Positions 1-37,380 of a stretch of 37,380 nt of DNA are shown in pieces (position 1 is the stretch's first letter; each line of letters opens with the position of its first letter). Source of the DNA: an uncultured Oscillospiraceae bacterium (GTDB lineage: Bacteria > Bacillota > Clostridia > Oscillospirales > Oscillospiraceae); contig CANQKZ010000012.1 in assembly GCA_947624585.1 (NCBI GenBank), forward strand, positions 1-37,380, read 5' to 3'. Below the pieces are notes generated by a model. That model saw only the letters and a program-made list of their open reading frames with translations, searched no databases and had not been told where the DNA came from. Both the position numbers and the translations under genes were made by a program.

Positions 1-571
1 AGCTCAAATTGTTTTTGACATCGTTGACTTCGCTCCGGATCTGGGCGGCCGTCTGCTCGATGGAGCTGTTGACGCCGTCGATCTCGTTGGTTACTTCAAG
101 CCTGATCTGTTCAGCAGTCTTCGTGATAGAACTCCTCAGGGCGGCGGCGCTGTGGCTGATCTGCTTCGTGACAGCACCCTTATATACACCAAGCTCGGAC
201 TCCGGCTCACGCTTGCCCGGCGCGGCAACGTCAGCTGTGGTCAGGGCGTCGCCCTGCAGGTCGGCAGAGGCCAGCACGGTATACTGCCCGGCCATGTGGA
301 GCCCGTCGCCGATCTCTGCCGCGGGATTGATCAAGGCGTCCGTGCCCTCGATGGGGATGTATGGGCGGCCCTGCATCTTCCGCAGCACCTCATCGACCAT
401 GGCCTGCGTGGCGTATGGGTTGTCGGCCTCGATGACCTGCCCGCCGTCCCTTCCGGCGGTGAATGCGACGCCGTCCGAGACGTAATAGATGACCTTTGTC
501 ACCGGCTCGAACTGTAGGCTGGTCGAGACGGCCGACGCCCGTCTGCCGACATATGTGCTACCCGTTGTCAT
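1..571 (-). CDS. Distal tail protein, C-terminal part (partial, runs off left edge)
   Basis: This open frame continues the preceding tail gene in another reading frame and leaves the window without a stop. It can start at the ATG at 571, which lies inside the last codons of the upstream gene, or it can be the shifted continuation of that gene. The product begins MTTGSTYVGRRASAV, carries a motif YPYATQ-like (DNPYATQAMVDEVL) and NPAAEIGDG, then a heptad-like region with repeated units (SSITKTAEQIRLEV, SSIEQTAAQIRSEV) typical of coiled coils in siphophage tail-tip and receptor-binding proteins. From memory of clostridial phage tail proteins, both halves usually sit in one polypeptide, so a split gene or an indel is likely. 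The role, tail tip or baseplate hub near the fibre, is inferred from position after the tape measure gene. Confidence 0.6.
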   Translation of the reverse strand, partial: MTTGSTYVGRRASAVSTSLQFEPVTKVIYYVSDGVAFTAGRDGGQVIEADNPYATQAMVDEVLRKMQGRPYIPIEGTDALINPAAEIGDGLHMAGQYTVLASADLQGDALTTADVAAPGKREPESELGVYKGAVTKQISHSAAALRSSITKTAEQIRLEVTNEIDGVNSSIEQTAAQIRSEVNDVKNNLS

Positions 572-1286
572 TGACCAAGATCACCGTCCCTCCGAAGTCT
601 ATTGGCGCTCCGTACTCTGTCACCAGATACCATGTCTCCTCCGGCAGAGCGTCTATGCCGATCAGGAGCAGTTTTCCCTCATATGTGACTATCCAGTTTC
701 CGGCGTGCGCGGCGGCGATCCACCCTAAAATCTCCCGGATGGTATAGTACTCGCCGTCGTCGCTGTCCGGGTCGCTCGTCGGATACCCGATGGTGTAGAC
801 ACTGCTGATCTCCGTCCTTGGATCCAGCTCACACCCGAGGATGCGGCAGAACTCAGCCACGGCCTGATTCATCGGCAAAGGGAAGTTGAGTCGCTGGTCT
901 GGATCCCAAGGACGCTCAGCCAGCATCATGACGTCGTAGCCCTCGATGGCAACAGTACCGGTCGAATAGTCGACGGAACGAGTGTCGATGAAAAAGACTC
1001 CGTGGGGGAGCCACTCCGACGCCTGACTGCCGTCCTGCGATACAAGGCGCACGAACAGCTCAATCTTGGCGGCCAGAGGGAACTCCGGCACATCACGGAG
1101 AACCAGCGAGATCTGCCCAGAGACAGTCCCGCCGACGCTCAAAGTATCTGCCGCAAAGAGCCTGAGGCTGGTCGATATGGACACGATCCGGTGCTCATAG
1201 TCGACTCCGCCGGAGCGGATTTTATACTCCTTCCGGTGCCGGGGATCGGCGAAGATGTCCTGATATAGCTGAGATGTCTCAAGCAT
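558..1286 (-). CDS. Distal tail / tail-tip protein, N-terminal part
   Basis: The product is 242 residues, starting at an ATG preceded by GAGAGGTGATGTCAGG. It is rich in beta-strand-like segments and has no signal peptide or membrane segment. It is the second gene after the tape measure, where siphophages encode the tail hub (Tal) or a Dit-like adaptor that connects the tube to receptor-binding parts. The stop TAG at 558-560 falls directly after VNDNG, and an open frame with tail-like content continues in the +1 frame for at least 190 codons. The gene may therefore be the N-terminal half of a longer hub protein broken by a one-base indel, or a separate translationally coupled gene. I see no peptidase motif. 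Confidence 0.6.
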   Translation of the reverse strand: MLETSQLYQDIFADPRHRKEYKIRSGGVDYEHRIVSISTSLRLFAADTLSVGGTVSGQISLVLRDVPEFPLAAKIELFVRLVSQDGSQASEWLPHGVFFIDTRSVDYSTGTVAIEGYDVMMLAERPWDPDQRLNFPLPMNQAVAEFCRILGCELDPRTEISSVYTIGYPTSDPDSDDGEYYTIREILGWIAAAHAGNWIVTYEGKLLLIGIDALPEETWYLVTEYGAPIDFGGTVILVNDNG

Positions 1287-1293
1287 CCTGACA

Positions 1294-1653
1294 TCACCTC
1301 TCCTCGAGCGTGAAGGAGCACCCGGTGTACCACGTGATGCCGCCGCTGACGACCTTCGCGCCCCCAGAGACCGCAGTCACATAGAACAGGGCGGAGCGTC
1401 TGCCCTTTGTGTCGTCGACGTACTCCACCTCGCAGGGCCTCCCAGCCAAAGCGGCGGTCACCTTCAGCCATGCGCTGTCCCGGAGCGTCCGCAGGGAGAC
1501 ACTGATGGTCCGTTTGGGGATGTCCACCTGATATTTGATACCGTCGAGATCCTCGACGCTCCTCTGCTGTCTGTAGATCTCAGACTGCTGCAGACCACCC
1601 TCCACTATATAAGGATGGACGGCCGTGCCGTTGATCGTAAGTATCGCCTGCAT
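1294..1653 (-). CDS. Small distal tail protein, unrecognised
   Basis: This 119-residue protein starts at an ATG with a good ribosome binding site (AAGGAGGGACGACC). It lies between the tape measure gene and the tail-tip gene, with 12 bp to the former and 7 bp to the latter, so it is cotranscribed with them. The sequence has alternating hydrophobic residues suggesting a beta-rich fold, but no motif I recognise. By position it could be a shortened distal tail protein (Dit-like) or a tail-tip connector. That assignment is by context only. Confidence 0.6.
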   Translation of the reverse strand: MQAILTINGTAVHPYIVEGGLQQSEIYRQQRSVEDLDGIKYQVDIPKRTISVSLRTLRDSAWLKVTAALAGRPCEVEYVDDTKGRRSALFYVTAVSGGAKVVSGGITWYTGCSFTLEER

Positions 1654-1665
1654 GGTCGTCCCTCC

Positions 1666-4600
1666 TTATACTGGCAAGAGCGCTGCGCCCCGCGCCCGTA
1701 TGTCGTTGGATTGCTGTCTGGTCATCATGGAGCCGACTCTGCGCCCGTTCAATACGACAGTCATGTTGGCCATGGCGTTCTGGAGCGCGGCGGCCAGAGT
1801 GTCGGCGTCCATACCTGCTAGGCTGGTGCCCGTGACCGGGATCGGCGCGGTGTTGGCGGCTACCTCCACAGGGCCTGTCACCAGACTGCCCATGGCGCCG
1901 TCAATGTCCCTCTGGACGCTGTTCATCTGGTCGGCAAAGCCGACGCTCAGGCCGGCGGCCATGTTCTCGCCGATGCCCGCGAAGACTGTCGACGGAGAGT
2001 GGATGCCGAGCATACCTTTTACAGCACTGACGATTCCGCCCACCTTCTCGCCGATCCAGTTCGTGAACGATGTCCACGCGCCGGAGATGCCGTTCTTGAT
2101 ACCGTCCACGATACTCTTGCCGATGTCGCTCAGCTTGCCCATCCAGTCCCTGATGGCACTGATGACAGAAGACGCGATCTTGCCGGCGGCGGAGGCCACT
2201 TTTGGCAGATTGTTGAGGATACCGTCGACAATCTTCGTCAGAATGTCGACACCAGCCTGCAGAATGTTCGGCAGGTTGTCCGCAATGGTCGTCACGATGG
2301 AGCTGATGATCTCAGGTACCGCGGCAATCAGCTGAGGCAGTGCGTCGCCTATGCCGTCGATGATGCTCCCGAGTATCTCCATGCCGGAGTCAATGATCTT
2401 CGGCAGGTTCTCAGACAGAGTCTTAATGATGCTCTCGATGATGTCTGGGACTGCGGCAATCAGATCCGGTATGGTGTTTACGATGCCGTCGATCAGATTC
2501 AGGACGATATCGACGCCGGACTGAATAATAGTCGGCAGATTTTCGGCGATGAACGTCACAATGGCGTCAATCACGTCCGGCAGGGCGTTGATCAGATCCG
2601 GGATGGAGTTGAGCAGGCCATCAACGAGGCCGTTGATGATCTCTACGCCACACTGCAGGAGTCCGTCGAGATTCGCGCTGAAGAAGTCGATGATGCCAAG
2701 CAGGACCTCTGGGAGCATGGAGATCAGCTCAGGGAGTCCCTCGCGAAGCCCCTCCGCCAGCATGCCGGAGAGTTGAGCTCCGGTATCCATGAGCGTCTGC
2801 ACCAGCTGGCCTCCAGACTCAAAGAGCTGAGGGAAGGCCTCGACAAGGCAGGACACAAGAGTCTGTACGATCTGCGTCGCGGCCTCGATGAGTTTGGGCG
2901 TGTTGCTGACCAGTCCCTGTACCAAACCCGTAATGAGCTTCGTCCCGCCTTGGATGACTTGCGGAAGCATCTCGGTGATCTTCACCACGAGGTCGCTTAT
3001 GACACCTCCAAGAGAATCCATCAGGCCGGTGAAGCCGCCCTCGTTGAAGGCATTGGTCAGCTTGCTGATTGCGTCTGTCCCGGTCTGCACCAGCTCGCGA
3101 AGTGTAGGGTTGATGCCCTCGGAGATCGCGATCTGCGCGCCCTCAACGGCGGACTGGAAGATGGTCATGTCTCCCTCGAGGTTGTCCAGCTGCGTGTCGG
3201 CCATTTTCTGTGCGGCGCCGGTCGTGGCATCAAAGGCCTGCTGGACTGCGTCCAGATCTCCGCCGAGGGCATTAACTACATCGCTATATTCAACGCCACT
3301 GTCACATGCCTCCCAGATGGCTTCTGCAAACGCTTCCGCATCGTCGTTACACCAGCTTAATGTGTCGCTGAATGTCTCAGCCGAAACGCCGAGCTTGCCG
3401 AGCGCTGTCTCCATGGAATCATAGCTTCCGCCCATTTCGCCCAAATTGGCCTTAAATTCGTCGACGCTGAAGGCCGCCTGATCAATGTATCCGGACAGCT
3501 CGTCAAAGCGCTGATCGCAGTTCGCCAGCAGAGCTTCGACAGACTTCAGGTCCCGCTTGTTGAAGATTGTAGACATTACTTGGCTCTTCTCTTCCGATGT
3601 CATCTCGGAGAGAACGGCATTCAAATCCTCGAACACATAGTTCAACGGCCGCATATTGCCCTCTGCGTCGAATGCGCTGACGCCAAGAGCGTCCAATTGC
3701 GCTGCGGCCTTGTCGGTCGGAGCGGTCAGAGATAGGATGATGTTACGGAGCGCAGTACCGCCTTCAGCGCCCTTGACGCCGTTATCGGCCAAGATGCCGA
3801 GAGCTGTAGCCAGCTCTGTGGTGCCGCCAGCCAGATTTTTGGCGGTGCCGCCTACAGTCAGAATAGCCTCGCCCAGCTGAGCTACGCTGGTGTTGGACTT
3901 CGAGGACGCCTGCGCCATCTTGTCGACCAGCTCGGCCGACTCATCCATGGAGAGCCCGAGGGCGGATGCGGCGTCGGTTACCATATCGGATGCGGCTCCG
4001 AGCTCCATATCGCCTGCCGCCGCCAGATTCAGAACGTTAGGCAGTGCCTCCATGGACTCCTCTGCCGAGTATCCGGCCAGAGCCATGTAGTTGAGGGCCT
4101 CGGCCGCCTGAGACGCGGAGAACGCCGTGCTGGCGCCCATCTGCTTGGCGAAGTCCCGCAGGTCGCCGATCTGGTCGACGCTGGTGCCCATGGTTGCGGC
4201 CACCTGAGCCATTTTTGTGTCAAATTGACTGCCAACCTCGACAGAGTCTTTCACAAAGTCGAGAGTAAGAGCTCCGACCTGTTTCGCCACGTCGGCAAGC
4301 ATGGACCCAAGAGCGGAGAAGCCTGTTTTGATGGTTTCTCCGAGTCCAGCGGCAATGTTGCCGACCGATTCGAGCGCGCTCCCGGTCGACTTGCTCTCTT
4401 TCTGGACATTCTGCATCTCGGTCTGCCCTTCGGACATTTCGGTATTCATGTCGTTGAGGCTGGTAGTCGTGTTGGCAATCTGCGTCCTCAGATTATTGCA
4501 GACAGTCGCCTGCCTGTCGTAAGCGTTCTGGGCCCTCTGGGCTTCAGCAGAATTTTCGCCAAACTGCGTCTTGGCCTGCTCCAGAGCGGATCCGAGATCG

Positions 4601-4854
4601 CCCAGTTTGCTCTTCTGCTTGTCGTACTCAGTGGTCAACAGACCTAACTTCTGCTGAGTCGCCGCGACCTGCTTTCCCAATACTTCGTGTTTTGCGGTGT
4701 ACGCCTGCATAGAGTCCGAGTTTTTCCCAAACTGAGAAGTGACGGTCTTCATTTCAGCGTCCAGCGCTTTTATTTCACTGGTGACGGCCTTGAGTGCGTC
4801 TCTGTACTGCTTCTCGCCGTCAAGCTCTAATTTTGCGCCGATACTCGCGGCCAT
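1666..4854 (-). CDS. Tail tape measure protein (TP901 family)
   Basis: The product is about 1,062 residues from the ATG at 4854; an in-frame GTG at 4866 would add four residues. The N-terminal 180 residues are charged and heptad-like (coiled coil), followed by the TP901-type core around residues 190-480 (VEVGSQFDTKMAQVAA, MGASTAFSASQAAEALNYMA, TALRNIILSL). The region of about residues 620-890 contains many degenerate 31-37 residue repeats of the pattern LPxIIxxGxxIIxxLIDGIxxxIPDLIxAxPDII, a hallmark of tape measure proteins that set tail length. A glycine-rich segment with IGEKVGGIVSAVKGMLGIHSPSTVF follows near residue 950. The protein acts as a ruler during tail assembly and is ejected with DNA. 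It follows the frameshifted tail chaperones, the standard order. Confidence 0.95.
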   Translation of the reverse strand: MAASIGAKLELDGEKQYRDALKAVTSEIKALDAEMKTVTSQFGKNSDSMQAYTAKHEVLGKQVAATQQKLGLLTTEYDKQKSKLGDLGSALEQAKTQFGENSAEAQRAQNAYDRQATVCNNLRTQIANTTTSLNDMNTEMSEGQTEMQNVQKESKSTGSALESVGNIAAGLGETIKTGFSALGSMLADVAKQVGALTLDFVKDSVEVGSQFDTKMAQVAATMGTSVDQIGDLRDFAKQMGASTAFSASQAAEALNYMALAGYSAEESMEALPNVLNLAAAGDMELGAASDMVTDAASALGLSMDESAELVDKMAQASSKSNTSVAQLGEAILTVGGTAKNLAGGTTELATALGILADNGVKGAEGGTALRNIILSLTAPTDKAAAQLDALGVSAFDAEGNMRPLNYVFEDLNAVLSEMTSEEKSQVMSTIFNKRDLKSVEALLANCDQRFDELSGYIDQAAFSVDEFKANLGEMGGSYDSMETALGKLGVSAETFSDTLSWCNDDAEAFAEAIWEACDSGVEYSDVVNALGGDLDAVQQAFDATTGAAQKMADTQLDNLEGDMTIFQSAVEGAQIAISEGINPTLRELVQTGTDAISKLTNAFNEGGFTGLMDSLGGVISDLVVKITEMLPQVIQGGTKLITGLVQGLVSNTPKLIEAATQIVQTLVSCLVEAFPQLFESGGQLVQTLMDTGAQLSGMLAEGLREGLPELISMLPEVLLGIIDFFSANLDGLLQCGVEIINGLVDGLLNSIPDLINALPDVIDAIVTFIAENLPTIIQSGVDIVLNLIDGIVNTIPDLIAAVPDIIESIIKTLSENLPKIIDSGMEILGSIIDGIGDALPQLIAAVPEIISSIVTTIADNLPNILQAGVDILTKIVDGILNNLPKVASAAGKIASSVISAIRDWMGKLSDIGKSIVDGIKNGISGAWTSFTNWIGEKVGGIVSAVKGMLGIHSPSTVFAGIGENMAAGLSVGFADQMNSVQRDIDGAMGSLVTGPVEVAANTAPIPVTGTSLAGMDADTLAAALQNAMANMTVVLNGRRVGSMMTRQQSNDIRARGAALLPV

Positions 4855-4921
4855 GTGTTTCACCACACTTTTTTTGATTCTGTTGCGATTAAGCTTGTAA
4901 CGTTTTAAAACTAACTTGCGA

Positions 4922-5493
4922 CTATTTTCCGTAGTAAGTAATCATCTGCTCGAAGAGTGAGCCTGTGGCTCTTAGAGTCTTCTCTTTGTATCCGCACTCG
5001 GCGATCTGCCAGCAGGCTATCTGATCGAAGACCCGGCCCAAGGGGAGATGATCCACCTCAGACCGGGTCAATCCGGCCTTGCAGCCGTTGTAATAGAGCC
5101 ACGCAAAGTTACCGTCTGGATTGTTGCGTCGCCTTGCGTGGCGCTTCAGTTTTTTGGCGGGATGGCCTCCACGGTGCGCTTGGAATCTTCAGTGACAACA
5201 CCAAAGATCTGCGTAATGGCGGCGAGCATCTCGGAGAGCTCCAGTACATCCTTGGGCTCGCAGGGGAGGTCCTCGCCGGGATCCTCGCCAAAGAGCTCCA
5301 GAGACTTTCGGCCGGAAGCGACGGCGATCTTGATGATCTCGTTCATGTCTTCGATTTTTTGAGCTGTCGGCTCGGAGTCCAGACGAGCTCCGAGCTCACT
5401 CACGTCGACGCCGAACGAATTATAGAGCGCCTGCCATGCGGCTCCAGTGAAGCTGACCGGGAATTCCCGGCCGTGGATCTCCAGATGCTTCAT
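4922..5493 (-). CDS. Tail assembly chaperone GT-like fusion made by -1 frameshift
   Basis: The 115-codon G-like frame ends CCA AAA AAC TGA. Reading -1 at the heptamer A AAA AAC (5155 to 5149) opens a frame that runs without a stop to TAG at 4922-4924, adding 75 residues (LKRHARRRNNPDGNFAWL... ending FEQMITYYGK), for about 190 in total. The extension has no good start codon of its own and lies between the tail tube and tape measure genes. That is where lambda-like phages encode G and GT, the chaperones that bind the tape measure protein and recruit tube subunits. The slippery sequence, its six-base spacer and a perfect nine-base-pair stem are seen directly; the role is from family knowledge. 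Confidence 0.88.
5098..5155 (-). promoter_or_regulatory. Programmed -1 ribosomal frameshift site: slippery heptamer plus stem
   Basis: The heptamer A AAA AAC is in the zero frame (codons CCA AAA AAC) at 5155 to 5149, directly before the TGA stop. Six bases later GCCACGCAA (5142 to 5134) pairs perfectly with TTGCGTGGC (5106 to 5098), giving a nine-base-pair stem with a 27-base loop. Heptamer, spacing and stem all fit bacterial -1 frameshift signals. Confidence 0.88.
5146..5493 (-). CDS. Tail assembly chaperone G-like protein (unshifted product)
   Basis: This 115-residue acidic protein starts at an ATG overlapping the stop of the tail tube gene (ATGA), with GGAGG about 11 bases upstream. It begins MKHLEIHGREFPV, has a helical centre (ELGARLDSEPTAQKIEDMNEIIKIAV) and ends VEAIPPKN. 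The size and the place just before the tape measure gene match the short tail chaperone of siphophages. It is expected to be made in excess over the frameshifted form, as in lambda, where the ratio of G to GT matters for tail assembly. Confidence 0.85.
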   Translation of the reverse strand: MKHLEIHGREFPVSFTGAAWQALYNSFGVDVSELGARLDSEPTAQKIEDMNEIIKIAVASGRKSLELFGEDPGEDLPCEPKDVLELSEMLAAITQIFGVVTEDSKRTVEAIPPKN

Positions 5494-6512
5494 CCGGCCT
5501 TCGCCTCCAGAGTCGCCCGATTGAAGTTGAGCGTGACAGACTCTTTCTTCCCTTCGCCGTACGTGATGTCGAATCCGTACGTGTCGTCCTCAGACGCGAC
5601 CAAGAAGATGTACTTCTTGTCCTCCTGCAGGTCGACGTTGGTCTTACCCGGGATGTACTGGCCATTGTGGAGGCAGTCCATCTTCGTGGCATCTTTCGGC
5701 AGCTGGATAAAGCAGAAGTTCCCTTCGGTGGCTCCCAGCTTCTCTCCAGCTTCGGCCCACTCGGTGACGTAGTGCAAAGTGCCGACCACGGAGCCATCGG
5801 CCATCAGCTTGATGCCGTTGGCCATGAGATCGAGGGCCTGCTTCTCGCCGATGCCGGTGGCCTCAGTCTGGCTAGCCAGAGAGACGACCTTAGTATCCAT
5901 CTCCTTGGACTCAGCAAGGAACTCGCGGATGTACTGCATCGCGGCCTCCTGAGTGGGGAACGTCAGATTGACCTTCCACGGATTCTGGTTGTCGTCCAAC
6001 CCTGCGACGTTGCCGGTGATCTCCGGAGTCTGCCACTCGATGCTCTCGCCTCTGGTCTGGGCGTTCTCTTCCGGCGCGCTGAATGTGACCTCGCGATAGG
6101 CCACAACCTCGTGATAGCTCCGGTTGTTGTTGATCTGATGAGACCTGATGTACGCCACGCCCACAGGCACAGAGTTCTCGTTGCCGATGGAGACGACTCC
6201 GTTGCCCTTAACCTCCTGCCCGTGTACCTTGACGGTGACTTCCTGCCTCTGCAGGCCATAGATGTCCACGTAGACATCCTCGGTCAGGCGGTCGAGAGTC
6301 ATAGTGATTTCGCCGCCGGCCGCAGCGGAGGAGTCGTTCTCGGCCACGGAGTTATTGGCGTAGAGAGGGTTGTCGTCAGCCTCAGTCGGCGTGAAGCCTG
6401 CGTCGATGGCCTTGCCCATCTGCTTCACTCCGCCAGTGTAGCCTGTGACGATGCCGTTTTCGTCTTTTACGCATTTGGAGTAAAAGACGCCATACATGCC
6501 GATAGCGGCCAT
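5490..6512 (-). CDS. Major tail tube protein (phi13-like)
   Basis: The product is 340 residues, with start ATG at 6512 and a strong ribosome binding site TTAGGAGG. The N-terminal 190 residues resemble the phi13-type major tail protein: MAAIGMYGVFYSKC, then MGKAIDAGFTPTEADDNPLYANNSVAENDS, the conserved stretch where these proteins describe an x-shift and colour changes, then LTEDVYVDIYG and SHEVVAYREVTFSAPEENAQTRGESIEWQT-like segments split by glycine-rich turns. About 130 further residues at the C terminus are likely a surface domain such as an Ig-like knob. The protein polymerises into the non-contractile tail tube. It is followed by the chaperone gene with an ATGA overlap. Confidence 0.88.
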   Translation of the reverse strand: MAAIGMYGVFYSKCVKDENGIVTGYTGGVKQMGKAIDAGFTPTEADDNPLYANNSVAENDSSAAAGGEITMTLDRLTEDVYVDIYGLQRQEVTVKVHGQEVKGNGVVSIGNENSVPVGVAYIRSHQINNNRSYHEVVAYREVTFSAPEENAQTRGESIEWQTPEITGNVAGLDDNQNPWKVNLTFPTQEAAMQYIREFLAESKEMDTKVVSLASQTEATGIGEKQALDLMANGIKLMADGSVVGTLHYVTEWAEAGEKLGATEGNFCFIQLPKDATKMDCLHNGQYIPGKTNVDLQEDKKYIFLVASEDDTYGFDITYGEGKKESVTLNFNRATLEAKAG

Positions 6513-6518
6513 GCGCCA

Positions 6519-6947
6519 TCAACCTCCTAATTCGTTGATTTTTTGATCGGCTGCGTCGACCATGGCCTGTACGGCCTCGTCCTTGGCTTTGGTCACAGCC
6601 GGTCTGACAATTGGATGCTTTTTCAGCTTGCTGGACCCGCTCTCAAAGAGCGCGGCCATCAGCTGGTTCGGCCTGCCGCCCTCGTTATATCCGTCAAAGC
6701 CTACCTTGATGTCCCACGTACCGTTGCGGTTGCGGACTGGCGTAACGCCGAGGCCTTTCTGGAGCCCCCGCTTTGTCCGCCCCGTCCGCTCTGGGAGTGT
6801 CTCAATGTTGGCTCGGACGGCGTCCGCGATGACGCCGGCTCCGGCCTTCAACGCCGCCTCCGCCAGTTCGTCAGCGTGATCCGCCATGGCGGCCAGCTGT
6901 CCGATCAGAGCGTCAGTAGCTTTCACCTTTCTGGTACATCTCGCCAT
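6519..6947 (-). CDS. HK97 gp10-like head-tail joining protein
   Basis: This 142-residue basic protein has the layout of the HK97 gp10 family: an N-terminal helix (DALIGQLAAMADHADELAEAALKAGAGVIADAVRANIETLPERTGRTKRGLQKGLGV) followed by VGFDGYNEGGRPNQLMAALFESGSSKLKKHPIVRPAV and a C-terminal helix. The pattern 'less than full beta sheet, then an E-x-G-[TS]-S-x-x-x-x-x-PF/IRPA' is the family signature. These proteins act at the head-tail junction during maturation of non-contractile tails. The gene overlaps the upstream tail-terminator-like gene by 35 bases and stops seven bases before the tail tube gene. Confidence 0.8.
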   Translation of the reverse strand: MARCTRKVKATDALIGQLAAMADHADELAEAALKAGAGVIADAVRANIETLPERTGRTKRGLQKGLGVTPVRNRNGTWDIKVGFDGYNEGGRPNQLMAALFESGSSKLKKHPIVRPAVTKAKDEAVQAMVDAADQKINELGG

Positions 6948-7266
6948 CTGGTATCGTCCACTCCCACTCGTAATGGAGGAGGCCGGTGTCCTCCTCGTAC
7001 TGCGTGGAGTTGAGTCTCCAAGCGCAAACCTTATCCAACGCGTCTTCGACGGCGTCTACCAACGGCTCTTTGTCCAGCTCTCGCGTGAAGAGGTCCACAG
7101 TGCCGGTGATCAGCGCCAGATCCTTCCTGCCGTTGGCGAACTGCGATCCGCTCCAGCTGTCCTCAGCCCAGACGATATAGGGCGGCTCCTGCTTGGCGGC
7201 GTAGTGATGCCACACTCTGTCCGAGACGGTGAGGAGGGCGTCACGTATCTGCCAGATAGCTTTCAT
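6913..7266 (-). CDS. Tail terminator-like / minor tail completion protein
   Basis: The protein has 117 residues and its start ATG follows GAGAAGGAAGG. The stretch LALITGTVDLFTRELDKEPLVDAVEDALDKV is like the alpha-beta core of tail terminator or completion proteins (gpU or gp17-like), which cap the tail tube before joining to the head. It lies between the connector genes and the gp10-like gene, the usual place of a terminator. Family membership is inferred from length, order and this segment; no catalytic function is expected. Confidence 0.6.
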   Translation of the reverse strand: MKAIWQIRDALLTVSDRVWHHYAAKQEPPYIVWAEDSWSGSQFANGRKDLALITGTVDLFTRELDKEPLVDAVEDALDKVCAWRLNSTQYEEDTGLLHYEWEWTIPDGEMYQKGESY

Positions 7267-7591
7267 GCGGATCCTTCCTTCTCAGCTGCAGATCCATCGA
7301 CTCAGGTACGACATCCGCCGGATGCTGAATGATGTCGATGCGATAATCGAGGCCGTCGTTTGGAACTGCGATGTCCAGCGTGGAGACTGGGACTCGCGGG
7401 CATCGGAGCACCAGATCGACACGGTTGCCCGACTGCATAGCCAAGTACGCTCTGGTGATTCCGATGCTTCGCTCCTCGTATCTCAGCTGGTACTTCAGAC
7501 GCCGCTCGACTTTCGGCGCCATGCCCGGCAGATTGACGGTGGACATCTCGTAGATCTTAAGAAATCCGTCGTTGTACGTCTGCGATGTCAT
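7241..7591 (-). CDS. Head closure / head-tail adaptor protein (putative)
   Basis: This 116-residue protein starts with an ATGA overlap with the connector gene. It looks beta-rich (VERRLKYQLRYEERSIGITRAYLAMQSGNRVDLVLRCPRV) with a segment on dyad-like strands near the C terminus. In HK97-like and SPP1-like phages the gene after the gp6-like connector encodes the head completion or stopper protein, which closes the portal after packaging. I assign this role by gene order and size only. Confidence 0.55.
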   Translation of the reverse strand: MTSQTYNDGFLKIYEMSTVNLPGMAPKVERRLKYQLRYEERSIGITRAYLAMQSGNRVDLVLRCPRVPVSTLDIAVPNDGLDYRIDIIQHPADVVPESMDLQLRRKDPHESYLADT

Positions 7592-7872
7592 CCGCCCGCC
7601 GCCTCCAGTACCTCGTAGTCGGCGTTGAGTCCATTAAGCTCGGTCTGCCAGTCATGCTGAAAATCTTGGAAGGCGTTGTCCCGGATGTACCGGACGCAGT
7701 CAAGCAGCAGCTGACGGGCCCGCTTGTCCTCGCTGTAGTCGATTGCCCGCCCGGCGATCCGGTCTAGGTAGGCCTTCCCACGCTGGATGCAGCCGTTAAG
7801 CTTGGAGTCCAGCGTGGGATCCTCCCACGTGATGTCCAGATACTGCCTGACGGGCTCAAGCAGCTCATCCAT
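7588..7872 (-). CDS. Head-tail connector protein (gp6-like)
   Basis: The product is 94 residues from the ATG at 7872 with GGAGGAG nine bases upstream; a GTG one codon earlier is less well placed. It is mainly helical: a first helix with DELLEPVRQYLDITWEDPTLDSKLNGCIQRGKAYLDRIAG, then ARQLLLDCVRYIRDNAFQDFQHDWQTELNGL. This pattern (an N-terminal helix, 'W-x-D-x-x-D-x-x-L/ I', and a long helix with YxRDxxxxDF) is the one seen in gp6-like connectors that form a ring below the portal. It follows a head gene and overlaps the next connector gene. Confidence 0.75.
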   Translation of the reverse strand: MDELLEPVRQYLDITWEDPTLDSKLNGCIQRGKAYLDRIAGRAIDYSEDKRARQLLLDCVRYIRDNAFQDFQHDWQTELNGLNADYEVLEAAGG

Positions 7873-7875
7873 CAC

Positions 7876-8244
7876 TTACTCCTCCTCCTGATTGGCGCCG
7901 GAGATGTCAAGCGTGACGATCGTCTTGTCCTTGGTGGAGATGGTGATCGTGTTGCCGACGACGTTTTCACACCTGAAAGTCCAGTTGCGGTCGGTCTCGG
8001 TCTTCGGATGCCCGTCGCCGTTGTCCACGGTGATCTCCTCGTCCTCATACTGCTCATCGAGCGTGATGGGGAAGAAGTGCCCGGTCGGAGTCGAAGGATC
8101 GAAAGCGGTGAAGTCGGTCATGTTGTGAATCGCGCCGGTCACCCGGCCCGCTGTGCCTGCCCACTCAATGGCGAAGTCCTCGCCGACTAGGTCGGACACA
8201 GGGCGGTCGCCTAAGTAGCTCAGGGTCTGGTCCTGCGTGGGCAC
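7876..8244 (-). CDS. Unrecognised small head-region protein (decoration or Ig-like?)
   Basis: This 122-residue acidic protein starts at a GTG 20 bases after the capsid gene, with only a weak ribosome binding site. It is full of beta-forming stretches (NWTFRCENVVGNTITISTKDKTIVTLDIS) and ends in acidic residues. A small beta-rich protein right after the capsid gene may be a head decoration or fibre protein, but I recognise no family. Confidence 0.5.
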   Translation of the reverse strand: MPTQDQTLSYLGDRPVSDLVGEDFAIEWAGTAGRVTGAIHNMTDFTAFDPSTPTGHFFPITLDEQYEDEEITVDNGDGHPKTETDRNWTFRCENVVGNTITISTKDKTIVTLDISGANQEEE

Positions 8245-8264
8245 TTTGACCAGATCAGACCCGC

Positions 8265-9443
8265 TTAAGGGTTTTCGCTGACGACCTCCACCTTGAGATT
8301 GGTCGGAGCCAGATTGGAGATGTCGAGGAAGAGGAAGGCATTCTCATCGTTTGCCTGCCCGTACCCGTACAGGACCACCTTGTAGGTGCGCACCTGCTCA
8401 AGGAACTTGTATTCGTCGGAGTACTCGATCCGGCCGCCGTTGGTGCCGCCGCCGATGTACAGGTGGTACAGACTCGGGATGCCGATGACAGCCTTGCCGA
8501 TGTCCATTGCCGCGGACTGAATGACGGTTGTGGGGAAGGGGAAGACGTCCCGGTTGTAGCTCCCGTCTGTGGTACGGACAGTGGTCGCAGGGAAGACCTT
8601 AGTGAAGTAGTCGCTCGGGTTGACGACCAGTGCGACACTGTTCACGGGCCTACGGTGTCCGTTGCGGGTCTTGGTCAGGGTCTCGAGGATGGTGCCGTAG
8701 GCCGCGGGAGCGAAGCTGGTGAACTCGGTGGTCTCCTTGTCCTGATAGACATTGTCCAACGCGCCGGTGAGCTTCTTGATCATTCCGATCGGCTCATCCT
8801 TGCCGGTGCCCTTGATCACGGCGAGCTCCTCAGCGACCGCGATGGACTCGGAGAGGATCAGCCGGACGAAGCGGTCAATCCAAGTCGGCCCGAGGTCGAG
8901 CAAATACATGGGCAGAGGGACAAAAGCGGTCAGCTGCGCCATGTCGGTCTTGGCCTCGGTGAACTCCGCGGACAGCTCGTCCTCGATGGTCTTGCCCAGC
9001 TTGCCCCACTTAGCCACACCGGAGGTGTTGGCATACAGCCATCTCTGGAGCCTTCCGGTGTTGGAGATGCTGATCATGCCAAGGAGCGGATGCCGTTCCG
9101 TGATGTCCTCGAAGATCTGGTCTGTGACCGTCTCGGGGATAGTGATGTCGATGTTGGTCATCGCCTGCCGGGGATTGGAGGATCTCGCCGCCTCGATGAA
9201 GCGCTCATAGAACTGAGTCTCGGCGCTGGTCAGGACGCGGTATCCGCGGGCGGCGAGCACCGCGTTGTCGTTGGAGTTCTGCAGGGCCCGGTAGTCGCCG
9301 GCAATGCTCTGCTGGATGTCGTTTGCGAGGTCGTTGACCGCCTGCATATAGGCGTCGTGGTCGTCGGCCTCGATGGCGTCGTTCATCCTCTGGAGGATGC
9401 CGAAGCGACGCTCATCAGTGCTGTCAAGATTCTGCATAGGCAT
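8265..9443 (-). CDS. Major capsid protein (HK97 fold)
   Basis: The product is 392 residues, starting at an ATG with AGGAG ten bases upstream. An N-terminal, helical acidic part of about 100 residues (RRFGILQRMNDAIEADDHDAYMQ) fits the delta domain that acts as internal scaffold and is removed by the protease. The HK97-like core follows: MTNIDITIPETVTDQIFEDITERHPLLGMISI, then AKWGKLGKTIEDELSAEFTEAKTDMAQLTAFVPLPMYLLDLGPTWIDRFVRLILSESIAVAEELAVIKGTGKDEPIGMI, the spine helix plus GTG-(N/K) motif. Near the end comes the P-domain strand with YKFLEQVRTYKVVLYGYGQ. It lies after the ClpP-like protease, the standard order of HK97-type head modules. Confidence 0.93.
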   Translation of the reverse strand: MPMQNLDSTDERRFGILQRMNDAIEADDHDAYMQAVNDLANDIQQSIAGDYRALQNSNDNAVLAARGYRVLTSAETQFYERFIEAARSSNPRQAMTNIDITIPETVTDQIFEDITERHPLLGMISISNTGRLQRWLYANTSGVAKWGKLGKTIEDELSAEFTEAKTDMAQLTAFVPLPMYLLDLGPTWIDRFVRLILSESIAVAEELAVIKGTGKDEPIGMIKKLTGALDNVYQDKETTEFTSFAPAAYGTILETLTKTRNGHRRPVNSVALVVNPSDYFTKVFPATTVRTTDGSYNRDVFPFPTTVIQSAAMDIGKAVIGIPSLYHLYIGGGTNGGRIEYSDEYKFLEQVRTYKVVLYGYGQANDENAFLFLDISNLAPTNLKVEVVSENP

Positions 9444-9448
9444 AGTGT

Positions 9449-10243
9449 TTACTCTCCTTTCTGCTTTCTTAGGAATCCCTTGAGCCTATTGCTCTTGGGC
9501 TCGGTGGCTGGTGTCGGTGCCTGCTCCTGCGGCATCTGATCGCGCCGGATCGTTCCAAGTTTGATCTGGTCGCCGCTGATGGCCTGCGGCTGGCCTCCGT
9601 CGAAGAGGGCGGAGGACAGAGCCTCAAAGACTCTCCTCTGAGCGCTCTGGGACGGACCAGACACTTGTCCGACGCCGGAAATCTCGGTGGCGAACCCCAT
9701 GGAGAGGGCGTCGTCAGGCTTGATCCACGTCTCGGCGTCCATCATGGCCTTGATCTTATCCTCGTCCATGCCAGTCGCGAGCTTGTAGGCCTCGACGCTT
9801 GCGCTGGTGATGGTCTCCAGATCGTCAGCGGCCTTCTGGAGCTCCGCCGGAGTCCCGTAGACACCCATGGACGCGTTGTGGATCATCAGCAGGCTGACCG
9901 GGCTCATGATCCGGGAACTGCCGGCCATGAAGATCACGCTGGCGGCGGAGCACGCGAAGCCGTCGCACCATGTCTTGACGGTCTTGCCCTTAAGGTGAGC
10001 GTCGTGCAGAACGTTGTAGATCGCGAGTCCTTCAGCCACTTCACCTCCGTAGGAGTTGATGTGGACGTTGATCCGGCTGGCGGTCAACTGTTTCAGCTCG
10101 TTGACGAGGCTGAATGCGCTGACGTCGCTGGCGATCCAGCGGAAGGACGTGATGTCGCCAAAGATGTAGACATCGGCCTCGTCCTCATCGGCCCTCTGGA
10201 CGATGTTCCAGTACCTTACAGGCTGTCTTTCATTCGTTGCCAT
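9449..10243 (-). CDS. ClpP-like head maturation (prohead) protease
   Basis: The product is 264 residues from the ATG at 10243 (GGAGG eight bases upstream); a GTG at 10252 would overlap the ribosome binding site. The ClpP fold is clear: IFGDIT, INVHINSYGGEVAEGLAIYN, GFACSAASVIFMAG with the nucleophile Ser102, MSPVSLLMIHNASM with His122, and MDAETWIKPDDALSMGFATEI with Asp169. The enzyme cuts the delta domain from the capsid protein and degrades scaffold parts inside the prohead. The C-terminal 70 residues are low-complexity and charged (PQEQAPTPATEPKSNRLKGF), possibly a scaffold-like tail. It overlaps the portal gene and is followed by the capsid gene. Confidence 0.92.
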   Translation of the reverse strand: MATNERQPVRYWNIVQRADEDEADVYIFGDITSFRWIASDVSAFSLVNELKQLTASRINVHINSYGGEVAEGLAIYNVLHDAHLKGKTVKTWCDGFACSAASVIFMAGSSRIMSPVSLLMIHNASMGVYGTPAELQKAADDLETITSASVEAYKLATGMDEDKIKAMMDAETWIKPDDALSMGFATEISGVGQVSGPSQSAQRRVFEALSSALFDGGQPQAISGDQIKLGTIRRDQMPQEQAPTPATEPKSNRLKGFLRKQKGE

Positions 10244-11384
10244 TGCCTTCACCTCCCTCCGGCGCGTCGATCGCCGCGTAATTCTTGGTCAGATGGTGCT
10301 CCCATGCCCAAGGGTCTGGGAGTATGGACAAGCCGAGCAGAAGCCGGATGTCGTTGATACTGCAGACTCCGCTGGCAATCAGCTTGTCCGCCGACCCGGC
10401 GTCATCCAGCACGTCCCGGTGTCTCATGGAGCCAGTATCGATGCGGAGATACGTCCCTCTCAGGTACTCTGCCTGACTGTACCGTTTCCGGTTGATCTCC
10501 TCGCCAAGCAAGTCAGCCAGCGGGTCAATGCAGAAGGACAGGGCCTGAGCGACTGCGGCGGTGACGTCCTGCACGGAGCCGTTGAGAATGCTCGCCGGGA
10601 TGCCAAAAGCTCTGGCGGTAAAGTCCGTGATGTCATCCACCATTGCCCTGATGTCCCGAGTCGAGTCGCTGGTGTACGTCTTGTGGCTCAGCTCGTTAAA
10701 CTCCATGCCTCTGTACAGCGGCAGAACGCCGTTGTCCCGCTCAGCAAACTTCTGGAACTCTTCATTCTTGACAGCGTCGAACTGGTCTTTCCACTGCTTG
10801 TTGTTCGCCATCTGCAAATCGAGCGTCAGAACGCCTTTCGTCCCTCTGGAACGCTTGTAGGCATTCATAGCGTAGGAAAGAAGCGTTCCGTAAGAGTCAT
10901 AGAATCTTCTGAGAAGTCTGTTGACGTTCGTATCGTGGAGTCTGAAGAAGAGAACATCGCTCGAAGCGAAGGACTGATTGAACGTGAAGTCTCCGACCGT
11001 CACTCCTCGGAAGATGTCATCATACAGAGCGTATTCCTGCCTGTTGTAACTGTCAGCGACATAGAGTTTGCGATTGCTCTCAATCACAAGGCACTCGTTG
11101 TCTCTGTAAAGATGGTGGACCAGCTTGTGGAGAAACGTCGAGCTGTTTTCGTTCTGATTCGGAGACACATTCCAAAGGTAGTACTCAGGGCCTTTTATCT
11201 CCTTATCGTTTCTGAATGTCCGGAACTCGCACTTGCTTAAGGCGTTGGAAGTAAAATTGACGCAGGCCATAAACGCCAAGTCCCGGATGACGCAGTCGGC
11301 GTCCAGTCCAAAAAAGTCAGAAGCAGTTACTTTGACTGGTTCGCTTCCGATGCCGAGAAGACGCTTGAAAAATTCAAAGGCCAA
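10230..11384 (-). CDS. Portal protein (HK97 gp3-like)
   Basis: This 384-residue protein starts at a TTG codon: no ATG or GTG fits the frame nearby, and GGAGG lies eight bases before the TTG. Family features are the N-terminal ACVNFTSNALSKCEFR, the sequence LVHHLYRDNECLVI, PLYRGMEFNELSHKTYTSDSTRDIRAMVDDITDFTARAFGIPASILNG, the conserved portal pattern ending in a-x-x-fgiPp-x-l-g, and a C-terminal helix with SINDIRLLLGLSILPDPWAWEHHLTKNY. Twelve copies form the ring through which DNA enters and leaves the head. A terminator precedes it, so it may have its own promoter or depend on readthrough. Confidence 0.92.
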   Translation of the reverse strand: MAFEFFKRLLGIGSEPVKVTASDFFGLDADCVIRDLAFMACVNFTSNALSKCEFRTFRNDKEIKGPEYYLWNVSPNQNENSSTFLHKLVHHLYRDNECLVIESNRKLYVADSYNRQEYALYDDIFRGVTVGDFTFNQSFASSDVLFFRLHDTNVNRLLRRFYDSYGTLLSYAMNAYKRSRGTKGVLTLDLQMANNKQWKDQFDAVKNEEFQKFAERDNGVLPLYRGMEFNELSHKTYTSDSTRDIRAMVDDITDFTARAFGIPASILNGSVQDVTAAVAQALSFCIDPLADLLGEEINRKRYSQAEYLRGTYLRIDTGSMRHRDVLDDAGSADKLIASGVCSINDIRLLLGLSILPDPWAWEHHLTKNYAAIDAPEGGEGNGNE

Positions 11385-11405
11385 ACATCACACCTCCCTC
11401 CGGAC

Positions 11406-11442
11406 AAAAAGAAAAGGGGCAGTCGCTGTCTACGACTGCCCC
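11406..11442 (-). terminator. Intrinsic terminator between terminase and portal genes
   Basis: On the minus strand GGGGCAGTCG (11442 to 11433), a seven-base loop and CGACTGCCCC (11425 to 11416) form a perfect ten-base-pair stem followed by TTTTCTTTTT. The stop codon of the preceding 56-residue gene lies in the loop, so translation to the stop could oppose hairpin formation. Confidence 0.88.
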
Positions 11443-11600
11443 AATGGCCTCCCTGCTCCCGATTGAGCAGGTGCATATTTGATTGTCTTCCTCACCTCAA
11501 GGATTATGACGTCGTTTCCTTTCTTTCGTACCTCAGCGTCATTTCCCTTGGCGATGATCTTCTGAATGACAGAAACTGCCTCTGGCGTTAATTCTGCCAC
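11430..11600 (-). CDS. Small protein after terminase, 56 residues
   Basis: A short gene begins at a GTG that shares bases with the terminase stop (TAGTG) and ends at TAG 11430-11432. The product reads AELTPEAVSVIQKIIAKG, then NDAEVRKKGNDVIILEVRKTIKY and a short tail. Such small proteins with a VIILEVRKxIK strand are, from memory, common between the terminase and portal genes of clostridial phages; their function is not known to me. Coding is supported by the coupled start, the lack of stops and the terminator that overlaps its end. Confidence 0.6.
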   Translation of the reverse strand: MAELTPEAVSVIQKIIAKGNDAEVRKKGNDVIILEVRKTIKYAPAQSGAGRPLGQS

Positions 11601-13264
11601 TAAAACACCCCCATGTCAAGTCCAATATCTCCGAAATCCAAAAGGTTCTCTTTTTCGATGATTATCGCCGCAACTTCAGCCATAAACGGGTCAGTTTTTC
11701 GCGATTTTCCCTCAATTTTTGCGTAATAAAAATTTCCGGTGTCCGTGCCGTCCTTGCGGCCAGACCTGACAAGTTTGGTGTTATTGATTGCCCAGCGGAA
11801 AGACGGATCGTCTCCTGCGGCCAGTTGGTGGTTGTTGAAAATCGAATCGATCACAGGGACGATCTTCATGATGTCGCTCGGCCGGACCAAGTAGACGTTT
11901 TTGGCGTCCTTGGCATCGAAGCCGATGCTCCGGAGGGCGTCAGCCATTAGGGCGTAGCGGAAATTGTCCAGCGCTATCCCTGCGACGTAGTAGTCTTGCC
12001 CGGCCTCGGCGATGTAGTCTGTCAGCAGATACGGCGAGATCTCCACGTCGTCGACCGGGATTACGTTGTCCCACTGCCGCCATGGAGCCTTGATTCGCCA
12101 CAGCTCCGGCGACTGCGTGCACACCCAGCTCCGACCGAACGTGTAGCGGTTGTCGCCCTTCCGGAAGTGAAAGCGGACGCTGGCCCAGTCGCGCATGGAG
12201 GCGTAATCGATGCCGACTGTGCAGGTCCAGCCCTCCATGTCTGGGAGCGGCTGATTGGTGGCGGCGATGTTCTCCCAGTCAGTGACGGCCACCTCGGCGT
12301 CGCTTTGTGGGATGTTCATCCTCTTCGTCATGAATGCGGATAAAGTCGACGGCGCCCGCTTCCAGTCCTCGTACTCCTTCTCGATCTCCGCCCTCAGACT
12401 AGGCCTGTAGGGGAGGGACGGGTTGGCCTTTACCCAGTTTGCCGGATCGTGGACTTCATCGACCGAGTCCAGCCGACAGATGAACGGCAAAAAGCCGTGG
12501 TCTGGGTTGCCCTCGCGGAGGATCCCACTCGCCGTGTTGAGCAAATCGTCAAGTGGCCCGCCTCTGACGTCGCCGTTTGTGGTGTAGTAAGTCCGACGCG
12601 GATGCTCTTTCTTGCCGAGGCCAGTGGTGAAGACGTTGATGTTGGCGTAGTTCTGATACTGGTGGATCTCGTTGAAAATGCAGATGCCGCTGCGCAGTCC
12701 GTCCTTGCCCTTCGGTGAGTTGGTCCTTCCCTTCATGACGCTTCTGGTGTGGATTGAGTCCACAGCCTCCTTTGTCCAGTGGAAGAACTTCTTCAGCTTT
12801 GGCGTGTTCTGCGGATCCTCGAGGGCCTCGATAACGTCATAGACGGGCCTCATGGCCTGCTCCTCGTTGTTCGCGCAGATGTCGACGTCGTATCCGCGGA
12901 TGCCGCAGTACGGAGACATGAGACACATGGACTGCCAAGCGATGCATCCATCCTTGCCGGCACCTCTGCCGATCATGGCCATGGCGTCCGGCCATCTCGG
13001 CATGCCGTCGGATCGCCTATAGGTGCAGAGATGCAAGCCGACAAAGAACGCTTCCCATGGAAACACCTGCTTGAAGGGGAAGTACTTCGCCAGACTCAGG
13101 TACTTCTCCAGCTGGGCATCGTCGGTGTATATGTCTTCGGCTGCGAAGACTTGGCGGATGTGAGCGCAGAGGAGCCTCTGGTCCTCGCACGCCCGCACCG
13201 CGCCAGTCTCCACGGCTGTCAGATACTCTTCGATGTGCGGATTGATGCTAGAGCGTGATGTCAT
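11600..13264 (-). CDS. terL: Terminase large subunit
   Basis: The product is 554 residues from the ATG at 13264, which overlaps the end of the small subunit gene; an upstream in-frame start at 13297 is less likely. The ATPase carries a Walker A-like IGRGAGKDG near residue 99 and Walker B GICIFNEIHQY near residue 196, typical of the HK97/Terminase_1 family. The RNaseH-like nuclease part contains TVGIDYASMRDWASVRF (Asp353), and acidic positions around AGIALDNFRYALMADALRSIG. The enzyme drives DNA into the prohead and cuts concatemers. It is translationally linked to TerS and followed by a small coupled gene. Confidence 0.95.
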   Translation of the reverse strand: MTSRSSINPHIEEYLTAVETGAVRACEDQRLLCAHIRQVFAAEDIYTDDAQLEKYLSLAKYFPFKQVFPWEAFFVGLHLCTYRRSDGMPRWPDAMAMIGRGAGKDGCIAWQSMCLMSPYCGIRGYDVDICANNEEQAMRPVYDVIEALEDPQNTPKLKKFFHWTKEAVDSIHTRSVMKGRTNSPKGKDGLRSGICIFNEIHQYQNYANINVFTTGLGKKEHPRRTYYTTNGDVRGGPLDDLLNTASGILREGNPDHGFLPFICRLDSVDEVHDPANWVKANPSLPYRPSLRAEIEKEYEDWKRAPSTLSAFMTKRMNIPQSDAEVAVTDWENIAATNQPLPDMEGWTCTVGIDYASMRDWASVRFHFRKGDNRYTFGRSWVCTQSPELWRIKAPWRQWDNVIPVDDVEISPYLLTDYIAEAGQDYYVAGIALDNFRYALMADALRSIGFDAKDAKNVYLVRPSDIMKIVPVIDSIFNNHQLAAGDDPSFRWAINNTKLVRSGRKDGTDTGNFYYAKIEGKSRKTDPFMAEVAAIIIEKENLLDFGDIGLDMGVF

Positions 13265-13562
13265 CGTCGCCAGCTCCGTCGGGCTCGTTGAGTCCAAGGT
13301 TCTTTAACATGTCGTTCATCGACTTGGTGACCTTCAGAGCGTCGAGCAGAGACTGGTTGGTGCGCTTCTGCGGTACGCCCTTCGAATCGGTGACGGTCAC
13401 GACACTGCCTCGCCTGTCAACGTCATTCAGCAACTCCTGTTTCTTGTCGTAGTAGGCCATGTAGTCCTCCGCCAAGTCGGCGAAGTGTGCGCCGGTCATG
13501 CCCTTCTTCTCCATCTGGGCCAGCAGTGCCTTCTTGATGCCGCCCCGTCTCGGTCTGCCCAT
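13248..13562 (-). CDS. terS: Terminase small subunit (P27-like)
   Basis: The product is 104 residues from the ATG at 13562, preceded by GGAGG seven bases upstream; an ATG at 13577 would place that ribosome binding site inside the gene. It starts MGRPRRGGIKKALLAQMEKKG, typical of P27-like small terminases, and has a helical centre (HFADLAEDYMAYYDKKQELLNDVD) and the segment TNQSLLDALKVTKSMNDMLKNLGL seen at the end of that family. It recognises the packaging site and regulates TerL. The gene is followed by terL with an overlap of 17 bases. Confidence 0.88.
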   Translation of the reverse strand: MGRPRRGGIKKALLAQMEKKGMTGAHFADLAEDYMAYYDKKQELLNDVDRRGSVVTVTDSKGVPQKRTNQSLLDALKVTKSMNDMLKNLGLNEPDGAGDDDITL

Positions 13563-13681
13563 CAGAAAACCTCCCACATGCGCGCGACGCTCGGAAGTCG
13601 AGCACCCGGCCGACTCGCCTTTCCGAAATTAATTTTCGATTTTTTCGTGCCGGGGGTCAAGTCTTTGCCGAAGCGTTCCGG
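13563..13681. other. Candidate cos region between HNH and terS
   Basis: This 119-bp non-coding gap lies where cos phages of Firmicutes place their cohesive-end site (HNH, then cos, then terS). It holds a GC-rich stretch with CCCCCGG, an AT-rich stretch with the near-palindrome TCCGAAATTAATTTTCGA around 13620-13637, and a run of T. No cohesive end can be read from the sequence, so the call rests on position. Confidence 0.3.
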
Positions 13682-13987
13682 TCACCATCGCTCAGTCGTC
13701 AGCGGTTTCTTCGCAGGTTCCATTCGCATCCGCTCTGGATGACACACTGTCTCGTGACAGTTGCGACAGACTGAGATGAGGTTGCGTCTGTCGCCGACAT
13801 AGATCTCCGTCGCGTACTCTGGATAATCGCTGAGATGCCAGACATGGTGGACCAGCTCCGCTCTGGTGTGGCGGTGTCTCTGCTCCCTGCAGATGACGCA
13901 CTCGTAATGGTCGAGCTTCAGCACTTTGTCTCTGACTCTCTTCCATTGCCGCGTGTGATAAAACGGATTGTCCTCTTCCCTTCGCAT
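13682..13987 (-). CDS. HNH endonuclease (packaging-associated)
   Basis: The product is 101 residues from the ATG at 13987. It has YHTRQWKRVRDKVLKLDHYECVICREQ with CVIC, then RAELVHHVWHLSDYPEYATE, NLISVCRNCHETVCHPERM: two CxxC pairs that bind zinc and the HNH core (His-His of LVHH, Asn of NLISVC, His of CH). HNH proteins encoded next to the terminase genes, such as HK97 gp74, help TerL cut DNA at cos. The upstream ORF in this frame is longer only because it runs back through the preceding gene. Confidence 0.88.
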   Translation of the reverse strand: MRREEDNPFYHTRQWKRVRDKVLKLDHYECVICREQRHRHTRAELVHHVWHLSDYPEYATEIYVGDRRNLISVCRNCHETVCHPERMRMEPAKKPLTTERW

Positions 13988-14021
13988 TATATCACATCCA
14001 GTATTATCTGACAAGAAGTGA

Positions 14022-14378
14022 TTACTTGATGTAATCTCCGTACCGTTTGCCGAAGTCCTCAAAGACCTCCTCGCCAAAGGCCTCGAGCAGAAGCTCATCC
14101 AACTGGTGGCGCGCCAGCTCATAGTCGCTGTCCAGCTTGTCCCCATTGGCCTGCCTGATCTTGCCTAAGCGGAACAGCCGATTGCCGAACTGATTGGCGA
14201 CCTCAGCCTGCGCCTTATAGAAGCGCTGGAGGCGGGCGGGGCCGAAGCCGAACTCTCTGTGTAACGCAACGCACGCGCAGTCAAACATGAACTGCTTGAT
14301 AATGTTCTGCGTCCTCTCGCTGACAAAGTCGCCTATGGCCATGTCCCGCTCATGCCTTGCTCTCGCGTATCTGCCCAT
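14022..14378 (-). CDS. Unrecognised helical protein, end of early operon
   Basis: This 118-residue protein starts inside the end of the upstream gene. It is helical and mixed in charge: ERDMAIGDFVSERTQNIIKQFMFDCACVALHREFGFGPARLQRFYKAQAEVANQFGNRLF, then a region of ARHQLDELLLEAFGEEVFEDFGKRYGDYIK. A similar protein is, from memory, often found just upstream of the HNH/terminase block in clostridial phages, with no established function. Its position suggests control of late transcription or packaging, but I see no clear DNA-binding motif. Confidence 0.65.
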   Translation of the reverse strand: MGRYARARHERDMAIGDFVSERTQNIIKQFMFDCACVALHREFGFGPARLQRFYKAQAEVANQFGNRLFRLGKIRQANGDKLDSDYELARHQLDELLLEAFGEEVFEDFGKRYGDYIK

Positions 14379-15432
14379 ACATGCCTCCGCAGTTCCTGCG
14401 CTCGATCTCCTCCCGCGTCTTGGTCAGGCGCATCCACTTCGTCCACTGGTAGGAGATGGTGCCCTCCGTCTTGTTCGTGCGCTTGGCGATCTCGGGGAAG
14501 AATGGCTTTCCGGTCTCCCAGCGCTCCTCAAAGAGCTTCACTGTCTCATCTCCCATATCGGCCAGAGCGAGGGAGAGGGCCTGCGAGCATCTCCTGCCCT
14601 TGATGCCCTTGCGCTCCTGCCACTCCCTGAGATAGCGGTTGCCAATTTGCGCTGTTATGCCGAGCTCCTCGCAAAACGCCTTCTTCGTGAGATAGCCTTC
14701 CCAGCACCTGCGCGCCAGCTCGTCTCTCTCGTCGTTGTACTCAAGCGGATCCGTGTTGGAGCGGCGCTTCTTTTTGCCGTATTTGGAGGCGATGTCATTC
14801 TCATCGGCCCAGCGTTTGGCCCGGACGTGAAATGTACTCTCCGAGTAGCCGAATTTCGAAATGAAGTCTCTCGGCGCCCGTTTGCCCTGCCACCACTCCA
14901 GAAACATCGCCTCTTCGCTGTCCATGAGGAGGATCGGCTCTGCCTTGTAGGCCTCTTTTGTCTCTTCGAGGGTCTTTGGCGAGCCTTTCGGTCTGCGGTG
15001 ACGCGCCACAATGGCCTCGGGCCTTACGAGGTCCTTCCAGAGGCTGAAAATCCGGCTTGTCTCGTGATCCGACCATTCCAGCCATCCTGCGACGTCTGAT
15101 ATGAAGAGCTTTCCGTTCCAGACGGCCCAGAAGAGCTCGGCGACCTCCGCCGTGAACGGAACCTCGCAGTTGGGCATCGGCGGACACGTCAGATCCGGCT
15201 TCTCATAGCGCAGAGGCGCTTTGGGAGCGATCGTGATCTTCGGCTTCAGGGCCTCGGCCGCCCTGATGGCCTCCTCACGAGCCAGACGCCGCTCTCTCTG
15301 CCATGGCTGCTCCACATGGGCGGCGTTCGGCGCCCAGAACTCGGTCTCGAGCCAGCTTGGGGCCTTGCCATAGTTCTGCATGAGCTTCTCCTCCGCGTAC
15401 TTGGGGAGGGGATTTTTCGGTGTCGGCAGCAT
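14350..15432 (-). CDS. DNA-binding protein with several HTH-like segments
   Basis: The product is 360 residues from the ATG at 15432, which overlaps the upstream stop (TAATG); the longer open frame is less likely. The first 100 residues are basic and proline-rich. Four later segments each look like a helix-turn-helix and end with tryptophan: SDVAGWLEWSDHETSRIF near 120, DFISKFGYSESTFHVRAKRW near 210, KKAFCEELGITAQIGNRYL near 260 and PEIAKRTNKTEGTISYQW near 325. A multi-HTH protein shortly before the terminase genes could be a late activator or packaging-site binding protein. The function is inferred; no family name is known to me. Confidence 0.65.
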   Translation of the reverse strand: MLPTPKNPLPKYAEEKLMQNYGKAPSWLETEFWAPNAAHVEQPWQRERRLAREEAIRAAEALKPKITIAPKAPLRYEKPDLTCPPMPNCEVPFTAEVAELFWAVWNGKLFISDVAGWLEWSDHETSRIFSLWKDLVRPEAIVARHRRPKGSPKTLEETKEAYKAEPILLMDSEEAMFLEWWQGKRAPRDFISKFGYSESTFHVRAKRWADENDIASKYGKKKRRSNTDPLEYNDERDELARRCWEGYLTKKAFCEELGITAQIGNRYLREWQERKGIKGRRCSQALSLALADMGDETVKLFEERWETGKPFFPEIAKRTNKTEGTISYQWTKWMRLTKTREEIERRNCGGMYGQIRESKA

Positions 15433-15662
15433 TACTTCGTCACCCCCGATACCTTCAGGTTGTGTTTGGCGGCGAACTCGCGAAGATCGGCCTCGGCCTC
15501 CTCTTCCGTTTGCCGCCACGGCAGGCTGGAGACGCTCGTCCACTTCTTGGAGCCCGCCTTGTTCATCCGGGCCTTGTAGGGCGGCGGCTCGTCGCCCGGA
15601 GTGAGCCCTCTCATCACCCTGTAGTACTTTTTAGGGTCTTCCTGAGTCTCCCAAACAGTCAT
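15432..15662 (-). CDS. Small unrecognised protein, 76 residues
   Basis: The start at 15662 is chosen because GGAGGAG lies in the right place before it and inside the codons of the alternative ATG at 15677. The protein is charged and begins MTVWETQEDPKKYYRVMRGLT, with a C-terminal helix (EEEAEADLREFAAKHNLKV). It is coupled to the next gene by TAATG. No family recognised. Confidence 0.6.
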   Translation of the reverse strand: MTVWETQEDPKKYYRVMRGLTPGDEPPPYKARMNKAGSKKWTSVSSLPWRQTEEEAEADLREFAAKHNLKVSGVTK

Positions 15663-15677
15663 TTTCTTCTCCTCCAT

Positions 15678-15962
15678 TCAGTTTGTCCAGTATGCCAGAT
15701 CAAGCGGCTCGAACCTGTGCTTCTGTTTGGCTTCCGGATACTTCTGCGGGTCGAGTTCGGCCAGAAAATCGTCGAGTTCGCGGATATAGACGCCCGGGAA
15801 GTTATCCTCTTCCAGACAGTAATATCCGACCATTAACCTCGGCTCTTTACCTGACGTTTCGTCAGGAGCGACAAATGAAACATGGTACACTTTGCCTCTG
15901 AAATGCCTGAAGTCACGGTGCACGATTTGCTCGGCTCCACCAATCCAATCGTATTTGTTCAT
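15678..15962 (-). CDS. Small unrecognised protein, 94 residues
   Basis: The ATG at 15962 overlaps the stop of the upstream cysteine-rich gene (ATGA). The product is MNKYDWIGGAEQIVHRDFRHFRGKVYHV and then SFVAPDETSGKEPRLMVGYYCLEEDN, ending in a tyrosine- and aspartate-rich part. It looks like a small alpha-beta protein of the DUF1653 or similar HRDF-x-H-F kind, but I cannot place it with confidence. It is cotranscribed with the early operon. Confidence 0.6.
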   Translation of the reverse strand: MNKYDWIGGAEQIVHRDFRHFRGKVYHVSFVAPDETSGKEPRLMVGYYCLEEDNFPGVYIRELDDFLAELDPQKYPEAKQKHRFEPLDLAYWTN

Positions 15963-16195
15963 CCGTACCACGCCCCTTCATATTTGTCCGCGACTTCCAT
16001 GGCTTCGATGAGTTCATCCAGCTTGCAGGTTCCATTGTTACATGCGCAGAGGTACGCGCATGGCCTGACGTCAGAGAACACTTTCTGGTTGCAACGGTCC
16101 AACTCACACCTGTGGTCACAGACCATCGTCTTGTAGGCCTGTACCGTCATCAGCATCATACGCCGCAGGACAGAGGCTTTTGACTCATTCGACAT
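15959..16195 (-). CDS. Cysteine-rich protein, 78 residues
   Basis: The start is the ATG at 16195 with the strong ribosome binding site AAAGGAGGAGAAA. The product MSNESKASVLRRMMLMTVQA is followed by CDHRCELDRC, CAYLCACNNGTC and a C-terminal helix, so eight cysteines plus histidine could bind one or two zinc ions. The upstream extension of the open frame runs through other genes and is not used. The role is unknown. Confidence 0.65.
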   Translation of the reverse strand: MSNESKASVLRRMMLMTVQAYKTMVCDHRCELDRCNQKVFSDVRPCAYLCACNNGTCKLDELIEAMEVADKYEGAWYG

Positions 16196-16232
16196 TTTCT
16201 CTCCTCCTTTCACAGTCGGCCATATCGGCCGG

Positions 16233-16294
16233 AAAATCGGCGTTTTCGGTCGAGGTAATATAACTTGTCGTCCCGGCTCGGAAACGCCGATTTT
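16233..16294. repeat. Inverted repeat, 13-bp arms, intergenic
   Basis: AAAATCGGCGTTT at 16233-16245 and its exact complement AAACGCCGATTTT at 16282-16294 are separated by 36 bases, in the 121-bp gap between two small genes. It could form a long stem-loop in the early mRNA or bind a dimeric regulator. It has no terminal T-run on either strand. Confidence 0.7.
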
Positions 16295-16316
16295 GACCCG
16301 GTTTTTGACCTGCAGT

Positions 16317-16493
16317 TTAGATGTCAGGAGGCTTCTCTTCCGGCTCCGGCCCGGTCTGGACGTCGCCGTCATCGTCATCCTCCATGTCGAAGACCACGAG
16401 GACCCGGCGCGAGATGCGCACGGCCAGCACCGCCAAGAGCAGAGCCACGATGGCGGCAGGGCCCATGATTGCCAAGACGTCAAGTATGCTCAT
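16317..16493 (-). CDS. Small membrane protein, 58 residues
   Basis: Starting at ATG 16493 (overlapping the upstream stop by ATGA), the product has one transmembrane segment (ILDVLAIMGPAAIVALLLAVLAV) followed by RISRRV and a strongly acidic tail (DMEDDDDGDVQTGPEPEEKP). The positive residues after the segment suggest a cytoplasmic C terminus. It is the last of three tandem small membrane proteins. No family recognised. Confidence 0.62.
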   Translation of the reverse strand: MSILDVLAIMGPAAIVALLLAVLAVRISRRVLVVFDMEDDDDGDVQTGPEPEEKPPDI

Positions 16494-16711
16494 ATCCTGT
16501 GTCCCTCCTCCGTCTCACGCTCCGACGCGCCTATCCGGTGCGAGATGTCTCGGATCGCCCCGTTGACGTACGCCAGCTTCTCGTTGGTGTGATACAGGGC
16601 GTTGTCAATCTCCCGCAGCACGTCTCTGAGAATGATGAGCTCGCACGCGATGACGAGCCACATGACGATGGTGATGACGATCAGAATGACGGTCAGTATG
16701 GTCTGGATCAT
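16490..16711 (-). CDS. Small membrane protein, 73 residues
   Basis: One hydrophobic segment at the N terminus (ILTVILIVITIVMWLVIACELII) is followed by a helical, charged part (LREIDNALYHTNEKLAYVNGAIRDISHRIGASERETEEG) that could form a coiled coil. The ATG at 16711 overlaps the upstream stop. Its layout (N-terminal anchor, helical cytoplasmic domain) is shared with the preceding gene, which suggests the two proteins interact or arose by duplication. Confidence 0.62.
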   Translation of the reverse strand: MIQTILTVILIVITIVMWLVIACELIILRDVLREIDNALYHTNEKLAYVNGAIRDISHRIGASERETEEGHRI

Positions 16712-17016
16712 GTTTTCGCCTCCTTCTCAGTGCTTCCAAGCTTCTCGCATACCTCCGAGCACCATCCTTCGATAGCAGAGAGCTGATCTTGGATTCCCTC
16801 CAGCTTCTCCAGCGCGTCGCCGATCTCCATCAGCCGGGTGTTAAGCGTCAGATCCAAGTCTTTGGTTATGCAGGCCAAGCCTTTGCGGTCCGTATCCAAC
16901 GCCCAGATGAGGTCGCCAAGCTTGTCGGTGAGTTTGCCTATCTCGTCTGCGAGCATGATGCTGACGGCGATGACAAGAGCGCCGGCGGTGACCGCCACGA
17001 TAATTGCCGCGATCAT
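16708..17016 (-). CDS. Small membrane protein, 102 residues, helical domain
   Basis: The ATG at 17016 has an excellent ribosome binding site (AGGAGGAAGAGAAC); the longer frame to 17073 is not needed. The product begins MIAAIIVAVTAGALVIAVSI, one membrane segment, then a long predicted coiled coil (DEIGKLTDKLGDLIWALDTD, RLMEIGDALEKLEGIQDQLSAIEGWCSEVCEKLG). The layout suggests an inner membrane anchor with a cytoplasmic bundle. Function unknown; superinfection exclusion or membrane-linked replication are possible. Confidence 0.65.
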   Translation of the reverse strand: MIAAIIVAVTAGALVIAVSIMLADEIGKLTDKLGDLIWALDTDRKGLACITKDLDLTLNTRLMEIGDALEKLEGIQDQLSAIEGWCSEVCEKLGSTEKEAKT

Positions 17017-17207
17017 GTTCTCTTCCTCCTTTCGCCTCTGATAAGTCTCCAGATTGCCCTGTGCGTCCGGCACTGCTCACACTTGCCGTCGAAGCCGATT
17101 GCCATCTGGACGTCGCACTTGTAGAGCGCCGTGAGGTCCTTCATACAGGCGTCGCAGACGTAGGCTAAGTTGGGATCGCGCTCGGGCTTCTTCGTAAATT
17201 TGCTCAT
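17013..17207 (-). CDS. Small zinc-ribbon protein, 64 residues
   Basis: The ATG at 17207 overlaps the stop of the upstream gene. The product has CDACMKDLTALYKCDVQ and CEQCRTHRAIWRLI, two CxxC pairs about 25 residues apart that should bind one zinc, and a basic C terminus (RGERRKRT). It may bind nucleic acid. The family is not recognised. Confidence 0.62.
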   Translation of the reverse strand: MSKFTKKPERDPNLAYVCDACMKDLTALYKCDVQMAIGFDGKCEQCRTHRAIWRLIRGERRKRT

Positions 17208-17392
17208 GCGTTCAGCACTTCGTTCAGATCGTCGATCAGCATCGCCGCTTTCTGGACGTCCCACGAATAGTCGCTCCGTCTGAAGTCTCCGCTGTGCCAT
17301 TCCCGGAAGGCCTTTCTCTTCGCCTGTTCCAAAATCGTGATCGCGGCGTCTATCCGTCCGATGTGCTCAAGTATTGCTGGTGCCTGTGCCAT
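17204..17392 (-). CDS. Small unrecognised protein, 62 residues
   Basis: The start at 17392 is chosen because GGAGG lies eight bases upstream; a GTG at 17401 overlaps that site. The product MAQAPAILEHIGRIDAAITI is helical, with basic and acidic patches (EQAKRKAFREWHSGDFRRSD). No motif recognised. It is cotranscribed with RusA. Confidence 0.58.
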   Translation of the reverse strand: MAQAPAILEHIGRIDAAITILEQAKRKAFREWHSGDFRRSDYSWDVQKAAMLIDDLNEVLNA

Positions 17393-17654
17393 TGCTCTCA
17401 CCTCCCTCTTTCGGGATGAAGTTGCAGCAGAACAGCTCCTTCAGACCGTTGTCTCCGTTGCCGTGACAGCAGGACTCGTATCTCTTGCACGACTTCGCGC
17501 ACAGGAACTGCTCCACCAGAGCCAGCCGAATGTCCGAGAGTGAGTCTCCAATCGTCGCTCCGCTGTGTGTCTGCAGGGCGTCTTCAATCCGGTCGAGAGT
17601 GCTCGCAATCCGCTCGAGGGCGTCCGCAACTCTTTCCGCCGTGTAGGCGTTCAT
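17367..17654 (-). CDS. Small helical protein with cysteine-rich end, 95 residues
   Basis: The ATG at 17654 follows GGAGG by 11 bases and overlaps the rusA stop region. The first half is a helix (AERVADALERIASTLDRIEDAL) and the second carries CAKSCKRYESCC and FCCN, six cysteines likely to bind metal. I do not recognise a family. The end overlaps the next start by 26 bases. Confidence 0.6.
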   Translation of the reverse strand: MNAYTAERVADALERIASTLDRIEDALQTHSGATIGDSLSDIRLALVEQFLCAKSCKRYESCCHGNGDNGLKELFCCNFIPKEGGESNGTGTSNT

Positions 17655-17655
17655 C

Positions 17656-18075
17656 TCAATCCTCACCTCCCAGTGTCTCGATCCGGATCCAGATGCCCGG
17701 ATGCTCCCGGACCCAGAATTTCTCGCTGATCATCGACGTCACCTGATTGTCATCGCCCCAGAAGCCTGACTGCGTCATGCAGTCCTGAAGGAGCTTCTGC
17801 AGGTTGTCGAGGTCGGGCCTTGTCGTCTTCCACGCCCAGTCGTCGTGCGCCAGCTTGCGGCTCCCGCCCGGATACAGCCACTTGACTGTCACCCTGACCG
17901 GGCCCTCGATCGGCTCAGACAGCCGGTGCGGTGCCAGCCACTCCATCAGGGTCGCTCTGGCCAGCTTCAGCGTCTCCGGCTGGTAGCTGACCGGCCTCCC
18001 ATGCCTCACGCTCCACGCGGCTGTCTGGGCAGTCGCTGTCGGCGGTCGGCCGGGGAGAAACATCTCTGCGGTCAT
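17656..18075 (-). CDS. rusA: RusA-like Holliday junction resolvase
   Basis: The product is 139 residues, start ATG at 18075 with AGGAGAGTGACAAC. The RusA signature is complete: KTTRPDLDNLQKLLQDCMTQSGFWGDDNQV, with catalytic aspartates at about 88, 90 and 109 and a lysine at 94, and the strand RVTVKWLYPG before it. RusA dimers cut four-way junctions produced in recombination and replication; in phages they resolve branched DNA before packaging. The gene follows the candidate origin and belongs to the DNA-metabolism operon. Confidence 0.93.
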   Translation of the reverse strand: MTAEMFLPGRPPTATAQTAAWSVRHGRPVSYQPETLKLARATLMEWLAPHRLSEPIEGPVRVTVKWLYPGGSRKLAHDDWAWKTTRPDLDNLQKLLQDCMTQSGFWGDDNQVTSMISEKFWVREHPGIWIRIETLGGED

Positions 18076-18091
18076 GTTGTCACTCTCCTTT

Positions 18092-18304
18092 CAGGTGCAA
18101 AAATTCTGCAGGTGTAAAATTCGGGTTTTCTTCCTCCTGCGCCTCCCGGCGCGGTGCAGTGCTCAGCAGGTGGTGGTGTCAGGTGGTAGAAAAAACTACC
18201 TCTTTAGAGGTAGTTTTTTCACCACCACCACCTCTGCTGATGCACGGTCATTTTTGGTGGTAAAAAATATAGCGATTTTTATACCACCTGAATTTTTACA
18301 CCTG
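18092..18304. other. Candidate replication origin with CAGGTG iterons
   Basis: The 220-bp non-coding gap between the primase-helicase gene and rusA holds repeated CAGGTG/GGTGGT-A-rich units: CAGGTGCAAAAATT (18092-18105), CAGGTGTAAAATT (18109-18121), CAGGTGGTAGAAAAAA (18180-18195), GGTGGTAAAAAAT (18256-18268) and, inverted, CAGGTGGTATAAAAATC (18290 to 18274) and CAGGTGTAAAAATT (18304 to 18291). Iterated sites, A/T-rich spacers and a large hairpin beside replication genes are what phage and plasmid origins look like. Origin function is inference. Confidence 0.45.
18190..18219. terminator. Bidirectional terminator-like hairpin within iteron region
   Basis: AAAAAACTACCTC (18190-18202), a TTTA loop and GAGGTAGTTTTTT (18207-18219) form a perfect 13-base-pair stem with A and T ends, which could stop transcription on either strand. 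Outer arms CAGCAGGTGGTGGTG and CACCACCACC...CTGCTG extend it into a cruciform. It could separate the primase-helicase transcript from rusA. Confidence 0.7.
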
Positions 18305-20566
18305 ACTCTGCTGCTCCTTCTTTCGGATTTTCGCCACAGTCTGCCCTGCGGTCCTGTCCTGCTTTACCCATTCTAGGGTCTGTGACTTCGCCACCCAGTT
18401 CTTCAGTGTCGCCATCGTTGTGTGGAGGGCGTCGCTCAGGGCGGAAGCTGTCATCTCTCCGTCTTCACTCAGCCGTCCGAATTCTTCGTGCATCGTCTTC
18501 AGATTTTCTTCCATCTTGCTTCTGCCGCCGGATTTGGTCTGCGGCTCTCTCCTGACGTTGACGAACCTCAGCTGTCCCGTCATATCCATCGAGTGTATCG
18601 GATACGTATACCACAGATCGACGGGATCCGGCGTCGCGAACTCTCGGAGCGCCATCTCCACCCGCCAAGCGGATGTCTTCTGGATGACTGTCTGCTGATA
18701 TTCGTACTCAGCCTGTATCTCATCGAGCCTCTGGGGGTTGTCGTAAAAGACTCGGCGGCATGCGCCCATGGCGTCGTCGAAAAAGTCGAAGTCTCTGATC
18801 TCGTCGATCGCTCCTGCCTCCTTGAGCGCGGCGCAGCAGATCTGACAGCCGGCCTGATTGAACAGCTCGTTTCTGGCAGTGATCAGCTGGTCTTCCGGGA
18901 TCTCCGTCAGGTCGACGATGGCGTCTGGGTCTCGGCCGAACACTCCGCTTCCGGATGACCGGTCGATCGCCCGCTTGCCCGTCTGAGCGCCCTTTGAGTG
19001 GTGGTGGCAGTAGATGACGGAAGTCTTCAGTTCTTTGCAGAGATCGTCGAAAAGGTTCACGAATTTAGCCATATCTGTCGCGCTGTTCTCATCGCCGGTG
19101 ATGACCTTGTAGATTGGGTCGATGATGACCGCGAGAAACTGGCCCATCCCCCTCAGCCGCGCCTTGATCTTCGGTTCCAAGACGTCCATGGGCTCAGCGT
19201 GTCCGCGCAGAGGCCAGATGTAGACGTCGTCCGGCAGATGGGAGAGCCCCATGGCGTGGGAGATCTCCTCCATGATGTGGAGCCATGAGGCGTCGTCCAC
19301 CTCGAGGTTGATATACATGACCGGGCCCGGCACACACTTGTGCCCGCACCACTCCCTGCCTGTTGCGATCGCGACAGCCAGCTCAGCCAGCAGATGGCTC
19401 TTGCCAGCCTTCGACGGCCCGGCGACCAGCATCTTGTGGCCCTGCCTCAGCACGCCTGTAATCAGCTCCGGCGCCAGAGGGGGGAGCTTGCCCTCCATAT
19501 CCGACAGCTTCACGATCTCCGGCAGAGTGTCTTCGATGTACGTCTCCTGCACCCAGCTTCGCCACTGGAAATAGGTCCTGAAGCCGATGTCTGTGGCCAC
19601 CAGATACTGCGGAGTCCCGCCCCGCATGACACCCGGAAGCCGGCTGAGCCTTGACGGGTTGCTCGCCGCCCGGTCGATGCGGAATCCGGCTTTCGCGCAC
19701 ATGTCAGCGAGGAAGCGGCGCCTCTCGTCGTAGTCCCTGCGGCCTCTGGCGTCGAGATGCACGATGGCATGCAGACTCTTTCCGCCAGAGTGCACCACTG
19801 CCGCGCAGGGGAGTCTGAGCTTCTGAATCTGGGCCCACTGCTCCTCGATCGGCATGTCATCCGCCTCGATCAGCGTGTACCTGTAGGCTGTAACGTCGGC
19901 ATCCGAATACATCTTGCCGGAGGGCCCTTCAGCCCGTACCGGGTTGATCCTGACCTGCGCTCCGTTGTTAGGGTCTTCTTCGCCGATAGCCAGCTCGACG
20001 TGATCCGGGTTGGCGCCAAGCCGCTCCAAGATGGAGTCGGCTGTCTCATGGTTCTCCCGAGCCGGGTTGTAGCGCCCGCCTTCGTCGGCCCAGAAGGCCA
20101 TCACATAGCAGATCGTCTCGCCTGACCGGAAGACAGCCTGCAAATAGCGGTCGAGATCGGCCGCCCTGTCCCATGTCTCAGGATCCGGCGGAGGAGGGAG
20201 GGGGAGTAGCCCTCTGGTAATCGGCCGCTCCGGCCTCCGCTCCGGCTCCGGGATCCACTGGAGAACCTCGCCAAGCTGAAGCTCCCGGGATCCGAGCTCC
20301 GGAGGCTTCCACCCGTGCTCCTTGGCGAGCTCGTACACGGTGCCGAGAGTCACCCGGTCGCCGTCAGCCCGTCTGAATGACGTCCACTTTTTCGCGCAGT
20401 CTCCGGGTTTGTATTTTGGCGACGTCCGGCTCCAGTCGTCCCACAGCCACAGGAGACTCTCATCCGAGTCCTTGATGGCCATGCCAACCATACACCAGTC
20501 GTCGTAGCTGTCAGCCGGGATAAAGCTCAAAGCCTCCTTCAGCCGGCTCAGTTCCAAGTCGCTCAC
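18296..20566 (-). CDS. Primase-helicase: PriCT, AEP-like and RepA-like ATPase domains
   Basis: The product is 756 residues; the start is a GTG overlapping the helicase stop. The N-terminal 80 residues match PriCT-2 (EALSFIPADSYDDWCMVGMAIK, WDDWSR, KWTSF). Residues of about 160-330 look like an archaeo-eukaryotic-type primase: VRINPV, YTLIEADDMPIEEQW, SGGKSLHAIVHL and NPSRLSRLPG. Residues of about 365-590 are a RecA-like RepA helicase with Walker A AGPSKAGKSHLL, Walker B AVIIDPIYKV and HHHSKG. The C-terminal part (MTASALSDALHTTMATLKNWVAK) is a winged-helix-like domain. It likely primes and unwinds phage DNA at the neighbouring iterons. Confidence 0.85.
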   Translation of the reverse strand: MSDLELSRLKEALSFIPADSYDDWCMVGMAIKDSDESLLWLWDDWSRTSPKYKPGDCAKKWTSFRRADGDRVTLGTVYELAKEHGWKPPELGSRELQLGEVLQWIPEPERRPERPITRGLLPLPPPPDPETWDRAADLDRYLQAVFRSGETICYVMAFWADEGGRYNPARENHETADSILERLGANPDHVELAIGEEDPNNGAQVRINPVRAEGPSGKMYSDADVTAYRYTLIEADDMPIEEQWAQIQKLRLPCAAVVHSGGKSLHAIVHLDARGRRDYDERRRFLADMCAKAGFRIDRAASNPSRLSRLPGVMRGGTPQYLVATDIGFRTYFQWRSWVQETYIEDTLPEIVKLSDMEGKLPPLAPELITGVLRQGHKMLVAGPSKAGKSHLLAELAVAIATGREWCGHKCVPGPVMYINLEVDDASWLHIMEEISHAMGLSHLPDDVYIWPLRGHAEPMDVLEPKIKARLRGMGQFLAVIIDPIYKVITGDENSATDMAKFVNLFDDLCKELKTSVIYCHHHSKGAQTGKRAIDRSSGSGVFGRDPDAIVDLTEIPEDQLITARNELFNQAGCQICCAALKEAGAIDEIRDFDFFDDAMGACRRVFYDNPQRLDEIQAEYEYQQTVIQKTSAWRVEMALREFATPDPVDLWYTYPIHSMDMTGQLRFVNVRREPQTKSGGRSKMEENLKTMHEEFGRLSEDGEMTASALSDALHTTMATLKNWVAKSQTLEWVKQDRTAGQTVAKIRKKEQQSQV

Positions 20567-23241
20567 ATCTGCATCACCTCATCGCCCGGCAGTGCCGTCA
20601 TCGGTACATACTCCGCCGGGTTGATCCCTTTTGGTACGTGCCAGTTCGCGGCGACGATCTGGCTGATCATGTTCGACGCCGCCCAGAGCGGCCACGTGCC
20701 GACATGCTTGAATCCATAGCGCTCCAGCAGTCTGATCTGCTTCGGTGACGTCAGTCCGGCCTGCCTCCGGCTCCTCAGCGTGTCCAGCAGCTTAGAGGCC
20801 ATGCCAGCGACCATGTTGCCGTCGGAGTAGATGCCGCAGGCCTCGAGAGCGTCGAGCTGGCCTTTTGACGCTGGCTTCGACTCCCAGCCGAAGGAGGGAG
20901 TGTAGTCGGCCAGATCTCCGGATTCGATGCTCAGGGCGTACTGAATTGGATCCACCAGCTTGCGCTTCCGGTTGCGCATCTCTGCCAGCTCCTTTGCCAG
21001 CGCTTCTTCACGCTCCCGGAGGGCGTCCTTCTTCGCCTCTTCCTCAGCCTCTTCGATGTCCATGGCCTCCTGCTCGCCCTCGAGGATTTCCGTCATCTTC
21101 TCCGCGATCTCCTCCGATGAGCAGATGAGATGCGCAGGGCGGCAGAGGCTGTGGCGGCTGGTATGCCACAGGAAGTCGAGCACGAGCAGATGGTCCTTGC
21201 CGTCGCAGAGTCGAGTCCCGCGGCCTATGGCCTGACAGTAGAGGCTTCTTATCTTCGTTGGCCTCAGCATCACGATGCAGTCCACAGACGGGCAGTCCCA
21301 GCCCTCCGTGAGGAGCATCGAGTTGCAGAGCACGTTGTATTTCCCTTCGTCGAACGCTTCAAGTATCTGGGCCCTGTCCTCGCTTCCGCCGTTGACTTCT
21401 GCCGACCGGAAGCCGCGGCTGTTGAGGATGTCACGGAACTTCTGGGACGTGGCGATCAGCGGCAGAAACACGACGGTCTTGCGATCCATGCAGACGCCCT
21501 TCATTTCGTCGGCGATCTGCTCCAGATACGGGTCTAGGGCGGTGCCTAAATCCGACACCTTAAAATCTCCGCTCTGCATGGCGACCTGAGTCAGATCCAA
21601 CTGCAGGGGGATAGTCAGGGCCTTGATCGGACAGAGCCACCCGTCTCGGATGGCTTCTGCCATGGTGTATTCGTAGGCCAAGCTCTCAAAGAACTTGCCC
21701 AGATTTTTCATATCGCCTCTGTCTGGCGTCGCCGTGACGCCAAGCACGTGGGCGTCTGGGAAGTGCTCCATGACCCGCAGGTACGAGTCTGACAGCACAT
21801 GGTGGGCCTCATCGACAATGATGGTCCCGAAGTAATCCGGCGGAAACGTCTCGAGTCTGGCTGGCCTCGTCAGTGTCTGCACTGATCCGACGACGACTCT
21901 GTACCAACTGCCCTTACAGCTTTGCTCAGCCTTTTCGACTGCGCAGCGGAGCCCGGTCGACCTCTGGAGCTTGTCCGCGGCCTGATCTAGAAGTTCGCCC
22001 CGGTGGGCGAGGATCAGGACGCGGTCGCCCGCCCTCACCCGGTCTGACGCAACGCTCGAAAACACGATGGTTTTTCCGCAGTTGTGCGTGATGGTGAAGT
22101 CGTCTAGGAGATAGCGGTTGTCGCCGTCCACGGTGAAGCCGTAATATGGCCCAGACTCTGCAGGTTCAACCGAAAAGCCGGTGCGGAGAACATTCTTCTT
22201 CTGCCTGCGTTCCAGAGACTGTTTTCTGGCGACTCTGCACGGAATCATGCTGCAGTTTCCGCTTATGCTGACGCGATAGTATTCGCCCTTAAACTGCTTT
22301 CCGTATCCCTTCGTGCACTTCTTTACGTATGCGGCCAGCCCACACGACCGACTGAGAAAAACGACGTCGTTCGCCAGACGCTCCGACTTTGAAATGAAGT
22401 CGTATCCGCCGCACCTTAGATGCCCGTCCGTGTCGATGAGCCCGGCCAGAACGTCCAGCCTGATATCCTTCGACGATCTGAGATAGATCTCTGGAACGAA
22501 TTTGTCGCCGGACAGCTTACCTGCAACGCCCAATTCCTTGAGGCAATTTATGATCGGAGCGCCGCCTCTTCCGCCGCCTTTCCCTTTGTCGACTGAAAAG
22601 ATGTATGTTGTCGCTTTCCCTGCCGGAACTGTCCGAAGATGCGAGTCGAATTTCTTCGCCTGCCTCTCCAGCTCTTCAACAATTTCCGGGTCTGGAGTCG
22701 TAACTGAGATTGAGTGTTTCAGGCCTCCGTCTCCGAGGAGAATTCCGAGGAAGTATGGCTCAACATAGTACGGAGGCATATACGCGCCCGGGAACTCTTC
22801 GATTCCGTCACAGCGGATTAGCTTGTGAAGGTGCTTTTGGTTTTCGCTCCAGCTGAGCCATTCCAGAACAGATACATCTACGAGTTCTCCGGCGTGCATC
22901 TGGCATGGGAATTTCGGGTTGCTATACTCGCCGGTTCTGACGAGTGTGAGTTTGTGGTCTCCCGTTACAACGAACGGATCGCCCTTGACGGGAATGATTC
23001 GATAGAGAGGGCCCGTCCCTCTGTTGATATTCAGTACGGTGCGAGGCTGTCCGTCGGCTCCAAGGAGCCTGTCTCCAAGCTGAACGTCCTCGACATTCTT
23101 TGCTTGGCCATTGGCCATGAGGACTTTCTGCCCTTCTGCGTGGCATCCTGTGGGCAGGACAAGGAGTGTCCTGTTGCACCCCTTGTCCCACTCACGAAGG
23201 ATCGCGTCCCTCGCCTCCGCCTGATACGGCCTGAGGTTCAT
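20563..23241 (-). CDS. DEAH-box helicase interrupted by an intein
   Basis: The precursor is 892 residues; the mature helicase after splicing is 537. The host protein starts MNLRPYQAEARDAILREW, then LLVLPTG joined to CGKT (Walker A), followed by LILAHRGELLDQA, VDEAHH (DEAH box), GVTATPDR, LCNSMLLTEGWDCPS and QAIGRGTRL (motif VI). This is the superfamily 2 type (UvsW/Ssl2-like) used by phages in recombination-dependent replication or fork repair. A lysine/glutamate-rich coiled coil (residues of about 735-780) and a C-terminal domain follow. The intein sits in the P-loop, so the helicase is inactive until splicing occurs. The gene overlaps the genes on both sides. Confidence 0.93.
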   Translation of the reverse strand: MNLRPYQAEARDAILREWDKGCNRTLLVLPTGCHAEGQKVLMANGQAKNVEDVQLGDRLLGADGQPRTVLNINRGTGPLYRIIPVKGDPFVVTGDHKLTLVRTGEYSNPKFPCQMHAGELVDVSVLEWLSWSENQKHLHKLIRCDGIEEFPGAYMPPYYVEPYFLGILLGDGGLKHSISVTTPDPEIVEELERQAKKFDSHLRTVPAGKATTYIFSVDKGKGGGRGGAPIINCLKELGVAGKLSGDKFVPEIYLRSSKDIRLDVLAGLIDTDGHLRCGGYDFISKSERLANDVVFLSRSCGLAAYVKKCTKGYGKQFKGEYYRVSISGNCSMIPCRVARKQSLERRQKKNVLRTGFSVEPAESGPYYGFTVDGDNRYLLDDFTITHNCGKTIVFSSVASDRVRAGDRVLILAHRGELLDQAADKLQRSTGLRCAVEKAEQSCKGSWYRVVVGSVQTLTRPARLETFPPDYFGTIIVDEAHHVLSDSYLRVMEHFPDAHVLGVTATPDRGDMKNLGKFFESLAYEYTMAEAIRDGWLCPIKALTIPLQLDLTQVAMQSGDFKVSDLGTALDPYLEQIADEMKGVCMDRKTVVFLPLIATSQKFRDILNSRGFRSAEVNGGSEDRAQILEAFDEGKYNVLCNSMLLTEGWDCPSVDCIVMLRPTKIRSLYCQAIGRGTRLCDGKDHLLVLDFLWHTSRHSLCRPAHLICSSEEIAEKMTEILEGEQEAMDIEEAEEEAKKDALREREEALAKELAEMRNRKRKLVDPIQYALSIESGDLADYTPSFGWESKPASKGQLDALEACGIYSDGNMVAGMASKLLDTLRSRRQAGLTSPKQIRLLERYGFKHVGTWPLWAASNMISQIVAANWHVPKGINPAEYVPMTALPGDEVMQM
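22081..23145 (-). mobile_element. Intein with LAGLIDADG homing endonuclease in the helicase P-loop
   Basis: Residues 33 to 387 (355 residues) form the intein. Block A begins CHAEGQKVLMANGQ with Cys1, and has VEDVQLGDRLLGADG. Block B contains VVTGDHKL (Thr and His of TxxH). Two LAGLIDADG-type motifs, YFLGILLGDGG and VLAGLIDTDGHL, mark the endonuclease. Block F/G reads NRYLLDDFTITHN, with His-Asn before the +1 Cys of the extein. All residues for splicing and both acidic nuclease residues are present, so it is probably active. It lies between G32 and C388 of the precursor, interrupting PTG/CGKT. Confidence 0.93.
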
Positions 23242-23804
23242 CCGGGGAATCCGCCTCCGCTCCAGCCGCCCGGCGCCCTAGTCTGCGGCTGGGTCTGCGT
23301 CTGGTTCGGCCACTGATACGCAGGCTGTGCCTGAGGCTGAGCCTGCGGCATGCTGACGCCGACGCTGTAGCCTCTGGTCGGAGGGGGGAACCAGCGGTCG
23401 ACCGCGTTGGACTGCCCGGCCTTGCCGTTCTTGGTTGTGTAGCTCCGGATCTTCAGCGCCACCCGGCACCTGCGGGAAACGGCCGGGTTGAAGTCGAGCG
23501 CGAACTGCCCGTTCTGGTCCACCAGCTCAACGCTGGCAAAGAACGCGCTGAGGGAGCTCAGGCACTTCTGATGCAGGAACAGTGTCTCCTCGATTTCCGC
23601 TGTCTGTCCTTCCGCGCCCTGCGCCTCGATCGTCACCTTGACCATGTTGCAGGCTGTCAGCTTGGATGTCGGCCCGGGCGTGTAGCGCTCGATCTTGTAG
23701 CTCTTTACGTACGCGTCATACTCGCCCGCGGGGAGCACGACACGCTCTGGCATCTCGACAAAAGCCTGAGTACTGCCTATCTGCAGTTCGCCGTCCATCG
23801 GCAT
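23238..23804 (-). CDS. DUF669-like protein, probable ssDNA-binding role
   Basis: The product is 188 residues from the ATG at 23804 (AAGGAG eight bases upstream). The core resembles DUF669: LPAGEYDAYVKSYKIERYTP, NMVKVTIEAQGAEG, LFLHQKCLSSLSAFFASV and CRVALKIRSYTTKNGKAGQSNAVDRW. The C-terminal 45 residues are low-complexity Q/P-rich (PQAQPQAQPAYQWPNQTQTQ) and end GGGFPG, resembling the flexible tail of single-stranded DNA-binding proteins. It sits between the Sak4-like recombinase gene and the helicase gene. DUF669 proteins accompany such recombinases in many phages; the exact function is inferred. Confidence 0.7.
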   Translation of the reverse strand: MPMDGELQIGSTQAFVEMPERVVLPAGEYDAYVKSYKIERYTPGPTSKLTACNMVKVTIEAQGAEGQTAEIEETLFLHQKCLSSLSAFFASVELVDQNGQFALDFNPAVSRRCRVALKIRSYTTKNGKAGQSNAVDRWFPPPTRGYSVGVSMPQAQPQAQPAYQWPNQTQTQPQTRAPGGWSGGGFPG

Positions 23805-23819
23805 GGTTATCACTCCTTC

Positions 23820-24956
23820 TTAGTTCGTCGCGATCCGCTTGGAGAGGATCATTTTCTTCACATTCTGCCACCCGGCAACTAAGCATCCGCCAATGAAGTC
23901 GTCAGCCATGATGTCCAGAGATGAGCCCTCCGGGTAGAAGCCAGCCTCATAGACGGCTCCTTCGACCTCCGCCGGATAGATTGAGTCTGCCCGCATCAGG
24001 TCGTAGAGAGCCTGCATGTTGGCGCTGGCGCCCGCCGGCGTCTGCAGACTCCATGCGGGATCCTCCGGCTCGATGGTGGCGCCCTGCGCCAAAAACTCAT
24101 TGAGCTCGGCGTCGGCGTTCGGCTGAGTCACTGGGGCCTGCGGCGCCGGTGTCGACGCAGGAGCGGCAGGGGGAGTCGGTGGAGACGCTGGCGCCGCGAT
24201 CGGAGTCTGCGGCTGAGGCCGAGGCTGAGCGACTGCGCCGGATCCGGGGATGACTCCGGCAATGCTGGCGTATTCCAAGAGCACCATATCCGGCAGAGGA
24301 GCTCTGGTCTTAGCGTCCCAGCAGTTGTGATGCGACGTGTACAGGACACGCTCGCCTCCCTGTGGCTTCATGGTCTTCGTCTTCGGATCCTGCACCAAGA
24401 CGGTCTTGTAGTTGCAGAAGAAGACCATGTCAGCCCACTCCTTGGTCATCGGAGCGACATTTTTGGAAAGCTTCAGCTCCCACCTGTCGTACGACCCGAG
24501 CTCATCCGGCCTCTCAAATTTCCGCATCTGAGCGTGGCAGACGAGAACGATGTTCACGCCCAGATCGCAGATCTCCGTCAGGAGGTTCAAAAGACGTCCG
24601 AACTCCTCCTTGAGATAGACGTAGCCCTTGCCGTATCCGAACCCCTCGAGTCCGTCCACGTTGTGCTTGGCGCAGATGTGATCAATGCAGAGCTTCTCCG
24701 CCCAGTCGCCAGTGTCGATCACCAGCGTCTTGTAGATGCCCGGGTTGTCCTTGATGTAGCGTACCTGCCCCATGAGCATCTCCCAGCTCGTCGGCCTGTC
24801 GAAGCGGTCGACGTCGAGATACCTTGTGCTTCCCTCCGTGTCGATGAAGATCGGCGCGGGGAACTGAGAGGCCAGCGTGCTCTTGCCGATGCCTTCCGGC
24901 CCATAGATTACACACTTAACGCCGGACGGCATCTGCGCTCCTCTTGTGATGTTCAT
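23820..24956 (-). CDS. Sak4-like RecA-type ATPase (ssDNA annealing protein)
   Basis: The product is 378 residues, ATG preceded by GAGGGGAGAAA. It has the AAA_24 phage nucleotide-binding fold: Walker A VIYGPEGIGKSTLASQFP, IFIDTEGS, Walker B TLVIDTGDWAE and NIVLVCHAQMRKFE. Such Sak4-type proteins promote homologous recombination together with an SSB, here plausibly the DUF669-like product. The C-terminal part has a proline/alanine-rich linker (AAPASPPTPPAAPASTPAPQ) and a helical end domain, an add-on relative to the core. It lies in a recombination and replication gene cluster with the Rad50-like ATPase upstream. Confidence 0.85.
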   Translation of the reverse strand: MNITRGAQMPSGVKCVIYGPEGIGKSTLASQFPAPIFIDTEGSTRYLDVDRFDRPTSWEMLMGQVRYIKDNPGIYKTLVIDTGDWAEKLCIDHICAKHNVDGLEGFGYGKGYVYLKEEFGRLLNLLTEICDLGVNIVLVCHAQMRKFERPDELGSYDRWELKLSKNVAPMTKEWADMVFFCNYKTVLVQDPKTKTMKPQGGERVLYTSHHNCWDAKTRAPLPDMVLLEYASIAGVIPGSGAVAQPRPQPQTPIAAPASPPTPPAAPASTPAPQAPVTQPNADAELNEFLAQGATIEPEDPAWSLQTPAGASANMQALYDLMRADSIYPAEVEGAVYEAGFYPEGSSLDIMADDFIGGCLVAGWQNVKKMILSKRIATN

Positions 24957-24969
24957 TTTCTCCCCTCCC

Positions 24970-26310
24970 TCAGCTTCCGAACGCCCCGAAAGCGCCCGGC
25001 GTCCACTGCTTCAGCGGCGGCTTTTTCTCCGGTTGCGCGGGCTTGGACTCGGCCGGAACAGTCTGTTCCGTTAGATATCCGTCCTCGATAACCACGGTGC
25101 ACCCCTCGCCGGAGCTTGAGACTCTGGTGGCGATGATCTGCAGGCCTTCCTGCTTCGCCCACACGTCGAACTCGGCGAGCGTCTCCATGTCCATGGCTTC
25201 GAGTCCGTCCATCAGTACGAAGCCGCACTCAGGCCGCAGGGCCTTGACGATGGCGCAGGAGACGCGCAGCTGTTCGGATCCGCTCATGCCGTCCCAGCGC
25301 TTGCCGTGATAGGAGAGCTCGCCGCCCTCGACTGAGAGCCCCGGTAGGGGGAGGGGAGCGGAGTCGAGCAGGGCCTTCCTCTGGCTCCTGATCTGCTCCA
25401 GCTTCTGCGACAGGGCGTCCGCTTCCGCTCTGGCCTTCTCCAGCTCCTGTTCCTTCTCGGCCCGCTTGACGTTGTCGCTGACCAGACGGTTGATGGCCTC
25501 AGCGTTCTGGATGCTCGCCTCCAGCTCGGCAGTAGACTCGTCTCGGAGGTCGGCCGCCGAAGTGTTGGCTGTCTCGGCCTCGGCCTGATACTTCAGGAGC
25601 AGATCCTCGGCCTCCCGGAGCTTGGCGGTCAGATCCTTGACGTACTGGGCCTGCCTGTTCATCTGGTCGGTGATCTGGGCGGCCCTCCGGCGCAGTCTCT
25701 CGTTCTCTCCGTTTCTGGCCAGTATGGTCTGCTGTTCCTGTATCAGCTCCGAGACAGAGACAGGCTTCTCCGGAGCGCCCTCGTGGTACGGCATCAGGGA
25801 GACGGCCTTCGTGAGACTGTCCACTGTCCTGTTGGCGATCGTCCGGTCACTGTACGTCGACTCGGCCTGTCTGTCCAGCTCCGCGAGCTGAGGGCCCACG
25901 CCGATCACCTTCAGCAGGGTCTCGGCTTTGTCGGCCGACGAAGCCTGCATGAACTTCGGCAGGTTCAAGGCCAGTTGCTCCACGAAGCTGTCCAAGAGCT
26001 TCTGGCCTCCCTTGCGCCCCATGGGATCTGTGATACGCAGCGCCGACTTCGGCCCGCTTCTCTCGGCCACGATGCCGTTGGAGAGCGTCACTCTCAGCTT
26101 GGCCGGCGTCACGCTTCCATCCCTCGTGGGCTCCGTCGGGATGTACTTGCCTCCGCCCAGAGCGGCGCAGATGCCGTCCAAGACGGATGTCTTGCCCTGC
26201 CCATTCCTGCCTCCGACCACTGTCAGGCCGGAGGGAGAAGGAGTCAGAGCCACGGCCCGGATCCGCTTGAAGTTCTCCTCCTGCAGTCCGGTAATTTTTA
26301 CTGGTTCCAC
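24970..26310 (-). CDS. Rad50/SMC-like ATPase (AAA_23)
   Basis: The product is 446 residues with a GTG start (GAGG ten bases upstream). It begins with ENFKRIRAVALTPSPSGLTVVGGRNGQGKTSVLDGICAALGG (Walker A), continues with a coiled coil (about residues 200-310: NENERLRRRAAQITDQMNRQ, TAELEASIQNAEA, KEQELEKARAEADALSQKLEQIRSQR) and ends with the signature MSGSEQLRVSCAI, Walker B FVLMDGLEAMD and a switch QIIATR. The short coiled coil makes it a small SMC/RecF-type protein. It may work with a nuclease or the adjacent recombinase in DNA end processing; no nuclease partner is visible next to it. The tail is proline-rich. Confidence 0.88.
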   Translation of the reverse strand: MEPVKITGLQEENFKRIRAVALTPSPSGLTVVGGRNGQGKTSVLDGICAALGGGKYIPTEPTRDGSVTPAKLRVTLSNGIVAERSGPKSALRITDPMGRKGGQKLLDSFVEQLALNLPKFMQASSADKAETLLKVIGVGPQLAELDRQAESTYSDRTIANRTVDSLTKAVSLMPYHEGAPEKPVSVSELIQEQQTILARNGENERLRRRAAQITDQMNRQAQYVKDLTAKLREAEDLLLKYQAEAETANTSAADLRDESTAELEASIQNAEAINRLVSDNVKRAEKEQELEKARAEADALSQKLEQIRSQRKALLDSAPLPLPGLSVEGGELSYHGKRWDGMSGSEQLRVSCAIVKALRPECGFVLMDGLEAMDMETLAEFDVWAKQEGLQIIATRVSSSGEGCTVVIEDGYLTEQTVPAESKPAQPEKKPPLKQWTPGAFGAFGS

Positions 26311-26313
26311 CTT

Positions 26314-26589
26314 TCAGCTTCCTCTCTGTGTTTTTTTTAGACACTCGTCGATGCAGTCATCAACGAATTTGTCCCAGCTGGCCTTGCCGTCATCCATGCC
26401 GGGATCCTCGTCGTCGTATGTGTGCCAGATGCTCGGCACCTGCTCCGGCAGGTCGCGGTCGATACAGTCGTCACAGCCGAGTATCTCTCCGTCCCGCCTG
26501 TAGATCCACTCAGGGCCTTTCGCGCCGCAGACCGGACAGACGGCATACTCTTCGTCGCTCAGCCAGACGGCATACTCTTCGTCGCTCAT
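26314..26589 (-). CDS. Small acidic zinc-binding protein with a duplicated N terminus
   Basis: The ATG at 26589 overlaps the upstream stop (ATGA); the product is 91 residues. It begins MSDEEYAVWLSDEEYAVCPVCG, where the nine-residue unit SDEEYAVxL is repeated in tandem, followed by CPVCGAKGPEW and CDDCIDRDL (two CxxC pairs) and a very acidic end. The zinc ribbon may bind nucleic acid or protein. No family recognised. Confidence 0.62.
   Translation of the reverse strand: MSDEEYAVWLSDEEYAVCPVCGAKGPEWIYRRDGEILGCDDCIDRDLPEQVPSIWHTYDDEDPGMDDGKASWDKFVDDCIDECLKKTQRGS
26537..26588 (-). repeat. 27-bp tandem duplication within coding sequence
   Basis: The 25-bp stretch CAGACGGCATACTCTTCGTC-GCTCA occurs at 26537-26561 and again identically at 26564-26588, so the unit is 27 bp and in frame. 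It duplicates SDEEYAV at the start of the zinc-ribbon gene. Perfect identity points to a recent event. Confidence 0.9.
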
Positions 26590-26831
26590 TTGAGTCTCAT
26601 CACCTTCTTTCCGCAGTGCGGGCAAAATCTCCACTCCAGACGGAGTGATCTTTCACAAGCGCCGCACACCAGATAGCCATTGCACAGGATCGGCCTCGCT
26701 GGCGTGCGCTCGTTCTCAAGCTTCTCCACTCGTCGGGCGAGGTCGGCCTGTGTGGTCAGCCTCTGCCTCAGAGTGTCGGTGTCGTGGACGCCGAAGCCGT
26801 CCAAGATGACCATCACAGTTTGCGCTTCCAT
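26586..26831 (-). CDS. Small zinc-ribbon protein, 81 residues
   Basis: The start may be the ATG at 26831 or the ATG at 26813, which overlaps the upstream stop (TGATG); neither has a strong ribosome binding site. The C-terminal half is a zinc ribbon: CNGYLVCGACERSL, then RFCPHCGKKVMRL. The N-terminal half is helical (TTQADLARRVEKLENE). It belongs to the early operon; function unknown. Confidence 0.6.
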   Translation of the reverse strand: MEAQTVMVILDGFGVHDTDTLRQRLTTQADLARRVEKLENERTPARPILCNGYLVCGACERSLRLEWRFCPHCGKKVMRLK

Positions 26832-27079
26832 GGGATCATGGTGTGGTTGACGTTTACCTCGTCGTGCTCGGAGTTCGACAGCATACGGCTGAACTGCGTG
26901 CATGCGATGGCAAAGTACTTGCCCTTGTCTAAGCCGGGAAAGAGTCTTCTGGACGTGGCCAGAGCGCTGGTCAGGCCGTCTAGGAGCAGGTCGCTCGGCC
27001 CTTGCATCTCAGCCGAAGTCATTCCAGTCTTTCGGTCAACAGTTATGTGAATCTCGGCGTGATCGGCAGGAATCTTCAT
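26813..27079 (-). CDS. Unrecognised early protein, 88 residues
   Basis: An ATG at 27079 overlaps the stop of the upstream gene (ATGA). The product has an alpha-beta look: AEIHITVDRKTGMTSAEMQG, then LLLDGLTSALATSRRLFP and YFAIACTQFSRML. No motif recognised. It is coupled on both sides to small early genes. Confidence 0.58.
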   Translation of the reverse strand: MKIPADHAEIHITVDRKTGMTSAEMQGPSDLLLDGLTSALATSRRLFPGLDKGKYFAIACTQFSRMLSNSEHDEVNVNHTMIPWKRKL

Positions 27080-27345
27080 TTCTTACGCCCCCTCCCAGAA
27101 AGATCGGAGGTGTTAAACCTCGTTTCCTCTGCTGACTGCGTGCTCGCTTCAAGCGATTCAGAGACCATCTGAACTGCGACCCAGAATGCGCCTCTGTCGT
27201 TAGTCAGACAGAGATGGCGCATCACCTGATTGCAGACGTGGGCGGTCAGCTTGATCAGCGCCATCTGATTGTCCATCCTGCTCTCGAAAAAATATTCGTC
27301 TCCGACTTTCGTCGCTTCGATCTTGGCGTTGTACTCCTTCTTCAT
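27076..27345 (-). CDS. Unrecognised early protein, 89 residues
   Basis: The ATG at 27345 overlaps the transglycosylase stop (ATGA); an in-frame start further up is less likely. The product begins MKKEYNAKIEATKVGDEYFF and contains a helical part (QMALIKLTAHVCNQVMRHLC). The end is basic (SGRGRKK). No family recognised. Confidence 0.58.
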   Translation of the reverse strand: MKKEYNAKIEATKVGDEYFFESRMDNQMALIKLTAHVCNQVMRHLCLTNDRGAFWVAVQMVSESLEASTQSAEETRFNTSDLSGRGRKK

Positions 27346-27974
27346 GGATTCCACCCCCACCCAATCGCGTTTGTTATCACCCTGTTGGCGTATGCTCTGC
27401 TGGACGTCAGATGCCCGGTGTTGTAGACGGTCAGGGCCTTACTCCAGTCTCCGTACTTCTCATGTAGTTCGCCAAGGAACTTCATGCCGGCGTTGATGTT
27501 CTCTGCTGGCGTCAGGTTGTATCCGAAGAACTGGGGCATGAGCTGGCAAAGTCCCTGCGCTCCAGACTTGGAGACTGCGTCCACATGGAACCCAGACTCT
27601 GTGTAAATGAGCCCCAGCCCCAGCTCGTACGGCACGCCGTACTGTTGGCAGACCACGTGCAGGAGGTCCTGCAGCACATAGTCGAGTGGGACATCCTCCC
27701 GGAAGTATCCCTCAGCATAGAGGGCCTCGACGATCTGCTCCGGCTCATCCGACTCCGGAAGGATGTCCTCGGACTCAGCCTCGGCGGCCTCGGTCGTCTG
27801 CGTGATGATGGGCGTCGACTTCGGCTCACTGGCGGCGATCGTCGCCGGAGCCTCCTCAAACTCGCCGTAGTCGTGCTCCACTGGAGCGTCGGCATCCGGC
27901 ATCACGAGGCCGATCAGGATGATGAGCAGCCCCAAGATGAACAGCCAGCCATAGGCTGTCGGCTTTTCTGCCAT
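27342..27974 (-). CDS. Membrane-anchored lytic transglycosylase
   Basis: The product is 210 residues with GAGGAGAGG before the ATG. A single membrane segment (WLFILGLLIILIGLVM) lies at the N terminus, followed by an acidic, disordered linker of about 70 residues and an SLT domain: LGLGLIYTESGFHVDAVSKSGAQGLCQLMP, with the catalytic glutamate in YTESG, then NINAGMKFLGELHEKYGDWSKALTVYNTG. The enzyme cleaves the glycan strands of peptidoglycan outside the membrane. It sits in the early operon, not with the holin and amidase, so lysis is not its obvious role. It may remodel the wall for membrane-linked complexes, act in superinfection exclusion, or be virion-associated. Confidence 0.85.
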   Translation of the reverse strand: MAEKPTAYGWLFILGLLIILIGLVMPDADAPVEHDYGEFEEAPATIAASEPKSTPIITQTTEAAEAESEDILPESDEPEQIVEALYAEGYFREDVPLDYVLQDLLHVVCQQYGVPYELGLGLIYTESGFHVDAVSKSGAQGLCQLMPQFFGYNLTPAENINAGMKFLGELHEKYGDWSKALTVYNTGHLTSSRAYANRVITNAIGWGWNP

Positions 27975-27987
27975 GTGTATCCTCTCC

Positions 27988-28311
27988 TCACAAAATGACT
28001 CTGAGTTCCAGATCGCCGAGCTTGGCGATGTACATCACACACTCAGCGATGTTTACCTTCTTTTGCTCCAGCTCGGAGCAGACTGCCTCGGGCCCGACAG
28101 TCAGGCGCCGGAGCGCCTTCTGATAGTCGTCGGCGTTTTCGACCTGCACGATCAGGTCGCCGTCGTCGTCCGTCATGGACACGGAGATCACGTGGGCGTC
28201 GGCGTCCTTCAGCCGCGTCATCACGTCAGCGCACCTCTGGGCGTTGCGCCACATGGCGCCGATCTTCTCCCTGCGGATCTCCTTCAGGGCCTCGTCGATG
28301 TTGGTCGTCAT
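27988..28311 (-). CDS. Unrecognised early protein, 107 residues
   Basis: The ATG at 28311 overlaps the upstream stop and has GGAGG nearby. The product begins MTTNIDEALKEIRREKIGAM and contains DAHVISVSMTDDDGDLIVQVENADDY, an alpha-beta pattern, then a helix (AVCSELEQKKVNIAECVMYIAKLG). No motif recognised. Confidence 0.6.
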   Translation of the reverse strand: MTTNIDEALKEIRREKIGAMWRNAQRCADVMTRLKDADAHVISVSMTDDDGDLIVQVENADDYQKALRRLTVGPEAVCSELEQKKVNIAECVMYIAKLGDLELRVIL

Positions 28312-28568
28312 GCCATTACCTCCTTCAGCCCGGAGAGCGCCCGGAGCAGAGTGTGGAACGGCACGACCGGAAGGCCTTCGTGCTTGAATTTAACCAGCGG
28401 CTCCGGCAGGATCCTGTAGATGTAACGCTGATTCTCTTTGACAGCGACGCCGAACGGCACCCGGCCTTCCCGGAGACTGCTCCTCACGTTGCGCTCCGAC
28501 CAGCCGAGATAGACGGCGGTGTCGGCCACGGACACGTCGGTCATGGCCAGTACGTCTTCATCGGTCAT
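28308..28568 (-). CDS. Small HTH DNA-binding protein (excisionase/AlpA-like)
   Basis: The product is 86 residues: VSVADTAVYLGWSERNVRSSLREGRVPFGVAVKENQRYIYRILPEPLVKFKHEG. The helix-turn-helix with VADTAVYLGWSERNVR followed by a short hairpin (wing) and PF-x-x is typical of MerR-like excisionase proteins that bind DNA at att sites or regulate early genes. As the second gene of the leftward operon it is expressed early. A role in excision (Xis) is possible but unproven. Confidence 0.72.
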   Translation of the reverse strand: MTDEDVLAMTDVSVADTAVYLGWSERNVRSSLREGRVPFGVAVKENQRYIYRILPEPLVKFKHEGLPVVPFHTLLRALSGLKEVMA

Positions 28569-28660
28569 CTCCTTGACTTACCTCCTTTTGTGTGGTAGAA
28601 TGAAGGATGTTGGGGGACCCATGATGACTTCCTTTCACCCTTCACCCTTTTCTCTCTTGG

Positions 28661-28696
28661 CCCGCCCTGCAGATGCCTCCTTGTCTGCAGGGCGGG
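28661..28696. other. Perfect 13-bp hairpin after first early gene
   Basis: CCCGCCCTGCAGA (28661-28673) pairs with TCTGCAGGGCGGG (28684-28696) around a ten-base loop. On the minus strand the loop reads CAAGGAGGCA, carrying a Shine-Dalgarno-like AAGGAGG. No U-run follows on either strand, so it is not a typical terminator; an attenuator, processing site or protein-binding site is possible. It lies four bases downstream of the small-gene stop. Confidence 0.75.
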
Positions 28697-28700
28697 TCAC

Positions 28701-28859
28701 TTATGTCTGGCCTCCTCCCTCCTGCTCCTTTGGCTTTGGCTCTCTCGTCGCAATCTCCAGCCCTACGGCCACGCCAAGTAAGTACCGCTGGTCCTCAGCC
28801 GGCAGTACGTCGAGGGCCCGGCCGATGGTGCCCAAGGCGTCCATCGCCTGCTCGCTCAT
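28701..28859 (-). CDS. Small first gene of the leftward early operon, 52 residues
   Basis: The ATG at 28859 has GGAGG ten bases upstream and is the first gene behind the leftward promoter. The product reads MSEQAMDALGTIGRALDVLP, then AEDQRYLLGVAVGLEIATRE and a Gly/Glu-rich tail. Short proteins with LPxEDQxYLLGVAxG are common as first genes opposite CI repressors in clostridial prophages; their function is unknown to me (possible antirepressor or regulator). Confidence 0.62.
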   Translation of the reverse strand: MSEQAMDALGTIGRALDVLPAEDQRYLLGVAVGLEIATREPKPKEQEGGGQT

Positions 28860-28893
28860 GTCTCATTCACCTCCTGTTGTTTATTGGCAGTTA

Positions 28894-28972
28894 TTCGCTG
28901 TCAGCGAGTATGGTACTACAAGTTTGCGAGTCTGTCAAGCCTGAATTTCAAAAATTTTTTGCAGACTGCGAA
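28894..28972. promoter_or_regulatory. Three candidate repressor operators
   Basis: TTCGCTGTCAGCGAG (28894-28908) is a near-perfect palindrome beside the -10 of the leftward promoter. TTTGCGAGTCTGTCAAG (28923-28939) overlaps its -35, and TTGCAGACTGCGAA (28959-28972) lies upstream of the repressor promoter. The third, read in reverse, is TTCGCAGTCTGCAA, close to the first. The spacing fits cooperative CI-like binding. Assignment to the repressor is inference. Confidence 0.55.
28910..28938 (-). promoter_or_regulatory. Leftward early promoter
   Basis: TTGACA (28938 to 28933), 17 bases and TACCAT (28915 to 28910) face the early operon. The -35 is consensus. The start ATG at 28859 lies about 45 bases downstream of the expected start. 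Confidence 0.8.
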
Positions 28973-28980
28973 TTTCATGC

Positions 28981-29009
28981 TTGCTAGGGCCTTCCATCTG
29001 TGGTACAAT
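28981..29009 (+). promoter_or_regulatory. Promoter of the repressor gene
   Basis: TTGCTA (28981-28986), 17 bases and TACAAT (29004-29009) precede the GTG start at 29033 by a suitable distance, with GAGGAGGTG before the start. It faces away from the leftward promoter. Confidence 0.72.
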
Positions 29010-29032
29010 CTCATGCAGAGGAGGTGAATCTT

Positions 29033-29527
29033 GTGAGCGAGACCATCGGGGAGCGGATCAAGAAACTCAGGAAGCGGCTCGATCTGACCCAGAGCGAATT
29101 TGCCGCGCGAGTCGGTTTAAGCGGATCCGGTCTCTCCAACTACGAAATGGGACGGTCCACCCCATTGAACCCCATCATCAAAGCCATCTGTGACTCGTAC
29201 GGAGTCCGAGAGCTCTGGCTCCGCACTGGAGAAGGAGAAATGATGGCGGACTTGCCGAAGGAGGATGTCATCACTGAGTTTCTCAACAGTGTCATGAAGA
29301 CTGAGGGGAACGACATCCGGCGGCGATTAGTGAGCGTGCTGGCAAGGCTGGACGACAAACAGTGGGCCCTGATTGCCAAGATCGCAGACGATCTGGTTAC
29401 CGAGTCCGCCAAACGCCAAGAGCAGGCCGAGATCGACCGGAAGGTTGCTGCTTATCGGCAGGAGCTCGAACGCGAAAAAAGGAGGGAGTCCTCTCTCTCC
29501 AACGGTACAGGATCGAGCACGGCCTGA
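29033..29527 (+). CDS. CI-like repressor with HTH_3 domain
   Basis: The product is 164 residues from GTG 29033, chosen because GGAGG lies eight bases upstream. It starts MSETIGERIKKLRKRLDLTQ, with an HTH of the Cro/CI type (QSEFAARVGLSGSGLSNYEMGRSTP, NPIIKAICDSYGVRELWLRTGEGEM). A helical middle domain (RRRLVSVLARLDDKQWALIAKIADDLV) replaces the usual LexA-like peptidase, so autocleavage is not expected; the C terminus is charged. It should hold the leftward promoter off in the lysogen, and induction must rely on another signal, for example an antirepressor. Confidence 0.85.
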   Translation: MSETIGERIKKLRKRLDLTQSEFAARVGLSGSGLSNYEMGRSTPLNPIIKAICDSYGVRELWLRTGEGEMMADLPKEDVITEFLNSVMKTEGNDIRRRLVSVLARLDDKQWALIAKIADDLVTESAKRQEQAEIDRKVAAYRQELEREKRRESSLSNGTGSSTA

Positions 29528-29549
29528 CGGTCTGGCACAAATGACAACA

Positions 29550-29578
29550 GCCCGGCTCCTCTGCGTGAGGAGTCGGGC
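29550..29578 (+). other. Hairpin downstream of repressor
   Basis: GCCCGGCTCCTC (29550-29561) pairs with GAGGAGTCGGGC (29567-29578), twelve base pairs with one G-U, loop TGCGT. No T-run follows. It lies just before the ribosome binding site of the membrane protein gene, so it may be an attenuator or mRNA boundary element. Confidence 0.6.
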
Positions 29579-29597
29579 ATACTTGGAGATGATCTAC

Positions 29598-29960
29598 ATG
29601 AGAAGAGGAACGGCGCAGCGGTACGCCGCCCACGAGAAAAAGGAGCGCGCCAAGCGCAAGCGTGAGCTTAGGAAGCTCGCCAAGTCGATGAAGCCTCTTG
29701 AGGAGGCGGCAGGAGCAACAGCCAAAGCCGCGGGGAAGGCCACGGTCGCCGGAGCGAAGGGCATCGGCTGGCTCTTCTGGTGGCTCCTGAAGTGGTGCGC
29801 CATCCTGATGGCTGGAGGCCTCGTCGTGGCTCTGGCTGTCGGAGTCGGCGTCATCGCCATTCCAGTCATCGCGATCGCGGCGATCGTCGTCGTGGCCTAT
29901 CGCTGGTGGCGGAGCAGACAGCCGAAGGACGCCGGGATCCAAGAGGACGAGCAGGCATGA
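29598..29960 (+). CDS. Membrane protein next to repressor, 120 residues
   Basis: The ATG at 29598 follows GGAG by nine bases. The product has a very basic N terminus (AAHEKKERAKRKRELRKLAKSMKP), an alanine-rich helix, then two hydrophobic segments (IGWLFWWLLKWCAILMAG and VVALAVGVGVIAIPVIAIAAIVVVA) and a short charged end. It is likely an integral membrane protein with two segments. A small membrane gene expressed with the lysogenic repressor is a classic place for superinfection exclusion; this is inference. Its stop lies in the arm of a 32-bp palindrome. Confidence 0.72.
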   Translation: MRRGTAQRYAAHEKKERAKRKRELRKLAKSMKPLEEAAGATAKAAGKATVAGAKGIGWLFWWLLKWCAILMAGGLVVALAVGVGVIAIPVIAIAAIVVVAYRWWRSRQPKDAGIQEDEQA

Positions 29961-30023
29961 CACGGACAGCAAAAGTGGTTGTTGCAAAAAATGCAACAAC
30001 CACTTTTGCTGTCCGTGTCATGC
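29955..30023. repeat. 32-bp perfect inverted repeat between convergent genes
   Basis: Bases 29955-29986 and 29992-30023 are exact reverse complements around a five-base A loop. The left arm holds the stop codon of the membrane protein gene and the right arm ends next to the stop of the leftward small gene. It probably stops transcription from both sides as a giant hairpin, although no terminal T-run is present. Confidence 0.9.
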
Positions 30024-30215
30024 TCACCAGTACATGTGATACACGTGCTTGCCGTCCTCCACGACGTGGTCGCCGCGGCTGACTCCGTCCAGCTCGGCGA
30101 TCGGCTCGTCTGAGCGGATCCAGACGCCGACCGGCTCGTCTGAGTCGTCGTAGGGCGGATTGATGAGCTCGTGCTCGTACTTGGCGGCGATCTCCATCAG
30201 CTCGTCTCTGGTCAC
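30024..30215 (-). CDS. Small acidic protein, 63 residues (cassette gene 6)
   Basis: The start is a GTG with GAGAGGAGG upstream. The product begins MTRDELMEIAAKYEHELIN and has 16 Asp/Glu against 5 Lys/Arg, ending with YHMYW. It is the last of six leftward genes controlled from the promoter at 32.2 kb and perhaps the one at 31.1 kb. No family recognised. Confidence 0.55.
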   Translation of the reverse strand: MTRDELMEIAAKYEHELINPPYDDSDEPVGVWIRSDEPIAELDGVSRGDHVVEDGKHVYHMYW

Positions 30216-30232
30216 TTGCGGTCCCTCCTCTC

Positions 30233-30418
30233 TCAGTCAGAGTCTGACTCCTCCTTGAGGAGTGTGGCGTACTTCTCGTCCTGCTCCCAGATGTCGACGG
30301 CGTAGCCCGTGCAGCGGAGCTGCGCCGCTTTGGCTTTGGCCTCCTCGAGCGTCGCCGTGTAGACGACGCCCGGCTGGGACTGCGGATGAGTCTTGCTGTA
30401 GACTACCTGATAACGCAT
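30233..30418 (-). CDS. Small protein, 61 residues (cassette gene 5)
   Basis: The ATG at 30418 is preceded by AAGGAGG. The product MRYQVVYSKTHPQSQPGVVY is followed by TATLEEAKAKAAQLRCTG, YAVDIWEQDEKYATLL: a short alpha-beta protein of the type that ends in acidic residues (EESDSD). No family recognised. Confidence 0.55.
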   Translation of the reverse strand: MRYQVVYSKTHPQSQPGVVYTATLEEAKAKAAQLRCTGYAVDIWEQDEKYATLLKEESDSD

Positions 30419-30436
30419 GATGATTTCCTCCTTGTT

Positions 30437-30664
30437 TTATCCGAGCGTGTTGAGCAGACGCTCTCTGAGTTTGGCGAACCATACATCAGGCACCTCGCCC
30501 ATGTCTGTCATGGCTGACTCCTTGGCGTCGAGGGCGTCAAGGAGCTCCATGATGTCCATGTTGCTGAGCGTGATTCTGTGCTTCGCCTTCGGATCGAAGC
30601 CGTTCCACAGATGCGGATCGCAGTTGTTGACAACGTTCTCGTGTCCCTTGATGACGAGTTCCAT
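30437..30664 (-). CDS. Small protein, 75 residues (cassette gene 4)
   Basis: Translated from the ATG at 30664 behind GGAGG, two bases from the upstream gene. The product has helices around DIMELLDALDAKESAMTDMG and DVWFAKLRERLLNTLG. It is weakly acidic. No family recognised. Confidence 0.55.
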   Translation of the reverse strand: MELVIKGHENVVNNCDPHLWNGFDPKAKHRITLSNMDIMELLDALDAKESAMTDMGEVPDVWFAKLRERLLNTLG

Positions 30665-30665
30665 C

Positions 30666-31034
30666 TCAGCGCACCTCCTCGAAGAAGCGGCGGTTGATGA
30701 CGATCAGGCCGTTTGGGTCGTGGTCGAAGTCGATGAAGGACGGAGCGTGGTCGGCCTGATCGAGGATGTCCTCCCAGTCCTCCCAGTGGTAGAGGAGCGG
30801 CTCGATCTCCGGGTTGACGAGGTCATAGTTTTCGATCTCCTCCGTCAGCCGGCCGGCGAGATAGCGGCGGTCAGCCAGATCCAGCTCCTCGCTGGCGCAG
30901 ATCGCGGTGAGCAGATCAGGCAGGGCTTCCATGGGGATCCGGTCGCCGATGGCGAAATACAGCTCGTCGTAGTCGTCGTCTCCTGTGTGGTGGATGTCCC
31001 AAGTCAGGTCGTATCCGTTGATGGTGGTGGTCAT
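30666..31034 (-). CDS. Highly acidic protein, 122 residues (candidate DNA mimic)
   Basis: The ATG at 31034 follows AAAGGAG. The protein has 31 Asp/Glu against 7 Arg and no Lys. Acidic clusters include TGDDDYDELY, SEELDLADRRYLAGRLTEEI, HWEDWEDILDQAD and FIDFDHD. Several phage anti-restriction and anti-CRISPR proteins imitate DNA with such surfaces (Ocr and ArdA are known examples), so that is a possible role. I see no sequence match to them. It has its own promoter with a 5' hairpin. Confidence 0.62.
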   Translation of the reverse strand: MTTTINGYDLTWDIHHTGDDDYDELYFAIGDRIPMEALPDLLTAICASEELDLADRRYLAGRLTEEIENYDLVNPEIEPLLYHWEDWEDILDQADHAPSFIDFDHDPNGLIVINRRFFEEVR

Positions 31035-31057
31035 GATTGACGTCTCCTTTCAGTTGC

Positions 31058-31085
31058 CCGGCCGGAGTCTCTCCTCTCCGGCCGG
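31058..31085 (-). other. Hairpin at the 5' end of the acidic protein mRNA
   Basis: CCGGCCGGA (31085 to 31077 on the minus strand) and TCCGGCCGG (31066 to 31058) form a nine-base-pair stem beginning four to five bases after the expected transcription start. Such hairpins can stabilise the message against 5' decay. No U-run follows. Confidence 0.6.
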
Positions 31086-31089
31086 AATC

Positions 31090-31118
31090 ATTGTATCACG
31101 CGATGGTGGATGGTGCAA
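31090..31118 (-). promoter_or_regulatory. Internal leftward promoter for the acidic protein gene
   Basis: TTGCAC (31118 to 31113), 17 bases and TACAAT (31095 to 31090) precede the gene starting at 31034. It would allow genes 30024-31034 to be transcribed apart from the upstream part of the cassette. Confidence 0.68.
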
Positions 31119-31135
31119 GTGGCGTCGGCGCCCTC

Positions 31136-31399
31136 TCAGCGCTTCATGCGGCGGTGACGCTCGATGGCGAGCTGGCGTTCGATCTTGGCGTGGATGTCAG
31201 CCATCGTAGACGGAGTGTAAATGTTGCCCACGTAGAAAACTCCCGGATCGTGGTCGATGTTGCGCGGGTTGTCCTCGATGACGCCCCACGCGGTGCCCTT
31301 GTGGCGGTCGTAGTAGACGATGCAGACGTATCCGGATCCGTCCTCCTCGCAGTACTGCTTGGACAGTGAGCAGATCTTCTTGATGCCCTTGATCTTCAT
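31136..31399 (-). CDS. Small protein, 87 residues (cassette gene 3)
   Basis: The ATG at 31399 follows GGAGGAG. The product contains CSLSKQYCEEDGSGYVCIVY and IEDNPRNIDHDPGVFYVGNIY; the C terminus is basic (IERQLAIERHRRMKR). It is the only basic-tailed protein of the cassette. No family recognised. Confidence 0.55.
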   Translation of the reverse strand: MKIKGIKKICSLSKQYCEEDGSGYVCIVYYDRHKGTAWGVIEDNPRNIDHDPGVFYVGNIYTPSTMADIHAKIERQLAIERHRRMKR

Positions 31400-31413
31400 G
31401 ATGACTCTCCTCC

Positions 31414-31800
31414 TTAGCGCATGTTGGCGACGAACTCATGGGTCTTGAACTTGTCGTAGCCCATTTCCTGAGCGGCGAGCTGGACACAGCCTTTTGCGGT
31501 CTTAATGAAGCGCTCCTTCATGTCGATGATCTTGCCGGCTTCGAACTTGTCGCCGGCATTCTCGGCGAGCTTGTGGCACCAGTCAGCGTACTTGGAAGCC
31601 GCCCGGCTCCAGAGATGGCACTCGCGGTTGAGCTTGTTGCCCATGCGAGAAAATTCGATGTCGATCATAGTGTAGCAGAGCTTGATGGGATAAGCGATGA
31701 TGTCCTGCGCGTACCAGATCTGCTTCTCGGTTCCGGCGGTGGGCATCGGCAGTTCGTAGTCGTCGTAGGCCTCGAGAGTGGTGATAGACATGTTCTCCAT
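31414..31800 (-). CDS. Small protein, 128 residues (cassette gene 2)
   Basis: The start is ATG 31800 with AGAAGGGAAG upstream; the fourth residue is also Met. The product contains EKQIWYAQDIIAYPIKLCYT, then a helical part (NRECHLWSRAASKYADWCHKLAENAGDKFEAGKIIDMKERFIKTAKGC). No motif recognised. It lies between genes of the leftward cassette. Confidence 0.58.
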   Translation of the reverse strand: MENMSITTLEAYDDYELPMPTAGTEKQIWYAQDIIAYPIKLCYTMIDIEFSRMGNKLNRECHLWSRAASKYADWCHKLAENAGDKFEAGKIIDMKERFIKTAKGCVQLAAQEMGYDKFKTHEFVANMR

Positions 31801-31857
31801 GATGTTCTTCCCTTCTCCCCGTCTTGCCGATAGGACAGCGTCGTGTGTGGATGTGGA

Positions 31858-32151
31858 TCAGCCAGCTCTTGCGCAGCAGGAGTCCGGCTCCTTGAGGATG
31901 TCGCCCTGCTCGAGGAGCCACTCGATGTCGGACTTGCAGTAGAGCTCCTCTTGGTGGCCGATGTACCACCACTTGGTGACGTACACGTACTGGATGCCGC
32001 GCTCGTTCGGCTCCTCGATGATGGTCTGGGACTTGGGGATCCAGACGCGGTCGCCGTATCCGTAGCGGCCGCGGGCGGTGAAGCAGTAGGCCTTGGGCGT
32101 CTCGCCCACTAAGCACTCAGGAGCGATCCAGCCCTTCTTATACTTCTTCAT
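31858..32151 (-). CDS. Small protein, 97 residues (cassette gene 1)
   Basis: The ATG at 32151 follows AAAGGAG; a longer frame reaches 32190 but the ribosome binding site decides the start. The product has a WIAPECLVGETPKAYCFTAR, RVWIPKSQTIIE, VYVTKWWYIGHQEELY and a cysteine pair near the end. It is the first gene behind the operator-controlled promoter. No family recognised. Confidence 0.6.
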   Translation of the reverse strand: MKKYKKGWIAPECLVGETPKAYCFTARGRYGYGDRVWIPKSQTIIEEPNERGIQYVYVTKWWYIGHQEELYCKSDIEWLLEQGDILKEPDSCCARAG

Positions 32152-32192
32152 GATGTTCTCCTTTCGGTTGGTGTTCGCTTGATCTGTCATAG

Positions 32193-32221
32193 AGTATACT
32201 ACTGTTACAGTAGTACGTCAA
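32193..32221 (-). promoter_or_regulatory. Leftward cassette promoter with operator in the spacer
   Basis: TTGACG (32221 to 32216), 17 bases and TATACT (32198 to 32193) match sigma70. The spacer is filled by the palindrome TACTACTGTTACAGTAGTA (32197-32215), so a bound repressor would block polymerase. Related half-sites recur at 32290-32306 and 32320-32334. Confidence 0.82.
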
Positions 32222-32289
32222 TAGGTTTTCCGAAAGTTTTTGAGTTTCTACGTTTTGCACAAAAATGACCCCTCAGATTTGTGCATTAT

Positions 32290-32334
32290 TACTACTGTAC
32301 CAGTAGCGCCGCCTGTGATATACTGTTACAGTAC
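32290..32334 (+). promoter_or_regulatory. Operators and probable promoter of the RHH-integrase operon
   Basis: TACTACTGTACCAGTAG (32290-32306) and ATACTGTTACAGTAC (32320-32334) copy the spacer operator on the other side. A -10 TATACT (32319-32324) with a weak -35 TGTACC (32296-32301, 17-base spacing) fits a promoter for the regulator and integrase; the second site overlaps the -10, suggesting autoregulation. Confidence 0.65.
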
Positions 32335-32364
32335 CGCTCGGTACAGACAAGGAGGAACAGAGTC

Positions 32365-32559
32365 ATGGCAAAATACAGTCAGAAGCAGAAGGAGTACGCC
32401 CGCAAGTGGGACGCGGCCCACCTCTATCGGTGTGGCGTGGCCTTTCCGATCGAATACAAAGAGATCCTGACCAGAGAGGCGGAGAAGCGCGGCGTGGCAG
32501 TCGCCCGCATGATCCGAGACATGGTCGACCGCGAGCTGGACCTCGCCACCCCATCATGA
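32365..32559 (+). CDS. Ribbon-helix-helix transcriptional regulator, 64 residues
   Basis: The ATG at 32365 follows AAGGAGG. The product MAKYSQKQKEYARKWDAAHL continues with CGVAFPIEYKEILTREAEKRGVAVARMIRDMVDRELD: a short strand with alternating residues (RCGVAFPI) followed by two helices, the Arc/CopG layout. Such dimers bind short palindromes, and three CTGTtACAG-type sites lie in its own promoter and in the facing one. It likely represses the leftward cassette and itself. The stop overlaps the integrase start (ATGA). Confidence 0.72.
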   Translation: MAKYSQKQKEYARKWDAAHLYRCGVAFPIEYKEILTREAEKRGVAVARMIRDMVDRELDLATPS

Positions 32560-33584
32560 CCATGCGCCGCGCGAACGGCTCCGGCGCGATCTGCCGCCTG
32601 AAGGGCAACCGCCGGAAGCCGTACGCCGTCAGAGTGTCTTACCCGCACCCGACAAACGAAGGTAAGTACAAGCAGAGGTATCTGGCCTACTTTCATACGT
32701 CCGCCGAGGCGCAGGCCTATCTGGAGAAGCTCAACTGCGGCCAGATCAAGGCCGGCGGCTACACGCTCGGCGATGTCTGGGAGGACTACACTCGGTCAAG
32801 ACGCTTTACGGAGTTGTCGAAGAGCGCACAGAACGTGCACAGAGGCGCGTGGAATCGTCTGTCTGCCCTCGCCGATCGTCCGATCGACGCGATTCGGAGG
32901 CCTGAGCTCCAAAGGGTCATCGACGACGCTTTAGAGGGCGGGCTGGCGCCTTCCAGCGCGGAGAAAATCAAAATCCTGATGGGTCTTCTGTTCAAGCGTG
33001 CTCTGATGGATGATCTCATCTCCAAGGATCCGACTCTCGGCCTTGAGCTCCCGAAAATTAAGCCGGTTGTGGAGAAGGATGTCATCCCACAGCCGGTCGT
33101 TGCTCAGCTGTGGACACGGAAGGATGAGCCATACGTACAGATCACGCTGGTCCTGATCTATACAGGCTGGCGGATCTCCGAGCTCCTAGAGCTGACGCCG
33201 GAGGCCTACCACACGGAGCCTGTGCCTCATCTGATCGGCGGCAAAAAGACAGATGCCGGGATCAATCGTCCGGTGCCTGTCCACCCGGCCATCCAGCCGT
33301 TCGTCGAGTCTCGGGCCTCTTCCTGCAAGGAGCGTATCTTTGAGGACGTCGGCTCCTATACGGTTGTGCTCGACCGATTCAAAAAGATCCTGAGGCAGTA
33401 CGGAGTCGAGAAGGCTACGCCGCACTGGTGCCGGTACACTCTGACCTCCATGTTGGAGATGGCAGGAGCCAACCGGTTGGCGACCGACCGAATTACTGGC
33501 CACAGTGACAGGGGGATGACGGACCACTACACCAAAATGACTGTCGAGTACTTGTACAGTCAGATGTGTCTCATCCGCGTCTGA
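32556..33584 (+). CDS. int: Tyrosine integrase
   Basis: The product is 342 residues from the ATG at 32556, translationally coupled to the RHH regulator; the longer frame starts inside that gene. An AP2-like N-terminal part (MRRANGSGAICRLKGNRRKPYAVRVSYP) is followed by a core-binding SAM-like domain and the catalytic domain with Arg206 (TGWRISELL), a lysine near 230 (IGGKKTD), His290/Arg293 (HWCRYTL), His316 (TGHSDRG) and Tyr325 (DHYTKM). It integrates phage DNA at attB. The candidate attP lies about 150 bp downstream. Confidence 0.95.
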   Translation: MTMRRANGSGAICRLKGNRRKPYAVRVSYPHPTNEGKYKQRYLAYFHTSAEAQAYLEKLNCGQIKAGGYTLGDVWEDYTRSRRFTELSKSAQNVHRGAWNRLSALADRPIDAIRRPELQRVIDDALEGGLAPSSAEKIKILMGLLFKRALMDDLISKDPTLGLELPKIKPVVEKDVIPQPVVAQLWTRKDEPYVQITLVLIYTGWRISELLELTPEAYHTEPVPHLIGGKKTDAGINRPVPVHPAIQPFVESRASSCKERIFEDVGSYTVVLDRFKKILRQYGVEKATPHWCRYTLTSMLEMAGANRLATDRITGHSDRGMTDHYTKMTVEYLYSQMCLIRV

Positions 33585-33650
33585 TTTTGTCGCTGTCGCA
33601 ATCCGTCAGTAGGCGTCAATATTCATTTGGCGCTCGCAAAAGACATGAAA

Positions 33651-33681
33651 ACACCCTCCGTCACGCAAAGACGGGGGGTGT
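33651..33681 (-). terminator. Terminator of the lysis operon
   Basis: Twelve base pairs (ACACCCTCCGTC with GACGGGGGGTGT, one G-U) around a seven-base loop. On the minus strand the stem is followed by TTTTC, so it would end transcription coming from the amidase gene. On the plus strand it follows integrase, so it may also serve there. Confidence 0.68.
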
Positions 33682-33732
33682 CTTGTGCAGTGTTTAGATG
33701 ACTGCTACTTTCTGGTACAGAAATTTGCCTCG

Positions 33733-33763
33733 TCCGCAATCCCTTGCGGCTCAAGGCTTTGAG
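33733..33763. other. Candidate attP core
   Basis: Downstream of integrase, CCGCA and TGCGG flank ATCCCT (33734-33749) and CTCAAGGCTTTGAG (33750-33763) follows as a near-palindrome. Short imperfect inverted repeats with a CTCAAGG-like core are what tyrosine recombinases use. No second copy exists in this window to prove it. Confidence 0.4.
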
Positions 33764-33775
33764 GCAGTCGTGTAG

Positions 33776-34636
33776 CTAGCCCGTCGCCTGTACGTCGCTG
33801 TCAGCGTCCGTCAGAAACATAGCCTTAACAGTCTCGACTGCCGCCTTGACAGCGTTGTCCCGGGCCCGGTTGGCCATGATGGCGCTTTCCAGTCTGGTCG
33901 GAAAGTCGTTCGGTCTGGTCTTGTCGGTGATGCCGTGCTCGTGCGCGGCGTCGAACTCGTCTTCGACTCCGGCCCACTTGGGCATCTCGTTGTCCGTACG
34001 TCTCTGCCGTGCCAGTTCGTCAAGTATTCTGTTGACGATGGTCGGTGTCCGCTCCTCTATGAGAGTGATGGTCTCCTCTTTGGTCAAGTCTCTTCCCTCC
34101 TCGATCTCGGATGTGATGTCTTTTGCCAGCTGCTCCTCTCGCTGGAGGAGCCAGTCGCCCGGACACGCTGTCGCGGCGAACCAGCGGTGACAGCTCAGGA
34201 TCAGGGCGTCCGCAGGCCACGCGGTATTTTGGAGCGTCCACAGATTGCCCGCGTAAATGACCCGCTTGAACCCGTACCGTCTGCAGATGTCGGCCCCCAG
34301 CCGCACCAGAGAGTCATAGGCTTCCTGATTCATTCTGTAAGGCGCGTACGTGTCGGAGGCTACCTCGACAGTGATCGCCCTGCAGTCGTTCCAGTAGGAG
34401 CTGGTCGTCCACGGAGCATTGGCCTCATCGACGTACTGCGCTATGCGGCCGTCCTTGTCGATGCCGTATGTGGAGCTGGCCCGTCTGGCTGGTCTGGCGA
34501 ACAGCTCGCCCAGAGACTCTGCCGTGCACTGTCCCACGACGCAGTGAGGCGTCAGGATCCAGATCCTCTGCCCGGCCCGGCCCCAGTAGTGGTTTGGCGA
34601 CTGTTTGACGTGGACCACGAGATCACTGCCCGTCAT
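33776..34636 (-). CDS. Endolysin: N-acetylmuramoyl-L-alanine amidase (Amidase_2)
   Basis: The product is 286 residues, ATG behind GGAGGCGAGGAC and overlapping the holin end. The amidase_2 domain shows zinc ligands His31 (ILTPHCVVGQ), His150 and Cys158 (LSCHRWFAATACPGDWL), with YGIDKDGRIAQYVDEANAPWTTSS between. The C-terminal 110 residues are helical and charged (RILDELARQRRTDNEMPKWA, ANRARDNAVKAAVETVKAMF), a probable wall-binding or oligomerisation part. It cuts the amide bond between muramic acid and the peptide at the end of the lytic cycle. Confidence 0.92.
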   Translation of the reverse strand: MTGSDLVVHVKQSPNHYWGRAGQRIWILTPHCVVGQCTAESLGELFARPARRASSTYGIDKDGRIAQYVDEANAPWTTSSYWNDCRAITVEVASDTYAPYRMNQEAYDSLVRLGADICRRYGFKRVIYAGNLWTLQNTAWPADALILSCHRWFAATACPGDWLLQREEQLAKDITSEIEEGRDLTKEETITLIEERTPTIVNRILDELARQRRTDNEMPKWAGVEDEFDAAHEHGITDKTRPNDFPTRLESAIMANRARDNAVKAAVETVKAMFLTDADSDVQATG

Positions 34637-35081
34637 TGTCCTCGCCTCCAGTCTTGTCGATCTGGTCCTTTGTGACTTTCAGCAGCTTGCGGAGCCACTC
34701 CGGCACGTCGGCTCCCATGTCCACAGCGTTCTCGGCGACGGAGCCCAGCTCGGTCACGATGTACCAGCAGAGGACGATCGGACAGACTGCGCCGGGATAA
34801 TGGATGCTGGGGATGAGGTTGTGAATCACGACTCCGAGGACCAGATCAGCGACGCCTGTCGCGCAGACCACGAAGACCATGCCGAGCTTATGCAGGATTC
34901 CCTCCCGAGCCAGCTTCGAGGACCAGTCGCCCTTGGCGCAGGCCGCCATGGTCCCTGTCACGTAGTCGAGCATCATGCAGACCAGCCAGCAGACGACGAG
35001 CCACCCCATCCAGCCCCAGAAGCCTGTCAGGGCCCCGACGACGGCAATCACTGCCGCCTTGATGTCGTCCAGTCTGTCCAT
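34623..35081 (-). CDS. Holin (toxin-secretion/phage-lysis holin family)
   Basis: The product is 152 residues, ATG overlapping the XkdX stop (TAATG). It has three or four membrane segments: WGWMGWLVVCWLVCMMLDYVTGTMAA, GMVFVVCATGVADLVLGVVIHNLI and GAVCPIVLCWYIVTELGSVAENAV, with the conserved DYVTG-x-x-x-A and K-x-x-x-GxxxK parts of this holin family, and a charged cytoplasmic end. It forms membrane holes that release the amidase. The order XkdX, holin, amidase is standard in Firmicutes phages. Confidence 0.9.
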   Translation of the reverse strand: MDRLDDIKAAVIAVVGALTGFWGWMGWLVVCWLVCMMLDYVTGTMAACAKGDWSSKLAREGILHKLGMVFVVCATGVADLVLGVVIHNLIPSIHYPGAVCPIVLCWYIVTELGSVAENAVDMGADVPEWLRKLLKVTKDQIDKTGGEDNDGQ

Positions 35082-35209
35082 TATTCCACCTCCGGCCCGC
35101 AGATCTGAATGGCCTGCGCGCGCGTGATCTGCCGCTTGTCCACGGCGGCCCAGACCTGCTCAGCGGTCATCTTGCCGAGTCGGTACATGTTGCGGATGAA
35201 GTTGAACAT
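35081..35209 (-). CDS. xkdX: XkdX-like small protein, 42 residues
   Basis: A short gene from ATG 35209 to TAA 35081. The product reads MFNFIRNMYRLGKMTAEQVW and AAVDKRQITRAQAIQICGPE, matching the XkdX pattern (F-x-x-I-x-x-x-Y-x-x-G-x-x-t-x-e-q-v, V-x-x-x-x-I-t-x-e-q-y). XkdX lies between baseplate-type genes and holin in PBSX-like elements; its role is unknown. Confidence 0.78.
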   Translation of the reverse strand: MFNFIRNMYRLGKMTAEQVWAAVDKRQITRAQAIQICGPEVE

Positions 35210-35520
35210 TACATGTCGCCTCCCATCATCATGATCATGACCATCTCCTCCAGACTGTTGACTCTGTCAGTGATGGTCGGCTCCGGTTCGTCCGGGTTGT
35301 AGGTCTCTCCGTAGGACCACCAGTCGTCGGTGTTGGCCTCCTCCGGAGTCAATGTCTGATCCGTCCAGAACAGCACCTCGTCATAGCGGTACTGTGTGCC
35401 GCCCTCACTGTCCGTCTCCTCCGCCTCGTTGCGGCGGATCCGGACCCAGTATCCGCCCGCGTGGTCGTCCTCTACCACACAGGGCTCCAGTTGCGTCGTT
35501 GCGTAGCATGGGTTAAGCAT
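35209..35520 (-). CDS. Baseplate/tail-associated protein (XkdW-like position)
   Basis: The product is 103 residues, acidic, starting inside the reverse transcriptase end. It begins MLNPCYATTQLEPCVVEDDH, has WVRIRRNEAEETDSEGGTQYRYDEVLFWTD and a C-terminal helix ending MVMIMMMGGDM. The place before XkdX is that of XkdW in PBSX, but the sequence match is weak. It is coupled to XkdX. Confidence 0.6.
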   Translation of the reverse strand: MLNPCYATTQLEPCVVEDDHAGGYWVRIRRNEAEETDSEGGTQYRYDEVLFWTDQTLTPEEANTDDWWSYGETYNPDEPEPTITDRVNSLEEMVMIMMMGGDM

Positions 35521-36763
35521 ATCTCTTTAGCGCCTCCTGTCTTATCCGTGTCTGCCGCCTTGACCACCAGCCGATGGATGCGGCGCAGAGTGTCTTGAGT
35601 CTTGCCACGTCGTACGACTCCTTGAGAGTCTCGGACGTGCTCTGCTTGATGTTGCCGTAGTAGGCCATTACTCTCTGGGCCCTGACATGACAGATACCCG
35701 TCTTGCGTCTCCGCTCCGCCCGGATCAGGGCCCTCCGTGCCTTCTTGAAAATGCGCGGCCGGATCGTGATGTATGAGCGATGCATCACATACCCGCCCAT
35801 ATCGAGTCCCGGACAGCCTCTGCCAGCTGGTGACTGAGCCTTGCGCCTTGCATGCTCCTCTTGGAATGGAAGGAAGCGGATCACCTTAAAGCTGTCCTTC
35901 CATTCCAGTCCGAGAGGTTCCATCCACCTCCCGGTCGCCCTGAGCGCCTTCTTCAAGTCAGCGAGTCTGGTTCCAAACACCGCCACGTCATCCATGTACG
36001 ACTGTATGGCCTTGACCAGCCGGATGTTTTTGCCGCGCCTCATCTTATACTGGGAGAGCAAATAGTTCAGAACGTGACTCATCACGTAGTTGAACATCCA
36101 CGCGTCCAGATAGCCTCCAATAATGAGGTGTCCGCCCGGAGCCAGACGCCCGAGGCCATCTACCAGCCTGTGGACTTTACGCGCGCGCGGCAGATCACGC
36201 CTTAGGAGCATGAGGACGATCGTGTACATCGTGCTCTCATATGCCTTATGTACGTCAGCCTGCACAGCTTCTCGCGCCGTCTTAACTCCTTTGCGCAGGA
36301 GCTTGTACGCCTGATCCTTCAGTCTGGTCTGTCCGTGTCCGGGAATTGAAGCGTGTTGAAACGGCAGGAGCCTCGCCATGAGCATCGGCCGGAGAGCCAG
36401 ACAGACCACATGGCCATAGATCTGGTGGAACGGATCCATCATGCAGATGTTGCGTGTCTTGCCCGAGAGTCCGTCGACGCGCGGGCGGATCAGAACGGGA
36501 TTGACGCCCAGATCCTCCACGTCGTCGGACTCCAGAAACGCCTCGATACGATTCTCTACCTCGAGTGCGATCGCGTTGGCGGCCTCTACCTGATAGTGCA
36601 CCTCATTCAGCGCGCGTTGGTGCATCATCTCTTTGATCGGGATCCCTGCGTAGATCTCGATCATGCGGACATGATCTGACCGCATCCATTTACCCTCGAA
36701 GTTGTCCATGATCGCCTTGACAATGAGATCGTGGTCCTGAGGATCTAGAAATCGTTGCTTCAT
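35513..36763 (-). CDS. DGR reverse transcriptase
   Basis: The product is 416 residues with AAAGAAAGGG before the ATG. It has the polymerase motifs: IRPRVDGLSGKTRNICMMDP near 92-111, AVQADVHKAYESTMY (Asp170, motif 3/A), GGHLIIGGYLDAWMFNYVM (about 210-228, motif 4/B), SYMDDVAVFG (Asp258-Asp259, motif 5/C) and GGYVMHRSYITIRPRIFKKARRA (thumb). The motif 4 residues IGGY match gut DGR reverse transcriptases, but the usual SQ is replaced by DA. Together with the template and variable repeats upstream it makes cDNA of the template with adenine-directed errors. It is cotranscribed with the lysis genes. Confidence 0.93.
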   Translation of the reverse strand: MKQRFLDPQDHDLIVKAIMDNFEGKWMRSDHVRMIEIYAGIPIKEMMHQRALNEVHYQVEAANAIALEVENRIEAFLESDDVEDLGVNPVLIRPRVDGLSGKTRNICMMDPFHQIYGHVVCLALRPMLMARLLPFQHASIPGHGQTRLKDQAYKLLRKGVKTAREAVQADVHKAYESTMYTIVLMLLRRDLPRARKVHRLVDGLGRLAPGGHLIIGGYLDAWMFNYVMSHVLNYLLSQYKMRRGKNIRLVKAIQSYMDDVAVFGTRLADLKKALRATGRWMEPLGLEWKDSFKVIRFLPFQEEHARRKAQSPAGRGCPGLDMGGYVMHRSYITIRPRIFKKARRALIRAERRRKTGICHVRAQRVMAYYGNIKQSTSETLKESYDVARLKTLCAASIGWWSRRQTRIRQEALKRYA

Positions 36764-37014
36764 CTATAACCCTTTCTTTAGTTCAAGATCGTTCGGTTAA
36801 CGGGGAGCCTTAAGGCAGGTTCCCACGAGTATTACTACTAGACCCCACATAAGCCCACGGCTTATGCGCCCGCTTTTCCAGCGAGTGCCGGTATCCCTCG
36901 ATTTTAGGTTTCACCCATGGATACGGCGGTGCAAGCTTATCAGTTGTCAGTTGAAAGCATCGGCAGAGGAAATGAAAAGGTTATAGTATCTGCGATACCG
37001 TACCTCCGCCGTGA
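36764..37014 (-). ncRNA. Spacer RNA between template repeat and reverse transcriptase
   Basis: This 251-bp stretch has no convincing gene. It contains CATAAGCC-CAC-GGCTTATG (36848-36866), the palindrome GCCTTAAGGC (36807-36816) and a long-range pairing of CCGCCGT (37006-37012) with ACGGCGG (36923-36929). In the Bordetella phage DGR the corresponding spacer folds with TR RNA and primes cDNA synthesis, so the same role is likely. Confidence 0.6.
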
Positions 37015-37165
37015 AGAAAGGCGCGGGGAGCCATTCCAATTGCCCGTCGAAGGCGCATTGTTACCATTAAGCGCGGCGAGCCCCGTCCACGCGCCATCAT
37101 TGAGATTAGCGCGGCGCCACGGAACGCGCACACCGGTACCATTGGAGCCATTGAACCCCGACGCA
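37015..37165 (-). other. DGR template repeat (TR)
   Basis: On the minus strand this reads, in the frame of the variable repeat, like VPWRRANLNDGAWTGLAALN and GNNAPSTGNWNGSPRLS with nine AAT/AAC codons, the arrangement that yields NNY codons when adenines are mutated. Bases 37015-37090 match 37305-37380 except at nine positions, all adenines here. The 3' end is at about 37015, where the copies diverge. The 5' limit is uncertain, because the matching part of the variable repeat is outside the window. It is not translated. Confidence 0.88.
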
Positions 37166-37216
37166 CCGCCTAAATACCCGAACGCGAAGAACTGCGTGAA
37201 CTATTGATATCAGTAT

Positions 37217-37230
37217 TCCACCTGAGTGGA
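37217..37230 (-). other. Small hairpin between target gene and template repeat
   Basis: TCCAC-CTGA-GTGGA (37217-37230) is a five-base-pair stem located between the DGR hairpins and the template repeat. It may belong to the 5' end of the template RNA. Confidence 0.5.
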
Positions 37231-37241
37231 TGTCCTCCAAT

Positions 37242-37259
37242 AGGGGGCTTGCGCCCCCT
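37242..37259 (-). promoter_or_regulatory. GNRA-loop hairpin downstream of VR (DGR targeting element)
   Basis: Minus strand AGGGGGC-GCAA-GCCCCCT: seven perfect pairs and a four-base GNRA loop, ten bases past the target stop codon. In the Bordetella phage system a GC-rich hairpin or cruciform of this design downstream of the variable repeat is needed for efficient retargeting. Confidence 0.78.
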
Positions 37260-37263
37260 CTGT

Positions 37264-37277
37264 CGGCCTTACGGCCG
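37264..37277 (-). promoter_or_regulatory. Second GNRA-loop hairpin overlapping the target stop codon
   Basis: Minus strand CGGCC-GTAA-GGCCG: five perfect pairs with the loop GTAA, which contains the stop codon TAA of the target gene. It lies four bases from the larger hairpin. It may be a second targeting element or chance. Confidence 0.6.
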
Positions 37278-37380
37278 CCATTCACCCCTCATTTTCCCGG
37301 CCCCAGAAAGGCGCGGGGAGCCATACCAAGCGCCCGTCGAAGGCGCAATGAAACCAAGAAGCGCGGCGAGCCCCGCCCAC
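37269..37380 (-). CDS. DGR target protein C-terminus with variable repeat (partial)
   Basis: The frame enters from the right edge and ends at TAA 37269-37271. The visible residues read WAGLAALLGFIAPSTGAWYG and SPRLSGAGKMRGEWRP. Bases 37305-37380 are the 3' part of the variable repeat. The aligned template residues TGLAALNGNNAPSTGNWNG show that Asn-coding positions (AAY) became Leu, Phe, Ile, Ala and Tyr. The fold of such C termini is usually C-type-lectin-like, exposing the variable residues. The full gene, probably a tail fibre or adhesin, lies outside the window. Confidence 0.85.
   Translation of the reverse strand, partial: WAGLAALLGFIAPSTGAWYGSPRLSGAGKMRGEWRP

Follow-up and report, generated by a model that had tools for sequence, protein, structure and literature searches.

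The end of this phage contig almost certainly carries a phage-encoded diversity-generating retroelement (DGR), a divergent member of a well-known kind and a bona fide one. The window, that is the whole stretch of 37,380 nucleotides analysed here, is contig C12 of a 3.28-Mb assembly of 290 contigs, and a phage contig with gene matches to tape measure, terminase, primase, helicase, holin and endolysin. A first-pass annotation had read a DGR from the sequence; its reading is upheld by adenine-only changes in a stretch of the repeat that it had not seen, by an open frame through the variable repeat (VR), by the grouping of the reverse transcriptase (RT) with DGR RTs and by the same cassette at related loci. 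On the minus strand, the target gene 3' end with the VR is followed by a 142-nt spacer, the template repeat (TR), a 251-nt spacer and the RT (Table 1). The 103-aa ORF directly after the RT has no family match in family-profile searches and is at most a candidate member of the cassette. Elsewhere in the window, the frame of the helicase gene (20563-23241, minus strand) also contains matches to Hint and LAGLIDADG domains, and the gene probably carries an intein with a homing endonuclease.

Table 1. Features of the retroelement region and of a second DGR in the same assembly
Feature	Position	Strand	Basis or remark
Target gene 3' end	37269..37380	-	Translation; stop codon (37269-37271) lies in the first hairpin's loop
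VR, 3' part	37305..37380	-	Alignment to TR; 5' part is C218 bases 1-67
GGGTGAAT block	37280..37287	-	17 nt 3' of the VR end
Inverted repeat CGGCC-GTAA-GGCCG	37264..37277	-	After VR; candidate target-site hairpin/cruciform
Inverted repeat AGGGGGC-GCAA-GCCCCCT	37242..37259	-	After VR; candidate target-site hairpin or terminator
TR, 148 nt, 22 adenines	37015..37162	-	Aligned to VR and C218:1-67; adjoins RT
TR-RT spacer, 251 nt	36764..37014	-	Probably forms the 3' portion of the template RNA
Stem/RGUA...GAA element	36784..36847	-	Scan score 6/6
DGR-type RT, 416 aa	35513..36763	-	Profile matches, motifs, tree
103-aa ORF directly after RT	35209..35520	-	ORF list
Second DGR, contig C6	L050:181-289 (TR); 305-691 (Avd-like); 855-963 (VR)	- (Avd-like)	RT at C6:51567-52535 (-)

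Repeat pair and target gene

The annotation had aligned positions 37015-37090 and 37305-37380 without gaps over 76 nt and had placed every difference, read on the minus strand, on adenines of the first copy. Both statements were confirmed. The copies are 88% identical at a spacing of 290. The first is made up of 12 A, 24 G, 23 C and 17 T, and all 9 differences are at its adenines (five A>T, two A>C and two A>G), with none on its other 64 bases. This placement has P = 1.5e-9 when differences are placed at random over the aligned sites. The repeat is longer than the 76 nt first noted: cut by the end of the window, it resumes on another contig of the assembly, C218, whose first base is the equivalent of TR position 37096. 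The restriction to adenines that had been predicted for an extended repeat holds there, with 6 differences over TR 37096-37162 (67 nt, 10 A), all at adenines and 0/57 at other bases. Both VR parts together have 15/22 template adenines and 0/121 non-adenines changed (P = 2.2e-15), in a VR pieced from two contigs in which the 5 bases between them (TR 37091-37095, no A in the TR) are missing from the counts. The TR end at 37162 is our choice of boundary, set there because the first non-adenine mismatch lies at 37163, where similarity stops. Over the final 20 nt of the repeat (37015-37034) the two copies do not differ, which leaves no IMH/IMH* difference to name. The ORF list has no minus-strand ORF of at least 70 aa in the TR region. 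Searched against its own genome, the TR has three strong places, namely itself, the VR and C218 bases 3-67; the assembly search gave no further VR, the six other TR matches being only 14-20 nt long with E of 0.83 or worse.

Duplication of a gene 3' end can also yield two copies 290 bp apart, and such a paralogous repeat could diverge by chance or selection without any relation to the RT. We give this explanation a negligible probability: the adenine restriction of the differences, with P about 2e-15 for the two parts combined, leads us to reject chance duplication, and the pattern recurs beside 11/13 related RTs and beside 0/18 RTs with a QGxxxSP motif.

The DGR reading assigns the diversified residues to the target gene. 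As annotated, the VR lies in an open target frame at its 3' end and the TR adjoins the RT; the amino acid changes had also been read correctly, TR L-N-G-N-N-A-P-S-T-G-N-W-N-G-S standing against VR L-L-G-F-I-A-P-S-T-G-A-W-Y-G-S. The target protein comprises 540 aa encoded on C218:1-1620 (minus strand) and 36 aa in the window up to the stop, the 5 bases between being absent. Its part on C218 matches PHROG phrog_17147, of unknown function (E 3e-90). For a C-type lectin domain, Pfam gave no match in the target and phmmer against the PDB only matches at E 0.83 or worse. C218 is 4,444 bp long, with the target gene running to the contig edge; its other genes are one with a tail-fibre PHROG match, one matching only an unknown-function PHROG and a fibre gene that encodes an S74 chaperone domain. 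The target, a tail-region protein, most likely binds the host surface, with a putative role as receptor-binding protein.

The first 55 bases of the window occur twice within the last 150 of C218 (L011:4295-4444), inside the fibre gene; the ends of the two contigs have no exact overlap. With this recurrence at the far ends and the continuation of the VR, the contigs look like one phage genome that the assembly would have split at two places, a tandem repeat and the VR, and C218 would adjoin the window.

Reverse transcriptase and related loci

The RT matches PHROG phrog_1423 (reverse transcriptase) with E 8e-26, Pfam RVT_1 with 25.2 bits, below the 29.6 cut-off, and PADLOC weakly as an RT; NCBIfam gave no match, and neither did the PDB by sequence at E up to 1. 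The catalytic residues D170 and YMDD 256-259, with the YxDD motif, are intact. In an IQ-TREE phylogeny of 26 RTs the 23 DGR rows, window included, split from three QGxxxSP rows with support 100/98, in a tree whose outgroup is these three rows and in which one row has a very long branch. The DGR rows include BPP-1, hankyphage p00, crAssphage LMMB and Faecalibacterium phages. The window RT is sister to that of L020 (MT836832.1) with support 100/100, and both belong to a seven-row group (100/100) whose other members are all human-faecal phage records.

Motif 4 of the window RT reads IGGYLDA: IG is kept, DA stands in place of SQ and the (I/V/L)GxxxSQ consensus is not matched. This consensus is found in 18/23 DGR rows of the alignment, QGxxxSP in the three non-DGR rows, and the other deviants among the DGR rows are L024 (IGSYLSC), L029 (IGFFPSP) and csAssE (IGTPTSP). 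In the DiGReF collection SQ ends motif 4 in 90% of 155 DGR RTs, and the last two residues vary in 15/155, as SP, SH, NQ, PA, AQ and VQ; DA is absent from that variant list (PMC3521204). The same report mentions that the SQ dipeptide was once proposed as setting adenine-specific fidelity (PMC3521204).

A dead or dormant DGR, whose RT no longer works after the change from SQ to DA and whose adenine differences date from earlier activity, would agree with the rarity of IGGYLDA, found only in the window and L020 among the 26 aligned RTs. This possibility is unlikely. The RT frame is intact and the catalytic Asp is kept, and the 0 non-adenine differences in 121 TR/VR sites speak for little drift since the last retrohoming. 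Furthermore, the sister L020 has DA as well and 7/7 of its differences at A over 75 nt of VR, which argues that the DA change arose long ago and still allows function. We infer a DGR that would be active now. As a separate observation, the RTs of L024, L027 and L031 read YMDN instead of YxDD and their TR/VR differences are still 14/14, 10/10 and 15/15 at A; both aspartates are given as 100% conserved in DiGReF (PMC3521204).

The comparison with related phages that the annotation had called for gave the same cassette. Eleven of 13 related-RT loci (L019-L031) have VR-TR-RT in which template A accounts for 75-100% of the differences (7/7, 15/18, 20/20, 14/14, 14/14, 12/12, 15/15, 10/10, 17/17, 11/11 and 15/15); no repeat pair was found at L019, a weak RT match, and L030, whose RT is at a contig edge. 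The VR lies in an open frame ending in it or at most 37 nt from it in 10/11 of these loci, the exception being L020, which lacks a frame through the VR because the record starts in the VR. A pair is also present beside 16/21 DGR-type RT loci of a second set that counts L051, the same place as L026 (L055, L056, L059, L062 and L064 are without), beside 9/10 reference phage DGRs (L045 is without) and beside 14/20 DGR-type RT loci of a later set. QGxxxSP (group-II-type) RT loci have an adenine-biased pair in 0/10 cases and, in the later set, in 0/8, some control and test loci offering little upstream DNA (e.g., 158 nt for L078 and 193 nt for L105).

The closest RT is that of MT836832.1 (39.6% identity) and the closest target gene that of MT835925.1 (L032; 46.5%), both unannotated human-faecal phage records. 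MT836832.1 begins inside its VR and MT835925.1 stops near the C-terminus of the target; judged from these ends, the two records may stem from a single phage that, like the present one, was split at the VR. Peptide-pattern scans of viral contigs with the RT or the target found no near-identical phage, nor did a DNA search of phages with positions 34500-37380, and a genome-contig search for relatives returned one weak match, L019, which is without a repeat pair.

No Avd was found in the window or C218 by a 5-member Avd profile or PF05635, nor in L020-L031 by the profile built from the five annotated Avd proteins; as a control, the profile recovers all five of the proteins it was built from and, as a weak match, one in phage VHML. 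According to a survey of complete genomes, 62% of DGR RTs co-occur with Avd_like (PMC8934634); Avd is not required of all DGRs. The only PF05635 match of the assembly is a gene on contig C6, which holds a second, Avd-bearing DGR with 13/13 TR/VR differences at template adenines. Its RT lies at the opposite contig end from its TR, Avd-like gene and VR, so that C6 is probably a circular phage contig. The existence of this second DGR-type RT raises the question of whether it, rather than the adjacent RT, serves the repeats of the window, which is very improbable: the C6 RT is accompanied, at the C6 ends, by a TR, an Avd-like gene and a VR of its own; outside C12 and C218 the genome gave no further long match to the window TR; and a DGR RT usually serves the template next to it.

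Signals after the variable repeat and an RNA element in the TR-RT spacer

Counting the window, 6/7 rows of the RT clade have the GGGTGAAT block 16-24 nt after the VR, and 0/7 have it in the 120 nt that follow the TR. Some records have multiple copies, four in 13 kb of L022 and two in L023. We infer a target-site role for GGGTGAAT, which could instead be a ribosome-binding-like or terminator-linked word. Inverted repeats follow the VR at 27 nt (5 bp, GTAA loop), 45 nt (7 bp, GCAA) and 74 nt (5 bp, TCAG). In BPP-1, efficient homing is reported to need a GC-rich hairpin after the VR, with a GRNA loop common to phage DGRs, and the criteria given for such a hairpin or cruciform are a 7-10 bp GC-rich stem, a GRNA loop and a distance of 4-34 bp from the VR (PMC3240598). 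None of the three inverted repeats here combines such a stem, loop and distance. The GTAA and GCAA loops are of the GNRA rather than the GRNA type, and the likeness to the BPP-1 hairpin is therefore one of position and shape. An inverted repeat of at least 5 bp with a 4-nt loop at most 150 nt from the VR is found in 8/12 elements, a GTAA or GCAA loop in only 4/12 (window, L020, L021 and L031).

Retrohoming of the window DGR would begin with transcription of the TR-spacer-RT region from the minus strand. The RT would copy the TR RNA to cDNA with misincorporation opposite adenines, a step proposed because the TR/VR differences are adenine-only, and the cDNA would then take the place of the VR in the 3'-terminal part of the upstream tail-region gene. 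Homing would be guided most likely by the near-identical 3' end of the repeats together with the GGGTGAAT/hairpin region, found after the VR and not after the TR. The TR AAY codons would thereby give varied residues near the target C-terminus.

The TR-RT spacer (36764..37014) is predicted to fold more stably than its shuffles (z -2.2; 3/200 shuffles as stable); Rfam gave no match over 36600-37380. It contains, in order, a stem arm (36840-36847), AGUA (AGTA, 36836-36839), an inner hairpin region, GAA (36792-36794) and the other stem arm (36784-36791), all on the minus strand. The RGUA/GAA internal loop would be of the bulged-G (sarcin-ricin/loop E) type. A scan asking for RGTA...GAA, a closing pair inside and 5/6 pairs outside, with a score of at least 5 as positive, was applied to spacers of other DGRs. 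The AGTAG word was first spotted by eye in relatives of the window, and the discovery counts are thus those of the set that suggested the element: 13/20 spacers of DGRs without an Avd match are positive (shuffled mean 0.48), or 13/23 once three first-omitted Avd-less DGRs are added (L043, score 2; L060, 3; L072, 1). The low discovery rows are L023, L027 and L038 (4 each), L058 (2), L031 and L057 (1 each) and L028 (none); crAssphage L042, among the 13 positives, scored elsewhere than at the place picked by eye. The first Avd-positive DGR spacers gave 0/15, in rows of which VHML (L046) has a weak Avd match in one scan and none in another, and two others have short spacers (L041, 34 nt; L047, 14 nt); non-DGR RTs gave 1/8.

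In held-out loci, fetched afterwards by a phylum-wide search, the element is present in 8/14 DGR spacers with a TR/VR pair versus 4/172 other stretches of the same loci, a figure free of score selection. Other stretches of the discovery loci are positive in 13/796 cases and antisense spacers in 0/14 (held-out) and 0/20 (discovery). The held-out spacers split into 7/12 with Avd (shuffled mean 0.33) and 1/2 without (shuffled mean 0.04), the Avd-positive carriers not being independent events because their RTs are alike (mostly IGNLTSQ). Among the other held-out loci, DGR-type RTs with neither pair nor Avd gave 1/4, those without a pair but with Avd 0/2 and QGxxxSP RTs 1/8 (shuffled mean 0.2). We had considered the element as a marker of Avd-less DGRs, an idea rejected by its presence in 7/12 held-out Avd-positive DGRs.

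The stem arms pair with their own partner in 110/120 cells and with arms of other elements in 61%, and exchanges between elements include G-C, C-G and A-U pairs. These pair counts lean towards structure, since their rows, 14/20 discovery rows chosen by anchors and 10 held-out rows mostly scoring at least 5 (L093 scores 4; L083 is without a pair), were partly picked by anchors or score. The BPP-1 spacer is described as folding into a structure that recruits bRT-Avd and holds the priming adenine (PMC12875486); by analogy, the spacer element would belong to a docking structure like that of BPP-1. No DGR paper on such an RNA motif is among the matches listed by a literature search, outside which the main structural study of the BPP-1 template RNA lies.

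Two broader propositions come out of these comparisons, and the chance that both hold appears to us slightly less than even. The DGR template RNAs of many phages, that of the window included, would share a TR-RT spacer element, made of a covarying stem closed by a bulged-G-type RGUA...GAA internal loop and a variable hairpin cap, whose role would be RT docking or primer positioning, both in the presence and in the absence of Avd; and the RT lineage with DA for SQ would keep adenine-specific mutagenesis.

Comparison with known systems

With 31,007 DGRs reported from public metagenomes (PMC8144416), the DGR of the window is one of tens of thousands, and its DA motif and spacer element are the parts worth following. 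The DA lineage is a natural test of the proposal that SQ sets adenine fidelity; if it does keep adenine-specific mutagenesis, SQ is not what confers this specificity. The recurring spacer element offers a concrete RNA feature on which RT docking could be tested in DGRs, Avd-less ones included. The locus also illustrates how DGR phages get cut in assemblies, the window contig ending inside its VR just as the nearest RT record begins inside its own.

That nearest record, MT836832.1, shares with the window DA in motif 4, the GGGTGAAT block, the GTAA hairpin and the spacer element, whereas both MT836832.1 and MT835925.1 are far diverged from it and carry a partial cassette each. The DGR of Bordetella phage BPP-1 (mtd-avd-TR-brt) has the same order of target/VR, TR and RT. 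Adenines account for 94% of its 18 TR/VR differences, its VR also occupies the 3' end of a tail gene, and an inverted repeat likewise comes after this VR. The window differs from BPP-1 in that no avd was found, in loops GTAA/GCAA rather than GRNA and in motif 4 (IGGYLDA versus IGSLTSQ), and the BPP-1 spacer lacks the stem/RGUA...GAA element in the scan. CrAssphage LMMB, hankyphage p00 and Lactobacillus phage LBR48 resemble the window in having a DGR RT without an Avd match in the stretch examined, and the first two also in a TR/VR pair with the TR upstream of the RT; all three are set apart from it by an SQ motif and distant RTs.
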